64,000 nt of DNA, taken from IMG/VR virus record IMGVR_UViG_3300027823_000006, positions 26,155 to 90,154 of that record; one strand, given 5' to 3'. Both the position numbers and the translations under genes were made by a program. Each line of letters opens with the position of its first letter. The first letter of the stretch is position 1. The DNA comes from a virus. Positions 1 through 64,000 of the stretch are shown here, piece by piece. The notes under the pieces are model-generated. The model did not search any database. It was not told the origin of the DNA and saw only the letters and a program-made list of their open reading frames with translations.

Positions 1-2
1 GC

Positions 3-2447
3 GGGCGGCTTCTCGACATCGACGTTGCAGGCAGGACCTACAAGGTCTTGCCGACGTTTTCGACGAAACACCTTGTGGCCAAGACCGGCCTCTACAACCT
101 GTTCTATGCCGACGTTGTCCGTGCGGTGCGTATCGCCGGCGGCGTCGACGAAGCGGGAACGCACGCGACTATCGAAGAGGTCACCAAGGACTACCGGATT
201 CCGCAAACGGTGGCGGAGGTCAAAGAGATCTGCGACACGATGATCGACTACGTGGTCGAGGGCGCCAAGACCGCATCGCAATGCGCGCTCGCGGTGGACA
301 CCGAGACCAACACCGTCAATCCTCATCGCAAGGACGCCAAGATCCTGTGCATCTCGTTCTCATGGGACACAGGACGGGCGACCGCAATTCCGTTGTTCCA
401 TCGGGAAGCGACGTGGACGGACGAGGAGTTGGAAGAAGTCATCGGGCACGTTCAGCGAGTGCTCGAGTGTGCGAAGCCCAAGGTCTTCCACAACGCCAAG
501 TTCGATCTCAAGATGATCGAGCTGAGACATGGTTGGCGCGTCAATAACGTCGCGTGGGATTCGCTGCTCGGCGAGCACCTCCTGCGCGAGGACATGACGG
601 GCTCCTACGGCCTCAAGGTCTTGGGTCGCAGCTACTTCCCGATGTTCAGCAACTACGCCGACAAGGTGCAGGAGCTGGCGGAGCAGCTGACGCCCGAAGA
701 AGAAGGTGTCCGCACCGTGCTCATCAAGACACGCAAGGGCAAACCGAAGAAAGGCATCCCGGGTATCGAAGACGGCCTGACGATGGAGCTGAGCAAAAAG
801 GAACTAGAGTCCTACTTGTTTGGTACCAAGCGCGACCGCAAGAAGCGATCGATGGACGAAGGCTACGAACGCGTTGCCCTCGACACCTTGCTCATCTATG
901 CCGCCGTCGACACCGACCTGACGCGACGTCTCCTGCGTCACCAGTTTGTGCGAATGCAGCAAGAGGGCTTCCAGCAGAACGCGCGCGCCCTGATGTCCTC
1001 CCACTGCGTGCCGGCCTCGCGTGTGCTTGGAAAGATGGAGTTCGACGGCTTTCGTGTCGATCGGCCTTACATCGAGAAGCTCGAAATCGACCTCGCCAAG
1101 ATTGTTGACGAGAAGAAGGCCATGCTTGCGAGCATGTGGGACCCCGACAAGAAGGCCAAGGGGATCGAATTCAACCCAAACTCCACGGCAGACATCGCGA
1201 CGATCCTTTACGGCATCGGCGTACCGCAGCCCGAGGGCGGACGGCGTGCTTACGCAGAGGATTGGATCGAGCGGAACAAGAAATCGAACAAGTACAAGAC
1301 CGACAAGAAGATGCTCAAGGCGTTCGTCGAACGCATGAAGTGTCCGTTCTCGAAGACGCTGCTCGAGTACCGTGCTGCGCACAAGGCACTGACGGGCTTC
1401 GTTCACGACATTAAGGCACTGTCTGAGTACGACGGCTACCTGCACACCAGCTTCCACTTGCACGGCACGTCGACGGGACGTCTGTCTTCGTCGAACGTCA
1501 ACATGCAGAACCAGCCCAAGAAGCTGGCAGGTGTGAACATCAAGAAGATCTTCATCCCGGACGACCCCGAGGAGGAGCTGATCTTCAACGTTGACTGGAA
1601 GGGCGCCGAGATTCGCGTGTTCACGGCGTATGCGCCCGACGAACAACTCATCACGGCGTTGAACGCGGGACTCGACGTTCACAGCTGGTTCACGCAGGAG
1701 ATCTTCGGGATTCCCTACGAAGAGGTCGAGGCCCAGAAGGACATCAGTGACGAGATGTCCAAGACGCGCACCACGGTCAAGCGCGTCGTGTTCGGCATTC
1801 TCTACGGCGCTATGGCGAAGAAGATTGCCGAGACCGCCGGCATCTCGGAAGAGGCTGCACAAAACGTCATCGACAAGCTGTTCAACCGCTTCCCGTCCCT
1901 GAAGAACTACATGGACGAGGTCGTGGCTCAGATCCACACGAAGGGCTTCGTCGAGACCTTGTTCGGGCGCCGCCGTCGGTTCCCGCTCCAGACGGTCAAC
2001 GGCTTTTTCCGTGGCCAAGCTGAACGGCGTGGCAAGAACATGAAGATTCAGTCGACGTCGTCAGACATCGTTGTGGCGCAGCTCATTGAAATCTTCGAGA
2101 ACATTGGACAGCTCGGCGGTCGTTGCTGCATTACGGTTCACGACTCGATCGTCGGAACCATCAAGAAGAAGTACATCGGGCAGGCTCAAGCGTTCTTCGA
2201 CTACTACTGCGTGGAACGTGTCAGCCAGAAGTTCCCATGGCTGCCGGTCGCGTTCGCACACGACGTGAGCGTGGGGTCCAACTACGGCGAGACGATCGCC
2301 TTGGCGGACTACATCGCTCGAAACCCGCCCAAGCCGATGACGCTTGACCAGGAGTTCCTCCAGGTTCTCGATGAAGAGTCCCTGGAGGAGCTGCGGGAAG
2401 ATGAAGAAGAAGCTGCGCTGGCGTCCGTCGTTAGTGCTAAAGCGTGA
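3..2447 (+). CDS. UDG-like domain fused to family A DNA polymerase (5' end outside window)
   Basis: Replicative DNA polymerase of the Pol I family with a proofreading domain. The frame is open to the window edge, so the N-terminus is missing; the first possible in-window start is TTG at 48. Residues are counted from that TTG. The stretch before about residue 35 (VLPTF..., then LYNLFYADVVRAVRIAGG) resembles the C-terminal end of a uracil-DNA glycosylase fold. Exonuclease motifs are LAVDTETN (D84, E86), HNAKFD (D153) and YAAVD (Y284, D288). Polymerase motif A is VDWKGAEIR (D516), motif B is RTTVKRVVFGILYG (574-587) and motif C is VHDS (H698, D699). All catalytic residues are present, so the polymerase should be active. 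The UDG part lacks the expected histidine after PTF. An exonuclease gene follows 46 bases later. Confidence 0.93.
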   Translation, partial: GRLLDIDVAGRTYKVLPTFSTKHLVAKTGLYNLFYADVVRAVRIAGGVDEAGTHATIEEVTKDYRIPQTVAEVKEICDTMIDYVVEGAKTASQCALAVDTETNTVNPHRKDAKILCISFSWDTGRATAIPLFHREATWTDEELEEVIGHVQRVLECAKPKVFHNAKFDLKMIELRHGWRVNNVAWDSLLGEHLLREDMTGSYGLKVLGRSYFPMFSNYADKVQELAEQLTPEEEGVRTVLIKTRKGKPKKGIPGIEDGLTMELSKKELESYLFGTKRDRKKRSMDEGYERVALDTLLIYAAVDTDLTRRLLRHQFVRMQQEGFQQNARALMSSHCVPASRVLGKMEFDGFRVDRPYIEKLEIDLAKIVDEKKAMLASMWDPDKKAKGIEFNPNSTADIATILYGIGVPQPEGGRRAYAEDWIERNKKSNKYKTDKKMLKAFVERMKCPFSKTLLEYRAAHKALTGFVHDIKALSEYDGYLHTSFHLHGTSTGRLSSSNVNMQNQPKKLAGVNIKKIFIPDDPEEELIFNVDWKGAEIRVFTAYAPDEQLITALNAGLDVHSWFTQEIFGIPYEEVEAQKDISDEMSKTRTTVKRVVFGILYGAMAKKIAETAGISEEAAQNVIDKLFNRFPSLKNYMDEVVAQIHTKGFVETLFGRRRRFPLQTVNGFFRGQAERRGKNMKIQSTSSDIVVAQLIEIFENIGQLGGRCCITVHDSIVGTIKKKYIGQAQAFFDYYCVERVSQKFPWLPVAFAHDVSVGSNYGETIALADYIARNPPKPMTLDQEFLQVLDEESLEELREDEEEAALASVVSAKA

Positions 2448-2463
2448 TTGTTAGAAACGCCAC

Positions 2464-2478
2464 GTTTACGGTATAAGC
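2464..2478 (+). promoter_or_regulatory. GTTTAY-N3-AYAAKC promoter-like motif, copy 1
   Basis: GTTTACGGTATAAGC lies 15 bases before the exonuclease start. The identical 15-mer occurs at 47207. TATAAG could be a -10 element. Related copies sit before the helicase, the GHKL gene and a - strand gene at the window end. Confidence 0.5.
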
Positions 2479-2493
2479 TTTAGCTGAGGACCT

Positions 2494-3060
2494 ATGCCAC
2501 AACGCCCTGCCATGAAGGACTGCAACCTCTTCTTCTTCGACTGTGAGACAGGAGGATTGAATCCTGCTGCCGCAGACATGGTCGAGGTGGCCTGTATCGT
2601 GACGGACCCGTCAGGACAAAAAGTCCTCAACGAGTACCACACGAAGGTCCACCCGAAGAAGCCGGTCGATCCCGGGGCAGCGCGGGTCAATGGTTACAAC
2701 ACGGAGAAGTGGGCATCCGAGGCCATCAATCTCGATGTTGCAATGGTAACGATGTTGGGGATGGGACGTGACTCTGTCTTCGTCGCACACAACACTCCCT
2801 TTGACTGGGGATTCTTCGAGATGGCGATGGCTGCGCGTGGCCAGCGCTGGAACGGCGACTACCACAAGATCGATACCGTCGCACTGGCCACACCCCTCCT
2901 GAAGGCAGGACACGTCCCCAACCTCAAGTTGGTCACGCTGGCCGCACACTTCGGTATTGAACATGAAGCTCACCGTGCGATGGGTGACGCAAAGGCGTGT
3001 CGCGGCGTCTATCTGAAGTTGATGGAGATGTACAACACGGTGTTCCCAACTGTGCACTGA
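2494..3060 (+). CDS. DnaQ-like DEDDh 3'-5' exonuclease
   Basis: A 188-residue exonuclease of the DnaQ/RNase T type that would degrade single strands or proofread. The motifs are FFDCETGGL (D16, E18), AHNTPFDWGF and HRAMGDAKA, where H and D complete the DEDDh set. Start ATG 2494 sits near GAGG; a second ATG six codons on (MKDCNLFFF) is also possible. The polymerase just upstream carries its own exonuclease domain, so this enzyme is probably for repair, recombination or turnover of host DNA. It converges with the terminase gene, only 3 bases apart. Confidence 0.9.
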   Translation: MPQRPAMKDCNLFFFDCETGGLNPAAADMVEVACIVTDPSGQKVLNEYHTKVHPKKPVDPGAARVNGYNTEKWASEAINLDVAMVTMLGMGRDSVFVAHNTPFDWGFFEMAMAARGQRWNGDYHKIDTVALATPLLKAGHVPNLKLVTLAAHFGIEHEAHRAMGDAKACRGVYLKLMEMYNTVFPTVH

Positions 3061-3063
3061 CGA

Positions 3064-5742
3064 CTACAGGAACCGATAGTTCTGCGTCAGGATGATGTGT
3101 GCGAACCAGCCAAACAGCTGGGCGTGCAGGCAGTCGTCCGGCTGCGTGGGCGCGTGACGCCACACCTTACGGCCTTGCATCGTGACCTCCTCGTAGACGT
3201 TGAGGATGTCGTTGATAGCCGGACTTGCCTGCTTCAGGTTCGGATAGAGCATCTGCTTGTGCAGCAGTTGTCGCGCAAAGTTGTCGATCATTGTGGTGCG
3301 GTCGGCGCTGTAGACCATCGCGTTCGGGTTCCACTCGTACGGCTTCGACAGCGACATGTAACGAATGGACGTGACGCGATGGTCTCCGAGCTTCGCACGC
3401 AGGTACGAGTTGCCGATGGCGCCTTCACCGGCGTCACCGACCAACATCTGGACGCCCCATGCGTTGCACAGTTCGACGATCTCGTCGACCCAGCCGACCG
3501 CGTGACCGTTGGGGAAGATCTTGTAGAAGAGCGTCTTGAGACGACCGTCGGCGAGCTGGCCCCAGATATGGAGCACCGTGCGCGACTTGAACATACCTTC
3601 GCTGCCCTTGATCTCGGCGCCTCCGCCAGACCAGTCGACGCCGGCAGTCACGCGAACGATGCCCTCCTTGGAAAGGGGCAGCGGCAACCGCGTCATCTCG
3701 TGATTCTCGTCGCACAGGGCTTCGAGGATCTCCTTGGTGAGAAGACGAACACCTGTCGACGTACTGACGCCGATGCACTCGTTTAGAAAACGGGACTCGC
3801 CATAGAGAGGCGATTCCATCTTGTAGAGGAGCTTTCCCCAACGCTCGAGGGCCCCTTCGTATCCCACGGACCCCGGCTGCCATGACGCGGGCACGTTGAC
3901 AGGCATGATCGCCTGGGAGATGTGGAAGCCTTTGATGCCAACAGCCTTGTCCTTGGACATGTCGACCCACTGACCCTTACGAGGGTCGAGATAGGTACCA
4001 CAACCAATACAGATAGGACCCAGCTTACCCAAGCCCTTGGTGCTGTCGATAAACGTCCACTTACCACACCCCTTGCACCGCATGCACCATTCGGTCTGCG
4101 ACGACTGAGACCACAAGAACTCAATGGTGTTCTCCATCGTCTTGGGTGTGCCTGCGTAGGCCGAATACTGATATGGCGAGTTAGCCATACACTGACCTGT
4201 AATGAGCGGACGCAGTCCTGGACCGCCGCGGACGACAGGCCGATGATGAGGAACCGTAAAACAATACACGGGCTCATCTGTTACGTGTTCAGTAGTTGTA
4301 CTGTTCTTGCGCCGATAAAAGACAAAGAAATTGTCGACGTAAGCGCATATTTCGTAAGCGATCTTGTCAGGCACGTATTCACGTACACGTTGATTAGGTG
4401 ACCGTCCACACAAGGTCCAAGCGCGATGGACACTGTCGGCCAAAGACTTGGAAACGGTAAACAACGTCCAACGGTCCCAAGACATACCTTCTCGGGCAGT
4501 TGCATTTCCGAGGTAAATGCCTGCGAGCACTTGGCGAAGTAGGTCCTCCGACATGAAGAACTCGTCGGGAATGTACTTTTCAAAGGTGTTTCCGAGACGA
4601 TGAAAATACTCACCGAGAATTCGCGAGTTGATCGTAACGTGTTTGATGTACGGTTTTTTCGAGTTCGAAGCGATGGAATACGTTAGCCCGCAACGCTCGA
4701 TCGTTTCGATAATATCCGACAGGTAGCGCCCCTCGCTTTGTGTAATACAGGGGCGTGGACAGGTCTTAACACCTCTACGTTTAGCCCAACGTATAGAGCC
4801 TTCCGAAAGATACCAACCAACAAGACGCGCGAAGGCATCGTAGGGTAAATCGATTCCGTGAGCGTTCTGACCGTGCGCACCTAAAATGCCGGGAAACGTT
4901 CGACGAAGTGGTGTTGTTGATGTCCGAAGGCCTGCGGGACCCGTTAGTCGAAATGCTTCGCCTTTATCTGTTGCGATACTGCGAGCACTCGAGAACCGCC
5001 ACGATGCTCGCGACATGGACCGTGTCTCGCCCTTCGGGTGCACCCACATCATATGGTCGCCGGTCACACGGATAGACATTTGGTCGTGATTGAACGAAAC
5101 CATCTGACCTGTATGGCGTTTCTGAATCAGTTGCGTCGGATGATGCCACTCGATTCGACCGTCTTCGTCGACATCCGCAATTTCGTCCGCGAGATTTACT
5201 TCCGCTACAGAAATCCAACCTCGTTTACATAGAACTTCTGTACGTGAATCGAAACATTCTTCGATGACGGGAATGACGGACTCGTAAAGGATGTCCTGCA
5301 CTTCGTCGAAGTTGCATCGGTCTGCCGAGTAACCACGTGCACGGTCCGGATCATCGAGAGCGTATGTGAACGCCATCTCGGAACCGTTTGTGAACATACG
5401 CAGAAGCACGTTGTCGATCGAATTCGCGTTGACGAACCCCCTCCGAAGGTCGGGGCTGTACGCGAGGATCTTGGCAACGCGTGTATGCGAGAACTTTCGA
5501 GTCTGTTCTTGCGTCGGTGAAACGTAGTAGGACTTGAAGTTTGGCGTCGCGACCGCCTCGGCGATCATGAACGCGGCCAGGGTGGTCGACTTGGTGACCT
5601 GCCGCCCCGTCTTCAACAGAAGCCGAGGGTACTTACCGTCGTAGACCGCGCCGAACATTGGGTAGTCCTGTAGCGACAACGGCTTGCCGTCGACGTAGAA
5701 CATCCCCTGCGCGATGGTTGAACGATAAACCTCTTCCGACAT
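3064..5742 (-). CDS. terL: Terminase large subunit interrupted by an intein
   Basis: The ATPase-nuclease motor that packages and cuts phage DNA. The 892-residue precursor would splice to 537 residues. Walker A is GRQVTKST (46-53) and Walker B is CNFDEVQD (D146, E147). The intein occupies C163-Q517, right after the Walker B helix. A Cys cluster follows (C553, C556, C559, C578, C581) and looks zinc-binding. The RNase H-like nuclease has D703 (GVDWSGG), D770 (VGDAGEG) and D870 (QPDDCLHA). The joined exteins read VIEE-CMANSPYQ, a natural TerL sequence, which supports the intein call. The gene is - strand like the other virion genes; no CCTATAAT box is seen directly upstream. Confidence 0.95.
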   Translation of the reverse strand: MSEEVYRSTIAQGMFYVDGKPLSLQDYPMFGAVYDGKYPRLLLKTGRQVTKSTTLAAFMIAEAVATPNFKSYYVSPTQEQTRKFSHTRVAKILAYSPDLRRGFVNANSIDNVLLRMFTNGSEMAFTYALDDPDRARGYSADRCNFDEVQDILYESVIPVIEECFDSRTEVLCKRGWISVAEVNLADEIADVDEDGRIEWHHPTQLIQKRHTGQMVSFNHDQMSIRVTGDHMMWVHPKGETRSMSRASWRFSSARSIATDKGEAFRLTGPAGLRTSTTPLRRTFPGILGAHGQNAHGIDLPYDAFARLVGWYLSEGSIRWAKRRGVKTCPRPCITQSEGRYLSDIIETIERCGLTYSIASNSKKPYIKHVTINSRILGEYFHRLGNTFEKYIPDEFFMSEDLLRQVLAGIYLGNATAREGMSWDRWTLFTVSKSLADSVHRAWTLCGRSPNQRVREYVPDKIAYEICAYVDNFFVFYRRKNSTTTEHVTDEPVYCFTVPHHRPVVRGGPGLRPLITGQCMANSPYQYSAYAGTPKTMENTIEFLWSQSSQTEWCMRCKGCGKWTFIDSTKGLGKLGPICIGCGTYLDPRKGQWVDMSKDKAVGIKGFHISQAIMPVNVPASWQPGSVGYEGALERWGKLLYKMESPLYGESRFLNECIGVSTSTGVRLLTKEILEALCDENHEMTRLPLPLSKEGIVRVTAGVDWSGGGAEIKGSEGMFKSRTVLHIWGQLADGRLKTLFYKIFPNGHAVGWVDEIVELCNAWGVQMLVGDAGEGAIGNSYLRAKLGDHRVTSIRYMSLSKPYEWNPNAMVYSADRTTMIDNFARQLLHKQMLYPNLKQASPAINDILNVYEEVTMQGRKVWRHAPTQPDDCLHAQLFGWFAHIILTQNYRFL
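4192..5256 (-). mobile_element. Intein with LAGLIDADG-type endonuclease in terL
   Basis: A 355-residue intein, precursor residues 163-517. It starts with C163 (CFDSRTEVLCKRGW, block A). It has a block B TGDH (227-230), an endonuclease segment with LVGWYLSEGSI (block C, about 307-317) and LAGIYLGNATA (block E, about 406-416), then EPVYCFTV (block F). It ends ITGQ before C518, so the last residue is Gln not Asn and the penultimate residue is Gly not His. In block E the usual acidic residue is Asn (LGNA), so DNA cleavage may be lost or weak. The DNA is visibly more AT-rich than the flanking terL sequence, which suggests later arrival. Confidence 0.9.
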
Positions 5743-5767
5743 ATCAACGGGAACCTAGGAGAATGAA

Positions 5768-7054
5768 ATGAGCAAAGCTGACACCAAGACGTCGATGGAA
5801 GAAACCTTCGCATCCAAGCTCGGCGTCGAGATGGTTACGCCCCGCGTCTTCGAAGAGCTGATTGAACTGAATGCGGGGACGCGCAACGTGGTGTGCGCGA
5901 TCGGTCCGTCGGGCATCGGTAAGACCGCGATCCCGACGCAGGTGGCGAAACGCAGGAACGGCGGCAAGGGCGTTCCCTACGTCGCCCTCCACATGCCGAC
6001 CGCAACGCAGGAAGGTTTCTTCATTCCGACCACGGCCGCCGACACGAAGCTGTATTTCGACCAACGCGTGCCGCGCCTGTTTCAGCCGCTCATCGAGTGG
6101 GCCGCGGAGGTGACCAAGAAGTACAAGGGCAAGGTTCCCAAGGACCAGTGCCCGATTCTCTCGATCGAAGAACTGAATCGCGCCGTCGACAAGTCGGTCA
6201 CGCGCGCTGCTTTCGTTCTGATCGGCGACCGCATGATCGGCGACATCAAGCTGCTCGACTGCATCCAGATCGTGGTGACGATGAACCCGTCGGGCGGCGG
6301 GATGAACGTCAACGAGTTCGAGCGTGACCCCGCGATGCGACGCCGGCTCTTGCCGATCGGTGTTGCGTACAACTACGGCGACTTCATGAAGTACGCCATC
6401 GACGCAGAGTTCCACGAGCACGTCATCGGGCATCTCGGCGCTCAGCCAAGCCATGGGTACGACGACCAAGCTGCGCTGGCCGGCAAGGCGTTCGCGTGCC
6501 CTGCAACCTGGGAGACGGTCTCGCGTCTGTGTGTTCAGTTCGACGAAGCAAAGATTCCGCTGAACAGTTCGATCGGTCGAGCTGCGATCGCAGGTGCGGT
6601 GGGTTCTGCATCGGCGACCGCGTTCCTCGATTTCGTTCGAGACAACACACTCGTCGTCACGCCCGACGATGTGCTGAACAACTACGGCATCGACTCGGAG
6701 ACGCGTCGGCGCTTCAAAGCCTACATCCCAAAGGACGGTGAAGGTCGGCTCGACAAGGTTACCGAGCTGGCCATGGGTCTGGCCACTCGCCTCTTCTCGG
6801 ACCTCTCTAAGAAGCCGGAGGCATTGGTCAAGCAGCTGTCGATCTTCATCGGTGATCTGCCCGAGGAGATCCTGGTCTCGTTCATCCAAAAGATGACGGA
6901 CGAAGCCAACCGGATGGGCAACGAAGCGAAGAGCTTCCTCCAGACGTTGAACCAAAAGCTGGGGCAGGAGCCCAACTTCATGGACGGTCTCAAGAGACTG
7001 CACCACGCCAAGATCGCGGCGCAGAAGGCAGCGTTGGACGCCAGCCCGTCGTGA
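5768..7054 (+). CDS. MoxR-type AAA+ ATPase
   Basis: A 428-residue AAA+ ATPase of the MoxR/AAA_5 kind. These act as chaperones that load cofactors or remodel partners together with VWA-domain proteins. Walker A is GPSGIGKT (46-53), Walker B is ILSIEELNRA (E134, E135), sensor 1 is VVTMNPSGGG and the arginine region is DPAMRRRLLPI. The start ATG has GGAGA eight bases upstream. The likely partner is the VWA protein at 9195-10628, separated from it by two late genes and an HNH gene on the other strand. It converges with the gene ending at 7057. Confidence 0.88.
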   Translation: MSKADTKTSMEETFASKLGVEMVTPRVFEELIELNAGTRNVVCAIGPSGIGKTAIPTQVAKRRNGGKGVPYVALHMPTATQEGFFIPTTAADTKLYFDQRVPRLFQPLIEWAAEVTKKYKGKVPKDQCPILSIEELNRAVDKSVTRAAFVLIGDRMIGDIKLLDCIQIVVTMNPSGGGMNVNEFERDPAMRRRLLPIGVAYNYGDFMKYAIDAEFHEHVIGHLGAQPSHGYDDQAALAGKAFACPATWETVSRLCVQFDEAKIPLNSSIGRAAIAGAVGSASATAFLDFVRDNTLVVTPDDVLNNYGIDSETRRRFKAYIPKDGEGRLDKVTELAMGLATRLFSDLSKKPEALVKQLSIFIGDLPEEILVSFIQKMTDEANRMGNEAKSFLQTLNQKLGQEPNFMDGLKRLHHAKIAAQKAALDASPS

Positions 7055-7056
7055 CG

Positions 7057-7701
7057 TCATGTAACCCGAGCCAGATCCCGTTCAGCTTGAACTCGACGTT
7101 CACGGACGTGAAGTTCGACCGCCGCGAGACGGGCGATCTGAACATCGACAGGTGTTTCCTGAAGGCTCAGCGCCGTGAGGTTGTCTTTGCTGACGTGAGA
7201 CCAGCGTTCCTTGACCTCGTCGATGAGGTGCGTGTGGTGACGTTCTCGATTCAACGCAGGCTGTGCGAACGCGAGCTGCTCAGGCGCGAGTACAAACCCT
7301 GCACGGTTCAAGATCACGCCGGCGTAGCCACGCGGCTCGTTATTGAACTCCCACGACGCGTCTTTCGATGCACGAAGGATCCAGGCCGCCTCGGTGACGG
7401 CCCAGGCAAGACGGGCAGGAGATGCTTCTTCGAGCGTGTCGGGATTGGGCTGAGAACCGTCGAAGGCGATGGCCGTTTTCTCGAACGTGATGGCGTCCCA
7501 GTAGAACGAGGGGACGAGGCGCAACGTCAACGCCGCCATGATCTTGGCCCGATTTCCGTCGGGCAGCTCAACACCCTGATGTTGCAGTTCGAGCCAAATC
7601 GACTCGGGCTCCCACGCAAGGAAGTCTCCGAGCAATCCATACGCGGCTTTCATCAGAACAATGGCGGCAGTGTCCGGATCACGGAGAAGGTCTTTGCTCA
7701 C
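7057..7701 (-). CDS. Unknown late protein
   Basis: 214 residues, not recognised. It is acidic-to-neutral and mostly helical in appearance, with no membrane segment. It begins with GTG preceded by GAGGT. It lies 9 bases downstream of the gene at 7711-8700, so the two are probably one operon driven by the TATAAT box at 8707. A virion or packaging role is inferred from strand and promoter only. Confidence 0.7.
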   Translation of the reverse strand: MSKDLLRDPDTAAIVLMKAAYGLLGDFLAWEPESIWLELQHQGVELPDGNRAKIMAALTLRLVPSFYWDAITFEKTAIAFDGSQPNPDTLEEASPARLAWAVTEAAWILRASKDASWEFNNEPRGYAGVILNRAGFVLAPEQLAFAQPALNRERHHTHLIDEVKERWSHVSKDNLTALSLQETPVDVQIARLAAVELHVRERRVQAERDLARVT

Positions 7702-7710
7702 GCAAGACCT

Positions 7711-8700
7711 CTACCGCATCTGCGCCGACAACATGCGCTGCATGTCGACGGGCAGTGTCTCGAGCACCTGCGCGAGGCGTTGGTGGTCCATGTGACCCGC
7801 CTTGTCGGACGCTTCGCGAACGATGTCGGGGCCGAGGATGTCGGAGTAGAACGTCGAGGGGTACGACGCGACGCGATCGATCGGCAGGAAGCGGCCTGCG
7901 AGGGTGACACCCTGGCCGGCGACCTTGCTCGAGTTGAACACCGTCATCAGCGGATCGGGCAGCTTGCGATCGTAGTGACGCGCGAGTCCAGAGAGCTGGT
8001 CCATTTCACCGATGGCTTCAGCGAGCTTGATCTGTTCCTGGCGATTGCGAAGCTCCAGCGGCATACGCTTCACGGCGTTGGCGAGCTTCTGGTAGCCGTC
8101 CTTGTGTTCGATGGGCGCGGCTTCGCGGCGTGCCTCAAGCCAGTCGACCAACGGCTGACGATCGGTGACGGTCAAACCCGCCATCTTGCGGATCTCGTCA
8201 CGTACGCTGACACCGTAGAACGCAGCCTTCTCGACCAGGCGACGACTCGCGAGCGCACGATGCTCGATGGAGAGGTTCTTGCCTTCGTTACGAAGCTTCT
8301 CCTCGGCAAGCTTGACGTGGCTGGCCTGCGTCACGCGGATCCGGCGAATGTCGGGCAGGAGAAACGCGTTGGGGGACTCGACGGCTGCCGCGACCTTGGG
8401 GCGCGCGTAGAGAGTGTCGTCGACGTTGTAGACCTCGCAGGCCTCTTTGATGGCTCGAGTGACGTGCGATGGGAGGTTCGGAAGGCCCTCGCTGTAGACC
8501 CGCGAGAGCATCGCATGCTCGCGCGTGTGAACAGGGAAAGCTCGCTTTTCCGACCATGCGAACGCCGTGTTGGGGAGCTTGTCGTACTCCTCACCGTCCA
8601 CGTCGAAGTCCTGGATCGCGGCGGCGAGCTTCGGACGGTCGGAAACACGACGCACGAGGTGCGCCATCACAGGGTCAGAGAACTGGTCCACAACGGCCAT
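7711..8700 (-). CDS. Unknown late protein, probably from a leaderless mRNA
   Basis: 329 residues beginning MAVVDQFSDPVM. It is rich in charged helices (for example VKLAEEKLRNEGKN) and is not recognised. The frame is open further upstream, but ATG 8700 is chosen because the TATAAT box ends only 6 bases before it, which would place the transcript start at the A of ATG. There is no Shine-Dalgarno site. It heads a two-gene operon with 7057-7701. The late-type promoter suggests a virion or morphogenesis protein. Confidence 0.75.
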   Translation of the reverse strand: MAVVDQFSDPVMAHLVRRVSDRPKLAAAIQDFDVDGEEYDKLPNTAFAWSEKRAFPVHTREHAMLSRVYSEGLPNLPSHVTRAIKEACEVYNVDDTLYARPKVAAAVESPNAFLLPDIRRIRVTQASHVKLAEEKLRNEGKNLSIEHRALASRRLVEKAAFYGVSVRDEIRKMAGLTVTDRQPLVDWLEARREAAPIEHKDGYQKLANAVKRMPLELRNRQEQIKLAEAIGEMDQLSGLARHYDRKLPDPLMTVFNSSKVAGQGVTLAGRFLPIDRVASYPSTFYSDILGPDIVREASDKAGHMDHQRLAQVLETLPVDMQRMLSAQMR

Positions 8701-8704
8701 GCTG

Positions 8705-8714
8705 CAATTATAGG
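8705..8714 (-). promoter_or_regulatory. Late promoter motif P1 (CCTATAATTG)
   Basis: On the - strand the sequence reads GCCTATAATTGC, with TATAAT at 8707-8712, 6 bases before ATG 8700. TTGATT lies 15 bases upstream but is not shared by the other copies. The TAA stop of the upstream HNH gene lies inside the TATAAT. Confidence 0.6.
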
Positions 8715-9178
8715 CGTTTAGGTGAACAATCAAGAAATTCAAAGATGGTGCGGCCACCCTTCGCCAGGTTGCAACGTTGGCAGGCTGGATGGAGATTCGC
8801 GGGCCAGTTCGTCCCACCACGCGACAATGAAATCGCGTGCTCAAGATGATCGTACGTACCACCGCAATACGCGCAGACCCCTCCAAAGAAGGCGACCCTC
8901 GCTTCAATTTGTTCGGCGGTTGCGAACCCCGGGGCTGTACACGCGCGGTAACTATATCGAAGGCTGTATTCTCGGTTTTTCTCAGGATGTACGAGAAACC
9001 AATTTCGTAAATACTGCCGTAGGCGCGATCTATTTGCTTCTCGCCATGCGCGCATATTCTCTTTGCGCGTCTCTTTGTTATCTAGAACCCATTGCTTGGA
9101 ACGAGCAATGCCTCGTTCTCGATTTACGAGATACCACTCCCGTGCACGGTTGCGTTCGGGATTACCACCGCCGCCCAT
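8708..9178 (-). CDS. HNH homing-type endonuclease
   Basis: About 156 residues with an N-terminal basic segment (NRSRLRQYLRNW) and a C-terminal HNH module. The module has CAYCGG, then HLEHAISLSRGG, then HPACQRCNLAKGGRT. Such genes cut DNA lacking them and spread. ATG 9178 is preferred; the frame stays open to 9223 (ATG 9196 and ATG 9223), but those starts would overlap the VWA gene. The DNA is more AT-rich than its neighbours, a sign of transfer. Its TAA stop sits within the late promoter P1, so insertion kept that promoter intact. Confidence 0.85.
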   Translation of the reverse strand: MGGGGNPERNRAREWYLVNRERGIARSKQWVLDNKETRKENMRAWREANRSRLRQYLRNWFLVHPEKNREYSLRYSYRACTAPGFATAEQIEARVAFFGGVCAYCGGTYDHLEHAISLSRGGTNWPANLHPACQRCNLAKGGRTIFEFLDCSPKRL

Positions 9179-9194
9179 CAACTCAGTGGATAAC

Positions 9195-10628
9195 ATGAAA
9201 CTGAAACTTTCAGAATTCTTCATCTATCTAATCCAGAAGAAAAGTTTCTACGGACGTCTGGCTTCGAGCCTGGAACGCGTTGCACGTCCGGGGATGGGCA
9301 CCATTGCTGTGGGTATCCGCGAGGGTCGTGCGGTGTTGTTCTACGACCCGGAGTTCATCGCCGCCCTGACCTTGAAGTCGGCGTTGTTCGTCCTCGAGCA
9401 CGAGATGTTGCATCTGATGCTCGACCACATCCCGCGCTACCTCGAACTGCTGGCGCTTTGTCGTAGTGAGCTGGAGCGTACCAAAGCAGGTGCAGTGGCC
9501 AACGTCAGCATGGACTGCGCCATCAACACGATGCTGCGAAAACATGAAGGGTTCGACGAAACCGAAGCTCTCGTGATCAAGATGATCAAGGAGAAGAACC
9601 CGGAGGCCCCCGACAATCCGCGCAACGGGATGTGTCTGCCGGAGAAGTTCGATCTACCGCTCGAAGGATCGTTCGAGTTCTACCAGTGGTCCTTGATGCG
9701 CAAGGTCAAGGTCATCGACATCGAGAGTTTGCTCGGGGGCACCGACCACTCGATGTGGATCAAGGGCGAAGACGAAAACGACGGGCAGGACCAGGGCGCA
9801 GGTAGCGGCGACGGCAAACCGGGTGAGGAACCCGGTGACGGGAAAGGGCAAGGGTTCGGCGGTTCCACATTCAAGGACCTGACGTCCGACGAGCTGCTTT
9901 CTCAAGCACACCGCATCCGCGAGCAACTCAAGCAAACAATGCGTTCGGTCGTTCGTTCCATGGGCGGCGTCGGGCGCGGGACGTTGCCGAGCGGTATGCA
10001 GGAGTGGCTCGAGGCCTACCTGGCTGAGCCGATTGTTCCGTGGTGGGAAATCTTTGCGACGCGAGCACGGATGTCGCGTACGTCGAAGTATCGCCGGAGC
10101 GTTGCGCAACCCAACCGCATGCTGCTGGCCTTGGCGGAGGAAGACGTCTGCATCATCCCAACGCCTGGCCGCGTACGGGACAAAGCGTGGCGCGTGTTTC
10201 TCTATGTCGATACGTCTGGCTCAATGTCTACGGAGTCACTTGAAATCGTCAAGAGCGAGTTACAGCACATGCTCGCGGTTGATGACAACATGGAGATTCG
10301 TTACATGCAGGGCGATGCTGCGACACATATGGACGTCTTGCTGCATTCTGGCGATGAGATTCCCAAGAACATGGTGGGTCGTGGTGGTACGGATTTCGAC
10401 GCGTACTTCATCCACATGAAACAGTACACCAAGGACGACGATAAGATGCCCGACATCGTCGTGGTCTACACGGACGGTTATGCGCCTGCCGTCGACCCTC
10501 AGAACCATCTACCTCACGAAATTCCGGTGTTGTGGCTCGTGACACCTCAACACAGCGAGCATTTCCACGAGGGGTACGGCGAGATCATCGTCTGCGACCC
10601 GGAACACAACGAGCGCTATAAGAGCTGA
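9195..10628 (+). CDS. VWA protein with N-terminal HExxH domain (DUF2201-like)
   Basis: 477 residues, the probable partner of the MoxR ATPase at 5768. The N-terminal part holds LEHEMLHLMLDH (H69, E70, H73), a putative metallopeptidase-type zinc site. The middle is Gly/Asp-rich and disordered (about 190-225). The C-terminal VWA domain has the metal-binding DTSGS (339-343), then GGTDFD and a YTDGY loop. ATG 9195 is chosen because the domain starts at MKLKLSEFF; the open frame before it overlaps the HNH gene. MoxR-VWA pairs usually insert metals or remodel complexes; the target here is unknown. Confidence 0.87.
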   Translation: MKLKLSEFFIYLIQKKSFYGRLASSLERVARPGMGTIAVGIREGRAVLFYDPEFIAALTLKSALFVLEHEMLHLMLDHIPRYLELLALCRSELERTKAGAVANVSMDCAINTMLRKHEGFDETEALVIKMIKEKNPEAPDNPRNGMCLPEKFDLPLEGSFEFYQWSLMRKVKVIDIESLLGGTDHSMWIKGEDENDGQDQGAGSGDGKPGEEPGDGKGQGFGGSTFKDLTSDELLSQAHRIREQLKQTMRSVVRSMGGVGRGTLPSGMQEWLEAYLAEPIVPWWEIFATRARMSRTSKYRRSVAQPNRMLLALAEEDVCIIPTPGRVRDKAWRVFLYVDTSGSMSTESLEIVKSELQHMLAVDDNMEIRYMQGDAATHMDVLLHSGDEIPKNMVGRGGTDFDAYFIHMKQYTKDDDKMPDIVVVYTDGYAPAVDPQNHLPHEIPVLWLVTPQHSEHFHEGYGEIIVCDPEHNERYKS

Positions 10629-10631
10629 GAC

Positions 10632-10793
10632 ATGAACTGGATGGATGACAGAGGGATCATTCACTGCGGAATCTCCATGTATCGGTCCCCAGAACATCCA
10701 CGCATCGGCAAGACCCGTAAATCACATCAAATCGTGACGTGCCTATGGTGCGTTATCGAATTCACCAAGAAGAAGAAAAAGAGAAGAAAATGA
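10632..10793 (+). CDS. Tiny Cys-motif protein (VH/TCxxC family)
   Basis: 53 residues, beginning MNWMDDRGIIHCG and ending in a poly-basic tail (TKKKKKRRK). It has the DDRGIIHC ... VTCLWC pattern shared with small proteins at 53398, 55727, 62042, 62287, 63298 and 63477. The C and H pattern suggests a zinc site. Its stop overlaps the next start (ATGA), so the two are probably translated together. Confidence 0.6.
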   Translation: MNWMDDRGIIHCGISMYRSPEHPRIGKTRKSHQIVTCLWCVIEFTKKKKKRRK

Positions 10794-11941
10794 TCCACCA
10801 CAGCGAAAAGGATTACGACGTAGCTCTCGGTGAGGCCACCGCAGGCTTCAAGGTCAAGCTCGAGGAGATGATCCACAAGACGCAGGCATCTGCGATGTCC
10901 GTCATCGAGAAGGTCCAGCGCGAGACGCCGGTTGACCGGGTTGCCGACTCGACGTCGCTGCAGTTCATGGTCGACGGCAATGACACCAAGACCATCGTGA
11001 TGGGCTTGCGCAACAAGAAGGCCAAGAACTACTTCGAGGAGGGGTTGCACAAGAACGCGCTCGACCAAGTCTGCGAGCGCGCCGGCGTCCCTGGTACCTA
11101 CGTCAACCGTCTGCTCGAGAGGCCCTACGGCCGCGAGCTGATCGTCGAGAACCTGTCACGCATCTTCAAGGAGGAGGAGAACAAGAAGTTCCTCGTCCGG
11201 TCGGTCAATGACCAGGTCCGCGGCGTGCTGTCGAACTCGTTCAAGCGCATGGACTCGGGACCCATCATCGAAGCGTTCGCGAAGGCGTGTGGAAAGATCG
11301 GTGCGGTGCCTGTCGAGGGCATTGGCGGTGACCTGCGCTGGGCGGTGAAGGCCATCTTGCCGATGGTGTTTCAGCCGGCGGCCAAGCGTGGCATGGAGGA
11401 GGTCCTTGCGTTCGGGTTGCAGTTGTCGAATTCCGACTTCGGCAAGGGTGTGCTCGGGCTCAACGCGTTCTGCACGCGTCTCGTGTGCACCAACACGGCG
11501 ACCCTCGAGCAGGTCATGCGCCAAGTTCACCTCGGCAAACGTCTGTCGGACGACATGGAGTTCAGCAAGGAGACCTACCTGCTCGACACCAAGACACAGG
11601 TCTCGGCCATTCAGGACATGGTCCAGCAGGTGCTCGCACCCGACAAGGTGAACGCGCTCGTGGGCTGCATCGGTGAAGCACTCGAGACGCGCATCGACCC
11701 GAAGCAGGCGTGGCAGGAGCTGCCCAAGATGGGCTTGCTCAAGGGCGAGGTCGACAAGATCAAGGAGGTCTTCATGGACGGAGACGTCGAGGTGCTACCG
11801 CGTGGAACCACACAAGCGCGTCTCTCGAACGCGGTGTCGTGGTTCGCCAAGAGCGCTCCGACGGCAGAGCGTCGACTCGAGCTGGAGGAGATCGCCGGCC
11901 AGTTGTTGCTCGCCCCGCCCAAGGAGAAAATCGCAGCGTGA
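10790..11941 (+). CDS. DUF932-like phage protein
   Basis: 383 residues. The middle region (FLVRSVNDQVRG, then GLQLSNSDFGKG, then FCTRLVCTNTATLEQ) resembles the DUF932/TIGR03299 phage-plasmid family, whose function is unknown. ATG 10790 has a purine-rich AAGAGAAG just upstream and overlaps the preceding tiny gene, so it is preferred to the in-frame start at 10739. It shows no membrane segment. The following small gene overlaps by GTGA, so the three genes form one operon with the VWA gene. Confidence 0.75.
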   Translation: MIHHSEKDYDVALGEATAGFKVKLEEMIHKTQASAMSVIEKVQRETPVDRVADSTSLQFMVDGNDTKTIVMGLRNKKAKNYFEEGLHKNALDQVCERAGVPGTYVNRLLERPYGRELIVENLSRIFKEEENKKFLVRSVNDQVRGVLSNSFKRMDSGPIIEAFAKACGKIGAVPVEGIGGDLRWAVKAILPMVFQPAAKRGMEEVLAFGLQLSNSDFGKGVLGLNAFCTRLVCTNTATLEQVMRQVHLGKRLSDDMEFSKETYLLDTKTQVSAIQDMVQQVLAPDKVNALVGCIGEALETRIDPKQAWQELPKMGLLKGEVDKIKEVFMDGDVEVLPRGTTQARLSNAVSWFAKSAPTAERRLELEEIAGQLLLAPPKEKIAA

Positions 11942-12114
11942 GTGCATGCGCCGCGACACGCCTGAAGAAGCTTGCGCGCGAACTGCAGAGGGTTGACCGG
12001 CGATTCACCGAAGAAGAGCTGTCTCAGATCCTCGAAGATGCAGACGCAGCGCTGACGTCAGGAATTGCGCTTCTAGTGAAGCAGCTGGTGTGGCAGATTC
12101 GTGTGATGAAGTAA
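11938..12114 (+). CDS. Small unknown protein
   Basis: 58 residues from GTG 11938, which overlaps the previous stop as GTGA. The helical sequence (TRLKKLARELQRVDRRF, then EEELSQILEDADAAL) looks like a short coiled coil. It is the last gene before the intergenic region with the terminator. Not recognised. Confidence 0.65.
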   Translation: MSACAATRLKKLARELQRVDRRFTEEELSQILEDADAALTSGIALLVKQLVWQIRVMK

Positions 12115-12139
12115 GCGTTTTGGGCAAACGTTTGTGTGG

Positions 12140-12292
12140 TTGGCAGACACATGAACGTGGTGATATAGGGTGTCGTTTCTGCCCGACACTTGTCCTGTTT
12201 CACCAGCCCTCTTTTGGCCGGCGCACGCCACGGTTCCCACCGTGTAGAGCAACGTTCCACCCGCGTTACTCTTGCGGGCGCCGGTTTTTTTT
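12140..12292 (+). ncRNA. Candidate small RNA, promoter-like boxes to branched terminator
   Basis: The 180-base gap holds TTGGCA (12140-12145) and GATATA (12162-12167) 16 bases apart, a weak sigma-70-like promoter. A hairpin TGTCG/CGACA (12171-12188) follows, then a three-branched structure and eight T. A transcript of about 120 bases would result. Alternatively this is only the 3' end of the upstream operon. Confidence 0.35.
12216..12292 (+). terminator. Branched intrinsic terminator
   Basis: An outer stem pairs CCGGCGC (12218-12224) with GCGCCGG (12278-12284). It encloses two hairpins, CACGGT/ACCGTG and CCCGC/GCGGG, and is followed by TTTTTTTT. It lies between converging genes ending at 12114 and 12295 and would stop + strand transcription. 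Confidence 0.7.
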
Positions 12293-12294
12293 GA

Positions 12295-13275
12295 TCAGCC
12301 CGGGACGAGCGCGATGGTCGTCGCGTCGAAATCTGGACAGATGGCGATGACTGCCGCAAGAGCCGCAGTCGTTGTCGCGTTCGCAGCCGTGAGAAGTTGC
12401 GTCTGTGTGATGGCGTTGGACTGCGCGGTTGCTTGAACCGTGCCTGCCGCATTCATGTCGTTTTGACGATTGGTCAGATAGCTGGTGGCATTGGTGATCG
12501 CAGCCAACGCGTCCGCCAGGTAGCCCGGCATGGCCGTCTGTTGAGCATTCGCCGTCGAGATGGCAGCGGCCATTGCCGCGGCACCAGCGCCACCCGTGTT
12601 CAACGAGTAGAACGTGTTGGCCGCGGTGAGAAGCGAGCCGTACTGCGTGACCGTAGATATGAACTTGTTGCTGACATTGGTCGTGTCAGAAACCGTGGTC
12701 GTCGCACCTTGGACCAGGCTTTGTTTGTATGTGAAATCCGCTTGTGCAAGGAGCAGCGTGTTGTCAGCAGCGAGTTTCGTTTGTAGCTGGGCGTAGCCGA
12801 ATTGCTTGGCTGCGGCGTACGCTGCAATCAACGCGTTCAACTGAGACGGATCGACAGTGGGGAACGTGTAGAGCGCGGGTGTCGGCTCAGGCGCGTTGAA
12901 CTCGGTTCGGAACGTAATCCACGCTTGGATGAGCGCGTTGACGCGGTCCTGGAAGGCCACGGCCGCATCGTTGGCGGTCTCGAGGGTGGTGTACGTACTC
13001 GTTGATGTATCGGCCAGGTACTCGATGCCGTTGATCCCGGGAGCAGCGATCCCAGGGTCCCGTCCAATTGGGATCAGCGTAAGGTCTGCCAGGTTGGCAA
13101 CGCGAGCGAGCACGTCTTGGGTCGGGTCGAGGACGTTGGAAACCGAGAGAACAAAAACGTTCAGGTGCGGGAGTTGGTCCGGGATAACCGCAGACACTAT
13201 CCGGCTCGTAACGAAGAAGAGCTGATCAGCGCTCTCGACCAGTTCGACGTGCCGCTCTTGTTCAAAGAGAGCCAT
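12295..13275 (-). CDS. Ala/Thr-rich structural-type protein
   Basis: 326 residues. The C-terminal two thirds is rich in Ala, Thr, Asn and Gln with heptad-like helices (SNAITQTQLLTAANATTTAA), typical of fibrous virion proteins. The N-terminal part is globular and mentions no known motif. It lies 1 base after the gene at 13277, so the two share the P2 promoter. Function is unknown; a virion or fibre-like role is inferred. Confidence 0.72.
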   Translation of the reverse strand: MALFEQERHVELVESADQLFFVTSRIVSAVIPDQLPHLNVFVLSVSNVLDPTQDVLARVANLADLTLIPIGRDPGIAAPGINGIEYLADTSTSTYTTLETANDAAVAFQDRVNALIQAWITFRTEFNAPEPTPALYTFPTVDPSQLNALIAAYAAAKQFGYAQLQTKLAADNTLLLAQADFTYKQSLVQGATTTVSDTTNVSNKFISTVTQYGSLLTAANTFYSLNTGGAGAAAMAAAISTANAQQTAMPGYLADALAAITNATSYLTNRQNDMNAAGTVQATAQSNAITQTQLLTAANATTTAALAAVIAICPDFDATTIALVPG

Positions 13276-13276
13276 C

Positions 13277-13645
13277 TCAGGCTCCCTGAACCAGGGTTGT
13301 ACGGTCCACGATGAGAGCGCCCTGCTGAGCGTTCATCTCGTCCGCGAGGAACTGAAGCCTCCGGAGCGACATGGCCAAGTCCTCGTTCATAAGGACCACG
13401 GTGTCCCATGTCCGGATGACACTAGGCAAGCGGTAGAAGGCCGCTCCCGCGAGCTGTGCCAAGGCATAACTGTCAGGCCACTGTGTCATATCAGCAGGCG
13501 TTGCGTAGTGGCTAAACGCCTGGTCAACTGTTTTGAACACGTATGTTGCGACACTCGCGCCGGTTGCAGCAGTGACCTCGTTGGTTACCTGGTACGCCGG
13601 CCCATCAACAATGGCCGTAACTTGGTGAAGCGTGAAACTAACCAC
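13277..13645 (-). CDS. Small unknown late protein
   Basis: 122 residues from GTG 13645 (MVSFTLHQVTAIVDG), chosen because GGGAG lies just upstream; the TTG at 13657 lacks such a site. Not recognised. The leader from promoter P2 is about 60 bases, unlike the near-leaderless genes downstream of P1 and P4. Probably structural, by operon with 12295-13275. Confidence 0.7.
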   Translation of the reverse strand: MVSFTLHQVTAIVDGPAYQVTNEVTAATGASVATYVFKTVDQAFSHYATPADMTQWPDSYALAQLAGAAFYRLPSVIRTWDTVVLMNEDLAMSLRRLQFLADEMNAQQGALIVDRTTLVQGA

Positions 13646-13704
13646 GAGATCTCCCAACTTTTTCGGTGATGCGAGCGCGCTTTGCTTGCGACGCTACGCC
13701 TGGA

Positions 13705-13714
13705 AATTATAGGG
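13705..13714 (-). promoter_or_regulatory. Late promoter motif P2 (CCCTATAATTTCC)
   Basis: TATAAT at 13706-13711 on the - strand, inside CCCTATAATTTCC. No -35 box is seen. It faces the pair of genes 13645-12295 with about 60 bases of leader. Confidence 0.55.
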
Positions 13715-13734
13715 TGGCAGGCTCTTAGGGTGGC

Positions 13735-14286
13735 ATGGCGTTCCTGGGGATCGATCAATCGCTGACGGGCACCGGCATCTGCATCCTTTCGGATGCAGGG
13801 GACCTGGTTGCGTCCGCAACGGTCACCACAGACGACCTCCGGGACGGAGAACGCCTGGTTTACATCAAGACCGCAGTGGCGAACTTTCTCGCCGGCGTCG
13901 AGTTTGCGACGCTGGAGGGCTACTCCTATGATTCTGTGGGGCGCGTGTTTGAACTCGGCGAGATAGGCGGAGTCCTCAAAGTGCTGCTCCACGAGCACCA
14001 CGTTCCCTACGTCGTGGTAGCGCCCGTGCTTGTCAAGAAATTTGCTACGGGATCGGTTCACGCTAGCAAGGACGCCATGCTGGCTGCAGCCGCCAGCCAG
14101 GGCCACGATTTCGGTGCCAACGACGATCAAGCCGACGCCTTTTTTTTGGCCTGTATCGCTCGGACCTATGCGAAGAACATTGCCCGTCATCGTTGCGAAA
14201 TGGACGTTCTCCATACGCTTCGAAACCCCGGGAAAAACAAGAAGCCCCGACGCCACCTGCGTCGTTTGATCAAGAACGCGATCTGA
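13735..14286 (+). CDS. RuvC-like Holliday junction resolvase
   Basis: 183 residues with an RNase H/RuvC fold. It begins MAFLGIDQSLTGTG (D7), has an acidic LEGYSYDS around residue 60 and an NDDQADAFFLA helix near 136. This matches RuvC family catalytic acids. It would cut branched DNA during replication or before packaging. A basic tail (NKKPRRHLRRLIK) may bind DNA. It precedes the ribonucleotide reductase by 19 bases, so they are probably cotranscribed. Confidence 0.85.
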   Translation: MAFLGIDQSLTGTGICILSDAGDLVASATVTTDDLRDGERLVYIKTAVANFLAGVEFATLEGYSYDSVGRVFELGEIGGVLKVLLHEHHVPYVVVAPVLVKKFATGSVHASKDAMLAAAASQGHDFGANDDQADAFFLACIARTYAKNIARHRCEMDVLHTLRNPGKNKKPRRHLRRLIKNAI

Positions 14287-14305
14287 CAACCGAAGGAGCC
14301 CCATC

Positions 14306-16558
14306 GTGCAATCTGCTGACACAACGTTCACCCTTCCCGTCATTCAACCAGGAACCGTGCGCAAGCGCGATGGACAAACGGTTCAGCCCTTCGACGTGGG
14401 AAAGATTGTGAGCGCGGTGCGGAAAGCGTGGTTGGAGGCTGAAGGCGCTGTCGACGAGGAAGGACTCCAGCGCGTCGCAACGTTCGTTGCAGCAACGCTG
14501 CGTGCGGACATCGCCAACGTCGAGCAGATTCAGGATGCCGTCGAAGTTGCGCTCATGCGCGCCAAGCAATTCAAGGTTGCCAAGGCGTACATCATCTACC
14601 GTCAGAAGCGGACCGAGGCGCGCGCAGCCCAACGCAAGCCTGACGCTACCGCGGTCGCCGACTACATCCACGCGAGCAAGTACGCACGGTACGTCCCCGA
14701 TCTGCTGCGCCGCGAAGTTTACGACGAGACAGTCGACCGCGAAGAAGGCATGCACCTGCGGCGCTTCGCTCACATACCCGAACTGCTGCCGCTCATCAAA
14801 CGAGCGCACGAAGCAGTCCGTCGCAAAGAAGTTCTTCCGTCGATGCGTTCGATGCAATTTGGCGGAACAGCTATCGAAGCCAACCACAACCGCATCTACA
14901 ACTGCTCCGCATCGCTCGTTGACCGCCCTCGCGTTTTCGCTGAAGCGATGTTCCTGCTCTTATCAGGCTGCGGTGTTGGGTACTCCGTGCAGATCGAGCA
15001 CGTCGAGAAGTTGCCTGCACTTGCCGACGTCGACGAGAAGAAGGTCGTCCACCACCTCATCGACGACACTATCGAAGGCTGGGCCAACGCACTCGATGCG
15101 TTGATCAACGGCTACATCGGCGGCTACCACGTCGAATTCGCGTACAACCAAATCCGTGCGGCAGGCACGCCGCTCAAGACCAGCGGCGGCCGAGCACCCG
15201 GACATCGCAAGCTCAAGCTCGCCCTCGAACAGATCCGCAAGATCCTCCACAGCGCGCAAGGCCGGCAGCTCCGTCCCGTCGAATGCCATCGCATCCTGTG
15301 CCACGCGGCAGATGCTGTGCTCTCGGGCGGCATTCGTCGCAGTGCGATGATCTGTTTGTTCTCGATCGAGGACAGCGAATTGATGCACATCAAGACGGAC
15401 CGTGATTGGTACGCCAAGGAACCATGGCTGGCCAACGCCAACAACTCCGTCGTGCTCAAACGTGACGAGGTCAAGGAGAAGCAGTTCAAACGCATCTTCG
15501 GGATGACGCGGAACTTCGGCGAGCCAGGCGTCCTGTTCGTCAGCGACTACAACCACGTCACCAACCCCTGCGCCGAAATCGGCCTCGACCCGCTCCTCGT
15601 CAATGACGACGGCTCGACGTCAACCGGCTGGGCGATGTGCAACCTCTGCGAGATCAACGCGGCGAAGCTCACTTCATTCGAGGACTTCTCCGAGGCTGCC
15701 TGGGCGGCAACGCTCATCGGCACGATGCAGGCGACGTACACCGATATGCCGTTTCTGGGCAAGGTCACCGAAGCGATCGTCCGTCGTGATGCGCTGCTCG
15801 GCATCGGCATGACGGGGATGCAGGATGCGCCTCACATCGCGTGTGACCCAGAGTTCCAGCGCAAGGTTGCCGCACAGGTTGTCGAATGGAACCGTGAGTA
15901 CGCCGCTCTCCTTGGTATCAATCAGGCAGCGCGCACGACGTGCGTGAAGCCGTCAGGCACGACGTCTCTCGAGCTAGGCAACGTCGGCTCGGGCATCCAT
16001 CCACACCACGCACGGCGCTACATCCGTCGCGTCACCGCTGACGCTCTTGAGACTGTGTTCCAAGCGTTCCAAACAGTGAACCCTGCAATGTGTGTTCGTA
16101 AACCGGACGGAAAGTGGGTCATTGAATTTCCGGTCGAGGCCCCTGAGGGTGCAGCCCTCAAAGAGGACCTCTCGGCCGAGGTGTTCATGGACACAGTGCG
16201 ATCAACCCAGCAAAACTGGGTGGTCCCCGGAGCGACTCGTCCAAGTCAGGTACCTGGACTCTCGCACAACGTCTCAAACACCATCACCGTCCGTCCAGAC
16301 GAGTGGGCGTCGGTTGCCGACTACCTGTGGACGCACCGTAACGACTTCACAGGCGTGTCACTACTTCCGGACTCCGGGGACATGCTTTATGCCTTTGCTC
16401 CGTTTGAGGCGGTCAAAACGGAGGCACAAGAACGACGCTGGAACGAGTTGGTCGCCAGCTACACGCCAATCGACTACCTCTCGGTGTTCGAGGCCGAAGA
16501 CGGCACGAACCTGACGGGCGAGGCCGCATGTGCAGGCGGCGCATGCAGCATTGCATAA
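14306..16558 (+). CDS. nrdJ: Adenosylcobalamin-type (class II) ribonucleotide reductase
   Basis: 750 residues. It makes deoxyribonucleotides from ribonucleotides. An ATP-cone is at about 18-100 (GTVRKRDGQTVQPFDVGKI). Class II monomeric-type motifs follow: LLSGCGVGYSVQIEHVEKLP, TPLKTSGGRAPG, SGGIRRSAM, NPCAEIGL (near 417-424, with catalytic Cys and Glu) and MCNLCEINAAKL. The C-terminal CAGGACSIA supplies the redox Cys pair. No R2 subunit or activase is present in the window, which fits a B12-dependent enzyme needing no partner. The start is GTG 14306 with AAGGAG seven bases before it. Confidence 0.92.
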   Translation: MQSADTTFTLPVIQPGTVRKRDGQTVQPFDVGKIVSAVRKAWLEAEGAVDEEGLQRVATFVAATLRADIANVEQIQDAVEVALMRAKQFKVAKAYIIYRQKRTEARAAQRKPDATAVADYIHASKYARYVPDLLRREVYDETVDREEGMHLRRFAHIPELLPLIKRAHEAVRRKEVLPSMRSMQFGGTAIEANHNRIYNCSASLVDRPRVFAEAMFLLLSGCGVGYSVQIEHVEKLPALADVDEKKVVHHLIDDTIEGWANALDALINGYIGGYHVEFAYNQIRAAGTPLKTSGGRAPGHRKLKLALEQIRKILHSAQGRQLRPVECHRILCHAADAVLSGGIRRSAMICLFSIEDSELMHIKTDRDWYAKEPWLANANNSVVLKRDEVKEKQFKRIFGMTRNFGEPGVLFVSDYNHVTNPCAEIGLDPLLVNDDGSTSTGWAMCNLCEINAAKLTSFEDFSEAAWAATLIGTMQATYTDMPFLGKVTEAIVRRDALLGIGMTGMQDAPHIACDPEFQRKVAAQVVEWNREYAALLGINQAARTTCVKPSGTTSLELGNVGSGIHPHHARRYIRRVTADALETVFQAFQTVNPAMCVRKPDGKWVIEFPVEAPEGAALKEDLSAEVFMDTVRSTQQNWVVPGATRPSQVPGLSHNVSNTITVRPDEWASVADYLWTHRNDFTGVSLLPDSGDMLYAFAPFEAVKTEAQERRWNELVASYTPIDYLSVFEAEDGTNLTGEAACAGGACSIA

Positions 16559-16561
16559 GGT

Positions 16562-17128
16562 ATGCGTTTCATTGACCTGACCGGACAGATTTACACAAAA
16601 CTAACGGTTGTAGAAAAGACCAATCCAAACGGACGTAGCTGCATGTGGGTATGTCGCTGTGAATGCGGAAACACCACGCGCGTGGCTGCGCACCATTTGA
16701 AAAGTGGTCGAACTAAGAGTTGTGGTTGTTTACGGCGTTCGAAGTCTCGACAAAACGGACTCAGAACTCCGCCGACATCTTTTCGATACGCCGACCCTGT
16801 GGTTCCTGCTCTTAACCATGTGATCGGCGTCTACATGACGAATGCGCGACGTAGGAATCATGTCTGGGAGTTGTCTTGGGAAGACGCAGCCCGTCTTCTA
16901 ATGAATAAATGCCACTACTGCGGCAGGGCTCCGTTGCGGAACACCCGTAAGGAACATATCAAGTGCAACGGTATCGATCGAATCGATAATACAACCGGGT
17001 ATACGAACGCGAACACGGTCCCGAGTTGTGCGTTGTGTAACCGGGCCAAAGGCGTAATGTCTTACGCCGACTTCGTTCGTTGGTTGGACGATGTCGTTTC
17101 GTTTCGTTCTGCTTGCAACATGTTGTGA
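16562..17128 (+). CDS. HNH endonuclease with N-terminal zinc-ribbon-like domain
   Basis: 188 residues placed 3 bases after the reductase gene. The N-terminus (DLTGQIYTKLTVVEKT, WVCRCECGN, KSCGCL) is a small Cys module often seen in front of phage HNH domains. The HNH part has CHYCGRAP, then GIDRIDNTTGYTN, then PSCALCNRAKG. It resembles homing endonucleases found beside ribonucleotide reductase genes. The DNA is clearly more AT-rich than the reductase, suggesting recent arrival. No intron or intein is seen in the reductase. Confidence 0.88.
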   Translation: MRFIDLTGQIYTKLTVVEKTNPNGRSCMWVCRCECGNTTRVAAHHLKSGRTKSCGCLRRSKSRQNGLRTPPTSFRYADPVVPALNHVIGVYMTNARRRNHVWELSWEDAARLLMNKCHYCGRAPLRNTRKEHIKCNGIDRIDNTTGYTNANTVPSCALCNRAKGVMSYADFVRWLDDVVSFRSACNML

Positions 17129-17148
17129 TTGCGCGGTAAACGTACTAG

Positions 17149-17373
17149 ATGCATACTTGCTCCAACTGTAACGTGCCGTTTGACGCCAGCAACGATGGCG
17201 TCGTCGTCACATCCAAGGGCAAGACCGCGACTGCCATTTGTGATGGCTGCATGACAAATGCGAGACTCATCAAGCTGGTGATTCGCCGGGGTGACATCGG
17301 TAGCTTCACCTACGAGCAGTTCTCCGTCATTGAGACGGTCGGGGGCATGACTACCGCCAAGCGCGCAGGATGA
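17149..17373 (+). CDS. Small zinc-finger-type protein
   Basis: 74 residues with CSNCNVPF and CDGCMTN, a four-Cys pattern likely to bind zinc. Not otherwise recognised. It overlaps the next gene as ATGA. Confidence 0.65.
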   Translation: MHTCSNCNVPFDASNDGVVVTSKGKTATAICDGCMTNARLIKLVIRRGDIGSFTYEQFSVIETVGGMTTAKRAG

Positions 17374-17657
17374 CGTCTCGGATCGACCACAAGCTGGGCC
17401 TGACCCCCATGTTGAAACGGCACGCGTTCCACTACCTGCAGAAAGGCCTCGGTTGCTACGAGAGCGACCATCCGGCCTACGACAGTGTCATCGTAAAGTC
17501 GCTGTACGACTGGCAGACGCCGATGAACGAAGAGCTGCCCAGCCAGGGCGGCGTCGTTGTCGAGTTCCACCGGGCAGGGAAGCGAGTGCGCTGGGTGGAG
17601 TTTGGTTGCCGGGTGGTCGGTGGTGGCGGCGAACCGATCGTTCGTGAAGTTCCTTAG
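17370..17657 (+). CDS. Small unknown protein
   Basis: 95 residues, translationally linked to the zinc-finger gene by ATGA. The C-terminal half looks like a small beta domain (GGVVVEFHRAGKRVRWVEFG). It converges with, and overlaps by 4 bases, the - strand gene ending at 17654. Function unknown. Confidence 0.65.
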   Translation: MTSRIDHKLGLTPMLKRHAFHYLQKGLGCYESDHPAYDSVIVKSLYDWQTPMNEELPSQGGVVVEFHRAGKRVRWVEFGCRVVGGGGEPIVREVP

Positions 17658-18229
17658 GCAGGAAGAGTCGGGCCGTGCTTCTCGAGCGCAGTCCACACGT
17701 CCGAACGAAACTCGTCGAGCACTTCGTCCATTGTCTTCGATTCGGCGACTGATGCAGCTTGCGCGCACCATTGCGCCAACACCATCACAGCGGCCAGTAG
17801 CCGCTCCATGTCCGGAACCGTCTCAGCGAACTTGCCTGCGAATGCGGCAGCAGCGTATCCAACACCCGCGGTTGCAGTAGCAGCAACGTCTGTAGCGGCT
17901 ACCGCACGACGCTCAATGAGACGTGCACTCAACTGCAACGCAGCGGCTGACAGTTCAGGTGTTTGGATCAACGTACGGAGCGCCGTCTTCCACGTCGGGG
18001 TCTGAGCGGTCAAGGCACGGTCGTACCAGGACAGCGCGAGCGCTATTTGCTGCTCTCGTGACAGCAGCGCTGTCCCCCAAAAGACCTGAACCTTCTTGTC
18101 TTGAAGTTCAGGGAAGTGTTCCGCATCAAACGCGACCACTCCGTTCGGGAAGATTTCGCGCAGTTTGATGCAGTGCGGGCGGCACGCGCCGATTTGTTCA
18201 AGCAGGTCGATGTTGATGCTGTGGGACAT
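17654..18229 (-). CDS. Unknown protein downstream of the tail fibre
   Basis: 191 residues, highly helical and Ala-rich (GVGYAAAAFAGKFAE, LLAAVMVLAQWCAQAA), with a short Cys/His N-terminus (GACRPHC). It is the last gene of the tail block, 10 bases after the large fibre gene. Position suggests a fibre assembly or host-interaction role, but nothing in the sequence shows this. Confidence 0.65.
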   Translation of the reverse strand: MSHSINIDLLEQIGACRPHCIKLREIFPNGVVAFDAEHFPELQDKKVQVFWGTALLSREQQIALALSWYDRALTAQTPTWKTALRTLIQTPELSAAALQLSARLIERRAVAATDVAATATAGVGYAAAAFAGKFAETVPDMERLLAAVMVLAQWCAQAASVAESKTMDEVLDEFRSDVWTALEKHGPTLPA

Positions 18230-18239
18230 GTTTCACCTC

Positions 18240-21200
18240 TTACAACGAGAAGTTGCTCTTGCCGCCAAGACTCACGCGATCGATGACAACCAACGCGCCG
18301 TTTTGAGCGTCCGCACGCCACACACGACCGGCGCCCGGATTGACAACAGTTCCGCCTGGCGTAAACACACCGCCTCCACTGCCCTTTTTGGCCTGGATAC
18401 GCCAGAAGACGGATGTTGTTGTGATCAGGCCTGTTCCACCGCGTGCAAATACACGCATCTTGACCCAGTCATCCGCGATTGTTGAAACGTTGATGCCGGT
18501 GTTGAGAACCTGGAGTCCGGCGCCTGTACGCACGACCAATCGGATATTTTCATCACCGTAAACTGCACTGTCCTGCAAGAACGCGATGTCTGGATTTGCC
18601 GCGCTGTCCATGTAGCCGATTTGCGACTTGCCGAGCACGTTGACGTATCGCATCTCGATCGTGAAGGAGCTGTACGCAGCCTGAAACACCAATCCATTGG
18701 TTCGGATTCCAGCCGAATCAGAAGCGCCTGGGTTCAACCGGATGCGAGAAAGGTTTTCGTAGTTGAATTCGACGACACCTGCGCCTGATGTCGCGGCCTG
18801 CCAACCGCTGGGCGCAACGTTGTTGAAGAACTCCTCGAAGATCATTCCGCCGTTGGACCAGAGGTCGCCGTAGGTTCCTACCGCGACGTTCGGGGTCTCA
18901 ATGCACTCGAGCGAATCGATAACGAACGAGGACGATGTGACGCCGTCGCCAAACCCGTCAGGCGCTGCAGTGAGTCGGCCTTGCGGGTTGGGTGTGCTGC
19001 CCGTTGCCGTGGCCCCGCCATACACACGTCCTGTGATGAGCGTGCCGCCCGTTCCCGTCGGTGTTGCCGTGGTCGGCGACGCCGTCCAATCAGACTCTGG
19101 GAACGTATCCGTCGTCTTGCACGTCTGATGGTAGATGTTGAGTCGGCTTGTATCTGCAGACGTTGCACCAAGAGAGCCTATGTAGATACGTGTTGAAACT
19201 TTGCCCGAGGTGTCCTTGACCCAGCCAGTCCCGTTCCACTGTGCATTGAACGTTAGAGCAAGGTCGACGTTGTCAGTCAGGTGCCCAACGTAAAGTCGGA
19301 GCGTGTACCCTGTGAAATTGAGGGCGAACAACTGAGTGAACTCGTTAACAGAAGCACCGTCGAACCCCGTCATCGTCATGCGCGGAGTGCGTGCGTCGGA
19401 TGCGCTTTCGAGCGGATTCGTGAATCGGTACGTGGCTGCCCATGCTGCATCATTCCACGCGACATCACTGACCCGCGTTTGAATACGCAGTCCGTCCTTG
19501 CCCATGCCGAACTTGGTGGCAGGTTGCCCCGCGACATCTTTGGTCCAAGTAGCGCCGCCCCACGCGGCATTGGACGTGTGAATCCACTGCCCGTCGTTTG
19601 ATGTGTAAAGACGGGTTACAGGCTGCGTGTACGTACCCGCAACTTCACCTTCACGACCAGATTCCCACATGAGCGTAAAGTCCACGCCCGCGAGCGCGGC
19701 AAAGTCCGCGGACACACGCGGCTTGAGTGCGTGAGCTTCCGAATCCAGCAACTTGGATCCGAGTTGGAACAGACGGCCGAACAGCGCTAGCGCCGGCGGC
19801 AGATTCCCGGCGGTGTAATCCTGGTCCTTACGCTCGAGGATCGTTCGACCCTCCAACGCAGGCACGGCCTTGTCCATACGCAGCAACGCGGCGAGCTGAC
19901 CAAGTGCGTAGGTTGTCGGGTCCTCGACGATCACGGCGTCCACGGTCTGAGGACGCATGAGCACGTTGTCGACTGCGGGCGTCATGCCCGTCTGCGTCTC
20001 AACGACGACCTGGATATCGTCAACAAGCAGCGATACACCGGGCACGCCGAGGGTGACGCCCGTGACTTCGATAGTCACGTGCTTCAAGAAGTGCTTGCCC
20101 GCGGGCACCACGACCGTCTGCGCGATCTGGCGGTATGTCGGGTCCGTGGACGCAAGCACCTGAAGCGCGATGGTCGTATTGCCCGACGCACCGCTGTTCG
20201 TATCGCCCCAGTACAAAACAACGGAGTACTGCCCAGCCGTTGGGGCAATCAGCTGCCGTACGGCGGCAGTGACGCGAATGTTCTGTCCTGGATTGACGGC
20301 GATTTCCTGTGGCTGTTCGATGCGTCCAGTGGCCGCCGAAGCACTTGTTTGGTTGAACTCGAGCTGCTTGGCGCCTGTGAGCGGTGTCGTCGTATTCAAA
20401 CGAAAGCCGCCGTTGACTGCCAAGTCCGAACGGTTCTCCCAGTCGGAGATACCGAACCGCGCGGTGCTGAGCGTGACGCCGTGCTCGAACCCCGCGTTTC
20501 GCATGATGCGCGAACCCAGGTCTTCCGTGCTGAGCGACACGTTGGTGGCGCCCGCAGGGATCTCAACGCCAGTGCCGAACACCAGGTTGCCGTTGATAAC
20601 CTTGCAGATGGGCAGCGCGTTGACGAGGTTCTCGGGATGGACGCGACTGTTGAAAAAAGCACCCGACGCAATCGCGGTGTTCGAATTCTCAGGGAGGGCT
20701 TGTCGACGTCCGCCCACGGATGCAGTGTCCGAGACCATAGGGAAGTTGACGCAAAGGCTGTCGCCTTCGCCCAAAGCCTGCAGCGGGTTCGTAACAAAGA
20801 AGCCCGCGAGATTCATGGGGGTGATGGTGTGCCCTTCACCGTCGTAGTTGCCCGTGACGTACTGCTTGGCCTGCGTCGTCAGCAGGAGGTCTGATCCAAT
20901 GGCACCACCCTCGAGTGCAGCGAGTACGAGCTGTGTGTTGTCGGGAGCGGTCGGCGTGAGCCCGTTGAGGGCCGTGATCGTCTGTGCGAGCGTTGTCACG
21001 CCAACCACACCGACGATCTTGATCGTCCGTTGATACGTCGTCTCGACGTCAAGCACACACGAGAACGCGGCGCCCGGCGTGACGACGACGTTGATCTGAT
21101 CACCCGCCGCGTAGCTCCGGCGCTGGCTGGTGACCGAGATCGAATTCATGCTGTCGCTGGCGCGCTTGAGGTGGAGCGCACCGAAGGCGGACGCCACCGG

Positions 21201-21551
21201 CGGAACCGGCGTGACCTGCGGAAATCCCGGTGTGAGCATCGGGAGCAGGAAGAGGTTGTTGTCGATGACAGGAATGCCGGAGGCCGCCGCGGTCGTGCTT
21301 CCCGGCCAGGTGACCTTGCCGGGGCCCGCAAGGATGAGCTGCCGGTCCGCGTCTCGCAGATAGAGGCTGTCCGCCTCAAGGTTGCGGATCGCTTCCGTGC
21401 GTTGACGCAAACTTTCGCCGGGCCGGTTTAGAACAGTTTGTTCAACGGTCTCGCCGTTGGCAATCGGCTGGACTGACGCAGCGTTGTTCTCGCCGGTGTC
21501 GTTCGCCGTGTTCGAAGAGTAGTCAAGGAACTGTTTCACAGGGCCGGGCAT
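18240..21551 (-). CDS. Large tail fibre or receptor-binding protein
   Basis: 1103 residues. The N-terminal 100 residues (MPGPVKQFLDYSSNTAND...) probably attach to the baseplate. A jelly-roll, carbohydrate-binding-like module is near 370-520 (LEFNQTSASAATGRIEQ, VTAAVRQLIAP). The C-terminal 200 residues look like a lectin or concanavalin-type fold (FTIEMRYVNVLGKSQIG, DDWVKMRVFARGG). This layout fits a host-surface binding fibre. It follows the small fibre-type gene at 21576 in the same operon. Confidence 0.8.
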   Translation of the reverse strand: MPGPVKQFLDYSSNTANDTGENNAASVQPIANGETVEQTVLNRPGESLRQRTEAIRNLEADSLYLRDADRQLILAGPGKVTWPGSTTAAASGIPVIDNNLFLLPMLTPGFPQVTPVPPVASAFGALHLKRASDSMNSISVTSQRRSYAAGDQINVVVTPGAAFSCVLDVETTYQRTIKIVGVVGVTTLAQTITALNGLTPTAPDNTQLVLAALEGGAIGSDLLLTTQAKQYVTGNYDGEGHTITPMNLAGFFVTNPLQALGEGDSLCVNFPMVSDTASVGGRRQALPENSNTAIASGAFFNSRVHPENLVNALPICKVINGNLVFGTGVEIPAGATNVSLSTEDLGSRIMRNAGFEHGVTLSTARFGISDWENRSDLAVNGGFRLNTTTPLTGAKQLEFNQTSASAATGRIEQPQEIAVNPGQNIRVTAAVRQLIAPTAGQYSVVLYWGDTNSGASGNTTIALQVLASTDPTYRQIAQTVVVPAGKHFLKHVTIEVTGVTLGVPGVSLLVDDIQVVVETQTGMTPAVDNVLMRPQTVDAVIVEDPTTYALGQLAALLRMDKAVPALEGRTILERKDQDYTAGNLPPALALFGRLFQLGSKLLDSEAHALKPRVSADFAALAGVDFTLMWESGREGEVAGTYTQPVTRLYTSNDGQWIHTSNAAWGGATWTKDVAGQPATKFGMGKDGLRIQTRVSDVAWNDAAWAATYRFTNPLESASDARTPRMTMTGFDGASVNEFTQLFALNFTGYTLRLYVGHLTDNVDLALTFNAQWNGTGWVKDTSGKVSTRIYIGSLGATSADTSRLNIYHQTCKTTDTFPESDWTASPTTATPTGTGGTLITGRVYGGATATGSTPNPQGRLTAAPDGFGDGVTSSSFVIDSLECIETPNVAVGTYGDLWSNGGMIFEEFFNNVAPSGWQAATSGAGVVEFNYENLSRIRLNPGASDSAGIRTNGLVFQAAYSSFTIEMRYVNVLGKSQIGYMDSAANPDIAFLQDSAVYGDENIRLVVRTGAGLQVLNTGINVSTIADDWVKMRVFARGGTGLITTTSVFWRIQAKKGSGGGVFTPGGTVVNPGAGRVWRADAQNGALVVIDRVSLGGKSNFSL

Positions 21552-21575
21552 GGGGAGACCTCTTGAAGGCGAAGA

Positions 21576-22112
21576 TCAGGGAACAGCAGTGAATGCGATG
21601 GTCCAGCTGTAATCGATCACGATTGCAACTGTCTTGGGCACGTCCGGATAGACCTGACGCGCGAACATACGGGTGACGCCTGGCGTGTTACCCGGGGCGT
21701 CGTTCGTTGAAGGCGTCGCCCCTGCCGTGAAAAGGCCCGCTTCTCGGAGTGTGAAACCGTTGGCATCACCTGAATCAAGCGTCGCGATGAACTTGATCTC
21801 GCCAGGGGCGCCGGTGACCTTACCGACGTCACCGATCACCTTGCCGACGACGAATGCACCAAGGTTCGTGTCCGAGCGCGCAGCTGCAGTGTTTGAACTG
21901 CCCATGCGCATCGAGTAGATGAGGTCCCGGCCAGGAACGGGGTCCGTGGCGCGTTGTGCGATCAGCTCGACCAGAAGGTCTGCTGCAAGGAAGGTGATTT
22001 TGTTGCGGATCGTGATCCGCTTCTGCACCTTCAATGTTTTCGCGTCGCGAATGACCATGCTGATGGTCCCCATCATCGGAAGGCCTTCGCTGGCGTGTAG
22101 GGTTTTTCGCAT
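21576..22112 (-). CDS. Fibre-type baseplate protein
   Basis: 178 residues. The MRMGSSNTAAA start of the core, DANGFTLREAGLF and the C-terminal VAIVIDYSWTIAF form a pattern common in phage tail-fibre-associated proteins. ATG 22112 follows TATAAT by 11 bases with no Shine-Dalgarno site. An in-frame ATG at 22076 has GAAGG upstream and is a real alternative (166 residues). The gene has its own late promoter inside the tail block and is followed by the large fibre. Confidence 0.7.
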   Translation of the reverse strand: MRKTLHASEGLPMMGTISMVIRDAKTLKVQKRITIRNKITFLAADLLVELIAQRATDPVPGRDLIYSMRMGSSNTAAARSDTNLGAFVVGKVIGDVGKVTGAPGEIKFIATLDSGDANGFTLREAGLFTAGATPSTNDAPGNTPGVTRMFARQVYPDVPKTVAIVIDYSWTIAFTAVP

Positions 22113-22121
22113 GGTTCCGGG

Positions 22122-22131
22122 TAATTATAGG
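22122..22131 (-). promoter_or_regulatory. Late promoter motif P3 (CCCTATAATTACCC)
   Basis: TATAAT at 22124-22129 on the - strand, just beyond the stop of the baseplate gene 22133-24526. It could drive the two fibre genes separately. No -35 box is seen. Confidence 0.55.
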
Positions 22132-22132
22132 G

Positions 22133-24526
22133 TTACGGGTGTGCGTACACGATGAGCGCGCGTTCCACCATGCCGATGTCCCGCGGAGCAGATGGTGGCG
22201 TTGTAACACCATCCCAACCAGCCGCGGAAGCACTGAACGCACCCGTGATGTGCGCGGGATCGACGCCGTTCACCAAGAGCGGCATATTGGCGACGGCGAT
22301 CGGAGCGTCAGCGAGATTCCCGATGTTGAGCTGGGTATAGGTCACGTTGACCGTGTCCGTCGTCCATGCGGTCAGCCGCGTGATTTGGCGTGCCGCATAG
22401 TTGACGGTGTAGTCGACGTTTTCGACGAGCGCGACACCTGCGACATCTCCAGCGATAAACGCGCGGACCAAACGTCCGAAATGTGGCAATGCCGGTGTAT
22501 TTGCCAATGTCACGGGCACTGCCAAAGGCAACAAAGTCAACACTGTGAACGACTCGTACTTGAAGTAGTCACCCACGTTCCAGATACCTGCACCAACCAC
22601 CGGCGGATCGTCAGTGAAAAGGACCTTGTCAGGACCGTAAACACGGGAACCGACCAATCGATTGAAGGATATGGAATCTTCCTTGACTTGTATTTCGTCA
22701 CGAAACGCAGTTGTGGGCGTGGTGAACACGTATGTGTGCGACGGCTTTGCCGATAACACCAACTCATTCAAGTCACGCAGACTTTGCGCAAAGCCGCCAC
22801 CACCAGATGCGGACAGTGCAAGCGCGTCGAACTTGACCGAGAACGTATGGTATTTGAGATATCGGTCCATCAACACGAACGCCATACGGTGTCGATAGAT
22901 TCGTGTCGGTGTCGGTACCAAGGGGACGCCCGTTTCGTCAGTACCTACGTGAAGACCCGGGTCTCCGACTTGGGGATCGTCAGGAGCGCCGACCACATTC
23001 TCGACGTAGTACGGGCTCGCGATACGTCGAAAGATCGGGGGCACACTTCCGGCAACTGGCGAAAACAAGTTTTCTGGGATGATCTCGCCGTACCACCACG
23101 ACGGCGATTGAACATAGTCCGTTACGGCGACGGCGGTCGTAAAGGGCTCGAACGATTCGAGCACAAGGCCGGGCACTAGGTCGACGCGGAACGGTGTTCC
23201 CTTGGGAAACTCATACGTCGCGGTCTGGTTGGTAGAAGGCCGTGTCGTCAAGACTCGATCGACGATCGAATCAGAGAAATCGGTGGCGATGTAGACCTCA
23301 CCGTCATCACGAACCACTGGAAGGTTGAGCACTACGTTGAGCGCGCTCTCGATGCGCTCGAGTACAGGTCCAAGGATGTAGAGCTGGAAAATCCCCTCGA
23401 GAAACGAGCGGTACAACTCGCTGCTATCAGACTGACGTCCAATGAGCGCGCCGAAGTTGTTAGCGAGCGTCCGACGATCAACCAACGTCTCGGGGGTCCA
23501 CGCCGCCATCTGCAGAACGCGAACGACCGTCGAGGATGCGACGATCCTTCCTGTCATGGACAGACGGGGCACCGGACCTGCAATCGGATAGACCTCCTTC
23601 ATCCACGTATAGTCAACTGCGTAAGGACTCGCGCCTTGCCACGCCGTGACCTGGAAGATCAACCCGCCTTCGTAATTGATGATGTAATCGACATCCTCAA
23701 CTACGTCCTGGCCGTCCGAAAGCCTCTTGGCAAACACGCGCACCGATTTGTAATGGATGCGCGTGTGCGCCAGTTGCGCGTAGTTATATGGAACACCTGC
23801 AACGAGAGTGAACGGTTCGGCTATAACTACAGGGTTCGCCGGGCATCGTAGAATGACGTAGTTGATATTGGACGCAGGAGGAGGAAGCGCTACATCTTTG
23901 GACACGAAGATGGCAGGTTCTCGCACGACGACGATTTGGTAATCCTGACGACGTCGCTGTGCTCCGTCGGTTCCAACGTCAAGAAGACGTAGTGTGTCGC
24001 CCTTCTTAACGGGTGTGGTTGATGCCCACGCTGCGACAAACGGATCGGTGAAACTTCCACCGACGGACACATCGAGGGACCTTCGAGCATAGCCCGCCAA
24101 GGGCAGACCGTTGTTGGTTGGGTTCGTGGGGTCGACCTTGAATAGGACCACACGGTTGACGACGTCGTAGTCACGCTGGTCTTCGAGAGACGCGGTGGGT
24201 TCGATAACACGGTTGTCAATCGAGACGAAGGCGACAACAGGATCTGGAAGAGTGTAGGCCCAACGGTCAGCGTTGACCGTAGCGCCTTCGACGAAACGGA
24301 TCTCGTCTTCGCGCATCGCGAGCAGGTGATAAAATTCGCGATCAAGCGCAACAGAATCTCGAAGAGAGATGCCGAGCGTCGCTGACATTAGGTCCAGATA
24401 CGCCTGACCAATAAGAATCGCAGAGCCGTGATAGAGCGTCTCGAGCTGGTCTGCATCCGCAAAGAAACGCTGCCAGAAATCCGACAGACCTAAGATGAAA
24501 TTGTATTGATATCCGACGGCTGGCAT
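22133..24526 (-). CDS. Large baseplate structural protein
   Basis: 797 residues, following the J-like gene with a one-base stop/start overlap. The first 90 residues are helical (NFILGLSDFWQRFFADADQL), the rest is mainly beta repeats. Position after J-like and before the fibre genes matches the proteins that join baseplate wedge and fibres in contractile-tailed phages (gp7/gpI role). No catalytic motif is seen, so it is called by position and look only. Confidence 0.7.
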   Translation of the reverse strand: MPAVGYQYNFILGLSDFWQRFFADADQLETLYHGSAILIGQAYLDLMSATLGISLRDSVALDREFYHLLAMREDEIRFVEGATVNADRWAYTLPDPVVAFVSIDNRVIEPTASLEDQRDYDVVNRVVLFKVDPTNPTNNGLPLAGYARRSLDVSVGGSFTDPFVAAWASTTPVKKGDTLRLLDVGTDGAQRRRQDYQIVVVREPAIFVSKDVALPPPASNINYVILRCPANPVVIAEPFTLVAGVPYNYAQLAHTRIHYKSVRVFAKRLSDGQDVVEDVDYIINYEGGLIFQVTAWQGASPYAVDYTWMKEVYPIAGPVPRLSMTGRIVASSTVVRVLQMAAWTPETLVDRRTLANNFGALIGRQSDSSELYRSFLEGIFQLYILGPVLERIESALNVVLNLPVVRDDGEVYIATDFSDSIVDRVLTTRPSTNQTATYEFPKGTPFRVDLVPGLVLESFEPFTTAVAVTDYVQSPSWWYGEIIPENLFSPVAGSVPPIFRRIASPYYVENVVGAPDDPQVGDPGLHVGTDETGVPLVPTPTRIYRHRMAFVLMDRYLKYHTFSVKFDALALSASGGGGFAQSLRDLNELVLSAKPSHTYVFTTPTTAFRDEIQVKEDSISFNRLVGSRVYGPDKVLFTDDPPVVGAGIWNVGDYFKYESFTVLTLLPLAVPVTLANTPALPHFGRLVRAFIAGDVAGVALVENVDYTVNYAARQITRLTAWTTDTVNVTYTQLNIGNLADAPIAVANMPLLVNGVDPAHITGAFSASAAGWDGVTTPPSAPRDIGMVERALIVYAHP

Positions 24527-26559
24527 TAGGTTCCGTCCTGCTGCGCAACGATGCTGGTCTCATTGGCAATATAGCGAAGCGTGCGGTTGGTAACGCCGAG
24601 ACTCTCGAGTGTTACGGGAGACCCGTTAAACAGCCACGTTGGAGGAATAGGCCCCGCGACCTGTTTACTCAATTCAACACTCACAACATCCGCCGTACTG
24701 TACGAAAGCACGTCACCTGTGGGTGCCCGCAACGCGTAGTCAATCTGCAACAACGGAAGACCAAGCGCAGACGGTACAATGTTGGCAATGTCAGGGTACG
24801 TGTTCTTGACGAGCTGAATCACAGTTGAGACATCGATCGAGGAGATCGATGCGTCGAATGCGTTGACGTAATCGATGATGGTCAGGGCGATGGCATCGTT
24901 ATCAAGCGTCGTCACAGCCGTACTCTTGAGCGTGTACGTCAAGAACATGGACACCAAGACAGGGTGGTGTCCTCGAGGCAACTGGAAGGCCGCGCTTACC
25001 CGCTCACGGGTTCCGCGCACGAATGAATCAATGACCGCAAACGACTGCAGGGTACGGTAGCGGACCCGCAGCCGGTAGGTATCAAACCGCGTCGGGAACA
25101 TGTCCGTACCAACGACGACCTCCATCCACTGGAGAGTGCTTTGCGCTTCGAGCGGCGCATGGACGACCGTTTGAAACTGTAGCCCTTGCGTCGGCGACGC
25201 GGATTGCTGCGGCGTCTGATTGACGTGGTTGGGGTAGTGCACGAATCCGTCGAGCGTCGACTTGTATGCAGCTTCGGGCGGCGGAGGGTTGATGAGGGCG
25301 ACGTCCAAAATGTCCATGACGGGACCGCCCGGCATCGTGATACGGCCCGGCGTACCGATCTGACGTGACGTCGAACCCGTCGTGTAAGGAAGTCCGCCTA
25401 GACCGAACACAACATCGTTGTACGTCGGGCCGATACGTCCAATCACATAATTCACGGTCGTGGGCGGCGAGCCTTCGTCTGTCGCGATTGGAAAGGGCGA
25501 CTGGCTACTTACGACGAGATTTGAACTGGCATTCTCTACGACGAGAAATTCTGCAGGGACGGAGGGCAGGCCTGCGGTGACCCGGATGATGTCGCCTGGA
25601 AGTACGGCCGCGAAGCTCACCGAACCATCTCGGAAGATCGTCGAGACTCCATTAGGACGCGCGAACGCCCCGCCTACTGCGCCTGTGAACGACGTCTCAA
25701 CGAGCGCCGTGCGTAGGTAGATGTCGACAGCGCCACCAACGTGAAACTTGAGGTTGGGTGCGATCGTTGGAACGATGTCCCGTTGCATTTCACGGTCGCC
25801 CATTCCAATCACAAGAATGTTTTCGATGCTGTCAAAATTGTCTTCGAGGGTCGCGTTTATGGATCTCGAGTTGATCAGATTGCGAACCGCGACGACGGTG
25901 GGGGCGCGCGCGAGCACCTCCTCGACCGTCTCAGGCCCACGACCCCCTGAAAATTCAGCAGTGGTCTCGATGCGTGTGATGTACGGGTTGAATCGATCGA
26001 ACGCTGAGAACAGCCCTGGCTGGATGTTGTAGTCCGCGCCAGAGGTGACTGCGACGAGTGGAATCCGAAACTCGTAATCCAGGACCGTGTTGTCTGCGTC
26101 GATGATCGGTGTCAGCTCGGACTTCGGGATAAACAACGTGTCCGCCGCATCAACCGAGAACACAATCCCACGGCTGTACGTAAAGCGGACGGTCGTTGCA
26201 ATGAAGATATCGACCTGTTGTGACGCGTGTCCAATGGCGTAGCCACGTGCCGTCGTACCGCTCTTGGGCGTGACGAAGAAGTTGGACAAGATCGCAGTGA
26301 CGGCATCCGTCAACGCTTCGGAGTCACCTCCGACCGAGTTCACCGCCTCCCGTACCGACAAGAGCGACTGCATCTTGCGGATCTGTGCAGCATCACTGCG
26401 TAGAAATGTGACGACGGCGGCAACCGCTTGCACGGTTAGATCGCGTAGTGCCGTTCCGCGACTGAAATCCCCGTCAGTGACCTGATCCGAGAGGAACTGT
26501 TCCAGGAAGTCGGCAGCGGTCGATACGTCCGAGGGGTTGATGGTTATCGTCGTACTCAT
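24526..26559 (-). CDS. Baseplate J-like protein (gp6/gpJ family)
   Basis: 677 residues. The N-terminal helix-rich part, RGTALRDLTVQAVAAVV and the DADNTVLDYEFRIPLVAV segment are typical of the baseplate J family, the wedge subunits that form the ring driving sheath contraction. The C-terminal IDVSTVIQLVKNTYPDIANI also fits. It sits beside gp25-like, as in other myoviruses. Its stop overlaps the next start. Confidence 0.88.
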   Translation of the reverse strand: MSTTITINPSDVSTAADFLEQFLSDQVTDGDFSRGTALRDLTVQAVAAVVTFLRSDAAQIRKMQSLLSVREAVNSVGGDSEALTDAVTAILSNFFVTPKSGTTARGYAIGHASQQVDIFIATTVRFTYSRGIVFSVDAADTLFIPKSELTPIIDADNTVLDYEFRIPLVAVTSGADYNIQPGLFSAFDRFNPYITRIETTAEFSGGRGPETVEEVLARAPTVVAVRNLINSRSINATLEDNFDSIENILVIGMGDREMQRDIVPTIAPNLKFHVGGAVDIYLRTALVETSFTGAVGGAFARPNGVSTIFRDGSVSFAAVLPGDIIRVTAGLPSVPAEFLVVENASSNLVVSSQSPFPIATDEGSPPTTVNYVIGRIGPTYNDVVFGLGGLPYTTGSTSRQIGTPGRITMPGGPVMDILDVALINPPPPEAAYKSTLDGFVHYPNHVNQTPQQSASPTQGLQFQTVVHAPLEAQSTLQWMEVVVGTDMFPTRFDTYRLRVRYRTLQSFAVIDSFVRGTRERVSAAFQLPRGHHPVLVSMFLTYTLKSTAVTTLDNDAIALTIIDYVNAFDASISSIDVSTVIQLVKNTYPDIANIVPSALGLPLLQIDYALRAPTGDVLSYSTADVVSVELSKQVAGPIPPTWLFNGSPVTLESLGVTNRTLRYIANETSIVAQQDGT

Positions 26560-27002
26560 TGGCGGACCTCGAGCGTGGGAAGCACGATCTGCATTTGCTG
26601 GTTCGCGACGTTAGTTATCAGGACCTGAGCAGCGAAACCAGGACCGTCTGGAATCGCAATGTAGTCGGTCACGACGGCAGATGCGAGACGTTCGTCGTCA
26701 TCTACTGACGTCTGCAACGATTGGTACGCTTGCACGCCCTGGGCGGCACTCTCGACCGCCATGTCCAAAACTTCCCTGGCGTCATTTAAGGACACATTGG
26801 ACCCGATGAGGTTGGTCAGATTGGTTCCGTAAGTGATGTCCAGAGGATCGGTACCTACAGGCGTCAACAGGTACTTTGCAAAGATGTTCACCAGTTTCTG
26901 GATTCCCCGTACACCCAGAGAACGTGTTTGACCGAACGAATAAAACGCAGTTCCGGTATACCGCGAGGCGGGGACGATCTGAATGTTGATGTCAAACGCC
27001 AT
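26556..27002 (-). CDS. Baseplate wedge protein, gp25/W-like
   Basis: 148 residues. The segment GIQKLVNIFAKYLLTPVGTDPLDITYGTNL matches the core of the gp25/W family, which begins sheath assembly at the baseplate. It overlaps the J-like gene by 4 bases, the usual gene order. The assignment to the family is moderately sure. Confidence 0.78.
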   Translation of the reverse strand: MAFDINIQIVPASRYTGTAFYSFGQTRSLGVRGIQKLVNIFAKYLLTPVGTDPLDITYGTNLTNLIGSNVSLNDAREVLDMAVESAAQGVQAYQSLQTSVDDDERLASAVVTDYIAIPDGPGFAAQVLITNVANQQMQIVLPTLEVRQ

Positions 27003-28072
27003 TAGAGAGGTCCTTGTTCAATACCGCCAACCACCCACACACCCTTTTCGAAGTCGAACACCATTGGAGCGGTCACCTTAGAGAATGGCTGCTCCTTAAA
27101 CGCGGCCGTCGCCGCATACAGCGTGCTCTGTCGATTGTTGAGCGTCTGTTGGATAAAGGTGTCGTGCCGTGATTGCGCCAATTTGGTGGCAGACGTGTCT
27201 TGGTTCTGTAACGACGTCGCCCGGTCTAAGCTCTGGATAATAACGGCGGCGTCGCTCGCCATTGTTTGTGCACCGAATGCATTCAAAATAGGCATCACAA
27301 TACTGCTGCCTAACCCTGTACCTGACGTCGAGTCCTGATGTCCGGGCCAGGCATTCGGAACGAAGGCAGTTGGACGAACGATGGTTACGATGGGGCCCGA
27401 TACGAACGAGACTTGGATGGGCAGCACGGGATTTTTCTTCGAAAATCCTGCGGGACCGCCGGTACCGCCGGCCTTTCCAATTTGCTGACCCTCGGTTACT
27501 TGGTTGCCCGGGGCGATGGCTGAGACGCTGACGCTGTCGAGGCGGAAGTACTCGGTGCGATAGCCTTCGAAATCCCCGCTGTGGAGGATTTGGATGATGA
27601 TGCCACCTTCACCAACATCACGAGGCGTCGCGACGGCGTCGGACCCGCCTCCGTAGATGTTGCCCTTGGAATCCGCGTGCGCGCTCTCCAAGTTCACGAG
27701 CCCGATCGTTTTTGACTGGAATCCGACGAAGACGACCGTGCCATCGGCCATCGCGAAGACGGGCTCGCCCGAGACGGCGTTGAAGTCCAGCGACCGATGT
27801 CCTGAATCCCAACCGCGCACCAATGACCGTTCACGCTGCTTTCCGATCGAGAACGGACCTGTGGGCGCGAGCGGGGAGCCTAGCAAACGTTTGGTAGGGA
27901 CCGGCGCTGTATCGTAGAAGCGCTGTTTGGTATCGGGGTCGTACTCGATGCCCGGTCGCTGCGCGTTGGCATCTGATGACGACTTATCACCCTGCGCTGA
28001 AGACGCGCGAGCGAGCCCCGTCCCCATTTCTTTGACGGATTCCCACGGATCGGGCGGCTTTGGATCAGCCAT
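27002..28072 (-). CDS. M23-like protein, probably inactive
   Basis: 356 residues with a lysostaphin-type fold: GHRSLDFNAVSGEPVFAMADG matches the H-x3-D side of M23 peptidases. The partner HxH site is replaced by LPIQVSFVS near the end of the domain, so the zinc site is broken. Residues 1-60 are charged and disordered. It probably serves as a baseplate hub or spike part rather than an enzyme. It overlaps the sigma-factor gene by 8 bases and shares its operon. Confidence 0.7.
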   Translation of the reverse strand: MADPKPPDPWESVKEMGTGLARASSAQGDKSSSDANAQRPGIEYDPDTKQRFYDTAPVPTKRLLGSPLAPTGPFSIGKQRERSLVRGWDSGHRSLDFNAVSGEPVFAMADGTVVFVGFQSKTIGLVNLESAHADSKGNIYGGGSDAVATPRDVGEGGIIIQILHSGDFEGYRTEYFRLDSVSVSAIAPGNQVTEGQQIGKAGGTGGPAGFSKKNPVLPIQVSFVSGPIVTIVRPTAFVPNAWPGHQDSTSGTGLGSSIVMPILNAFGAQTMASDAAVIIQSLDRATSLQNQDTSATKLAQSRHDTFIQQTLNNRQSTLYAATAAFKEQPFSKVTAPMVFDFEKGVWVVGGIEQGPL

Positions 28073-28817
28073 GGACCTTCTCCACGTGTTCGATGAGTTT
28101 CGCCTTGGCGTAGGAGTATTGCCCCTGCGTCATGCCGAGCTTCTTCTGGATCTCTTGATTCGAGAGCTGCTCGGCACCTCCGTAACCTGTCAAGTGCTCG
28201 AAGATGGCTTTGTGTTGCGGCGTCAGGGCGTGGTGAATGAAGTCGACAACATGCTCCTGCTTGTCTCCATCATAGAGCCCTGCGTCACCCGTCTCGAACA
28301 GACCGCCTGACTCGAGCAGCTCCCTGCGGCCAATCGACTTCCGATACGCCTCCACATGAGGGATTGGCCATCCGAGATGATCCGCAAGCTCGTCGGTCGT
28401 CGGTGCGCGTCCGTGCGCGTCCGAGAGGTCCGAGTGCGCAACGTTGTAGCTGTGGTAGAGCAGCATCTTGTTCTCAGGGAGCCGTGCAACGTTCTGATTC
28501 GCGTACGACAACCGAGACATCCGCTGAAGTTGGTTAACGACATGGGTGCCGAGCGCCGCACCCTTGTTCGGATCGTAGTTGTGGAACGCCTCCATCGCGA
28601 GACGCTTGCCTTCAGATTCCAAGAGAGGACGAGCCATCGTGCCCGCCCATTTGTTCGCCTCACGATGAATGAGCGGCGAAACGTGCGAGAGCAAAGCAGA
28701 CGCGTTTGCGTCCGTCGGACTCTTCTTCCACGCATGCCACGCATCAATGTCTTGCGTCTGGCGATTCGTTACCGCCAGCTTTGCAAAACGAGACAGCGTG
28801 TTCGTCATAGAGGCCAT
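28065..28817 (-). CDS. Sigma-70 family RNA polymerase factor
   Basis: 250 residues. Region 2 is seen as SPLIHREANKW, EAFHNYDPNKGAALGTHVV and QLQRMSRLSYANQNVAR. Region 3 is GRAPTTDELADHLGW with the following helix. Region 4 is LTPQHKAIFEHL, then LSNQEIQKKLGMTQGQYSYA. This order matches SigB/FliA-type sigma factors. It sits between the hub peptidase and the M23-like gene inside the baseplate operon. It would redirect the host RNA polymerase, perhaps to the CCCTATAAT late promoters. An alternative is a structural protein with a coincidental fold. Confidence 0.8.
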   Translation of the reverse strand: MASMTNTLSRFAKLAVTNRQTQDIDAWHAWKKSPTDANASALLSHVSPLIHREANKWAGTMARPLLESEGKRLAMEAFHNYDPNKGAALGTHVVNQLQRMSRLSYANQNVARLPENKMLLYHSYNVAHSDLSDAHGRAPTTDELADHLGWPIPHVEAYRKSIGRRELLESGGLFETGDAGLYDGDKQEHVVDFIHHALTPQHKAIFEHLTGYGGAEQLSNQEIQKKLGMTQGQYSYAKAKLIEHVEKVHG

Positions 28818-28821
28818 CGTA

Positions 28822-31800
28822 CTAGGTTCTCGGCGTCTTGATGGCCAGGACGTTGTTGCGATAGGCGAGCAGTGCCGTATCCCAGTCGCTACGTGTTTGG
28901 GAGAAGCTTGTCGACGTCAAACCCGTGACGGCAGGTGAGTCCAGGCCCGTAACGCCCGGCGGGGGATCCAAAGGCAACGGCTGGTATTCGATACGTCGAA
29001 TACGTTGGAAATATCGAGCACCAACACTGTGTGCATGGCCAAACGAAGGCACGGCTCCTTCCCCCGCAGAATTGAGGAAAACGACGTACTCATCAAGTGT
29101 GCAGATCGGGCGCCAGTTGTAACGCATCGCCGCATCTCGGCTGTTGAAGAACTGCGCTGAGCGTGGTGTAGGAACCAGCTCTCGGTTCGCGTTCGCACCA
29201 CCGAGGTTGTGCGATACACGTGTTACGGAGTTCACCGACGTCTGGTTTTTGACCAACAACGTACTGTTGATGCGTGTATCAAGAGCAGCAAGGTCTGCTT
29301 GTGCGCGTTTGAGTTGTGGATTCAGGTCAGCGAGGGTTGTGTCGGCTGTCGCTGTTTGCTGCTCCTTAATGATGGAGACCAAAGCGTTTGGATTGTTGTT
29401 TGCATCGAGCGGCGAACTATCGCTTGTTTGAGTTGATCCAAACGATAACGTGTTGACAAAGATAATATCCAGTTGAATCTGGATCTGGCTTTGAAGCAAC
29501 ACGACCTTTTCACTGAGCGGTGTCCGTTCAGCCAATAAATTCGCGTAGACCTGGGTCGCTTGAACAACCGCATCGTCGACTACCGCATCGGGTCCGTCGA
29601 CATAGATTTGTTCCGGAGAGGCGCCTGGTACCTTAGGTGCGTACGCAAGCATGTTTCGGAAATCGAAAGACGCGTCCTTACCGTAAAGAGGCTGCGCACC
29701 GTAGAACAGGTTTTGATAGTACGTTTCAGCCTGTGGGAACGACTGAAGCACCTTGCTGACATCACGAATGGGCTCCTGGGGGGCCGATCCTCGTGCAGTC
29801 GCGTCGTTCAACGAGAACTCGTCACTCAGTTGCTGGAACATCTCCTGGAGTTGGCGTCCGTACGAAAATGAAAGTTGCGTTCCACGACGCCCGTCGTGAG
29901 ACATAGTCTGCTGCACTGTTGTGATGTAACAGAACAGGTCAACGCGCGACGCGCGTTGATCAAGAATGACGCCGGGAAAGCCTGCAACAACGTATGGATT
30001 CCACGCAACAGAGGCTGAGCCGTTCCGCTTGGCGTAACGTTCACGGAAGTACTCGAACTTAGCGTAAAGCTTGTAGACTGTATCGCTTGCCTCTTGAGCT
30101 GTGTCATAGGCAGCCGGTGAAGGCGCAGGAGACGTGGGTGCCGCGGGTGGGGGCTGAACAGACGTTGACGACTGCGGCGTAGCGGGCGGCGGCGCTGCTG
30201 CGGGCAGCGGTTGCCCCGCCGTCATGTATTCCCAGTTCTTCTGGAAACGCGCGGGATCGACGAAGTCTGTTGCACCACCGAACCACAGCTCAAAATGCAG
30301 GTGCATCAGCTTGGCTTCATCCGTCGGACTGTATCCGATGATGCCGAGGGGCGTGCCTGCCTTGACGCGTTGACCTGAGTTCGCACGTTGTGTAGGTTCC
30401 ACAAACATGGATGTCATGTGTGTATAATACGTTGCGACCTTGAGCGGTTCGTGACTGATAACAATACTATAACCGACCCCCGTCTTACCTGCTGACCAGA
30501 TGACTCCGTCAGCCGCAGCAAGGACCGACACGCCATTGGGCATGACGAAGTTCTTGGACCGATTGGGCGTGCGGTCAGGGTATGGGTCTGACCGAATTCG
30601 TTCGAAGAAGAAGTCTTGTCCCGGATGTATGACGCCGCGTTCGCTTCCTGGATTCCGATTGAAACCTTGGCTAACGATGGGCTTTCGGCCGTTGTACATC
30701 GAGACGGGCCAAACCCAACGACCTTGAAGCGGTAACGTCGGATTGGTGTTTCCGGTGGCCACGGTCGGCAGAGGCGGTGCGGGTGTGAACGGTTGTGGAG
30801 GCGGCGTCGCGCTCGTGCGTGCGGGCGGCGGGGACGCAGGCGCGCTTCCGTCCGCGGGCTTTGGATTGATGTGGTTTTCCTGTGCGCTGAGAAAGAACAT
30901 CCACGGGGGGATGTCGCGACGGTCCATTACGGGACCTTTGAAGAACTCCTCGGGGAAGATGAGAAAATTCTTCGCGTTGTAGGTGGCAGATGCTGGGCGC
31001 TGACGTTCAAGCAGGTCTACTTCAGGCGGATACCCGATCGCGAGCGCATCCATGACGGCATTCGCATAAGGGCCCACCTGGTGCAGGAGCCGATTGATGG
31101 TGCCGTCGTTGAAGTACAGACGCGTCGGCTGCGTCGCGTAGTTCTCCTGGTAGCTCATGTCGAGGAGCTGCGACGGGAAGATCGCATTACAGGACGGTGG
31201 GATGCTGAACAGGCTCTGCGGCTTCACAAAGTAGTTTGGGATCCGCTTGGGGGCCGTTTTACGGCTGTCGATGCTGAGCGCGGGAACCCACTTCCGAGCG
31301 TTCGCCTTCGCTGAAGCGCTCTCGAGCGTATCGCTGTACTCGATGGGCGCGCCCGTTACCCCGTCGGTGGCCGCACCTGTGAATGGATCGACGTCAATAG
31401 CGTGCCCGTTGACGAGTCCTGTGATCGGTGTGCCGCCGAACGTACGAACCTGACCACCGATCACGGTAAGCAGCTCATCCGTGTACCCAGGCGCCTGAAC
31501 GAGGATGTGTTCGTTGAAGTTGGTCGGAAGGATGAGACTCGTCGCAAGGTCGACCGTAACCAGCGGCATCGACGGAATCATCGCGATCTCGGTCAAGAGG
31601 GTCTGGATGACCACCTCGAGCATGTCCCAGATGGACCCCGAGTTCTGAACGTTCGGGATGAGGTTTTTGACGATTGCGCTAACAGCCGAGACGCTCTGCA
31701 CCGCCTTCAAGACCGGGAAGATGTTGTCACTGCCTGCCGCGACCTCATCGAAGAACGGGGACGCTACGAACCGATTGTGGAAGTTCGTCAGCCTCGACCA

Positions 31801-32427
31801 ACGTGCGAAGAAGTTCGAGGCGGGGATGGCCTGATGCGCTTCTGGAATGCGCGCGTCGATCATTCCGCGAACAGTGTTGTAGAGGAAGTCGAAGGGCCGT
31901 TTGATGAAATCAGCCTTCGCATCACCTGTCTCGAGAAGCCCTTGCGTAAACAGCGCGAGCGGGTAGACCAGACGCGACGATGGTGTTGAAAGATTTATTA
32001 CACCTCGCGCGGGGTCGCGCGCATCGCCAACGAGGTCCTCGAACGTGTTCAGAAAACTGACCGTCAACTGCGTGTAGATCGCAATCTGATTGACGACCGT
32101 GAACATGATCGAGCGGCTAGCGCCCGTGTTGCGGTAGCCCCATCCAGTGATTTCGCCTTCGCCAAACAGACGAAACTCAGGTTTAACTCCGGGCACGACG
32201 TCGCAGTCATCGAGGTAGAACACCACAACCTGAACACGGTCTTCTGCGCCCAAGCGCATTAGCACCGGGTCCGCGGTCATCTCGATTTGCATCTCGGGCA
32301 TCTGCCAGACGCCGAACCGCAGGTTCACGGACTTCGCGGGGACTTCGATGCCGTTGATGTAAACGATGAACGCAGCCTGTCTTGGCTGACTCGCTGCAAA
32401 GGATGTCTTGCTGATGGGCGCGGTCAC
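28822..32427 (-). CDS. Baseplate hub with M23 zinc endopeptidase
   Basis: 1201 residues from GTG 32427 (GTGA overlap with the previous gene); TTG 32448 is an alternative. An N-terminal hub-like beta domain (INGIEVPAKSVNLRFGVW) resembles gp27-type tail hubs. A Pro/Ala-rich linker (about 530-560) leads into a complete M23 peptidase domain (about 570-735) with H601 and D605 (HPGQD), H670 and the HLH pair (709, 711). A second Pro-rich linker (about 745-775) leads to a long helical C-terminus. The domain would cut peptidoglycan crosslinks during injection. Confidence 0.87.
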   Translation of the reverse strand: MTAPISKTSFAASQPRQAAFIVYINGIEVPAKSVNLRFGVWQMPEMQIEMTADPVLMRLGAEDRVQVVVFYLDDCDVVPGVKPEFRLFGEGEITGWGYRNTGASRSIMFTVVNQIAIYTQLTVSFLNTFEDLVGDARDPARGVINLSTPSSRLVYPLALFTQGLLETGDAKADFIKRPFDFLYNTVRGMIDARIPEAHQAIPASNFFARWSRLTNFHNRFVASPFFDEVAAGSDNIFPVLKAVQSVSAVSAIVKNLIPNVQNSGSIWDMLEVVIQTLLTEIAMIPSMPLVTVDLATSLILPTNFNEHILVQAPGYTDELLTVIGGQVRTFGGTPITGLVNGHAIDVDPFTGAATDGVTGAPIEYSDTLESASAKANARKWVPALSIDSRKTAPKRIPNYFVKPQSLFSIPPSCNAIFPSQLLDMSYQENYATQPTRLYFNDGTINRLLHQVGPYANAVMDALAIGYPPEVDLLERQRPASATYNAKNFLIFPEEFFKGPVMDRRDIPPWMFFLSAQENHINPKPADGSAPASPPPARTSATPPPQPFTPAPPLPTVATGNTNPTLPLQGRWVWPVSMYNGRKPIVSQGFNRNPGSERGVIHPGQDFFFERIRSDPYPDRTPNRSKNFVMPNGVSVLAAADGVIWSAGKTGVGYSIVISHEPLKVATYYTHMTSMFVEPTQRANSGQRVKAGTPLGIIGYSPTDEAKLMHLHFELWFGGATDFVDPARFQKNWEYMTAGQPLPAAAPPPATPQSSTSVQPPPAAPTSPAPSPAAYDTAQEASDTVYKLYAKFEYFRERYAKRNGSASVAWNPYVVAGFPGVILDQRASRVDLFCYITTVQQTMSHDGRRGTQLSFSYGRQLQEMFQQLSDEFSLNDATARGSAPQEPIRDVSKVLQSFPQAETYYQNLFYGAQPLYGKDASFDFRNMLAYAPKVPGASPEQIYVDGPDAVVDDAVVQATQVYANLLAERTPLSEKVVLLQSQIQIQLDIIFVNTLSFGSTQTSDSSPLDANNNPNALVSIIKEQQTATADTTLADLNPQLKRAQADLAALDTRINSTLLVKNQTSVNSVTRVSHNLGGANANRELVPTPRSAQFFNSRDAAMRYNWRPICTLDEYVVFLNSAGEGAVPSFGHAHSVGARYFQRIRRIEYQPLPLDPPPGVTGLDSPAVTGLTSTSFSQTRSDWDTALLAYRNNVLAIKTPRT

Positions 32428-32918
32428 TGCACTGCCTTCGCTGTGCAAAGCGCTGCCGCCAACGCACAGGTTCGATAACGGGCGTAGTTCGCCATTGCGT
32501 ACCTACGGATCAGCTCAACGTACGATACCGGGATCGCTGGAATCGTTGCGAGCGACTCAATCGCAGGGCCAACCAAGTAACGCTGCAACCGCATGTCCTT
32601 ATCGATATCCAGAAACCGACGACGTTCACACACTTTGGACTGCGGCACCTCGAGCGGAAGATCGATGAGCTTGTTCAAGTATGAGCGTGTATCGATCTCA
32701 AACGCCATCTGTAGACAAACACGTGCACCTTTGATGCGGTCATGGTTGGTAGTCAACGCAAACATGAAACGCTGACGCAGTTGTTCAAGTGGGTATGTTG
32801 CCATCGGTTGCAGCAACAGAACCTCGAACTCGGTTGGCAACCCAATCCAACAGCCGTCCGCGTCTACAGTGGGCTGAGGCCCGCCGAAGAAGAATGGTAT
32901 CGTCAGTGGATATTGCAT
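32424..32918 (-). CDS. Baseplate or tail protein of unknown role
   Basis: 164 residues, not recognised. It begins MQYPLTIPFFFGGP and contains an acidic helical middle. It lies 19 bases after the tail protein at 32938 and overlaps the hub gene as GTGA, so the hub and this protein are translationally linked. A LysM-like or adaptor role is possible but not shown. Confidence 0.7.
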   Translation of the reverse strand: MQYPLTIPFFFGGPQPTVDADGCWIGLPTEFEVLLLQPMATYPLEQLRQRFMFALTTNHDRIKGARVCLQMAFEIDTRSYLNKLIDLPLEVPQSKVCERRRFLDIDKDMRLQRYLVGPAIESLATIPAIPVSYVELIRRYAMANYARYRTCALAAALCTAKAVQ

Positions 32919-32937
32919 GACCTATCCTTATCGCGGA

Positions 32938-34056
32938 TCAGAGCCTCGCGAATGAAGGCGTGGGAGCCAGAAAGTTGCTGGCTGGATTGGCAGAGGCGAA
33001 CGACGGAGGCGGATTGGGCGGAGGTGTCTGAACCGTGCCTTTGATGTTCGAGGTCGGGCTTTGCGGGGTTTTAGCGGTGTTCCCTGCGGTGGTCAGCTGC
33101 TGCATAGTGTTGACACTCGTGTCGACGACCGTTGTAGGCGGAGGAGAGCCTGCGATCGACTGGCCTGCGGGCGACGGTGTAGTGACTGAGATGGTACGCA
33201 CACGCACATCATTGGCCACGCCCGTCGGTCCGAGCTTGGTGACTTCCGCCTGCGCCGCGAGCTTCACATAGTCCTCGGGACGCATCTTCGTGAACTTCGC
33301 GTTGGGCAGGATGATGTATTCCTTCACCAAGAAGGTGAAAGAGAACTGGACCGCAAGTTCGTTCTCGGCGACCAACACCTGCTGGTGTGTGTTCATCGTG
33401 CCGGACACGATGACCGAGTCATAACGAAGACGTGCAAGTGCGCCGCGACGTGCGAGTTGTGTTCCACGAAGTAGCTCGAGGTACGCACGCGCAAACCCTG
33501 ATCGGTGGTCGTCCTGCATCGAGTTGAGCAGGACGCCCGAGTACTGAAAAATCGGCGGGCTCTGTCCGTAGTAGAAAGCCACATAGTCGTCGGCCAAGAC
33601 CTTGTCGACCTGCATCACCTCTTGGAACGCTTCGTTGGCTGACGTCAGGAAAAAGTCGATGAAGCCAGTGCCGCCTGAGCCTTTGTTGTTACTGGCGAGC
33701 AAGACCTGCGCGAGCGCCTTCGTCTGCTGATCGGGCAATCCCGCGAGGTAGTTCGAGATGGCCGTTGAACCAACGTCCGCGAGGGAGATGTAGAGCCGCG
33801 CCATCGTCTCGCGGTACTCGGCATCACGAGCAACACCGTTGCTGTTGTTGCGCGCGTACTTCGGCGTCATCAACGGGTTGGCCCCGAAGACGCCCTGCTG
33901 GCCCGGGTTGTACATCGACGGGCGTTCGCGCGACGCCGCGAGCGCGTTGGTCACGCGACCCTGTGTGAAGGCTCCACCGACGGTGCCGTCGTCGAGCGCA
34001 TCGCGCCCTTTGACGTTTGCGGGCTCGTACTGTCCGAAGTCCAACGGATTTGCCAT
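32938..34056 (-). CDS. Tail protein with Pro/Ser-rich C-terminus
   Basis: 372 residues from ATG 34056, which has the very strong AGGAGGTGAT seven bases upstream, within the end of the tape measure gene. The first 280 residues look globular and helical. The last 90 are Pro, Ser, Thr and Asn rich (QTPPPNPPPSFASANP), probably flexible. Between tape measure and hub it may be a distal tail or tape-measure-end protein. Not recognised by family. Confidence 0.75.
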   Translation of the reverse strand: MANPLDFGQYEPANVKGRDALDDGTVGGAFTQGRVTNALAASRERPSMYNPGQQGVFGANPLMTPKYARNNSNGVARDAEYRETMARLYISLADVGSTAISNYLAGLPDQQTKALAQVLLASNNKGSGGTGFIDFFLTSANEAFQEVMQVDKVLADDYVAFYYGQSPPIFQYSGVLLNSMQDDHRSGFARAYLELLRGTQLARRGALARLRYDSVIVSGTMNTHQQVLVAENELAVQFSFTFLVKEYIILPNAKFTKMRPEDYVKLAAQAEVTKLGPTGVANDVRVRTISVTTPSPAGQSIAGSPPPTTVVDTSVNTMQQLTTAGNTAKTPQSPTSNIKGTVQTPPPNPPPSFASANPASNFLAPTPSFARL

Positions 34057-34061
34057 AGTTA

Positions 34062-37000
34062 TCACCTCCTCGACTGGAAGTTCGGGTGAGCGATCACTTG
34101 CGCGAGCGTCGTGATCGATTCGTGGAAGTCCTTCACCGAGGACGAGAACAGCACTGACGAATCCGCCTGCGCCTGCGCAATGTCTGTATCGCTCGCGTCG
34201 CCACCTTTTTTGGCCAGTTCGTCTCGTGCCCGCGTCACCGCATCAATTTGAGCGTCGATTGCAGATGTTGCAGCGCCTTCACCGCCGCCATGCACCGTCT
34301 TCATGGTCTTAGGTGCTTCACTGACGAGCATGTCCTCGACCTCTGCATCGCCACCGCCTGCAGCGAGCGCCTTCTTGGCCTTCTCGAGCTTATCCGCGCG
34401 AGCGCCCTGACCCCTCTCACGAAGGGCATCAATGGACGCGAACGACAACTTCCCGAGCGCCTCCTTGATGTCATCCGAACCGCTCAATCCTGATTGCACG
34501 TCTTCGAGGTTCTCGAGCGCCTCCTCCTGTGCGGCGCCGAGCATCTCCTTGCCAAACCGATTGCGCAGATTCTTGCCAATGAGGCCTGACATCGCGTCAG
34601 CACTCACGGTTCCGGTCGTCGTCACCGTGTTGGTGAGCGCGTCCTTCGCGTCCTCGCTCATGTTCATCATGAGGTCGGTCGCTTCAGCTCTCTTCTTGGA
34701 GTAGTCACCGCCGAGCTTCGCTTCATAGCTCTTGAGAAGCTGCTGTCCTAACTCCTGCGTCCGCTCGTCCTTGGAGTTGGACGCGTTCAGGGCGCCAGCC
34801 AATCCAACGACGTCGTCGTCACCGCGCTTGAGGACCGCCTTGATCTCAAGCATCGTCTCGCTGCTCTCGTCATCGAGGCCGAGCATCTCGTCGGTGAGCT
34901 TGATGTCGTCGCTGATCGCTTCACGGCTACGCAGCTGGCTGACTGTACCTGCCTCTGAAGCAAGCTCTTGAGCCTTGGCGCCGACCTCGATCAACTTCTC
35001 GTCGCCGCTCGCCAAGACGTCCTTCGCCATGAAGGCGCCGAACTTGTGCTTGCTCTTCTCGTACATTGCTTCGGCTTCAGCACGCGACATCTTGTTGTCG
35101 GTGCCCGCCTTGATGACAGCCTCACGGATGTCATTCTCTGATGCAGCAGTCGCGCCCTTGATAGTCCCGGCTTTGTAGCCCTTCAACGTACGAATGAAGT
35201 TGTTGGACGCGGCCTCCATGATCTGTGCGCCTGACACGCCCTTCATCTTGTCTCCGTCCATGCCGCGGATGTGAGCTTCAACCTCGGCTGTGGCTGCGAC
35301 AGATTTGGCCGCAGAGAACGATTCTGCGTCTGTGAACGCGCGTGCTGCGCCGACAACTCCTTGCACGCGTTTCATCGCTTCCTGCGGATCACCGAACGTC
35401 GAGAACGGATGCAAGCCGGTGTACGAACCGTCGATCCGGCTCGCGATGTCTGTGATGCGGTTCTCGTTGCTGAGAGAAGACAAACCCAAAAAACTACCCA
35501 TACGGTTCAACTGCCGGCCTGCGGACCGCTTGAACGCACCGCCGAGTGATCCATCCTGCTCGTCCATGAAGTTGGAGCCCGCCTGTTTCAGGGTGCGCTG
35601 GAAATCTCGGTCACGATACGCGGCGCGCATCATCATGCGGTCTGAGTCGTCCTTGACGACCTGCAGCTCGCTGTAGCGATTGATACGCAGTCCGCGACCT
35701 GCCGCCTCTTCGTTCTCGTTCGTGCGATCCATGTGTTCGGAGAGCAAACGGAACGGAGAAGACACGGTGTCGCTGGCGTCATTGAAAAAGCCGCGAACAC
35801 CACGATCCATTCGGAGCATCACGCCCGGTGTGCGGTACTGCTCCCGCTTCGCCGAGTCTTGCTCGGACGCCGTGATCCGTTGGACTTTGAGCTGTTCGAT
35901 TTCACCGTCCCAAAACTTCCGACTCTCGCCTATCTTGCCTATGGTGCGGGCTTCGGTCTCGGACATACCCATCTCACGGAATCCCGCGGCGAGGTCAGCA
36001 CCGTTTCCGATCTTCTGCGCCAGGACCTGTGCCTGACGAAACGCCATCGTCTGCTTCTCGAGCGGGTCGAGCTTCTGTGAAATCTGATCCTTGAATTCTG
36101 CGATCCGGTTCGCGAACTCGAGGTTGCCCGAAACACCAATCTCCCGAAGTTTCGTCGCAGCCATCTGCGAGACTTCTTGGAACGAAAGACCATGAGCTTT
36201 GCGATAAAGGTTCGGATCGACCGTCATCGCGCCGTTCTTGTCGCGCGTCAACGACGCCGCAAGATAAGGGCTGTTGTCCATTGCGTCGAGTTGGGCCTTC
36301 GTCATGATCTGGGCGACACCCTCCTTGCCGCCCGCACGTGAGAGCTGTAGATCGTTGAGTGCGCTGGTGGAAACCGCGATGTTCGCAGAAGCGGCGCCGA
36401 CCATGCCCGCGCCATAACCTGTTGCGCCAGCGAGCCCCATGCCCTGCGCCATGCCCGCGCCCATCTGACCGTATTGATGCATCTGGCCTTGGGAGACGCC
36501 GGCCATACGCGCGAACGCGGTGCGGTTCGCGACAGCGCCGCCTTGCGCCGCGAGCCCCTGGAAACCCATGTCACGCATTTGCCCAAGTGATTGGATGGCG
36601 CTCTGCACATCCGGATCGCCGGTGATTTTCATCAAGACCTTGATGGTCTTTGAGATGTCTTTCACCTTCTGAACAAGTTGATCGGGTGACTGGGCACCGG
36701 ACAGCAGTCCTTGCTGTCCGGACTGCTGCATGATCTTCATGGTGTCCTGGGTGTTGAACCCAGTCCGCTCGAAGTCATGATCGCGCTGAAGATTGCGAAT
36801 GCCTGTCGCAGTCTGGCGCGCAGAATGCGCATCCATACCTTGGCCAGTCATCGTATTCATTGAATGTCCAGACACCATGAACGGTGATGTCATCTGTTGA
36901 ATCTGGCGACCGCGTGCGAAGTCCTGTGTGACGGGGCCCGTCATCATCCCGGAAACAGCGCCGCCAATCTTCCCGCCAAGCCACGCACCTGCAGCGGTAC

Positions 37001-37643
37001 CCATTGGGCCGAAGGCGGACCCGAGAAGGCCACCGGCGACAGCGCCGCCAACACCCATCACACCCTCGGTGACGCCAGCCATCGTACCCATCGTCGACGA
37101 CTGAGCGTGCTGCATGATCTGCAGGTTGCGCATCGCAGGTGACGCGAAGTGAGACGTCGGGTGCGTTGGTGCAAATGGATTGAACACCGACGGCATACGC
37201 GGCGGTCCGCCACCCGCGAATCCACCACTAGCAAACGTGCCACCGCCGGCAAATCCGCCGCCACCACCGAAGCCACCGCCTCCGCCGCCACCACCAGGAC
37301 TCGAGAAGCCACCGCCGACAGGCGGCGCCATGAACGGATTCATCGCGCCCATTCCAACCATCGCGCTGACCGAGGGCGTCGGTGCCGATGGGGGTGGCTG
37401 GTATCGCGTGACCTGAGCAGCTTGCAGCGACTGTTGCACCATCGCGTCGTGTCGCTGCATCGCCTGTTGCCCGTAGTCGCCAGGGCTCATGATCGGCGGC
37501 GGAGGCGGCGGAGCTTGGAACTGCGAACCTGCACCACCCATCGCTTGGGCTTGCGGCATCGGCAGCAATCCAAGATTGAATTGCATCGCCGAGAACCCCG
37601 ACATCATCTGGCGAATGGTGTCGTTCGACTGTTGGTCAGCCAT
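34062..37643 (-). CDS. Tail tape measure protein
   Basis: 1193 residues. The N-terminal 170 residues are Pro/Gly-rich (Gly runs near 115-125). A Gly/Ala-rich hydrophobic segment follows around residues 190-240 (GVGGAVAGGLLGSAFG, WLGGKIGGAVSGMM), then about 900 residues of charged helix. Length and position after the chaperone pair mark it as the ruler of tail length. At roughly 0.15 nm per residue, a tail near 180 nm is expected. ATG 37643 follows TATAAT by 8 bases with no Shine-Dalgarno site, so the mRNA looks nearly leaderless. Confidence 0.88.
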   Translation of the reverse strand: MADQQSNDTIRQMMSGFSAMQFNLGLLPMPQAQAMGGAGSQFQAPPPPPPIMSPGDYGQQAMQRHDAMVQQSLQAAQVTRYQPPPSAPTPSVSAMVGMGAMNPFMAPPVGGGFSSPGGGGGGGGFGGGGGFAGGGTFASGGFAGGGPPRMPSVFNPFAPTHPTSHFASPAMRNLQIMQHAQSSTMGTMAGVTEGVMGVGGAVAGGLLGSAFGPMGTAAGAWLGGKIGGAVSGMMTGPVTQDFARGRQIQQMTSPFMVSGHSMNTMTGQGMDAHSARQTATGIRNLQRDHDFERTGFNTQDTMKIMQQSGQQGLLSGAQSPDQLVQKVKDISKTIKVLMKITGDPDVQSAIQSLGQMRDMGFQGLAAQGGAVANRTAFARMAGVSQGQMHQYGQMGAGMAQGMGLAGATGYGAGMVGAASANIAVSTSALNDLQLSRAGGKEGVAQIMTKAQLDAMDNSPYLAASLTRDKNGAMTVDPNLYRKAHGLSFQEVSQMAATKLREIGVSGNLEFANRIAEFKDQISQKLDPLEKQTMAFRQAQVLAQKIGNGADLAAGFREMGMSETEARTIGKIGESRKFWDGEIEQLKVQRITASEQDSAKREQYRTPGVMLRMDRGVRGFFNDASDTVSSPFRLLSEHMDRTNENEEAAGRGLRINRYSELQVVKDDSDRMMMRAAYRDRDFQRTLKQAGSNFMDEQDGSLGGAFKRSAGRQLNRMGSFLGLSSLSNENRITDIASRIDGSYTGLHPFSTFGDPQEAMKRVQGVVGAARAFTDAESFSAAKSVAATAEVEAHIRGMDGDKMKGVSGAQIMEAASNNFIRTLKGYKAGTIKGATAASENDIREAVIKAGTDNKMSRAEAEAMYEKSKHKFGAFMAKDVLASGDEKLIEVGAKAQELASEAGTVSQLRSREAISDDIKLTDEMLGLDDESSETMLEIKAVLKRGDDDVVGLAGALNASNSKDERTQELGQQLLKSYEAKLGGDYSKKRAEATDLMMNMSEDAKDALTNTVTTTGTVSADAMSGLIGKNLRNRFGKEMLGAAQEEALENLEDVQSGLSGSDDIKEALGKLSFASIDALRERGQGARADKLEKAKKALAAGGGDAEVEDMLVSEAPKTMKTVHGGGEGAATSAIDAQIDAVTRARDELAKKGGDASDTDIAQAQADSSVLFSSSVKDFHESITTLAQVIAHPNFQSRR

Positions 37644-37649
37644 TTGGGG

Positions 37650-37660
37650 TTATTATAGGG
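37650..37660 (-). promoter_or_regulatory. Late promoter motif P4 (CCCTATAATAACCCC)
   Basis: TATAAT at 37652-37657 on the - strand, 8 bases before ATG 37643 of the tape measure gene. It likely drives the long tail operon. No -35 box is seen. Confidence 0.6.
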
Positions 37661-37671
37661 GAATCAAGCAG

Positions 37672-38061
37672 TTACTTGGCATTCTTGGGGTTTTGGCGAT
37701 CGTAGTACTCACCCATCCGATTTAGTCGCTGGATCAACTCCTCGTCGCGTCGGCGTTTGGCCACGATCTCGGCCTGCGCAACCTTCCGGCGGAAGACCTT
37801 CGCCTTCAAGATCTCTGGGTCGTACGTCTCCTGGAACACCTCGGACGCGTACTCCGAAACGATCCCCGCGAACGCTTTCCCAGCGTCCACGTTGAACACG
37901 CGCGCGATCATCTGCGCGATCGCATTCACGTGAGCCACGCGCTCCTGGCGCTCCCGGAAGATCATCTCACGCTGAACGCGATCCTCGATGGAACCGTAGG
38001 GCGCGAGTTCGACGCCGCGTGCGTACAACGTCGCGCGGGCGTTACCTCCCGGGCCTCCTAG
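37672..38061 (-). CDS. Tail chaperone C-terminal part, made by -1 frameshift
   Basis: This frame has no good start codon: the nearest is TTG 38028. It is open from the slippery site at 38061 down to 37672, and its frame is exactly -1 relative to the gene ending at 38058. Reading across the slip adds 129 residues to the upstream protein: 11 junction residues, then 118. The long form would be about 329 residues. It is highly charged and helical (IVAKRRRDEELIQRLNRMG). This is the GT-type part of the classical tail-chaperone pair that binds the tape measure. Confidence 0.8.
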   Translation of the reverse strand, partial: LGGPGGNARATLYARGVELAPYGSIEDRVQREMIFRERQERVAHVNAIAQMIARVFNVDAGKAFAGIVSEYASEVFQETYDPEILKAKVFRRKVAQAEIVAKRRRDEELIQRLNRMGEYYDRQNPKNAK

Positions 38062-38660
38062 AAATTTTCGATCGCACCCTCCTCGAGAACGATGCCGATC
38101 ATGCGGTCGAACTTTGCAAGCTTGGTGATGAGGAGGCGCATCGCAGGATCGGACAGCGATTCGACGTACGACATGCGATTGAAGAAGGCTTTCTCAACGT
38201 CGTCGTTCTTCGTGCCCTTCATGACGTGGGTGAGCTTGTCGTCGCCGAAGCGTTCAAGCGATGATGCGAGCAAGAGCCGGGCGAGCATCTCGCTGTAGTG
38301 AACGTCGTACGTAAGACGCTGCGCTTCAATCTGTTCTTGCGCACGGCGAGTATCGCGCGCGTTCCGCGTCCGGAAACGTGCCTTGATAGACTTCGTGATC
38401 TGGACGTCTTCAGCGTAGAAGCCCTTGAGCAAGACCGCATCGATGATCTCCGCGGCCTTTGCTTTGGTCACCCCGATCTCTTTCAACCGTTCTTCGTACG
38501 AGATCATCGGCTTGAGCGTGGCTTCGTCTTTCTGAACGGAGTCCTCGAGATTCTGCTCTGCACGGTCGAGAGCGTCCTTGGTTGGCGACGCACCTGTCTT
38601 GGGGGGATCGACCACAGGACGTGTGAAGTCACCGATGCGAGCGTCATCCGTAGTTGCCAT
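38058..38660 (-). CDS. Tail assembly chaperone (short form)
   Basis: 200 residues from ATG 38660 (MATTDDARIGDF); an upstream TTG at 38675 is possible. Helical, acidic N-terminus, ending RMIGIVLEEGAIENF. The last two sense codons AAT TTC lie in the slippery heptamer. Its place directly before the tape measure matches the lambda G role, coating the tape measure while the tail tube is built. It is the first gene of the tail block. Confidence 0.78.
   Translation of the reverse strand: MATTDDARIGDFTRPVVDPPKTGASPTKDALDRAEQNLEDSVQKDEATLKPMISYEERLKEIGVTKAKAAEIIDAVLLKGFYAEDVQITKSIKARFRTRNARDTRRAQEQIEAQRLTYDVHYSEMLARLLLASSLERFGDDKLTHVMKGTKNDDVEKAFFNRMSYVESLSDPAMRLLITKLAKFDRMIGIVLEEGAIENF
38061..38083 (-). 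promoter_or_regulatory. Programmed -1 ribosomal frameshift site
   Basis: Slippery heptamer A-AAT-TTC (38061-38067) with the zero-frame codons GAA AAT TTC, then TAG. The Shine-Dalgarno-like AGGAGG (38078-38083) sits exactly 10 bases upstream, the spacing known to stimulate -1 shifting in dnaX. A strong downstream pseudoknot was not found by eye. Confidence 0.8.
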
Positions 38661-38709
38661 GGAATCTTGGTACAAGGAACAGACGAGGAAAGCAACTGAT
38701 CGTCTTGAT

Positions 38710-38724
38710 GTTTATCCCACAAGC
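38710..38724 (+). promoter_or_regulatory. GTTTAY-N3-AYAAKC motif, copy 2
   Basis: GTTTATCCCACAAGC, 20 bases before the helicase start. It matches the 2464 copy in ten of 15 positions, including the GTTTA block and A-AAGC. Confidence 0.4.
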
Positions 38725-38744
38725 AATGCAGACTGAAAGGCCTT

Positions 38745-40850
38745 ATGCGAACGGTAGCTGACCTTCTGACCGATCCCGTACACGGCTTGGTACGCGAAGC
38801 GCGCCCGCCCCAGCTCTCGATGGCCGCCTCCATCGAAGAAGTTCTCCGTGACGGGGGAGCCTACTTCTGCGAGGCGCCGGTTGCCACCGGCAAAACGTAC
38901 GCGTACCTCCTGCCGGCGCTTCTGGCTGCCGGACGCCGGGTCGTCGTTGCAACGGCCAAGAAGGGCCTCCAGGACCAGATCGTCGGCAAGGATTTCCCGA
39001 CGCTGAAACGCATCCTGAACATGCCGTTCGCGACGGCCATCCCACTCAAGGGCAAGGGCAACTATGCCTGCCAGATGTCGGCGGTTTCAATCATCGACAA
39101 AGGCGGCGAGGGCGGCGCTCCGTACATGGACTTCATCCGCAGAAACCTCTACGGCGATCGGGCTGAGTACCCAGGCATGCCGCCTCGTTGGTGGGGATCT
39201 GCATCGGCCGAAGACTGTGTCGGCAAACGGTGCGATTTCTTTGACGACTGCGGCTACATCCGCCTCAAGCGAGACACCACGCAGTCCAAGCTCATCGTGA
39301 TCAACCATCACGTGCTCGGTGCCGAGATGTACTTCGGCCACGGCAAACTCGTGGGCGGGCCCTACGACGTTCTCATCATTGATGAGGCGCACACGCTTGC
39401 TGCAGGAATCCGTTCGGCGTTCACGCACCGGGTCAGCGAGGACTCGATCTCAGGGTTGGTGGATTTGCTCAAGCGCACGAGCGGTTCGTTCCCTCGCATC
39501 CGCGAACTACTCGAGCCGTGGAAAGCGATGTTCGAAGCGGTGCCCAACAAGCACTACCAGGATGCGAGCGCCAAGGATGTTCCTGTATTCGACGACGCGC
39601 TAGCGCGAGCGGCTATCGACGGACTTCGTGCTGCAGCTGTCGAACTGACCAAGAAAACATCCGAACTCAACGCCGATCCTGTTGAATCGGAGCCAGAGGA
39701 GCGGACGTACAACCACCCCGACGACGGCCTGTCTGAGTTCGATGAAGAGATGAAGGGCATCGAAGTCGACATGACAATCGAGAAGGTGCGCAGTGAGGAA
39801 TACAAAGCGAAGGACCTCGCGTTCCTTACCCAGGCGACGCGACGCGTTGACTCCCTCTTGCGCGGGCTGCAGACGTCGCAGGGCATGGTGGACCCCGACC
39901 TCGAGATCACAGACCCCGAACAGCAGGCGATGCGCCGCGAGCGCATTCTCGCCAACACGGCGATCTACGCAACACAGGACGACCGCGGGCGCTTCGGCAT
40001 CAACTGCGCGCCTGTGAGTGTTGGCGGCATCGCAGGAAAGTACTTCTCGGCGATCAAAACGATCGTGGTGTGCAGCGCGACGCTCGCCGTCAACGGCGAC
40101 TTCGAGCACGTGACCAGCATGACGGGACTGTCACCGGCAAAGGCAGAAGTTCTGCCAACGGCATTCAACTACGACGCACAGGGCTTCGTGTTCGTACCTC
40201 GTAACCTGCCCGCAATCGGTCGAGTGAATCCAGACTACGCCAAGGTCATGCAGAGCCGCGTCGACATGGCGGTCCGTCTCGTGGAGCTGTCGGATGGTGG
40301 CGCCTTCATTCTCACGACGGCGAACGATGAACTCGACGCATTTGCGACAGCGCTCAAGCAACGCTTCCCTGGTCGCACGTTCGCGCAGGGCCATCGGAAG
40401 AATCCGTGGGACGGTGACCCAAACGCGGCGCTCAAGCAGTTCAAAGCGACGCCGGATTCGATCCTCGTCGGTTCGAAGTCGTTCTGGGAAGGTGTCGATG
40501 TTCCGGGAGGCGCACTTCGGCTGGTCATCATGGCCAAGCTTCCGTTTCCGCAATACAACGACCCGATCATCAAGGCGCGCGAGCGGCTCGCAGGGAAGAA
40601 CGCCTTCCACGACGTTCAACTTGTCGACATGCTCATCGACTTGCGTCAGGGCGTTGGTCGATTGATTCGTACGAAAGACGACCGGGGGTGCGTTGCGATC
40701 CTCGACAGTCGCATCTGGGACAAGAGCTACGGAGGCGCCGTGCGCAAAGCCCTGCCGTGGTCGAACAACGCGATCACGTCAGACATGGCGGTGTGCGAAC
40801 GATTCATTCCGCGTTTCGTCGAGCACTTCCGGCGCACTACGGCCGCGTGA
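38745..40850 (+). CDS. DinG/XPD-type Fe-S helicase
   Basis: 701 residues. It unwinds DNA 5' to 3' or removes RNA/DNA hybrids and blocks. Motif I is EAPVATGKTYAY (43-54), the DEAH box is IIDEAHTL (213-216) and late motifs are SKSFWEGVDVPGG and RQGVGRLIRT. Four Cys (C109, C158, C163, C169) between motifs I and II make a likely 4Fe-4S cluster. An Asp/Glu-rich linker around 325-345 is unusual. ATG 38745 has AAAGG before it and a GTTTAY motif upstream. It starts a run of + strand genes. Confidence 0.92.
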   Translation: MRTVADLLTDPVHGLVREARPPQLSMAASIEEVLRDGGAYFCEAPVATGKTYAYLLPALLAAGRRVVVATAKKGLQDQIVGKDFPTLKRILNMPFATAIPLKGKGNYACQMSAVSIIDKGGEGGAPYMDFIRRNLYGDRAEYPGMPPRWWGSASAEDCVGKRCDFFDDCGYIRLKRDTTQSKLIVINHHVLGAEMYFGHGKLVGGPYDVLIIDEAHTLAAGIRSAFTHRVSEDSISGLVDLLKRTSGSFPRIRELLEPWKAMFEAVPNKHYQDASAKDVPVFDDALARAAIDGLRAAAVELTKKTSELNADPVESEPEERTYNHPDDGLSEFDEEMKGIEVDMTIEKVRSEEYKAKDLAFLTQATRRVDSLLRGLQTSQGMVDPDLEITDPEQQAMRRERILANTAIYATQDDRGRFGINCAPVSVGGIAGKYFSAIKTIVVCSATLAVNGDFEHVTSMTGLSPAKAEVLPTAFNYDAQGFVFVPRNLPAIGRVNPDYAKVMQSRVDMAVRLVELSDGGAFILTTANDELDAFATALKQRFPGRTFAQGHRKNPWDGDPNAALKQFKATPDSILVGSKSFWEGVDVPGGALRLVIMAKLPFPQYNDPIIKARERLAGKNAFHDVQLVDMLIDLRQGVGRLIRTKDDRGCVAILDSRIWDKSYGGAVRKALPWSNNAITSDMAVCERFIPRFVEHFRRTTAA

Positions 40851-40876
40851 GTTTGCGCAATAAACCCTGAACGCCT

Positions 40877-41098
40877 ATGATTCTGTCCGATATGAGCCGC
40901 GATCCGTATGTAACGTTGTTGAAAGAACTGCGGGACAAACGCTTGTCCAAAAACCTGACGCAGGCGCAGGTAGCAGCCGGCATTCAACTCAGTCGGGCGC
41001 AGTACACGGCGATCGAACAGGGTAGGAGCCTTCTAAACTGGCGACATCTACACAAGTTGGCCAAGTTCTTCAAAACGAGTTGGACGATCAGCGCATGA
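40877..41098 (+). CDS. XRE-type helix-turn-helix regulator
   Basis: 73 residues. LTQAQVAAGIQLSRAQYTAIEQGRS is a typical HTH of the Cro/CI type; the recognition helix is near 38-46. Start ATG 40877 is used; ATG 40892 (MSRDPYVTLL) is also possible. It overlaps the next gene as ATGA. It may control the neighbouring early genes, but a binding site was not identified. Confidence 0.8.
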   Translation: MILSDMSRDPYVTLLKELRDKRLSKNLTQAQVAAGIQLSRAQYTAIEQGRSLLNWRHLHKLAKFFKTSWTISA

Positions 41099-41244
41099 AG
41101 GCAGGCCGCCCCAAAGGCACGAAGGTCGTCGTGTGCCCGTGCGGGTGGCGAGTGACCGGTAAAGGAAAAACTGCGGCCTGCATAAATTGCGACAGGCGCG
41201 TGTCCCTCAACAAGAAGAAACCACGCATCAAGGCCGTCACATGA
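41095..41244 (+). CDS. Tiny zinc-ribbon protein
   Basis: 49 residues with VVCPCGWRV and CINCDRRV, so four Cys for a zinc knuckle, and a very basic C-terminus (NKKKPRIKA). It is linked by ATGA on both sides to the XRE and RNase HII genes, so coexpression is near certain. Role unknown, perhaps nucleic acid binding. Confidence 0.7.
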   Translation: MKAGRPKGTKVVVCPCGWRVTGKGKTAACINCDRRVSLNKKKPRIKAVT

Positions 41245-41909
41245 TTCCCAAATATGTTGTCGGTGTGGACGAGGCGGGATGTGGGGCTCTGGTTGGACCC
41301 CTTGTCGTGGTTGCTGTCGCGTTTCCGATCGACGCGGAGCGCGTTACCTCGATGTGGAAAGGTGTCTACGCCGACAAGGCCTTGGTAGCAGGCGACTCCA
41401 AGGGCATCAAAAATCCAGCGCACCGAGCCGCACTCTCCATCGCCGTTCAAGCGACCTGTGCTGCCGTCGTCATCATCGAAAAGACCGCTGCTGAAATTGA
41501 CGCGAGGCTCTTCGGAACAGTGTTTCCAGAAGCGATCAAGCTAGCAGCATCACGCTGCCTCGAACGGCTCAAGACGCTCGACCCGACACTCCAGCCCGAG
41601 GATTTTCTCGTCTTGATCGACGGAGACCTCGAACGACCCAACCTGCCGTGTCCTGTCAAATGTATCCCTGACGGAGACAGGACCGACTGGCACATCGGCG
41701 CTGCGTCGATCGTCGCGAAGACGACCCATGACAAGCGGATCGACGAGCTGCACAAAGAGTATCCGAACTGGGGCTTCGACAAGAGCCGCGGGTATCCAAC
41801 ACGCGAACACAAGGCGCTCTTGGCCAAGCGTGGACCTACGATGGCACATCGTAAATCCTATCGACCTGTACGTGCGGTCATGCTGCGTGCCCAAGGCATC
41901 GAGGATTGA
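41241..41909 (+). CDS. rnhB: RNase HII
   Basis: 222 residues. Removes RNA primers or single ribonucleotides from DNA. YVVGVDEAGCG holds the DE pair (D10, E11), LIDGD and GAASIVAKTTHDKRIDEL hold further catalytic acids, and GFDKSRGYPTREHKALL is the family C-terminal signature. ATG 41241 is chosen because it overlaps the previous gene and leaves a complete N-terminus. The class II reductase and polymerase give it a clear place in replication. Confidence 0.92.
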   Translation: MIPKYVVGVDEAGCGALVGPLVVVAVAFPIDAERVTSMWKGVYADKALVAGDSKGIKNPAHRAALSIAVQATCAAVVIIEKTAAEIDARLFGTVFPEAIKLAASRCLERLKTLDPTLQPEDFLVLIDGDLERPNLPCPVKCIPDGDRTDWHIGAASIVAKTTHDKRIDELHKEYPNWGFDKSRGYPTREHKALLAKRGPTMAHRKSYRPVRAVMLRAQGIED

Positions 41910-42136
41910 TGCCGGTCAACACCCTCAATCAACGGGTCCCGCATACAACCTGCGCGCGGTGTCGTAAGTTGTTCAAGGCGGGCGATCGCGTCATGCCTGC
42001 ACACATCATCTACGACCCGAATGCGCGAGATCCTCAAACACAAGAGATGGGGATTCACATGTCGGGGGAGTTCGAGTTCGTCCATGCGTCCTGCGTGGAT
42101 CCAGGGCTCGATGGCCGCATCGTAGTGACGACATGA
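41909..42136 (+). CDS. Small Cys-pair protein
   Basis: 75 residues with TTCARCRKLF and a late VHASC, a possible HNH-free zinc site. Overlaps the previous gene by TGATG and the next by ATGA. Not recognised. Confidence 0.6.
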   Translation: MPVNTLNQRVPHTTCARCRKLFKAGDRVMPAHIIYDPNARDPQTQEMGIHMSGEFEFVHASCVDPGLDGRIVVTT

Positions 42137-42624
42137 CCAAGAAACGCGGAATCGTGGACCCATGGCGAACGGTTGAACCGTTACGTCAACCCGTCCGCGT
42201 CGAGCCATCATCACGTGCTCGTATCAACCTAGACGAGATAGACCGGGACGCCGACATGGCGATTCCAAACAAACACGTCATTCGGTCGAAGCATGTGGGG
42301 TTCGATGTGACGTCGACACGTGTACAAACCGACAACGACGCGCTCGATGTCCTAGCCAACTGCGTTGCAGACTTGTTCATGGTGCAGGGCGTGAGCACGA
42401 TGTTGGTGGATGCGGGGATTGGCGTTCGATACAACGACACCGTGTTGAACGCTCCGTCCGAAGGGGCACCTGCATCTACTCTCAAGAGTGATGCGTCCGT
42501 GCTCTGGTTCATCGGGCAACCACTCGACCGTGGAATGCTGGCGCTCGCCAAGGTACTTCGTACGTCCTTCGCAGCTCCGATCTTGCGTCGTTTCGGCATC
42601 GTCGTCATGATGACCGCCAGCTAG
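42133..42624 (+). CDS. Unknown protein
   Basis: 163 residues. The middle (DALDVLANCVADLFMVQGVSTM) and the C-terminus (LALAKVLRTSFAAPILRRFG) look like a compact alpha/beta domain. No motif I recognise. It follows from the small Cys protein with ATGA and leads into a Cys-rich gene 8 bases later. Confidence 0.6.
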   Translation: MTKKRGIVDPWRTVEPLRQPVRVEPSSRARINLDEIDRDADMAIPNKHVIRSKHVGFDVTSTRVQTDNDALDVLANCVADLFMVQGVSTMLVDAGIGVRYNDTVLNAPSEGAPASTLKSDASVLWFIGQPLDRGMLALAKVLRTSFAAPILRRFGIVVMMTAS

Positions 42625-42632
42625 GAGACTCT

Positions 42633-42902
42633 GTGGCCGATAAACCTTGTTCTCAATGTCAAAATTACGACCCCATCATCCGGGGCGTCAAAGAAGGTCG
42701 TCACGGGCGCTGTGCTGTGCAGTCGACCTACCCTGCGACCGAACAGCGAGGACAAATGTTCCCGCCCGGCGTAGAACGCGCGCCTGACGGTGAGCTGGCC
42801 AAGCCGGTCATCGTGGTGGGTGCTGAAGTTGTTCGAGGCTGCGGTCTATTCCGCGATAAGCCGATTCCAAAGGCTGTTCCCAAGCAACCCGTGAGACGTT
42901 GA
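42633..42902 (+). CDS. Cys-rich small protein
   Basis: 89 residues from GTG 42633. CSQCQNYD near the start and RCAV and GCGLF further on provide four Cys for metal binding. Unknown function; the stop overlaps the next ATG. Confidence 0.6.
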   Translation: MADKPCSQCQNYDPIIRGVKEGRHGRCAVQSTYPATEQRGQMFPPGVERAPDGELAKPVIVVGAEVVRGCGLFRDKPIPKAVPKQPVRR

Positions 42903-43204
42903 TGAACGAGAAATTCGCCGAGAACATATCGAAGTCGTCCGAGGCCATCGAGGCGATGAAGAAACAGATGGCCGCAAGCGCGATGAACGATCATGCGCTC
43001 GAGGCCGCAGGTAACGGTGAAACCATCATCAGATGGTTGAACGAGCAGTGGGGCGAGATGGGATTCTCCCCTGAACAGTGCGTGTTTGCGCTGGCGCTCG
43101 TGACCATCAACTACCGAGAGAACCTCCCTGAGAAGTTCGGCGGTAAGGCGATGTTCGACCGCGTCGCTGTGGAAGCTCGGAAGTACTACGATGCCAATCG
43201 CTGA
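42902..43204 (+). CDS. Small helical protein
   Basis: 100 residues from ATG 42902, which overlaps the previous TGA. It is acidic and helical (FAENISKSSEAIEAMKKQM), with no known motif. The last 14 bases overlap the next gene. Confidence 0.6.
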   Translation: MNEKFAENISKSSEAIEAMKKQMAASAMNDHALEAAGNGETIIRWLNEQWGEMGFSPEQCVFALALVTINYRENLPEKFGGKAMFDRVAVEARKYYDANR

Positions 43205-43460
43205 TCCCGACGCCGCGAACCAGTGGCAGTCGTACCGCAAGGGTTGGGTCGCTGGAGCCTCGAGCAAGCCGCTCGACCCTGCGTTCACGACGCACACGAA
43301 CGAGAAGATCCGCTTGGCGTACGAGCAGGGCTACCAAGACGCGCGGCTCGCGCTGAATGCGGCGATGCAGAAGGCAGCAGACCGATATCGCTACCGTCCA
43401 AGCGTTCTACGCACGTGCAGCGAGGAACCGCTCGAGCCCACCCACGACTTTGTGTCGTAG
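43191..43460 (+). CDS. Small unknown protein
   Basis: 89 residues. W-x2-YRKGWVAGA and LAYEQGYQDARLALN resemble short phage proteins of unknown function. It runs 54 bases into the end of the converging dNMP kinase gene. Ordinary by composition. Confidence 0.6.
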   Translation: MPIADPDAANQWQSYRKGWVAGASSKPLDPAFTTHTNEKIRLAYEQGYQDARLALNAAMQKAADRYRYRPSVLRTCSEEPLEPTHDFVS

Positions 43461-44084
43461 ATTCTCGAGAGTGCTGTCGTTGTTCAGCGTGAGTTGAAAC
43501 AACGTGTCCGGGATCGTGTCCATCTGGGTCTCCGAGCTGTGCTTCGCGAGACCTTGCGCCTTGTGGTCCGTCTCGGGACGACGGATACGCCACACTTCAC
43601 CTTCGGTCTTCCACACCATGTCTGCTTCCGACTTGAAGCGACAATCCGTGATGGCTACGAAGGGTTTGTCGGCGTACTGCGCCTTGATGCGTTTGATCGC
43701 CTGTCGAACCCAAACGGTGTCGCACACACGACGGCAACCTTCTGTCCCGACGTGTTGCAAAATCATCCGCACTGTCCAAAACGATGCGAAGGCTGAAGGT
43801 GCTCCGACGGCAGTACAGCCCTTGCACACGACCTGCGTCGGTGCCTCGAGCGTCGCGTCGATAGAGCCACAGGCCGGACACTTGTAGCAGGGGAAATCCG
43901 TGACCCGGTTCTTGCCCTCCTCGGTGTAGACATCGTCGTGAGACAGGTCGAAGAGGTCCATGCAGACTTCCTTCAACTTGTCTGCGAACGCGATGGTGAC
44001 ACCTCGTGGATCGGCGTCCAGAAGCATCTGTCCAACCGTATCCTTGCCACTCTTGCTCTTGCCCATCAACGCGATCAGTCTCAT
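43407..44084 (-). CDS. Deoxynucleoside monophosphate kinase
   Basis: 225 residues from ATG 44084, which overlaps the upstream stop as ATGA. MRLIALMGKSKSGKDTVG is a P-loop (8-16) of the dNMP kinase type, T4 gp1-like, which phosphorylates dTMP, dGMP and similar. A CYKCPACGS plus VCKGC segment (about 70-100) makes an unusual zinc-type insert. It supports the nucleotide supply route with ThyX and the reductase. Confidence 0.82.
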   Translation of the reverse strand: MRLIALMGKSKSGKDTVGQMLLDADPRGVTIAFADKLKEVCMDLFDLSHDDVYTEEGKNRVTDFPCYKCPACGSIDATLEAPTQVVCKGCTAVGAPSAFASFWTVRMILQHVGTEGCRRVCDTVWVRQAIKRIKAQYADKPFVAITDCRFKSEADMVWKTEGEVWRIRRPETDHKAQGLAKHSSETQMDTIPDTLFQLTLNNDSTLENLRHKVVGGLERFLAARA

Positions 44085-44476
44085 TTGGCTTCCATTTCTT
44101 CGAGGTACATAACGCGCGCAGGCCAGAACGGCTGCGGCGGCACACGCCACATACAATCGTCGTCGAACAGATCGACAAACTGGCGGACCAGGTCGAGATG
44201 TTCCTTATCGATACGCCAGGAGATGTCGTTCTCCCCGAGCCAGAACTTATCGAACTCGGCACGATTGAGCGCAGGGCCATCGAACACGACGGCCCTGACC
44301 TGAGGGTTCGCAAGGATATCTCGCACGACGTCACGAACGGCGTAGGCCGAATCAGTGATCGCGGCACATGCGCGTGCGTGCCAACGGTCACTCACAATCG
44401 CGGTGTTCGTGACCACAACGAAACGCCCATCGGACGCCAACGGTGTCCAATTCAACTTGCTCACTGGCTTCCACAC
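44081..44476 (-). CDS. Unknown protein upstream of dNMP kinase
   Basis: 131 residues; possible GTG starts are at 44476 and four codons on (VSKLNW). It resembles a small alpha/beta domain (GRFVVVTNTAIVSD, VRAVVFDGPALNR), perhaps a macro- or NTP-binding fold but unproven. It is translated with the kinase through ATGA and starts divergently from the GHKL gene. Confidence 0.6.
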   Translation of the reverse strand: MWKPVSKLNWTPLASDGRFVVVTNTAIVSDRWHARACAAITDSAYAVRDVVRDILANPQVRAVVFDGPALNRAEFDKFWLGENDISWRIDKEHLDLVRQFVDLFDDDCMWRVPPQPFWPARVMYLEEMEAK

Positions 44477-44483
44477 GCAACAC

Positions 44484-44498
44484 GTTTATCACACAATC
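44484..44498 (+). promoter_or_regulatory. GTTTAY-N3-AYAAKC motif, copy 3
   Basis: GTTTATCACACAATC, 23 bases before the GHKL gene, in the divergent gap with the kinase operon. Confidence 0.4.
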
Positions 44499-44521
44499 AC
44501 AACGCAAACGAAAGATAGGTC

Positions 44522-45949
44522 ATGGCTAAGATCCCACTCGCGATCGACAAGAATTACTGCGCCTCCTGGAGCGTTTTCGAGGGCTGCCGGGAGTTCTTGC
44601 AAAACGCTAAGGACGCGGACGAAGACGGCTACAAGATGACGATCGATCACTTTCCTCGAACGTCACGTCTTGAGATCTCCAACGCGCAGATCTACGTGGA
44701 TCCCGCCAAGCTCCTCATCCTCGGGAAGTCGGACAAGACGCCAGGCGAGAAGCGCGGCCAGTTCGGTGAGGGTTTCGTGCTCGGCTGCCTGGCACTGTTG
44801 CGCAAGGGGCACGATGTGAAGTTTCAGAACGGGGACCTGTCCTGGAGCGTGTCGTTCGAAGAACCTGACGTAGGCCATCCGTTCGAGGGTCAAGAGCTTC
44901 TGACGTTCAAGTCCCGCAAAATCTCGATCCGCGAGGTTGACTTCAAAATCGAAATCGAAGGAATCACGACAGGCATCTGGGATGCGCTCAAGAAGTTGTT
45001 CCTGTTCTTGGAACCACCCAAACCTGCTGACGTCGTGGAAATGTCCAGCGGGACCCTTCTCCTGTCGAAGGATCGTGTCGGTCAGGTGTTCGCTCGCGGC
45101 ATCTTCGTTCGAGCGTTCAGTGACCTGTCATGCGGGTACGACATGAAGTCGCTCAAGCTCGACCGAGACCGACGTATGGTCGACGAGTGGGACCTGCACT
45201 ACGCGCTCGGTAACTTGTGGCAACAGGTCTGCACACAGAAACCAGAACTGGCGGCGCCTCGCGTCTACGAGATGGCGAAGGCAGACGCCGCCGAAATACG
45301 GCAGCTCAAGTACCACGCCGACGACAAGCTGCTGAAGAGCGTACGGGACAGGTTCGAAGCTGAAAACGGCGTAGACGCGTCCCCGGTCACGTCGATGCGC
45401 GCGGCCAAGGAAGCCGAAAGCATCGGCGCCAAGCCGGTCGTAGTGTCCAACACGCTTCAGGAACTGCTTGAGAAGGGCGGCCTGTCCGCGGAAACCATCG
45501 CGGCCAAGATGGAAGGAACCGTTGAGGCGCGTTTCGCTCCATCTGACCTCACGCTCGAAGAGCGCGAAACCTCTGACCGTCTCGAGCAAATTGTGGCGTC
45601 GTTCGTCGTTGTCACGTTCCGTGGGACCAAGACGGCATGCCGCCTGATCGACGATGGCGGCATCGTGGGCGTCGAACGGCGACTGCTCTTGGAGCCGTTC
45701 AAAAAGCTTCTGACATCAGCTCTAGCGGCGGAGGCCAAGCGCCGTAACGTGTTCCCGATCGACATCCTGCTTGAACACGTCGCCCGTGAGAAGGAGACGT
45801 TGGTGTCAGATGTTACGGACCACGAAGTCTGCGACAAGTGCAGCAAGGCTATCCCAGGAAGCACGCCTTCGATGGTGAACATGCACCACCACCATTCGTG
45901 CTCGCTACATACTCCCTCCAATGCCACGCCGGAAACCATCCCGTTCTGA
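44522..45949 (+). CDS. GHKL-family ATPase
   Basis: 475 residues. Bergerat ATP-binding fold with E24 and N28 (EFLQNAKDADED) and a Gly-rich lid KRGQFGEGF (78-84). GHKL proteins are ATP-driven clamps (gyrase B, Hsp90, MutL, MORC). The C-terminal half is helical, then Cys-pair plus His run (CDKCSKAI, HHHHSCSLH) that could hold zinc. No transducer or nuclease was recognised. It may act on DNA or host defence; this is a guess. ATG 44522 follows a GTTTAY motif. The next gene overlaps its end by 29 bases. Confidence 0.75.
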   Translation: MAKIPLAIDKNYCASWSVFEGCREFLQNAKDADEDGYKMTIDHFPRTSRLEISNAQIYVDPAKLLILGKSDKTPGEKRGQFGEGFVLGCLALLRKGHDVKFQNGDLSWSVSFEEPDVGHPFEGQELLTFKSRKISIREVDFKIEIEGITTGIWDALKKLFLFLEPPKPADVVEMSSGTLLLSKDRVGQVFARGIFVRAFSDLSCGYDMKSLKLDRDRRMVDEWDLHYALGNLWQQVCTQKPELAAPRVYEMAKADAAEIRQLKYHADDKLLKSVRDRFEAENGVDASPVTSMRAAKEAESIGAKPVVVSNTLQELLEKGGLSAETIAAKMEGTVEARFAPSDLTLEERETSDRLEQIVASFVVVTFRGTKTACRLIDDGGIVGVERRLLLEPFKKLLTSALAAEAKRRNVFPIDILLEHVAREKETLVSDVTDHEVCDKCSKAIPGSTPSMVNMHHHHSCSLHTPSNATPETIPF

Positions 45950-46328
45950 GCCTGCGTGCTCACGTTGCAAGAACGAGGTTGACCTCGTTCAATGGCATGA
46001 CGGTAAGGTCTACTGTCCGGGCTGTCTGGATTGTGGTTGCGAGTATCGAACCGACCACGACACCACCAACGACATCTGTGTAGGTTGTCTCAGACAGCTC
46101 TACACGTTGATAACGTTCGAAGGACCGCGGATTCAAAACATCGAGGTCTATGGGATGGACGGCTTTGATGACTACGGTGTCCGTGCTTACGAACTACTAG
46201 TCTGGACACACGACGAGGAAGAGCTGCTTGAGTCAATATGGTCGGACGAACGGTGCAACGCACTGGACCACAAACCAACAATTGCACCGCCGCACCATCG
46301 ATTCACTTCTTGGGGTGGAAATCGCTGA
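45921..46328 (+). CDS. Zinc-rich small protein
   Basis: 135 residues. CSRCKNEVD, CPGCLDCGC and CVGCLRQ give eight Cys, two probable zinc clusters. The rest is acidic and ends basic. It overlaps the GHKL gene (out of frame) and runs 26 bases into the converging ThyX gene. Possibly a partner of the GHKL ATPase; unknown. Confidence 0.65.
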   Translation: MPRRKPSRSEPACSRCKNEVDLVQWHDGKVYCPGCLDCGCEYRTDHDTTNDICVGCLRQLYTLITFEGPRIQNIEVYGMDGFDDYGVRAYELLVWTHDEEELLESIWSDERCNALDHKPTIAPPHHRFTSWGGNR

Positions 46329-47190
46329 AGAGGTTGGGCCAGTGCTGAAAGCAGACCTTCTTCCAGGTGGCGGCGAAGCGTGACATTTCCATGTCGGAAG
46401 CTTCGTCGTGACGCTCATGGAAAAACTTCGTCATCGCCATTGGGTTGGTCGTCCAGATGAACGAGGTCCCACAGCTCATGAGAAGATCTCCGGACGACGA
46501 CTCGTAGATGCGCTTCTTATCGAGACCCTTGGGCGGATGTCCTTGTTTGGCTACGTAGCGTTCGACCTTGCGTTGAATCGTGGCGACGTAGTCCTCGTAG
46601 TTGCGCTGCGCACGTCGCTCGAACTCGGCGAATTCATCGGGCTCGCCGAGGTAGTACGGGTGTGCGATGTACATGCCTGGATGGTGGGTGAATCGTGTCG
46701 ACTCCTGTGAGGGGATGCCCTCTTCGTCCTTGGAGTGGCCGACGTAGTTGCGGATCAGCTCGTGGCTGACGCGGCGACTGACGTGCGCGATGAAGAACGA
46801 CATCTGCGCGTGGTACCCGGTCGAACGGTGTGGAATGCGACCATCCCACATCGAATGGAGGTACTCGTTGTTCGAGCGTTTCTTGCCAGCGTCCGCGAAG
46901 CTGTCGTAGCACTTGCGGCCAGCCAGCTCCGCGAGCAGCTCGTTATCGGAAACCTTGCGCTGGGGCACAGAGCTGCCCTCGGACGGCACAATGAACGGAT
47001 CGTCGTCATAACCGTCATGCGGGAGCAAGTCATAGACGCTGCTGAATCCGCCATCAGGTACGCAGTCGGGACGGTACTTCTTGATCCACTCGGCCATCGT
47101 CAGAATGCCTTCGGGCATGAGCGCCATCTGGCCGATGGGCGCGACGATGGGCGCGTCGGCAACAATGGTTGCTTGCGGGCGATTGGTCAT
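46303..47190 (-). CDS. thyX: FAD-dependent thymidylate synthase (ThyX-like), atypical motif
   Basis: 295 residues, which would turn dUMP into dTMP using FAD and folate. The core reads FFIAHVSRRVSHELIRN (132-148), but instead of the usual RHR-x7-S the sequence runs into NYVGHSKDEEGIP before SQESTRF. The final region ERHDEASDMEMSRFA keeps the nucleotide-binding pattern. So the ThyX fold is likely, but the signature loop is altered or lengthened. The N-terminal 80 residues (MALMPEGILTMAEWI) are extra. ATG 47190 has AGAGGAT before it. Confidence 0.78.
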   Translation of the reverse strand: MTNRPQATIVADAPIVAPIGQMALMPEGILTMAEWIKKYRPDCVPDGGFSSVYDLLPHDGYDDDPFIVPSEGSSVPQRKVSDNELLAELAGRKCYDSFADAGKKRSNNEYLHSMWDGRIPHRSTGYHAQMSFFIAHVSRRVSHELIRNYVGHSKDEEGIPSQESTRFTHHPGMYIAHPYYLGEPDEFAEFERRAQRNYEDYVATIQRKVERYVAKQGHPPKGLDKKRIYESSSGDLLMSCGTSFIWTTNPMAMTKFFHERHDEASDMEMSRFAATWKKVCFQHWPNLFSDFHPKK

Positions 47191-47206
47191 TCGTATCCTC
47201 TGTGAT

Positions 47207-47221
47207 GTTTACGGTATAAGC
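47207..47221 (+). promoter_or_regulatory. GTTTAY-N3-AYAAKC motif, copy 4
   Basis: GTTTACGGTATAAGC, identical to the 2464 copy and 19 bases before ATG 47241. It opens the long + strand accessory block, in the gap divergent from thyX. Confidence 0.55.
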
Positions 47222-47240
47222 CTTAGAACAGGAGCACGCT

Positions 47241-47816
47241 ATGTCATTGGATGACCTCGAGCAAGCGCTCTTCGAAGCGAAGTGGGGCGATGCCGAAGAA
47301 GATGTAACTGAAGTGATCGCGCGTGTCCTCGAGCTGTCCAGGGAAGCGGTGGAACGTGTGCTCTACGCTGCGACCATTGTTCGAAACTCGCACGTGGAAA
47401 CAGGCGCCATCGAAAGAATGGACGAGGGTCTAAGGCTCAGCCCTGAGTTGAGGGCGGCAATCAGCGAACACGTCCAGGACGGAGTAAGCAGGGCCGTGGT
47501 TCGCAGGGCCATACAAGACGAGACGGCCATGTCGGTCTCGCCTGCAAAGCTCATCAGAGATCCGGCCGAGATCTGTTCGGGCTGCACGATCTCGATCGCG
47601 TGCATCGCCAAAAACTACAGTTCGCCCGCCGAGTGTTTCGAGAAAGGACCGCCCGTCGGTGCGCATCAGCGCGAAGACGGTTCCTACCAGCTAGCGCGCC
47701 TGTCGAGAGGTAAAGCGTGCGTGACGCCTGTGAAGATCTCCAAGAACACCGTGACCGTGACCTGCACGCACCCTCGCGGTACGTACAAGGTCCAGGCGAA
47801 GGATTTGACGTTATGA
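47241..47816 (+). CDS. Unknown protein opening the accessory block
   Basis: 191 residues. Acidic helical N-terminus (DDLEQALFEAKWGDAEED), then CSGCTISIACIA and CFEKG, so several Cys that could bind metal. ATG 47241 is set by AGGAGC seven bases upstream. It is the first gene of the 47-64 kb block and overlaps the next by ATGA. Confidence 0.65.
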   Translation: MSLDDLEQALFEAKWGDAEEDVTEVIARVLELSREAVERVLYAATIVRNSHVETGAIERMDEGLRLSPELRAAISEHVQDGVSRAVVRRAIQDETAMSVSPAKLIRDPAEICSGCTISIACIAKNYSSPAECFEKGPPVGAHQREDGSYQLARLSRGKACVTPVKISKNTVTVTCTHPRGTYKVQAKDLTL

Positions 47817-48229
47817 AACCCTTGAAGATTCTGGCGTTGCTCGACCTTCCGGAGAAGAAAATCAGCGCCGTCGATTGTGGCTCGTGCCCCGTGACCATGG
47901 CGTGCGCAATCAGCCAAGGCGGCAACGGTTGGCGGTTCAATTGTTGCGGCTCCACCGCGGTCGAAGTCGGCGGCGGCGAGCTTCTGATCCTGGACTGCGG
48001 CAACAACCAGTTCGAACAGAACCGTGAGGCACCTGCGATGCGGTGCCCGCTATGTACGAGCGACTTGATCGAATGGGCGCTGCGCGGCAATGCGGAGAAC
48101 TACCGTTACGTACGGACCGTGCATTCGCAGGTTCCGTTGAAGACCCGACTCGATGCCTGGCTTGCACGACTTCCGATTGCGAAAGAACGAATCCGCAAGG
48201 ACGAAGAACGCTTGAGGGCGGTCCCGTGA
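47813..48229 (+). CDS. Cys-rich unknown protein
   Basis: 138 residues from ATG 47813. CGSCPVTMAC, FNCCGS, LDCGN and CPLCTSD provide many Cys, a likely zinc or Fe-S fold. It is linked to both neighbours by ATGA and GTGA. Confidence 0.65.
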   Translation: MKPLKILALLDLPEKKISAVDCGSCPVTMACAISQGGNGWRFNCCGSTAVEVGGGELLILDCGNNQFEQNREAPAMRCPLCTSDLIEWALRGNAENYRYVRTVHSQVPLKTRLDAWLARLPIAKERIRKDEERLRAVP

Positions 48230-48912
48230 GTGGCGGCTATGCAGGCGCAGTTCGGTCTGATGTTTCCTGGACGCAGATCCAGACGGCGTTGCAAAAAGGG
48301 AAATGCGTCAACAACCGCACCAACGTTAAAATCTTCTTCGAAGGTGAGGTGTTCCCACTAATCACATTCGAAGGCCGCTACTGGACTGCATCCGGTCAGC
48401 TCTCGTTCTGGCACCACGAAAGTCGCGTGATGCACGTCGATTTTGACCGTGACAGGGTCACCGACTTTGGATACACCGGATACAGCATGACCACGGATCG
48501 CAACTTGAACGGGTGGAGGTATGCCCTCCAAGCCGCCCTGTTTGTGAGCATGCGAAGTCTCGATGGAGACGCAGCCCGGCCTTTCGACTGGACGAAGTCC
48601 GACCGCTACAATAAGCGGGTCGTACCGAATCGCGGTGCAGGCTTCGCCGAGGACATGTTCAAACGCTTCGCAGCGGGTGTACCGTGGGTCTCGATGATTG
48701 ACGGATCCCCCTGGTTTTGCGGTCAAGCATACGACCACAACTTGGTTCGTCAGTACGACAAGGTCCGCCACGAGATTGTGGGAGATGGCGTCAGCTGGCA
48801 CTGGTTCACTGGCGATTGGGTGGATGGTCGCTGGGAGAAACGGTTCATCGACGACGCTGCCAAGGCACGCTGGCAGAAGCGCGAAGCTAAGATGGGACGG
48901 ACGGCAGCATGA
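48226..48912 (+). CDS. Unknown protein
   Basis: 228 residues from GTG 48226 (MSGGYAGAVRSDVSW), which overlaps the previous stop as GTGA. Aromatic-rich; no recognised fold. In-frame upstream ORF is longer but overlaps the previous gene. Confidence 0.65.
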   Translation: MSGGYAGAVRSDVSWTQIQTALQKGKCVNNRTNVKIFFEGEVFPLITFEGRYWTASGQLSFWHHESRVMHVDFDRDRVTDFGYTGYSMTTDRNLNGWRYALQAALFVSMRSLDGDAARPFDWTKSDRYNKRVVPNRGAGFAEDMFKRFAAGVPWVSMIDGSPWFCGQAYDHNLVRQYDKVRHEIVGDGVSWHWFTGDWVDGRWEKRFIDDAAKARWQKREAKMGRTAA

Positions 48913-49163
48913 AGTACTTCGACATGTACTTGGCAGGGCTCTACGACGCCATCGCTGAAGGCGGCACGCAGGATGTTGTCGACAAGGTCATCGCCGAGAT
49001 CAACAATCCAACGCAAGCAGGGCTCGACGCTTACCTCGTAGCGCACGGTGCGGTAGGACCCTGCGGCGTCTGTGGAGACCCGTTCACGTTCGAAGACCAC
49101 AAGCCAACCCTCGACGAGGAAGTCCTGTGCCAAGACTGCAAGAAGCCGAGAAGTCCAACTTGA
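48909..49163 (+). CDS. Small zinc-finger-type protein
   Basis: 84 residues with GPCGVCGDPF and VLCQDCKKP, a treble-clef-like Cys4 site. The N-terminal half is helical (LYDAIAEGGTQDVVDKV). Overlaps the previous gene by ATGA. Confidence 0.65.
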   Translation: MKYFDMYLAGLYDAIAEGGTQDVVDKVIAEINNPTQAGLDAYLVAHGAVGPCGVCGDPFTFEDHKPTLDEEVLCQDCKKPRSPT

Positions 49164-49309
49164 AGAACAACCTTCTTCCGTTCCCGGCACTCATGGCGGC
49201 ACCCAAGGACCCGCCACGTCTAACGGCCTGGCAGGTTCTCGTAAGTCTCGTCATGATTGCCATCTGCCTAGGCTTGGTCACGTTGACGCTTTGGTCTCTG
49301 TTCATGTGA
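49160..49309 (+). CDS. Small single-pass membrane protein
   Basis: 49 residues from TTG 49160, overlapping the previous stop as TTGA; ATG 49193 is an alternative (38 residues). The last 25 residues (VLVSLVMIAICLGLVTLTLW) form one clear transmembrane helix. Position after the zinc-finger gene shows nothing about its role. Confidence 0.6.
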   Translation: MKNNLLPFPALMAAPKDPPRLTAWQVLVSLVMIAICLGLVTLTLWSLFM

Positions 49310-49313
49310 TGCC

Positions 49314-50069
49314 ATGCCTGTGCTGACCATCAACGTTTTTGTGTCCCCGCGTGCTGCCATCATGGCGGGACGTACGAGCGTCGGCACTCTGTCCTTCAAC
49401 CTCACCGAGGAAGCGTTGAAAGAACTGCCTGACGAGCTGCGTTTCGAGCTGGCGTTGGCTTACGAAGCGAACCAGCCCATCGGGGAAAATCCAAACGAGC
49501 CCGCTGTTATCGAAGCGTCGCTGTCTTCGATTCGACCTGTGCTCGAACTTCGTGCGACGCAACGCAAACGTCTCGAGGAGGCCAAACGCATCGACGATGC
49601 CCGCAAAGCTGAGCTTGCGGCGGTGGCATCGCGGGACGTCACGGCCAAGGACAACGCGCGGTCACGGGCCCTGCGGAGTTGGATCGAGAAGCACGGCGAC
49701 GATGAGCAGAGAGCACGTATGGCGGAGGGGTTCCTGCCTGAGGATGAGATCCTCGACGCGGTGACCGACGAGCTATTGGACATCGCGGGCTTCAACGTCT
49801 ACGAGCCGCTGCGACGTGGCGACGCCTGCGAGTGCAGCTGCGCGCACCGGGTCACGTTCGACGTCGGCCCGCCAAAGTACATGGACTCGTTTCAGTTCTC
49901 GAAACTGCAAGCGGTCCGCGAGAATGTTCCTGAGGGCGCCACGGTGAAACCGATTGAACACCGGGCCGCATGTCCTGACTGCAAATGCGTCCCTATTGCA
50001 AGAATCTCCGCGCTGATCTCCCTGCCGTGGCACGGTTGGGAATTGGTGCGTGAGTTCTCGCTCGCCTAG
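49314..50069 (+). CDS. Unknown protein with Cys-pair tail
   Basis: 251 residues. A beta N-terminus (VLTINVFVSPRAA), a long charged helix (about 60-125) and a C-terminal CECSCAHRV plus CPDCKC site, probably zinc. Function unknown. Confidence 0.65.
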   Translation: MPVLTINVFVSPRAAIMAGRTSVGTLSFNLTEEALKELPDELRFELALAYEANQPIGENPNEPAVIEASLSSIRPVLELRATQRKRLEEAKRIDDARKAELAAVASRDVTAKDNARSRALRSWIEKHGDDEQRARMAEGFLPEDEILDAVTDELLDIAGFNVYEPLRRGDACECSCAHRVTFDVGPPKYMDSFQFSKLQAVRENVPEGATVKPIEHRAACPDCKCVPIARISALISLPWHGWELVREFSLA

Positions 50070-50076
50070 GAGGCGA

Positions 50077-50334
50077 ATGATCACGACGAAGGAACGCACG
50101 GCAGCCGAAGAGGCTGTCGGGTGGGATCTACCTGTGCACGACATCATGGTTGCGTTGCAGAAGTGGTCTGAGACACCGCTCGAGGCAATGCGCGAAACCC
50201 TTGAAACCGCCGTTGAAACATTCAACGCCCACGGAGGCCGTGGCGTATCGGTGGCCGATGAAATCGACATGCTGCGCATCGCTATCGCGGTGCGTGAGGT
50301 CCGTGAATCACATGGAGATGAAGCAATTAGCTGA
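50077..50334 (+). CDS. Small helical protein
   Basis: 85 residues from ATG 50077 with AGGAGG before it. Acidic and helical (AMRETLETAVETFNAH). No known motif. Confidence 0.6.
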   Translation: MITTKERTAAEEAVGWDLPVHDIMVALQKWSETPLEAMRETLETAVETFNAHGGRGVSVADEIDMLRIAIAVREVRESHGDEAIS

Positions 50335-50575
50335 AGTCGAATGGGACTTCGCTGAAGACGACACCAACTGGAAATGGTGCAAGGAGAATGCAACGTTCGT
50401 TCATAGAGAATGGTGCGAATTCATTCTCCATATCGGAGAACCTATCGATACAGGCATCCCGTATTGGCAATTTCTTGTTACCGAAATGCGTGAGGGTGGT
50501 TGTACCGAAGACTTCATCACGAAGTACATCGAGTGCAAGGACGCCGGCGCTTGGCATGTACTCCTTTGGTGTTAA
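50312..50575 (+). CDS. Unknown aromatic-rich protein
   Basis: 87 residues from ATG 50312; ATG 50318 is also possible. It is rich in W, F and acidic residues (VEWDFAEDDTNWKW) and contains several Cys, without a clear motif. It overlaps the previous gene. Confidence 0.5.
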   Translation: MEMKQLAEVEWDFAEDDTNWKWCKENATFVHREWCEFILHIGEPIDTGIPYWQFLVTEMREGGCTEDFITKYIECKDAGAWHVLLWC

Positions 50576-51070
50576 TTGGCTACTAAACAATGGTGGACGG
50601 TCTTTGCCGTCTACGACGATAACGAACAATCTTACGTAGACCATTTCGAAGCCAAAACCTGGCAGGAAGCGCAATCTAAGGCCCTTCGTAAGGCCGAAGC
50701 GGGAATCCTGTTTGCGGGCATTGTCCCAGGCAAAGTAGACGCAGTGGACGTCAACTCTGCCGAGAACGTGGTTCCCATACGTGGGAAGGCACACTCAATA
50801 GAAGTCGCGCACGTACGCATCACGACACGCAAGGTTGTAATTCCTGGACGGTGTCCTAAATGCAAGAAGGACCTTCGGAGAGCTTGTGCAATCGTCGAGA
50901 CGTATCTCGTGGCTCATCAATGGAAGGCTCACTTGTCACACAACGACAAAGACATCTCGGGGGAGCGCGACGGCGCGCTCAACCGTGTCAAGGAACAGGT
51001 CATCGACGCAGCGCGCCTCGAGTGTGGCTCTTGCGGCGCCATGATCTGGGACGGCTTCCATGTCGACTAA
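50576..51070 (+). CDS. Protein with C-terminal zinc ribbon
   Basis: 164 residues from TTG 50576, directly after the previous stop. A short beta domain (QWWTVFAVYDDNEQS) comes first. RCPKCKKDL and LECGSCGAM form a widely spaced zinc ribbon. It overlaps the start of the GP88-like gene by 11 bases. Confidence 0.65.
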   Translation: MATKQWWTVFAVYDDNEQSYVDHFEAKTWQEAQSKALRKAEAGILFAGIVPGKVDAVDVNSAENVVPIRGKAHSIEVAHVRITTRKVVIPGRCPKCKKDLRRACAIVETYLVAHQWKAHLSHNDKDISGERDGALNRVKEQVIDAARLECGSCGAMIWDGFHVD

Positions 51071-51872
51071 GATGAAACAGCTCCGACAGGCGACGCCTGT
51101 CATCGACGCAGACGACGTACCCGATCGGCTGTTCCTTTCAAAGAACGACAAGACCGGCATCTCGATCAACGCGAGCATCGCGCGAACGTGCACCGCGATG
51201 ACACGTGCATGTAGCGTCTACTGCTACGGCTTGGGTGGACGTATCCGGCTACCGGCTGCACTCCAGCGACAGGCGGAGAATTCGGCGTTCTTTTCCGTCG
51301 AAGACGGGGAATGGGGACAGCTCGCCGACGAAGCGATGGACATCGCGCATGTGGTTTCTCGTCAGCAGGACTTCCTGCGGATGTTTGGGGTCGGGGACCT
51401 GCAGCTCGGGAGCGTCTACTTCATCAACCAGCTGGCGACGTACGCCAAGGCAATCAAGCCAAAGTTCAAAATCTGGGTCTCGACGCGGAAGTTCGACTTG
51501 GCGGCCAAGCTCGTCGACTCACCCAACCTCCACGTGATGCTCAGCTTCGACTCGACGACACTGCCCCGACACCGAACCGCGGGGCTCAAGCTCATGGCCA
51601 AGCGTCGGCCGCAGTTCTTTGCGGCATGGGTCCGCTGTTCAGTCGACGAGAAGATTCCGGACTGGGTGAGCGTAGTGTTCGAAGAGCACCGCGCGGGCGC
51701 TGGTCGTGCTAATCGCGAACCCGAACGACGGGCTTGTCCCGCAACCATTCACGAATCGTATGACAGCTCTGCTGAGCTGGAGGGTGCATGTCAGAAGTGC
51801 CAGTACTGCTTCGACACCAAGAAACGAACGACGGGATCGCCACTGATCCAATTGAAAGGAACCCGCCGATGA
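51060..51872 (+). CDS. GP88-like phage protein
   Basis: 270 residues. SKNDKTGISINASIARTC and CTAMTRACSVYCYG (44-57) resemble the GP88 family of phage proteins, whose biochemical role is unknown. The C-terminus has CQKCQYCFD. The Cys density (C44, C51, C55 and the tail trio) suggests an Fe-S or zinc cluster. It overlaps the ParB-like gene by ATGA, so a joint role is possible. Confidence 0.65.
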   Translation: MSTKMKQLRQATPVIDADDVPDRLFLSKNDKTGISINASIARTCTAMTRACSVYCYGLGGRIRLPAALQRQAENSAFFSVEDGEWGQLADEAMDIAHVVSRQQDFLRMFGVGDLQLGSVYFINQLATYAKAIKPKFKIWVSTRKFDLAAKLVDSPNLHVMLSFDSTTLPRHRTAGLKLMAKRRPQFFAAWVRCSVDEKIPDWVSVVFEEHRAGAGRANREPERRACPATIHESYDSSAELEGACQKCQYCFDTKKRTTGSPLIQLKGTRR

Positions 51873-52834
51873 CCGCTACGAAGACCAAGAAGCAGGCGTT
51901 CGACTTCGCCCGCAACTCCATGTACTCCGTCGAACCTCTCGACCTGTGCATCGTTGGCGGCAAGTGCCTGCCCAAAGGCGAACAAGGACCCAACGACACA
52001 GAGGAAGACGAGGAGAACGCACTCTACGACGTCCGTCTCCACGAACCGTTGACCCCGGAGTTCGTCAACAACATCTACGCCGTGGGTGTCGACACGCCCA
52101 TCATCATTGCGAAGATCGACGGACTCGCTGCCGTCGTTGTGGGTCGTTCTCGCGTCCGTGCTGCGCGTCTGGCGAATCAGCGCCGCACTGAGAAGGGCGA
52201 GCCGCTCATCAAGGTCGACTGCAAGATCAAGCGGGACTCCGACGTCGGCCTCATGGGGACGATGATCTCCGAGAACGAAGCGCGTCGCGACGACGACGTG
52301 ATGACGAAGATCAACAAGCTCAAGCGCCTTCTGAACAAGGGCGTCTCGCCCGAAGACGCGGCCATTCGGTTCAACGTGACCTTGCCAACCGTCAAGACCT
52401 GGCTGGCATTCGACGACAACGCACTCGCCGCCACCAAGAAGGCGGTCGAGACAGGCAAGGTCTCGGTCAGTGCAGCCATGACACTGGCGCGGATCAAGGA
52501 GCCGGAGAAGCAGAAGGAGGCTCTCGACGAGCTGATGACACACGTCCATGCGGGCGGTCGGAGTTCTCCGCGTGCGGCCAAGATCGCAGCGGCGGGCACC
52601 GGCAGCAGTGTCATCACAGGTGTGACCGACAAGCGCACGCTCAAGAAGCTGCTCGACGGCGTTCAGAACACCCCGCACCCGCACAACACCAGCGAGAAGA
52701 CGCTCGCTTGGTGGGAAGGTGCCGAAGACATGTTGAAGTTGGTCATCGGCGAGAAGGACGTCGACGACCGCCTCAAGGCGATCCTCAAGCAGGTCTACGC
52801 GGACAACAAGGCGGCGCAGAAGGCCAAGAAGTAG
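51869..52834 (+). CDS. ParB/Srx-like protein
   Basis: 321 residues from ATG 51869. A ParB-type N-terminal core includes VVGRSRVRAARLANQ (the CTP- or nucleotide-binding signature) and SENEARRDDDVMT. A following helix-turn-helix-like segment (GVSPEDAAIRFNVTLPTVKTWL) may bind DNA. In phages such proteins act in regulation, DNA modification or partition. The 48-residue N-terminus with an acidic run (TEEDEE) is extra. No ParA gene is present in the window. Confidence 0.8.
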   Translation: MTATKTKKQAFDFARNSMYSVEPLDLCIVGGKCLPKGEQGPNDTEEDEENALYDVRLHEPLTPEFVNNIYAVGVDTPIIIAKIDGLAAVVVGRSRVRAARLANQRRTEKGEPLIKVDCKIKRDSDVGLMGTMISENEARRDDDVMTKINKLKRLLNKGVSPEDAAIRFNVTLPTVKTWLAFDDNALAATKKAVETGKVSVSAAMTLARIKEPEKQKEALDELMTHVHAGGRSSPRAAKIAAAGTGSSVITGVTDKRTLKKLLDGVQNTPHPHNTSEKTLAWWEGAEDMLKLVIGEKDVDDRLKAILKQVYADNKAAQKAKK

Positions 52835-53167
52835 ATGTCCACCGTCGTCATGAACGAAGGCGGTCAGCTATTCGAGGAACTCCAGAAGGCACGGACTGCA
52901 CTTCGACATGCCGCGCACGTCTACGCCAAGACGCCGAAGACCAACACGCTCGGTCGAGAGCGTGCCGGCGCCGCCCTCGACACCGCGGCGATCACCATGG
53001 CGCTGACGGCGGCGATCTACGGCGTGCGTTCGGACTGTGCTGCACCTGCCGGTGCCGCCGGTCGTGCTTGGAAAGAAGGTCTTGACCCTGAAACGGCCCT
53101 GCGCGAGGCAGGCAAGACCGTCGACAACGCCCTGAAACGTTCGAAAGGAAAACCCCGTGAACGATGA
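52835..53167 (+). CDS. Small helical protein
   Basis: 110 residues, directly after the ParB-like stop. Ala-rich helices (ALRHAAHVYAKTPKTN). No recognised motif. Overlaps the next gene by 11 bases. Confidence 0.6.
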   Translation: MSTVVMNEGGQLFEELQKARTALRHAAHVYAKTPKTNTLGRERAGAALDTAAITMALTAAIYGVRSDCAAPAGAAGRAWKEGLDPETALREAGKTVDNALKRSKGKPRER

Positions 53168-53393
53168 CGAAGGTTACGACGAGGACGTGTACGAGCCCGA
53201 CGACGGAGACGGCGGCATTCAGTTCGCGGACCCCGGCGGCAATAGCGCGTTGCGCGCCGAGACGCCGACGAATCCCCGAAACCTGCCGTGTCCCAACTGC
53301 AAAACGCCGAACGTGCTGACGCCGGCGGATCGGGAATGCGGGTACCAGTGCGACCGTTGCGCCGACCTGGCGGAGTCTGGGTTTGGCTACTAG
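53157..53393 (+). CDS. Acidic zinc-ribbon protein
   Basis: 78 residues from GTG 53157. Very acidic first 25 residues (DEGYDEDVYEPDDGDGG), then CPNCKTPN and CDRCADL as a Cys4 ribbon. Unknown role. Confidence 0.65.
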   Translation: MNDDEGYDEDVYEPDDGDGGIQFADPGGNSALRAETPTNPRNLPCPNCKTPNVLTPADRECGYQCDRCADLAESGFGY

Positions 53394-53397
53394 TGCC

Positions 53398-53856
53398 ATG
53401 ACGGCGACGAAGTCTCGTCGACTGTTGCACACAACACGCAACAGCGTCGTTCCAGGCAACTACGAACCACCCTACAACGTTGCGCGTGACTTCCACAAAT
53501 TCGACGACGGTCTGATTCACACGTGTGCGTGGCTCGAGGGCGGGGATTCATACCTGACCTGCTGCAGGATTCACTTCGGTCCAACGCTCGTCGTGTACGA
53601 CGGTCCGTCGTGCATGAAATGTGTGATCTGCCGCGGCTGTCCTGCGTGCGTGCCGGGCTACATCCGAGAGGAGACCGTGCGGCTCGGGAAGTGGGAGACC
53701 AAGGACGGTCGCAAGCTCTATGTGTTCGAGATGGACGAACAACACTTGCGCAACTCCATCGCGAAGCTGACGCGTGACGAGGGCGAGTTCAAGAAGGACT
53801 GGAAGGAATGGCTCGAAGTGCTCAACGTCGAGGCCAAGCTGCGAGGACTCACATGA
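53398..53856 (+). CDS. VH/TCxxC family protein, larger member
   Basis: 152 residues from ATG 53398; TTG 53383 is an alternative. FDDGLIHTCAWLEGG, CCRIH, then SCMKCVICRGCPAC give the same DG-x-x-H-x-C and CxxC layout as the short members at 55727 and 63477, with extra Cys. The C-terminal 60 residues are charged helix. Zinc binding is likely. Confidence 0.65.
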   Translation: MTATKSRRLLHTTRNSVVPGNYEPPYNVARDFHKFDDGLIHTCAWLEGGDSYLTCCRIHFGPTLVVYDGPSCMKCVICRGCPACVPGYIREETVRLGKWETKDGRKLYVFEMDEQHLRNSIAKLTRDEGEFKKDWKEWLEVLNVEAKLRGLT

Positions 53857-54269
53857 CCAAGGCTACGAACCAGCTCGCGCCACTCGAGTCCGTCGATCAC
53901 GCACGCTGCCAAGCGGACGTGAAATCAGCGTACAACCCGTGGATCATGGGCGGGGACGTCGGCGGACGTTGGGGTCGCTGTACCAATAAACCGACCTGGT
54001 ACGCCCGTGAAGCAGAAGCGGGCAAGGACGGACGCAAAGGCGCGATGTCGCTCTGCGACGAGTGCAAAGGCGTTTGCGAAAAGCTCAAGGGAGCTAGCGT
54101 GACGTTCGAGCCACTGGTTGGCTGGAATGAAAAGTTCCATCAGCTCTACGACAACCCCAAATGCGTTCCCGTCGAGGAGATCGCACGGGTGCTGCGGGAC
54201 GCAGGTGCCGATGCTGCAACAACAAGGGCGTTCGAACAGCTGATACTGGAACACTGGCGTCGAACGTAG
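53853..54269 (+). CDS. Unknown Cys-containing protein
   Basis: 138 residues from ATG 53853 (ATGA overlap). MSLCDECKGVC and HARCQ supply Cys for a zinc site. The C-terminus is helical (EEIARVLRDAGADAATT). It ends just before the scarred region with the MazG remnant. Confidence 0.65.
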   Translation: MTKATNQLAPLESVDHARCQADVKSAYNPWIMGGDVGGRWGRCTNKPTWYAREAEAGKDGRKGAMSLCDECKGVCEKLKGASVTFEPLVGWNEKFHQLYDNPKCVPVEEIARVLRDAGADAATTRAFEQLILEHWRRT

Positions 54270-54316
54270 GTTTATCTCGTTAACGAATTGGGGTCTCGTT
54301 ATGGTATCAGGCTTCG

Positions 54317-54505
54317 ATGACGCCAAATGAATTTCAACAGGATTGACTCCGTTCGGAGAAGACACCGAATTTCGTCAACACATCCGCTTCAACCGAGACC
54401 GTGTTGAGTGACCAGGACCGCATGCTCGCGCGACTCCTCCACGGCATGATCGGCATCTGCACAGAAGCGGGTGAACTACAGGACATGGTCTGGCCCACCG
54501 TGTGA
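54317..54505 (+). pseudogene. Broken MazG-like pyrophosphohydrolase remnant
   Basis: From ATG 54317 the frame reads MTPNEFQQD, then TGA (54344-54346), then LRSEKTPNFVNTSAS and MLARLLHGMIGICTEAGELQDM. LLHGMIGICTEAGELQDM resembles the metal-binding start of MazG/NTP-PPase proteins. The rest of the domain is missing: after ELQDM the DNA becomes an HNH gene. Both the stop and the truncation mark a dead gene. Confidence 0.6.
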
Positions 54506-54819
54506 TGTGGGAACTGCGTCATGGACCTTTAGGGAACAAAAAGGCACTTCATACGTGTGACAATCCATGGTGTGTGAACCTTAAACACTTGTTCAAAGGT
54601 ACCACTCGAGACAATTGTCTGGACATGCTTCGTAAGGGCCGAGGAAATCCGCCCCTCGGAGAACGTAGTGGAATGTCCAAGCTAACAGCACCGCAAGTAA
54701 TCGCGATGCGTAAGACGCACGCCAATGGCGCGCTACACCGTGTGCTCGCGGTACGTTTTGGCGTCAGTCAAAAACAGGTGACGCTCATCGTTAACCGGAA
54801 ACAGTGGAAACACATTTAA
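54475..54819 (+). pseudogene. 5'-truncated HNH endonuclease
   Basis: The frame opens at 54475 (no start; GTG 54502 or ATG 54505 could serve). LAHRVMWELRHGPLG, LHTCDNPWCVNLKHLF, GTTRDNCLDM and a C-terminal HTH-like GVSQKQVTLIVN match the C-terminal two thirds of a phage HNH endonuclease. The N-terminal part is absent. It is joined to the MazG remnant near 54480, as if insertion was followed by a deletion. Confidence 0.7.
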
Positions 54820-55166
54820 TGCCTAAGCCGTTTCTCCGCGAACCGTTCTCAACACTCGCGAGTGACCTGATGGAGACGATGATCGCCGGTCTCCATGAGT
54901 GGCGCGCCGACCTCAACTATCCGCAAAGCCACTCGGACCTACGGGGCTGCATCGATGCCGTGCTGCGCAAGTTCGACGTCAAGCTGCGTCCCGTCCCGCT
55001 CGACCGAAGCGAGATTTGGGAGAAGCCCGAGACCTGTCCGGTCTGCAGGCTGCCCCTCGACCAAGGGCCGAGCGCGAGCCACGTGACACAGATCCAACGG
55101 TTCGATGAGACGCGGTCGACCTACGCCCACATGGGCTGTATCAACCGGACGGCGAAGACGCCATGA
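54819..55166 (+). CDS. Small protein with CxxC
   Basis: 115 residues. CPVCRLPLDQG is followed by THVT-like and YAHMGCIN, a zinc-type site similar to RING-like ends. Starts at ATG 54819 with the TTAATG overlap. Confidence 0.55.
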   Translation: MPKPFLREPFSTLASDLMETMIAGLHEWRADLNYPQSHSDLRGCIDAVLRKFDVKLRPVPLDRSEIWEKPETCPVCRLPLDQGPSASHVTQIQRFDETRSTYAHMGCINRTAKTP

Positions 55167-55241
55167 CGGTCCGCGGCGCAAGCCGATGAACATCGAAACA
55201 ATCTGGTGTTGGGGCTCTGCGCCTCTCGCCGAAGAAAGAGG

Positions 55242-55730
55242 GTGGTTCTGAAGTCGACAGCCACAGTCAAAGCCGCGTGTCTGGTGCCGTGCAAGCACTG
55301 TCCATGGCGTCTTGCCAATCAAAGCTCAAAACCCGACCCATATAAATTCTATACTCCCGCCAACTTGGCGCGGTTATGGAAAGGCTTGCGCAACGGAGCA
55401 CGTATGTCGTGCCATCCAACGGACCCGCGAATGGCGGTGTTCTCGGGTTATGAGGCACTCGCCGAGCGAGACACGATCAACGAGTGTACAGGCGCTCTCG
55501 TAGTCGTGCAGCGCGAGTGGATGGTCTTCCAAGGGATGTGCGAAGCCGACCCCAAAGGCAAGACGCTGCAGCAGTACCGCAAGCTGCGTCCGAACGGCCT
55601 GATGCGTAGCAGCCTGATCGCTTTGATGGAACGCGCGGTGTTCGGTGGAAGCGTTCTAAACCCCGTCGCGATGTCGCGGCCAAACCTCGGCGACGTGAAA
55701 ATCGGCTATCCAGTGATCGATCGCAAGTGA
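55242..55730 (+). CDS. CxxCPWR protein (DUF6283-like)
   Basis: 162 residues from GTG 55242 with AAGAGG upstream. LVPCKHCPWRL, MSCHPTDP and INECTGAL give the C-x2-C-P-[WF]-R, CH and C-x-G-A pattern. A paralogue is at 58997. The Cys set suggests a metal or Fe-S site. A 21-residue ORF at 55186 overlaps its start. Confidence 0.6.
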   Translation: MVLKSTATVKAACLVPCKHCPWRLANQSSKPDPYKFYTPANLARLWKGLRNGARMSCHPTDPRMAVFSGYEALAERDTINECTGALVVVQREWMVFQGMCEADPKGKTLQQYRKLRPNGLMRSSLIALMERAVFGGSVLNPVAMSRPNLGDVKIGYPVIDRK

Positions 55731-55981
55731 GCCGACGGTTTCAAGATCCGGATGGAGTCGTCCATATCGTCACTGAGGCTTGGGACATCGTGGGAGAACG
55801 GGTTCCTGTTGAATTCTCACTGCGCAAGGCTGTCGACGCTCCACGCTCAGTGTTGCCGTTGAACCTACGCTTCACATGCCGCGAACGCGGGCTCTGGATG
55901 CAAGACCCGTCAAACGGAACCCCAACCAAGGAGGTCGTCACATGTCTGTTTTGTCTGTCGCGCGGCCTCCCTGGTACATGA
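55727..55981 (+). CDS. VH/TCxxC family small protein
   Basis: 84 residues from GTG 55727 (GTGA overlap). MSRRFQDPDGVVHIV, RFTCRER and VVTCLFCLSRG form the family pattern. A single folded unit with one probable zinc site. Confidence 0.6.
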   Translation: MSRRFQDPDGVVHIVTEAWDIVGERVPVEFSLRKAVDAPRSVLPLNLRFTCRERGLWMQDPSNGTPTKEVVTCLFCLSRGLPGT

Positions 55982-56229
55982 AACGTCACGACGGCGTTCA
56001 CATCGTCCTGCGCTGGCTCAGCTGGTCCGGATTCGAACAAGACGTTCGGATCGACGCAAACGGCGTGGGACTCGACCCCAATCGCCAAGCGGAGCTTGCA
56101 TGTGGTCGTCACGCCAAGCTGAACCCCGGCAGCCAAAATCGAATCACACCAGGTCCTCCAACCTGTACGGAGTGCCTCATTGTCGACGCGTTTGGGAAGG
56201 ACTATCGATGCTCAACAAAGAAGAAGTGA
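55942..56229 (+). CDS. VH/TCxxC family small protein
   Basis: 95 residues from ATG 55942 with AAGGAGG seven bases upstream. KRHDGVHIVLR, ELACGRH and PTCTECLI match the family. Its start overlaps the end of the previous member, so the two are coexpressed. Confidence 0.6.
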   Translation: MSVLSVARPPWYMKRHDGVHIVLRWLSWSGFEQDVRIDANGVGLDPNRQAELACGRHAKLNPGSQNRITPGPPTCTECLIVDAFGKDYRCSTKKK

Positions 56230-56492
56230 CCCAGAAGTTCGGAGACCAGGTCAGGCGTTCGCTCGACGTCGAGCGCATCAAGGGATTCGTGTTCCCCGAC
56301 AAGTGCGACGTCGGCGTGCTGGTCCTCGGCTACACGGCTTACCAGTACCGCGTCAAAGCCCGTATGGATGATGTGGCGCTGGAAGCGACCATCGTGCTTG
56401 CCAACGAGGACAAGGACATCCTCAAAACCGTCGACGACCTCGTTGAAACGTGGCTCGTACGTAACGCGACCACCAAACCCACCCGACGCTGA
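56208..56492 (+). CDS. Small unknown protein
   Basis: 94 residues from ATG 56208. A short alpha/beta domain (CDVGVLVLGYTAYQYRV). No motif recognised. Overlaps the previous gene and touches the next. Confidence 0.55.
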   Translation: MLNKEEVTQKFGDQVRRSLDVERIKGFVFPDKCDVGVLVLGYTAYQYRVKARMDDVALEATIVLANEDKDILKTVDDLVETWLVRNATTKPTRR

Positions 56493-56728
56493 TGCCTCGC
56501 CAACCTCTCTGCTCGAACAGTAAGCATGTCTGGCGTGCAATCCGCGGCGACAAGTTCGAGAAGTGTGAGGTCTGCGGAACTTTCTTCCCATGCAAGGGCA
56601 AGAGATGTGGTCACTCGGATTGCGAGAGCGCACGCGAAATCGGTATCACTGCTTGGTACCTGGAATGGGAGCCTGTGAAAAATGATCCTAAGCGACAAGA
56701 TGATCAAGGAGGCGATGGCGAAGGGTGA
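56492..56728 (+). CDS. Cys-rich small protein
   Basis: 78 residues with CSNSK, CEVCGTF, CKGKRCGHSDC: a dense zinc-type cluster. It runs 47 bases into the dCTP deaminase gene. Confidence 0.6.
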   Translation: MPRQPLCSNSKHVWRAIRGDKFEKCEVCGTFFPCKGKRCGHSDCESAREIGITAWYLEWEPVKNDPKRQDDQGGDGEG

Positions 56729-57269
56729 CATCGTTATCGACCCGTTTGACCCAAGTGCACTTGGAAGCAACTCGTACGACGTGCACTTAGGGTCAACAAT
56801 CCTGACGTACGCCACAGGCTATCCCGACATCAACGAAGGCCGCACGACGCCGAACCTGGTGCCCCGACTGCTCGACTGCAAAGTCGAGCATGAAACGCAC
56901 GCATACGAAATCGGGACGGATGGAATCGTGCTGATTCCGGGCACGCTCTATCTCGGCTCGACGAGCGAGTACACCGAGAGCCTCAAGCACGTTCCCTTCC
57001 TCGACGGGAAAAGCAGTATCGGGCGGCTCGGAATCACGATCCACTGTACTGCGGGACGTGGCGATGTATTATACAAAGGTCATTGGACTCTTGAAATACA
57101 TGTCGTCCAACCTGTCCGAGTCTACGCAGGCATGCCTATCGGGCAACTCATCTACTTTGAAACCGGGGCGCCGGAACAGGGTTACGACAGCAAACCGAAC
57201 GCTAAATACCGCGACGGACGTGATCCAAGACCACAGGCTAGTCGCATGTGGATGAACTTTCACAAATAG
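56682..57269 (+). CDS. dcd: dCTP deaminase
   Basis: 195 residues. It converts dCTP to dUTP, feeding the thymidylate route. SNSYDVHLG, LDGKSSIGRLGITIH and TAGRGDVLYKGHWTLEI, then YAGMPIGQLIYF, are the conserved dcd/dUTPase-fold motifs. A bifunctional dCTP deaminase/dUTPase is possible. It follows overlapping small genes and precedes an HNH gene that may have inserted next to it. Confidence 0.85.
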   Translation: MILSDKMIKEAMAKGDIVIDPFDPSALGSNSYDVHLGSTILTYATGYPDINEGRTTPNLVPRLLDCKVEHETHAYEIGTDGIVLIPGTLYLGSTSEYTESLKHVPFLDGKSSIGRLGITIHCTAGRGDVLYKGHWTLEIHVVQPVRVYAGMPIGQLIYFETGAPEQGYDSKPNAKYRDGRDPRPQASRMWMNFHK

Positions 57270-57277
57270 AAAGACCA

Positions 57278-57922
57278 ATGCGAAGTAACCGTGCAATCGA
57301 TTTGAAGGGTCAAAAGTTCGGTCGGTTAACGGTGCTTCGTGACTCTGGGCAACGGACCAACGGGAAAATCATGTGGGTTTGTCGGTGTATTTGCGGGGAC
57401 ACTGTCAATGTGCGCTCGTCTCACTTGATAGGTGGTCAGATTCAGTCGTGCAAATGTTTGAATCGAGAACGCACGAGTGAAGTAAATACGACACACGGGA
57501 GATCAAGGGACCGTTTGTACGCGGTTTACAGAGCAATGCTTCAGCGGTGCTCTGACAAAACGTGCTCAAACTGGGAACGTTACGGTGGACGTGGAATACG
57601 GGTTTGCAAACGTTGGCAAGGTTTAGGCGGATTCGAACGTTTTATTAGTGATATGAAAGAACCGCCTACTGTCAATCATTCGATTGAACGCAAGAAGAAC
57701 AAGTTGGACTATTCACCCTCCAACTGCGTCTGGGCGACGCGTTCGACGCAAGCTCGTAACAAACGAAACAACCGTTTCGTTTCCTACCAAGGACAAAGGA
57801 AGCTCCTCTTGGACTGGGCCGCCGTACTCAAACTGCCCTACAAAGAATTGCACCGTCGTATCGTTTCACGTGGGTGGCCTGTGGACCGGGCATTCACAAC
57901 ACCTGTACGAAAGATAAAATGA
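57278..57922 (+). CDS. HNH-type homing endonuclease
   Basis: 214 residues from ATG 57278, just after dcd. A GQKFGRLTVLRDSG and VCRCICGD start resembles the N-terminal module of the endonuclease at 16562. The nuclease part has MLQRCSDK, YGGRGIRVCKRW and HSIERKKNKLDYSP then NCVWATRS. The usual IDRID reads IERKKN here, so activity may be reduced. AT-rich relative to its neighbours. The C-terminal 60 residues may bind DNA. Confidence 0.8.
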   Translation: MRSNRAIDLKGQKFGRLTVLRDSGQRTNGKIMWVCRCICGDTVNVRSSHLIGGQIQSCKCLNRERTSEVNTTHGRSRDRLYAVYRAMLQRCSDKTCSNWERYGGRGIRVCKRWQGLGGFERFISDMKEPPTVNHSIERKKNKLDYSPSNCVWATRSTQARNKRNNRFVSYQGQRKLLLDWAAVLKLPYKELHRRIVSRGWPVDRAFTTPVRKIK

Positions 57923-58098
57923 AGAGTCGGAATGCATACACACCACTCAAGGCGCTCCAGGCGCTGTACGACCTGGCGATGGACATGACGTTGTCGTACG
58001 ACCCGGACCGTCTCAACGGACGTGACCCCAAAACAGCGACTGCCGTTGAAAAAGTCCGTCTCCACTACGGTCTCAAGGAGTTCAAAAAGAAGCCATGA
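57919..58098 (+). CDS. Small unknown protein
   Basis: 59 residues from ATG 57919. Helical and charged (ALQALYDLAMDMTLSYDP). ATGA overlaps on both sides. Confidence 0.6.
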   Translation: MKSRNAYTPLKALQALYDLAMDMTLSYDPDRLNGRDPKTATAVEKVRLHYGLKEFKKKP

Positions 58099-58283
58099 CC
58101 GCGTACGAACGCAAAATCATGGACGCCTACGAAGCAGTGTCCAAGAAGAACAACGGTAAAGGCGCAAGCGCCGCCGAGGTCGCCGAACACATGTCCAACA
58201 GCGGCACGATCTCAGAGCTGGACTCCGTCATCGACATCACAGATTGCATGATCGCGATGCGGGTCCGGGGATACTTCGGATGA
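58095..58283 (+). CDS. Small unknown protein
   Basis: 62 residues. Short helical protein (AAEVAEHMSNSGT). ATGA overlaps on both sides. Confidence 0.6.
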   Translation: MTAYERKIMDAYEAVSKKNNGKGASAAEVAEHMSNSGTISELDSVIDITDCMIAMRVRGYFG

Positions 58284-58495
58284 AGCCGATGGTTGTTGTT
58301 CGCAAGCCTGTCGGTGTCGCCTGTGGTTCGAAAGGACGAACGGTTCGTGGCGGTGTTCCGCCCGCCAAAGGCGGCGGTGACTGCGGCGGCGTCATGAATC
58401 GCATTACCCTCTCCCGCCTAGAGGAAGGTCTTGGTCATGAAGGCTTCGAGTGCACGACGTGCCACCGCCGCGTCAAATACGTTGAACCTGTATGA
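58280..58495 (+). CDS. Small Cys-pair protein
   Basis: 71 residues from ATG 58280. Gly-rich middle (GGVPPAKGGGDCGG), then FECTTCHRRV. Probably one zinc site shared with the first Cys near residue 14. Confidence 0.6.
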   Translation: MKPMVVVRKPVGVACGSKGRTVRGGVPPAKGGGDCGGVMNRITLSRLEEGLGHEGFECTTCHRRVKYVEPV

Positions 58496-58537
58496 CTTCT
58501 ACGAGCTAGCCAATAGGTGGTGCCCAAAGAAAGCGGC

Positions 58538-59000
58538 GTGACCTCACCTGCTCGAGACGAGTCAAAGTTGGGGCCCTGCACATGAGCTAGGCCACGCACT
58601 CATCGAGACACGCGACCGTTGGAACAAACCCGACTACGGCCACTGTCCGATCGCATTCTGTCATTGCCACAACCACCTGTGTGACACGTACGAAGTCGCA
58701 GCAATGCGCATCTCGAGCCGACTGCTCGCGGCGGCTGGGCACCCTCGCCTTGCACACCTGGAGTTCGAAGAGACTTCGGACATTGATCTCGTAGACCCAA
58801 TTCATGAGGACCGTGCGACCGCGCTACTCCGAAGGAAGAAGTTATGGCCCGTTCCACGAACAAAAAGAACACTCGAAGCAGCGCTAAGGCACTGGCTCGG
58901 AAAGCCAAGAGGTCGACGCAGACCGTTACAACTGTGTCTGGGCGGGTCGGTGGCGCTGGGGATGTTCGCGAACATGTTGTTCAACCCAGGGGCCTTGTGA
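58538..59000 (+). pseudogene. Frameshifted HExxH protein
   Basis: GTG 58538 begins MTSPARDESKL, then the frame ends. A +1 frame, open from 58542 to 59000, continues as QSWGPAHELGHALIE, YGHCPIAFCHCHN, YEVAAMRISSRLL and a basic tail. HELGH is a zinc metallopeptidase-type motif with several extra Cys/His. Either a frameshift mutation, a sequence error or programmed +1 shifting joins the two frames near 58560. The end overlaps the next gene as GTGA, as with its neighbours, which argues the reading is real. Confidence 0.5.
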
Positions 59001-59365
59001 CGTATCGCGAGCCGACCAAGGTTCCGTGCAACGACTGTCCGTTCCGCCGCAAGGCGATGCCGGGCTGGCTTGGGGCTGCCAATCCGCGGAGCTTCATCGT
59101 CAACATTTCAATAGAACAACCGTTACCGTGTCACCAGACGATGGACTACGCAGATCCGGACTGGAAGGAGAAGTGGGAAGCCCAGAAGACGGGCAACATC
59201 TGCGCAGGTGCCCTGATCATGTCTGCGAACATGAGCAAACTTCCCCGAGACCGAAATTTTCCGCGTATGAAGCCGGACAAGGTTTCCGTGTTCGGCACGC
59301 ACCAGGAATTCATCGACTATCACGAGGGTGCGGAACTGCATTCGTGGGAAATGGGGGACGGATGA
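58997..59365 (+). CDS. CxxCPFR protein (DUF6283-like), paralogue of 55242
   Basis: 122 residues from GTG 58997 (GTGA overlap), preferred to ATG 58844, which would lie inside the previous gene. VPCNDCPFRRKA, LPCHQTMDY and NICAGALIMSAN repeat the Cys pattern of the gene at 55242. A metal site is likely; function unknown. Confidence 0.65.
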   Translation: MTYREPTKVPCNDCPFRRKAMPGWLGAANPRSFIVNISIEQPLPCHQTMDYADPDWKEKWEAQKTGNICAGALIMSANMSKLPRDRNFPRMKPDKVSVFGTHQEFIDYHEGAELHSWEMGDG

Positions 59366-59541
59366 CGCTCGTAGCAATCTGGCTAGGTGTTGGCGCAGCG
59401 ATCGCCACAGGTGCCAAGAGGTACCTGGGGGCTTCCTGGCGTCGTGCAATCGGCGGCGGGGTTATCTGGCCGACATATCCTGCCTTGATCGGCATCTCCC
59501 GTTTCCGCTATACACGGAAGCGGAGGTCCTGCCGTGATTGA
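59362..59541 (+). CDS. Small hydrophobic protein
   Basis: 59 residues from ATG 59362 (ATGA overlap). An N-terminal hydrophobic helix (VAIWLGVGAAIATGA) and a second weaker one end in a basic tail, so it is probably membrane-bound. Confidence 0.55.
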   Translation: MTLVAIWLGVGAAIATGAKRYLGASWRRAIGGGVIWPTYPALIGISRFRYTRKRRSCRD

Positions 59542-60004
59542 GTGGCTCCTGAAGAAGATCGTCGTTCGTCTGAACCACTGGACCATTGCAGATCCGGAGG
59601 GGCGTCCCTATCTGACGCGGTGGTACGTCTGGCCGTCCAGTCCACGGACCGCCGACGACGAGGTCACACCTAAGGCCCCGTTCGCCGTCTTCATCCACTT
59701 CTTCCATCGAAGCGACGAAGATCGAGATCAGCACAACCATCCGTGGGGTCGCTCCATCGCGCTCATTCTCAAGGGCGGGTACACCGAAGAGCGGGGGATG
59801 GACGTACGGACATTCAAGCCGGGTATGGTGAACATCATCCGGCAAAACGACTACCACCGCGTGGACCTGCTCAACCCTGCAAAGGGCAGCTGGAGCCTGT
59901 TCGTCGCGGGTACCAACGTCGGCAGCTGGGGCTTCAAGGACTCGAACACGGGAACTCACATCCCGTGGAAAGAGTACCTTGGCGGCAAGAACACAGTTTC
60001 GTGA
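59534..60004 (+). CDS. Cupin-like protein
   Basis: 156 residues from GTG 59534. FIHFFHRSDEDRDQHNHPW, ALILKGGYTEE, PGMVNIIRQNDYHRVD and SLFVAGTNVGSWGF give the HxH...E...H cupin metal pattern in a single beta-barrel. Cupins include sugar isomerases and oxygenases. Substrate unknown. Confidence 0.7.
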   Translation: MIEWLLKKIVVRLNHWTIADPEGRPYLTRWYVWPSSPRTADDEVTPKAPFAVFIHFFHRSDEDRDQHNHPWGRSIALILKGGYTEERGMDVRTFKPGMVNIIRQNDYHRVDLLNPAKGSWSLFVAGTNVGSWGFKDSNTGTHIPWKEYLGGKNTVS

Positions 60005-60204
60005 ATGCGATGGCACGCCGTCCTGGATCAGCGCGCGGAATTGACCTGCAAACACTGAAGCAGGCGAGCGCGTGTATCTCGAGGGCGATGGAACTGTTCA
60101 TCAAGAACACGAAGACGGACGACGCTGAGGCTGTAGCGCAGGCGGAGCTTGCGTGGCGCTTCATGGACGAGTTCGTCGACAAACGCAGCGACAGCGACAG
60201 CTAA
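60001..60204 (+). CDS. Small helical protein
   Basis: 67 residues from GTG 60001 (GTGA overlap). Helical (QASACISRAMELFIKNT). Unknown. Confidence 0.55.
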   Translation: MNAMARRPGSARGIDLQTLKQASACISRAMELFIKNTKTDDAEAVAQAELAWRFMDEFVDKRSDSDS

Positions 60205-60225
60205 CTACTCACGTAACGGGGCTCC

Positions 60226-60780
60226 ATGTTGCGCCCTTGTATCCGTGAAATTTTAGAACGAACCCGTCGGGCGCGCCTCGCGCTAGATGCAGTGCTTGGC
60301 ATCGTTCCAAGCCGAATTGAGAAATTCATGTCGAACACCAATGACAACGGTCTAGGCGTAAGCCTGACCGACGACGACCTCACGTTTCTACAACACGCAC
60401 ACGGCCTCGAGAGCGCTTTCAAGAAGCTGCAACAGGCCAAACAACTCATCGTGGAGGCGCGCAGAGAGATTGCGCAGGTGCTGGTCGGCGGGGAGTTGCC
60501 GACGAGCACTGCACGTAAGACGTCCAAAAAGGCGAAAGCCAAAGCGAAAGCCAAGCCGCCTGCGGTGAACTTCGCCGTCGACCTCCCGGAAGAACTGACG
60601 GAAGGTGAGCAGAGCGTGCTTGCGGCGCTGAAGAAACTGAAGACGGCGAAGACGGCGGAGTTGATCGCGAAGACAGGACAGACAACGTACATCGTCAAGC
60701 GCGCAGCACGTACGCTCAAGAAGCGCGGTCTGATCGGTCTCGAGGGACGGGGACCCGGCGCTCACTGGACGGCGGCGTGA
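60226..60780 (+). CDS. Winged-helix DNA-binding protein
   Basis: 184 residues from ATG 60226; ATG 60328 is an alternative. A basic linker (KKAKAKAKAKPP) leads to a C-terminal winged helix (VLAALKKLKTAKTAELIAKT, IVKRAARTLKKRG). It may regulate the small-gene block; no target seen. Confidence 0.65.
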   Translation: MLRPCIREILERTRRARLALDAVLGIVPSRIEKFMSNTNDNGLGVSLTDDDLTFLQHAHGLESAFKKLQQAKQLIVEARREIAQVLVGGELPTSTARKTSKKAKAKAKAKPPAVNFAVDLPEELTEGEQSVLAALKKLKTAKTAELIAKTGQTTYIVKRAARTLKKRGLIGLEGRGPGAHWTAA

Positions 60781-60781
60781 C

Positions 60782-61138
60782 ATGAGGTTGCGCTATGTCG
60801 CGACCTGTCACTTCGGCAAGAGCGAGCTGACGAACTGGCTCGAGATCCTGGCAAAACATCCAGAGTTTGGGGTCGCGGGCAACAAGCTCGCGCTCAAGGC
60901 GAACGATGTCGTGCTGCTAGTGAGCAAGCAAGGCAACCAGCTCGTGTTCCTCCACGGTTTCAATGCATTCGAGGAACGTCGGGTCCTTCGGAGCACGCGG
61001 TTTCGTATCGAAGGCGGCGGGTCTTGGAATCCCTTGATGCTCGTCAACTACGCCAAGTCCGTCGGGCTCGAGATCTCGGGGCTGAAGACCTACGAGGACC
61101 ACATCAACGAACTCCTGGCCGCACGAAAGAAGGGTTGA
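60782..61138 (+). CDS. Unknown protein
   Basis: 118 residues, one base after the previous stop. A short alpha/beta domain (LRYVATCHFGKSELTNWL). Unknown function. Confidence 0.6.
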   Translation: MRLRYVATCHFGKSELTNWLEILAKHPEFGVAGNKLALKANDVVLLVSKQGNQLVFLHGFNAFEERRVLRSTRFRIEGGGSWNPLMLVNYAKSVGLEISGLKTYEDHINELLAARKKG

Positions 61139-61141
61139 GCC

Positions 61142-61651
61142 ATGTCGACAGAGTACAAGGTCACCCATACGCACTGAGTTCGTAACGGACAGTGGTACCT
61201 CGGCATCTACAACACGCTCTCCGATGCGCACGAGGTCGCGATGAGCTTGAACACCAAGAAGACGAAGCCCAAGGAGTATCGCCGGGACTTCGGCCCCGTG
61301 AACGACGCGGGGTTCGCGGTCGTTTGCGTCGTAATGTCCGTACGCAACGAGAACGACGAGACACTCGCGGAACTACTCGAGGACCGTGTTGAAGGAATGC
61401 GCGATGACGTCGCGCTCTGCAACTACGAGATGGCGCAACGAACGGAATCTCTGTGTCGCGTCTCCGACGGCTTCGTGAGCACGCACGGGGACTACCCGCT
61501 CACCATCGCGCAAGCATCGTTTGCTCGCGAGATCTGGGAGCTGAAGCTTCGCCAGGGGATCGCCCGGTCGAGCGCAGAAGCCGCCCAACGGGAACGGCTC
61601 CAAGTCGTCTGCGACGACGTCGACGAGATGCCGAACATGTCCCATGTCTGA
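61142..61651 (+). CDS. Protein with an in-frame TGA
   Basis: Frame from ATG 61142 (MSTEYKVTHTH) meets TGA at 61175-61177, then runs on as VRNGQWYLGIYNTLSDAHEVA to ATG 61241 and 136 further residues. The protein-like look of the piece between TGA and ATG 61241 suggests the longer form once existed or is made by readthrough. The downstream ATG has GAGGT before it, so a 136-residue product is likely in any case. Charged and helical; unknown. Confidence 0.55.
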
Positions 61652-61808
61652 AGAGACGGGACGTGTGGCCATCGGCATCTACGCTGTCATGGCGCGAGAC
61701 CCGAGCGACGCCCTCGATATGATTCTCGAATGCGGGACGTCGAAGTCCTCGAGCTGCTCTACGCAATGCTCACAAACGAAGGCAGCGAAAAGACGGATCG
61801 TGAACTGA
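61644..61808 (+). CDS. Doubtful small ORF
   Basis: 54 residues from ATG 61644. Only the first 30 residues look protein-like (VAIGIYAVMARDPSDALDM); the end is Ser-rich and may be out of frame. A shift into the 61730 frame would join it to the next ORF. Confidence 0.3.
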   Translation: MSEETGRVAIGIYAVMARDPSDALDMILECGTSKSSSCSTQCSQTKAAKRRIVN

Positions 61809-61888
61809 ACGCGTTGATGGCGGGTCCGACGAAACGCCGGCTCGACGCGCTGAAAGGAACTAACGTTGCTGAAGAAAAAGAAGCCTGA
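61730..61888 (+). CDS. Small helical protein
   Basis: 52 residues from ATG 61730. Acidic and charged (DVEVLELLYAMLTNEG). No motif. Overlaps the next gene by 23 bases. Confidence 0.5.
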   Translation: MRDVEVLELLYAMLTNEGSEKTDRELNALMAGPTKRRLDALKGTNVAEEKEA

Positions 61889-62045
61889 CGTTGAGTACGT
61901 CCACGTCATCGACAAGAAGACGCGAGAGTCCGTCCAGGCGGTCGGTCCGTGCACGGACGCGGCACGCACAGCACGTGGCATGGCGATCAACCTCAACCAC
62001 GAAGACTACGAGCTGGCCATCAGCGAGGAAAAGACGTGGCCATGA
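61866..62045 (+). CDS. Small unknown protein
   Basis: 59 residues from TTG 61866 with AAAGGA before it. A beta-rich start (DVEYVHVIDKKTRES), then a helix. Overlaps the next gene by ATGA. Confidence 0.55.
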   Translation: MLKKKKPDVEYVHVIDKKTRESVQAVGPCTDAARTARGMAINLNHEDYELAISEEKTWP

Positions 62046-62290
62046 AGCTCAACGAAGTCCTGGCGCAGGCACGCACACTGCCCAAGGTCGGCGATCACGA
62101 GATCGTCATCGGACCTGATGGACTTGGACACATGTTGGTCATTACGGCAGTGTACAATGTTGAGTGGAACGTCGCGCAAGGCGTTGCGTACCTCAACTTC
62201 ATGTGCCCCTGCCGCGCGATCAACAGTGGCGACCCCGGCTCGCTTGAGGTCGCACCGTCAATCACGTGCCTGACCTGCATCCAGTGGTGA
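62042..62290 (+). CDS. VH/TCxxC family protein, variant
   Basis: 82 residues from ATG 62042. GPDGLGHMLVI, FMCPCRA and ITCLTCIQW give the pattern. The helical start (KLNEVLAQARTL) is longer than in the other members. Confidence 0.6.
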   Translation: MKLNEVLAQARTLPKVGDHEIVIGPDGLGHMLVITAVYNVEWNVAQGVAYLNFMCPCRAINSGDPGSLEVAPSITCLTCIQW

Positions 62291-62712
62291 CCTGCGGTTG
62301 GTGCGGCTCGCGTGATACAGACGCGGAGTACGTCGACAATGGCGTCGGCATGCAACAAGTGACTGCGGCCGTATGCCGCCACTGTGGTGCCGTCCAGATC
62401 AATCCGTACAACGAAGAAGAAGTCGTCGACCTCGAAGATCGGGAACGTGGTTGGTATGCGTCCGAGGAAACGGAAGACATCATCACGAAGGACCGCGAGC
62501 AGCAAACCGTCCGCGCGAGAGACTACAACAACGGCGAGAAGATGCTCGTCGAACACGAGGGTACTGTCCATCAAGCGTTCAAGTGCATCTCGTGGGCGGA
62601 TCCGACGTTTCAATTCTCATGCGGAATCGAAACGGCTGTCGGACGACGACCGCAGGTCGAAGCCGTCACGTGCTTCGACTGCATCGCCTATTGGGCGAAA
62701 GGAAAACCATGA
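62287..62712 (+). CDS. Double zinc-site protein ending in VH/TCxxC unit
   Basis: 141 residues from GTG 62287. An N-terminal ribbon (CGWCGSRD, VCRHCGAV) is followed by an acidic middle and a family unit (EGTVHQAFKCISW, FSCGIE, VTCFDCIAYW). So it reads as a fusion of two zinc modules. Confidence 0.6.
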   Translation: MTCGWCGSRDTDAEYVDNGVGMQQVTAAVCRHCGAVQINPYNEEEVVDLEDRERGWYASEETEDIITKDREQQTVRARDYNNGEKMLVEHEGTVHQAFKCISWADPTFQFSCGIETAVGRRPQVEAVTCFDCIAYWAKGKP

Positions 62713-62921
62713 CTGAGCTGCGTAAGAAGCCCGGCACCATGTGCGCCGAGGTTGTGATCGACGGTGTCGTCACCGGCGAAGTCGAATTCAAGAACTTCGA
62801 GCCTGTGAACCGGGGGACCGGGCCTGCATGGCGATGGCGAGACGCTCGCGGTGGATGGGGCGACGCCGCGGACCAGGACGACGCCGTTCGCATCGTCGAA
62901 GAACGGTGGCAAGGACGATGA
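62709..62921 (+). CDS. Small unknown protein
   Basis: 70 residues from ATG 62709 (ATGA overlap). Beta-rich, Gly and Trp containing (PAWRWRDARGGWGD). Unknown. Confidence 0.55.
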   Translation: MTELRKKPGTMCAEVVIDGVVTGEVEFKNFEPVNRGTGPAWRWRDARGGWGDAADQDDAVRIVEERWQGR

Positions 62922-63301
62922 AGATCGACCTAGAGAAGCTGAAAAAGGTCGCGGCAGTCAAACTTTTCGTCGAACCCGAGGACCGAAGCTATGTTGGAGA
63001 GTTTGACGACCCAACATGTGTGGAGTGGATTCGGGATCAGCTTGCTCGCGGCAACGAATGGGCGTGGTGCATTGTCAAAGTGTCGGCCACGTACAAAGGC
63101 ATTACGTGCAGTGACTACCTCGGCGGATGTGCGTACGAGTCGAGGCAAAGCTTCATGGCGGGCGGCGGTTACTACGACGACATGGTGCACACGGCCCTGA
63201 CGGAACTAGCCGGCGAACTCGAGGAGATCGTCAACGACCACGCGATCTGGGAGCACGACCCCGTCTACTGCTTCTGGTGCATCGCGGAGGCGGGTGCATG
63301 A
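62918..63301 (+). CDS. Cys-containing unknown protein
   Basis: 127 residues from ATG 62918. ITCSDYLGGC in the middle and VYCFWCIAEAG at the end, a possible divergent family member. Helical between. Confidence 0.55.
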   Translation: MKIDLEKLKKVAAVKLFVEPEDRSYVGEFDDPTCVEWIRDQLARGNEWAWCIVKVSATYKGITCSDYLGGCAYESRQSFMAGGGYYDDMVHTALTELAGELEEIVNDHAIWEHDPVYCFWCIAEAGA

Positions 63302-63495
63302 CGTGGAAAAAGCGTGAACCACAGACGTTCCGGGACCGAAAAGGCCTCGTTCACGTCTGCGGTGGGAGCTTTGGAGCCAACTCGCTCATGGTCTGCGAAG
63401 CCGATGACGTCGGCGGGTTTGACCTCAACATGCGGGACATGGAAGAAGTCTTTCACCAACCCGTGACCTGTCTTCAATGCCTCGCCGCTACCTAG
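63298..63495 (+). CDS. VH/TCxxC family small protein
   Basis: 65 residues from ATG 63298 (ATGA overlap). FRDRKGLVHVCGG, LMVCEAD and VTCLQCLAAT show the pattern clearly. Overlaps the next member by 19 bases. Confidence 0.65.
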   Translation: MTWKKREPQTFRDRKGLVHVCGGSFGANSLMVCEADDVGGFDLNMRDMEEVFHQPVTCLQCLAAT

Positions 63496-63692
63496 ACCCC
63501 GACGGGCTCGTGCACGATGCACAAGACCATGAGCTGGGTGTACGTGTGACCGCCTGCGAAAACTATGAGGGCGCTGGCGAAGTTTCCATCTGGTCGTCAG
63601 CGCAGCTCGAGCCAACCCGTCGGAAGATCACGACATGCTTGCAGTGTCTCGCAGCGCAATCTCGGTCGGCCGAACGACGTTCTGGTGGGTGA
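63477..63692 (+). CDS. VH/TCxxC family small protein
   Basis: 71 residues from ATG 63477. MPRRYLDPDGLVHDAQ, TACENY and TTCLQCLAAQ match the family; the first 13 residues are almost those of the member at 55727 (MSRRFQDPDGVVH). Its end overlaps a - strand gene. Confidence 0.65.
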   Translation: MPRRYLDPDGLVHDAQDHELGVRVTACENYEGAGEVSIWSSAQLEPTRRKITTCLQCLAAQSRSAERRSGG

Positions 63693-63837
63693 ACAGCACC
63701 GACTCGATCAGCTCGATCAGCCACTGCTCAGCGTCATGTCCACGTCCCGTGGAAGCGCAAAGCGCTGCCATCCAAGCCAGAGCCTTGGGGCACTGCTCAG
63801 CCGAGAACATGGAATAGAAGCAAAGGGGCTTCATGGC
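63628..63837 (-). CDS. Small unknown - strand protein
   Basis: 69 residues from ATG 63837; longer starts are unlikely because they would cover the promoter. Protein-like sequence (ALAWMAALCASTGRGHDAEQ). It follows a GTTTAC motif by 8 bases. It overlaps the end of the + strand member above by 65 bases. Confidence 0.5.
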   Translation of the reverse strand, partial: AMKPLCFYSMFSAEQCPKALAWMAALCASTGRGHDAEQWLIELIESVLFTHQNVVRPTEIALRDTASMS

Positions 63838-63845
63838 GGGCACGA

Positions 63846-63860
63846 GATTATTGGGTAAAC
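63846..63860 (-). promoter_or_regulatory. GTTTAY-N3-AYAAKC motif, copy 5
   Basis: GTTTACCCAATAATC on the - strand, 8 bases before ATG 63837. Confidence 0.4.
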
Positions 63861-63884
63861 GTCGCATCGGAGAGGGGATATCAA

Positions 63885-63944
63885 CATGGTGCACGACACG
63901 CTTAACGCCGTCAACTACCTGTTGCGATCCCTCCGAGACCCGTA
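63885..63944 (+). CDS. Very short ORF
   Basis: 19 residues (MVHDTLNAVNYLLRSLRDP) from ATG 63885 with GAGGGG upstream. May be a leader or simply chance; it begins a new + strand operon that leaves the window. Confidence 0.35.
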
Positions 63945-63948
63945 AGCC

Positions 63949-64000
63949 ATGGCACGCCGTAAAACCTGGACATTCGACCGCTACTACATGGGCCAAGACG
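63949..64000 (+). CDS. Start of an unknown gene (cut by window end)
   Basis: From ATG 63949 the frame reads MARRKTWTFDRYYMGQD to the window edge. Too short to name. Confidence 0.45.
   Translation, partial: MARRKTWTFDRYYMGQD

Follow-up and report, generated by a model that had tools for sequence, protein, structure and literature searches.

A predicted programmed -1 frameshift site in the tail operon of a large uncultured bacterial virus

The junction and its neighboring genes

The DNA studied here, hereafter the window, is a 64,000-nt part of a 90,154-nt IMG/VR virus record, and the genes concerned lie on its minus strand (Table 1). The upstream gene of the junction ends in GAG GAG GGT GCG ATC GAA AAT TTC TAG, and the -1 frame, which begins CTA GGA GGC CCG GGA GGT AAC GCC CGC GCG, continues past this stop. 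An initial annotation of the window had described the heptamer A-AAT-TTC as abutting the TAG of a tail gene, with an AGGAGG exactly 10 bases before it and a -1 frame open from the slip, and the coordinates bear out each of these points. It had missed the stem located downstream of the heptamer, the presence of which gives the signal the arrangement of a Shine-Dalgarno (SD)-like element, a heptamer and a stem. Within the complete 90,154-nt record GAAAATTTCTAG is found in a single copy and AAATTTC in five copies. Neither Rfam nor a tRNA scan returned a match within the window.

Table 1. Features of the junction in window coordinates
Feature	Coordinates	Strand	Remarks
Upstream (G-like) gene	38058..38660	(-)	200 codons from ATG 38660 through TAG 38060-38058; product probably a tail assembly chaperone
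AGGAGG, putative internal Shine-Dalgarno-like stimulator	38083-38078	(-)	exactly 10 nt before heptamer (gap 38077-38068)
Slippery heptamer A_AAT_TTC	38067-38061	(-)	0-frame TAG directly after
-1 frame (T-like) extension	37672..38061	(-)	129 codons plus TAA 37674-37672
Stem P1, 5' arm CCCGGGAGGT	38044..38053	(-)	after 7-nt spacer
Stem P1, 3' arm ATCTTCCGGG	37953..37962	(-)	
Hairpin P2, inside P1	38012..38042	(-)	94% of cells paired in five sequences; weaker support than P1
Hairpin P3, inside P1	37966..38007	(-)	94% of cells paired in five sequences; weaker support than P1
Next gene, candidate tape measure protein	34062..37643	(-)	1193 codons; position, length, no Cys, few Pro

The designation of the upstream gene as a tail chaperone gene in the initial annotation finds some backing in predicted structure and gene position but none in sequence families: its product, in six sequences, matched no chaperone family of Pfam or PHROGs, the hits being at chance level, and comparison with the sequences of solved structures recovered nothing significant (best E 0.44). 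The best structural model of this protein has a pLDDT of 73.3 (54.5 to 39.9 in the other four), and its top match in the PDB is the HK97 tail assembly chaperone 2ob9, with a weak score (E 0.08, prob 0.85) and an alignment that excludes about 47 N-terminal residues of the model; the next unrelated entry follows at E 0.8. A VIA comparison ranks first YqbN (3klu; Z 6.9, 83 aligned, rmsd 3.2), which we take to be a relative of the tail chaperones, and second 2ob9 (Z 6.1, 91 aligned, rmsd 7.2), after which the scores drop to 4.5 and 3.4. The best matches in BFVD are uncharacterised phage proteins (E 4.5e-4 and 2.2e-3) and gp181 of phage G (0.013); five proteins that bear the name tail assembly chaperone or GT follow at E 0.35-1.2. 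None of the chaperone-fold matches in these three collections is significant singly; together with the position of the gene they suggest that the protein is likely to be a tail assembly chaperone. The model of the T-part is all-helical, and a fold search with it in BFVD recovered no significant match.

The junction had further been placed before the tape measure gene. A long ORF does follow, measuring 1153-1252 codons in six sequences, but its product, in the same number of sequences, matched no tape-measure family of Pfam or PHROGs, with hits only at the level of chance. The protein is devoid of Cys and has 14-22 Pro after residue 200, and its position, length and composition make it a candidate tape measure protein. 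The contractile-sheath family of Pfam was detected in 0 of 8 records, which may be fragments.

The wider neighborhood offers several side observations. Multisubunit RNA polymerase beta-type genes are encoded in the record upstream of the window (L030:7186-11601(-) and L030:4611-6392(-)), and the window itself encodes a sigma-factor-like protein (28065-28817(-); phrog_351, E 2e-10). The element TTGTACCAA (38667-38675(-)) is situated 15 nt before the ATG of the upstream gene in five of six sequences, and its one other copy in the record precedes the large RNA polymerase gene by 25 nt; similarly, a CTAYAATA box (37650-37658(-)) lies shortly before the start of the next gene in 5/6 sequences. These two elements are possible promoters for the polymerase that the phage encodes, and messages begun at them would be near-leaderless. 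A divergently transcribed 701-codon gene (38745-40850(+)) resembles, by eye, a DinG-type helicase. The terminase large subunit (3064-5742(-), 892 codons) is matched in two separate pieces (30-158 and 518-848) and shows a thymidylate-synthase-family match at 143-236; the split match and the latter match suggest that it contains an intein.

Relatives and conservation of the junction

Protein and profile scans recovered eight IMG/VR records, and a scan with the alignment of the next gene added two more (L038 and L040). As the latter were retrieved through the next gene, without any use of the junction, they constitute a blind test, and both were found to carry the same junction. A junction pattern recovers the eight records of the protein and profile scans, and a looser one exactly the ten known relative records. 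Duplicate loci of the same contigs were removed before counting, and L008 and L011 were left out as being identical at the junction to L007 and L010, respectively; the window and its ten relatives thereby reduce to eight distinct sequences. L006 is 100% identical to the window in both proteins. The five- and six-sequence statistics on codon use, SD background, stem placement, folding, covariation and column swaps predate L038 and L040, and counts over five sequences exclude L013, the most divergent one. Among named phages (50,697 phage records, a collection that may omit records close to the window) no relative was recovered by DNA or by either protein, and a pattern scan with the profile of the -1 part found no match in bacterial and archaeal genomes.

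The codons GAA AAT TTC are invariant across all eight distinct sequences, with TAG directly after UUC in every one of them, and the in-frame heptamer of the X_XXZ_ZZN form is A_AAT_TTC in 8/8. In six sequences AAT accounts for 3.6-35% of the Asn codons, this residue being otherwise encoded mostly by AAC, and GAA for 18-52% of the Glu codons, GAG being the commoner Glu codon in five of the six genomes. Given the codon use of each genome, and ignoring relatedness, the chance of an all-AAT column in six sequences is about 3e-5 and that of an all-GAA column 8e-4; when the invariant codons of the gene are ranked by how improbable they are in the same set, Leu-1 CTA, Asn AAT and Glu GAA all fall within the top four. 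Other 4-fold codons in the -1 frame show pairwise differences of 5/24 to 16/19 (about 20-84%), and it is this divergence elsewhere in the frame that excludes a mere lack of divergence as the source of the invariance at the junction.

Codons 1-10 of the -1 frame read LGxPG[GA]NARA in all eight sequences, and the first ATG, GTG or TTG appears at codons 11, 11, 12, 17, 18, 30, 30 and 42; in the window it is the TTG at codon 12, the next being an ATG at codon 33. The initial annotation had remarked that this frame has no good start codon, and, since the conserved codons precede any ATG, GTG or TTG, independent initiation at one of these cannot explain the conservation of LGxPG[GA]NARA. Most likely, judging from these sequences, the extension is made only as part of a fusion of 329 aa in all.

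The elements flanking the heptamer

The best duplex of the SD-like element with the 16S tail reaches -12.2 in five sequences, -10.0 in L038 and L040, and -6.8 in L013. The dnaX-like upstream SD of the initial annotation is accordingly strong in seven of the eight distinct sequences but weak in the most divergent one. No codon-phased position of the next gene binds as well as the junction SD in L006 (0/1174), L007 (0/1189) or L009 (0/1164), while about 0.2% do so in L010 and L012 and 7.5% in L013; in L038 and L040, over a wider spacing range, 2.6-3.7% of positions bind as well. The phage makes use of SD sequences in initiation, with 41% of starts (58 crude gene calls) at <= -6 against 6% of internal positions. 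The distance of 10 nt in the window lies within the 9-14 nt published for stimulation of -1 shifts by an SD (excerpts of PMC5009743). Codon bias alone could nevertheless supply much of the SD because GAG is the commoner Glu codon in 5/6 genomes. The SD region GGAGGGT (38076-38082(-)) could also pair with the P1 3' arm (37956-37962(-)) at 53/56 cells over eight sequences, and this pairing is a possible competing fold.

Downstream of the heptamer, the consensus fold of six sequences features a long-range helix, CCCGGGAGGC/GTCTTCCGGG, which begins 7 nt past the heptamer and encloses two hairpins. The 10-pair helix P1 was picked from this fold, and L038 and L040 are for that reason its only held-out test. 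P1 is paired at 50/50 cells in five sequences and at 58/60 in six. When a helix of 10 bp is tried at 50,140 placements over the surrounding 470 nt, P1 is the sole one to attain 50/50 (runner-up 45/50, five sequences), and none of 302,736 placements in the less conserved alignment of the next gene exceeds 45; over eight sequences P1 still ranks first, with 74/80 cells as against 70 for the next helix. It is included in the minimum-energy fold of each of the five sequences taken individually. A first helix of at least 10 bp at that distance is seen in 0.6-1.3% of gene windows in six genomes, and at the junction in 6/6. Further, in a column-swap test, wherein invariant codon columns are exchanged with columns of the same residue such that residues and relatedness are both kept, 0 of 20,000 swaps reach the pairing of P1 (maximum 48/50, five sequences), and the best stem with any partner attains at most 46 in 400 trials. 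Arg-36, which lies in the P1 3' arm, is encoded by CGG in seven of the eight sequences, CGG making up 12-26% of Arg codons in six genomes.

Several results count against the stem. Dinucleotide-shuffle z-scores of the downstream region are modest, at -1.25 to -2.32, and between 2 and 26 out of 200 shuffles fold equally well; in L006 and L010 the folding energy is unremarkable in comparison to other windows of the same genes (4.7% and 9.1% as good, respectively). Pair-count covariation is slight, both for the whole structure (97/500 shuffles as high, five sequences) and for P1 (17/500, six sequences), and in P2 and P3 it is little above that of shuffles (five sequences). Each of the held-out L038 and L040 forms 8/10 P1 pairs; their first helix, of 6 bp, and their folding energy are ordinary, with 19-20% and 27-41% of windows, respectively, being as good. 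L013 likewise retains 8/10 P1 pairs, several of them G-U, and folds differently, into a long local hairpin about 5 nt past the heptamer (L013:6004-6072(+)), the 10-bp helix of which is matched at that distance by 0.85% of the gene windows of this genome. Comparison of these sequences indicates that P1 is probably a real conserved stem, and that the inner hairpins P2 and P3 are possible. Search rules derived from 271 IS3-family members require a hairpin, simple or branched, that is 17-140 nt in length and starts 4-10 nt past the motif (excerpts of PMC4066793); P1-P3 have a spacing of 7 nt and a length of 101 nt, with a weaker structure in L038 and L040 and the other hairpin in L013.

Proposed frameshifting, its alternatives and known systems

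The above observations make it very probable that the junction is a programmed -1 frameshift site, by means of which this large uncultured bacterial virus would produce two proteins from a single message of the tail operon. At the TAG the majority of ribosomes would terminate, setting free the 200-residue G-like chaperone. A minority might be held on two sides, at the rear by the pairing of AGGAGG to 16S rRNA at a distance of 10 nt and at the front, 7 nt ahead, by the branched RNA structure that the 10-bp stem closes. In these, both tRNAs would slip back by one base on A_AAU_UUC, that of Asn from AAU to AAA and that of Phe from UUC to UUU, and the slipped ribosomes would read the 129 codons of the -1 frame to yield a 329-residue G-T fusion. 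By analogy to lambda, the short form could coat the tape measure protein, and the fusion could recruit the tail tube subunit. Tandem -1 slippage on A_AAU_UUC, aided by the SD and the stem, appears the most likely mechanism; the sequences themselves show the heptamer, the two frames with their conservation, the lack of early ATG, GTG or TTG starts and the conserved SD and stem, and from these we infer the slippage, its rate, the contributions of the two flanking elements and the chaperone and tape-measure functions. The case for the frameshift is strong, that for the stimulators good but incomplete, and that for the roles of the proteins circumstantial. Sequence and comparison agree with two products from one start, the longer one arising through a -1 shift close to where the first ORF terminates, and the proposal of a lambda G/GT-type -1 shift in the initial annotation fits well with the invariant heptamer codons, the conserved -1 frame and the strength and spacing of the SD.

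Several alternatives were weighed against this reading. The downstream ORF could be a separate gene whose translation, coupled to that of the upstream gene, begins at a weak start such as TTG 38028, and the window indeed possesses this TTG at -1 codon 12 with an SD-like GGGAGG upstream of it. However, the distance between the two is about 15 nt, the first ATG, GTG or TTG in five of the eight sequences falls at codons 17-42, past LGxPG[GA]NARA, and the codon invariance of the heptamer would be left without a reason; while rarer starts (CTG, ATT) are conceivable in some of the sequences, the first listed CTG of L013 being codon 22, the conserved codons 1-10 already make a separate start unlikely, and we consider a separate gene very unlikely. 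A fused message generated by transcriptional slippage on AAAATTT, a short A4T3 run, is more unlikely still, given that the runs reported for this contain more than 7 A or more than 8 T (excerpts of PMC3711429) and that the phase of the heptamer is conserved. A sequencing or assembly error, or a decayed gene, has nothing in its favor except the split frame, and the occurrence of the same junction in 10/10 relative records already refutes it, leaving it a negligible likelihood. Reassignment of the stop codon was rejected because the 0 frame runs into a second stop shortly past the TAG and differs from the conserved frame. The E. coli dnaX gene itself was likewise rejected: the heptamer is not A_AAA_AAG, and the protein contains no clamp-loader family.

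Two further alternatives accept the frameshift and differ as to how it comes about. Slippage of a single P-site tRNA on U_UUC, with the TAG in an empty A site, would accord with the TAG directly after UUC in 8/8 sequences, and U_UUY tetramers are known to shift in E. coli in the presence of a strong stimulator (excerpts of PMC4066793). Nevertheless, the last A of GAA, which only a tandem shift needs, is also invariant though GAG is the commoner codon, and the TAG is largely forced by the Leu-Gly of the -1 frame; we regard the single-tRNA route as improbable. Alternatively, the codons chosen for conserved residues (EEG in the case of the SD; PGG and FRE in that of the stem) might have produced the AGGAGG and the stem incidentally, with the heptamer acting alone, a view to which the commonness of GAG, the lack of a good SD in L013, the slight covariation and the partial stem in the held-out sequences lend some weight. 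We hold it to be rather unlikely: in five sequences the SD outbinds 99.8-100% of the codon-phased positions of the next gene, the P1 pairing withstands the column swap with residues and relatedness kept (0/20,000), and CGG is retained at Arg-36 in 7/8 sequences despite a usage of 12-26% in six genomes. Tandem slippage with both elements assisting hence remains the preferred reading.

Extending this reading to the whole group, we lean towards the view that in a large-phage lineage, of which the member in the window has multisubunit RNA polymerase genes of its own, the ratio of the two tail-chaperone forms is set by a complete cassette of SD, heptamer and branched stem in the style of dnaX and IS911, on A_AAU_UUC; in its most divergent member a different local hairpin would have replaced the long-range stem at nearly the same distance, with the heptamer remaining fixed. 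The predicted site extends tail-chaperone frameshifting to a lineage of large uncultured phages whose chaperone goes unrecognised by Pfam and PHROGs, and suggests that signals at a junction can indicate a chaperone gene and a probable tape measure gene that sequence families miss. Moreover, the eight sequences form a natural set in which the SD and the stem vary around a constant heptamer, such that the separate contributions of these elements are testable in a simple reporter.

As regards the slippery sequence, termed uncommon in the initial annotation, A_AAU_UUC was not found in a tail chaperone in a partial literature search, which is no claim of absence from print; yet motifs of the H_HHU_UUY form, A_AAU_UUC included, are an efficient class in E. 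coli (excerpts of PMC4066793). The overall arrangement is like that of lambda G/GT, in which a gene located just ahead of a long one has a -1 shift close to its 3' end and gives a short form and one extended in the -1 frame (excerpts of PMC5009743). Lambda, in contrast, slips on G_GGA_AAG (excerpts of PMC7618472), and, unlike in G/GT, the junction described here combines a strong SD inside the gene with a stem conserved on the 3' side, and its upstream protein belongs to no chaperone family found in Pfam or PHROGs. The signal itself is reminiscent of E. coli dnaX, which combines an SD-like element upstream, a heptamer and a downstream stem (excerpts of PMC3711429), the distances here being 10 and 7 nt. 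The dnaX heptamer, A_AAA_AAG, is different from A_AAU_UUC. Frameshifting in dnaX leads to the shorter product and its signal has a short hairpin, whereas in this case there is a long-range, branched stem and the frameshift product is the longer one. The combination of an SD, a heptamer and a simple or branched hairpin is also found in the IS3 family (IS911-type; excerpts of PMC4066793), to be compared with the 7-nt spacing and 101-nt length seen here, and the structure in IS911 has been termed a three-way junction (excerpts of PMC5009743); the junction differs from the IS3-family transposase signals in gene, function and heptamer. Thus, in conclusion, the locus is best viewed, on the strength of these sequence comparisons, as a putative member of the G/GT class that carries a dnaX/IS3-like signal.
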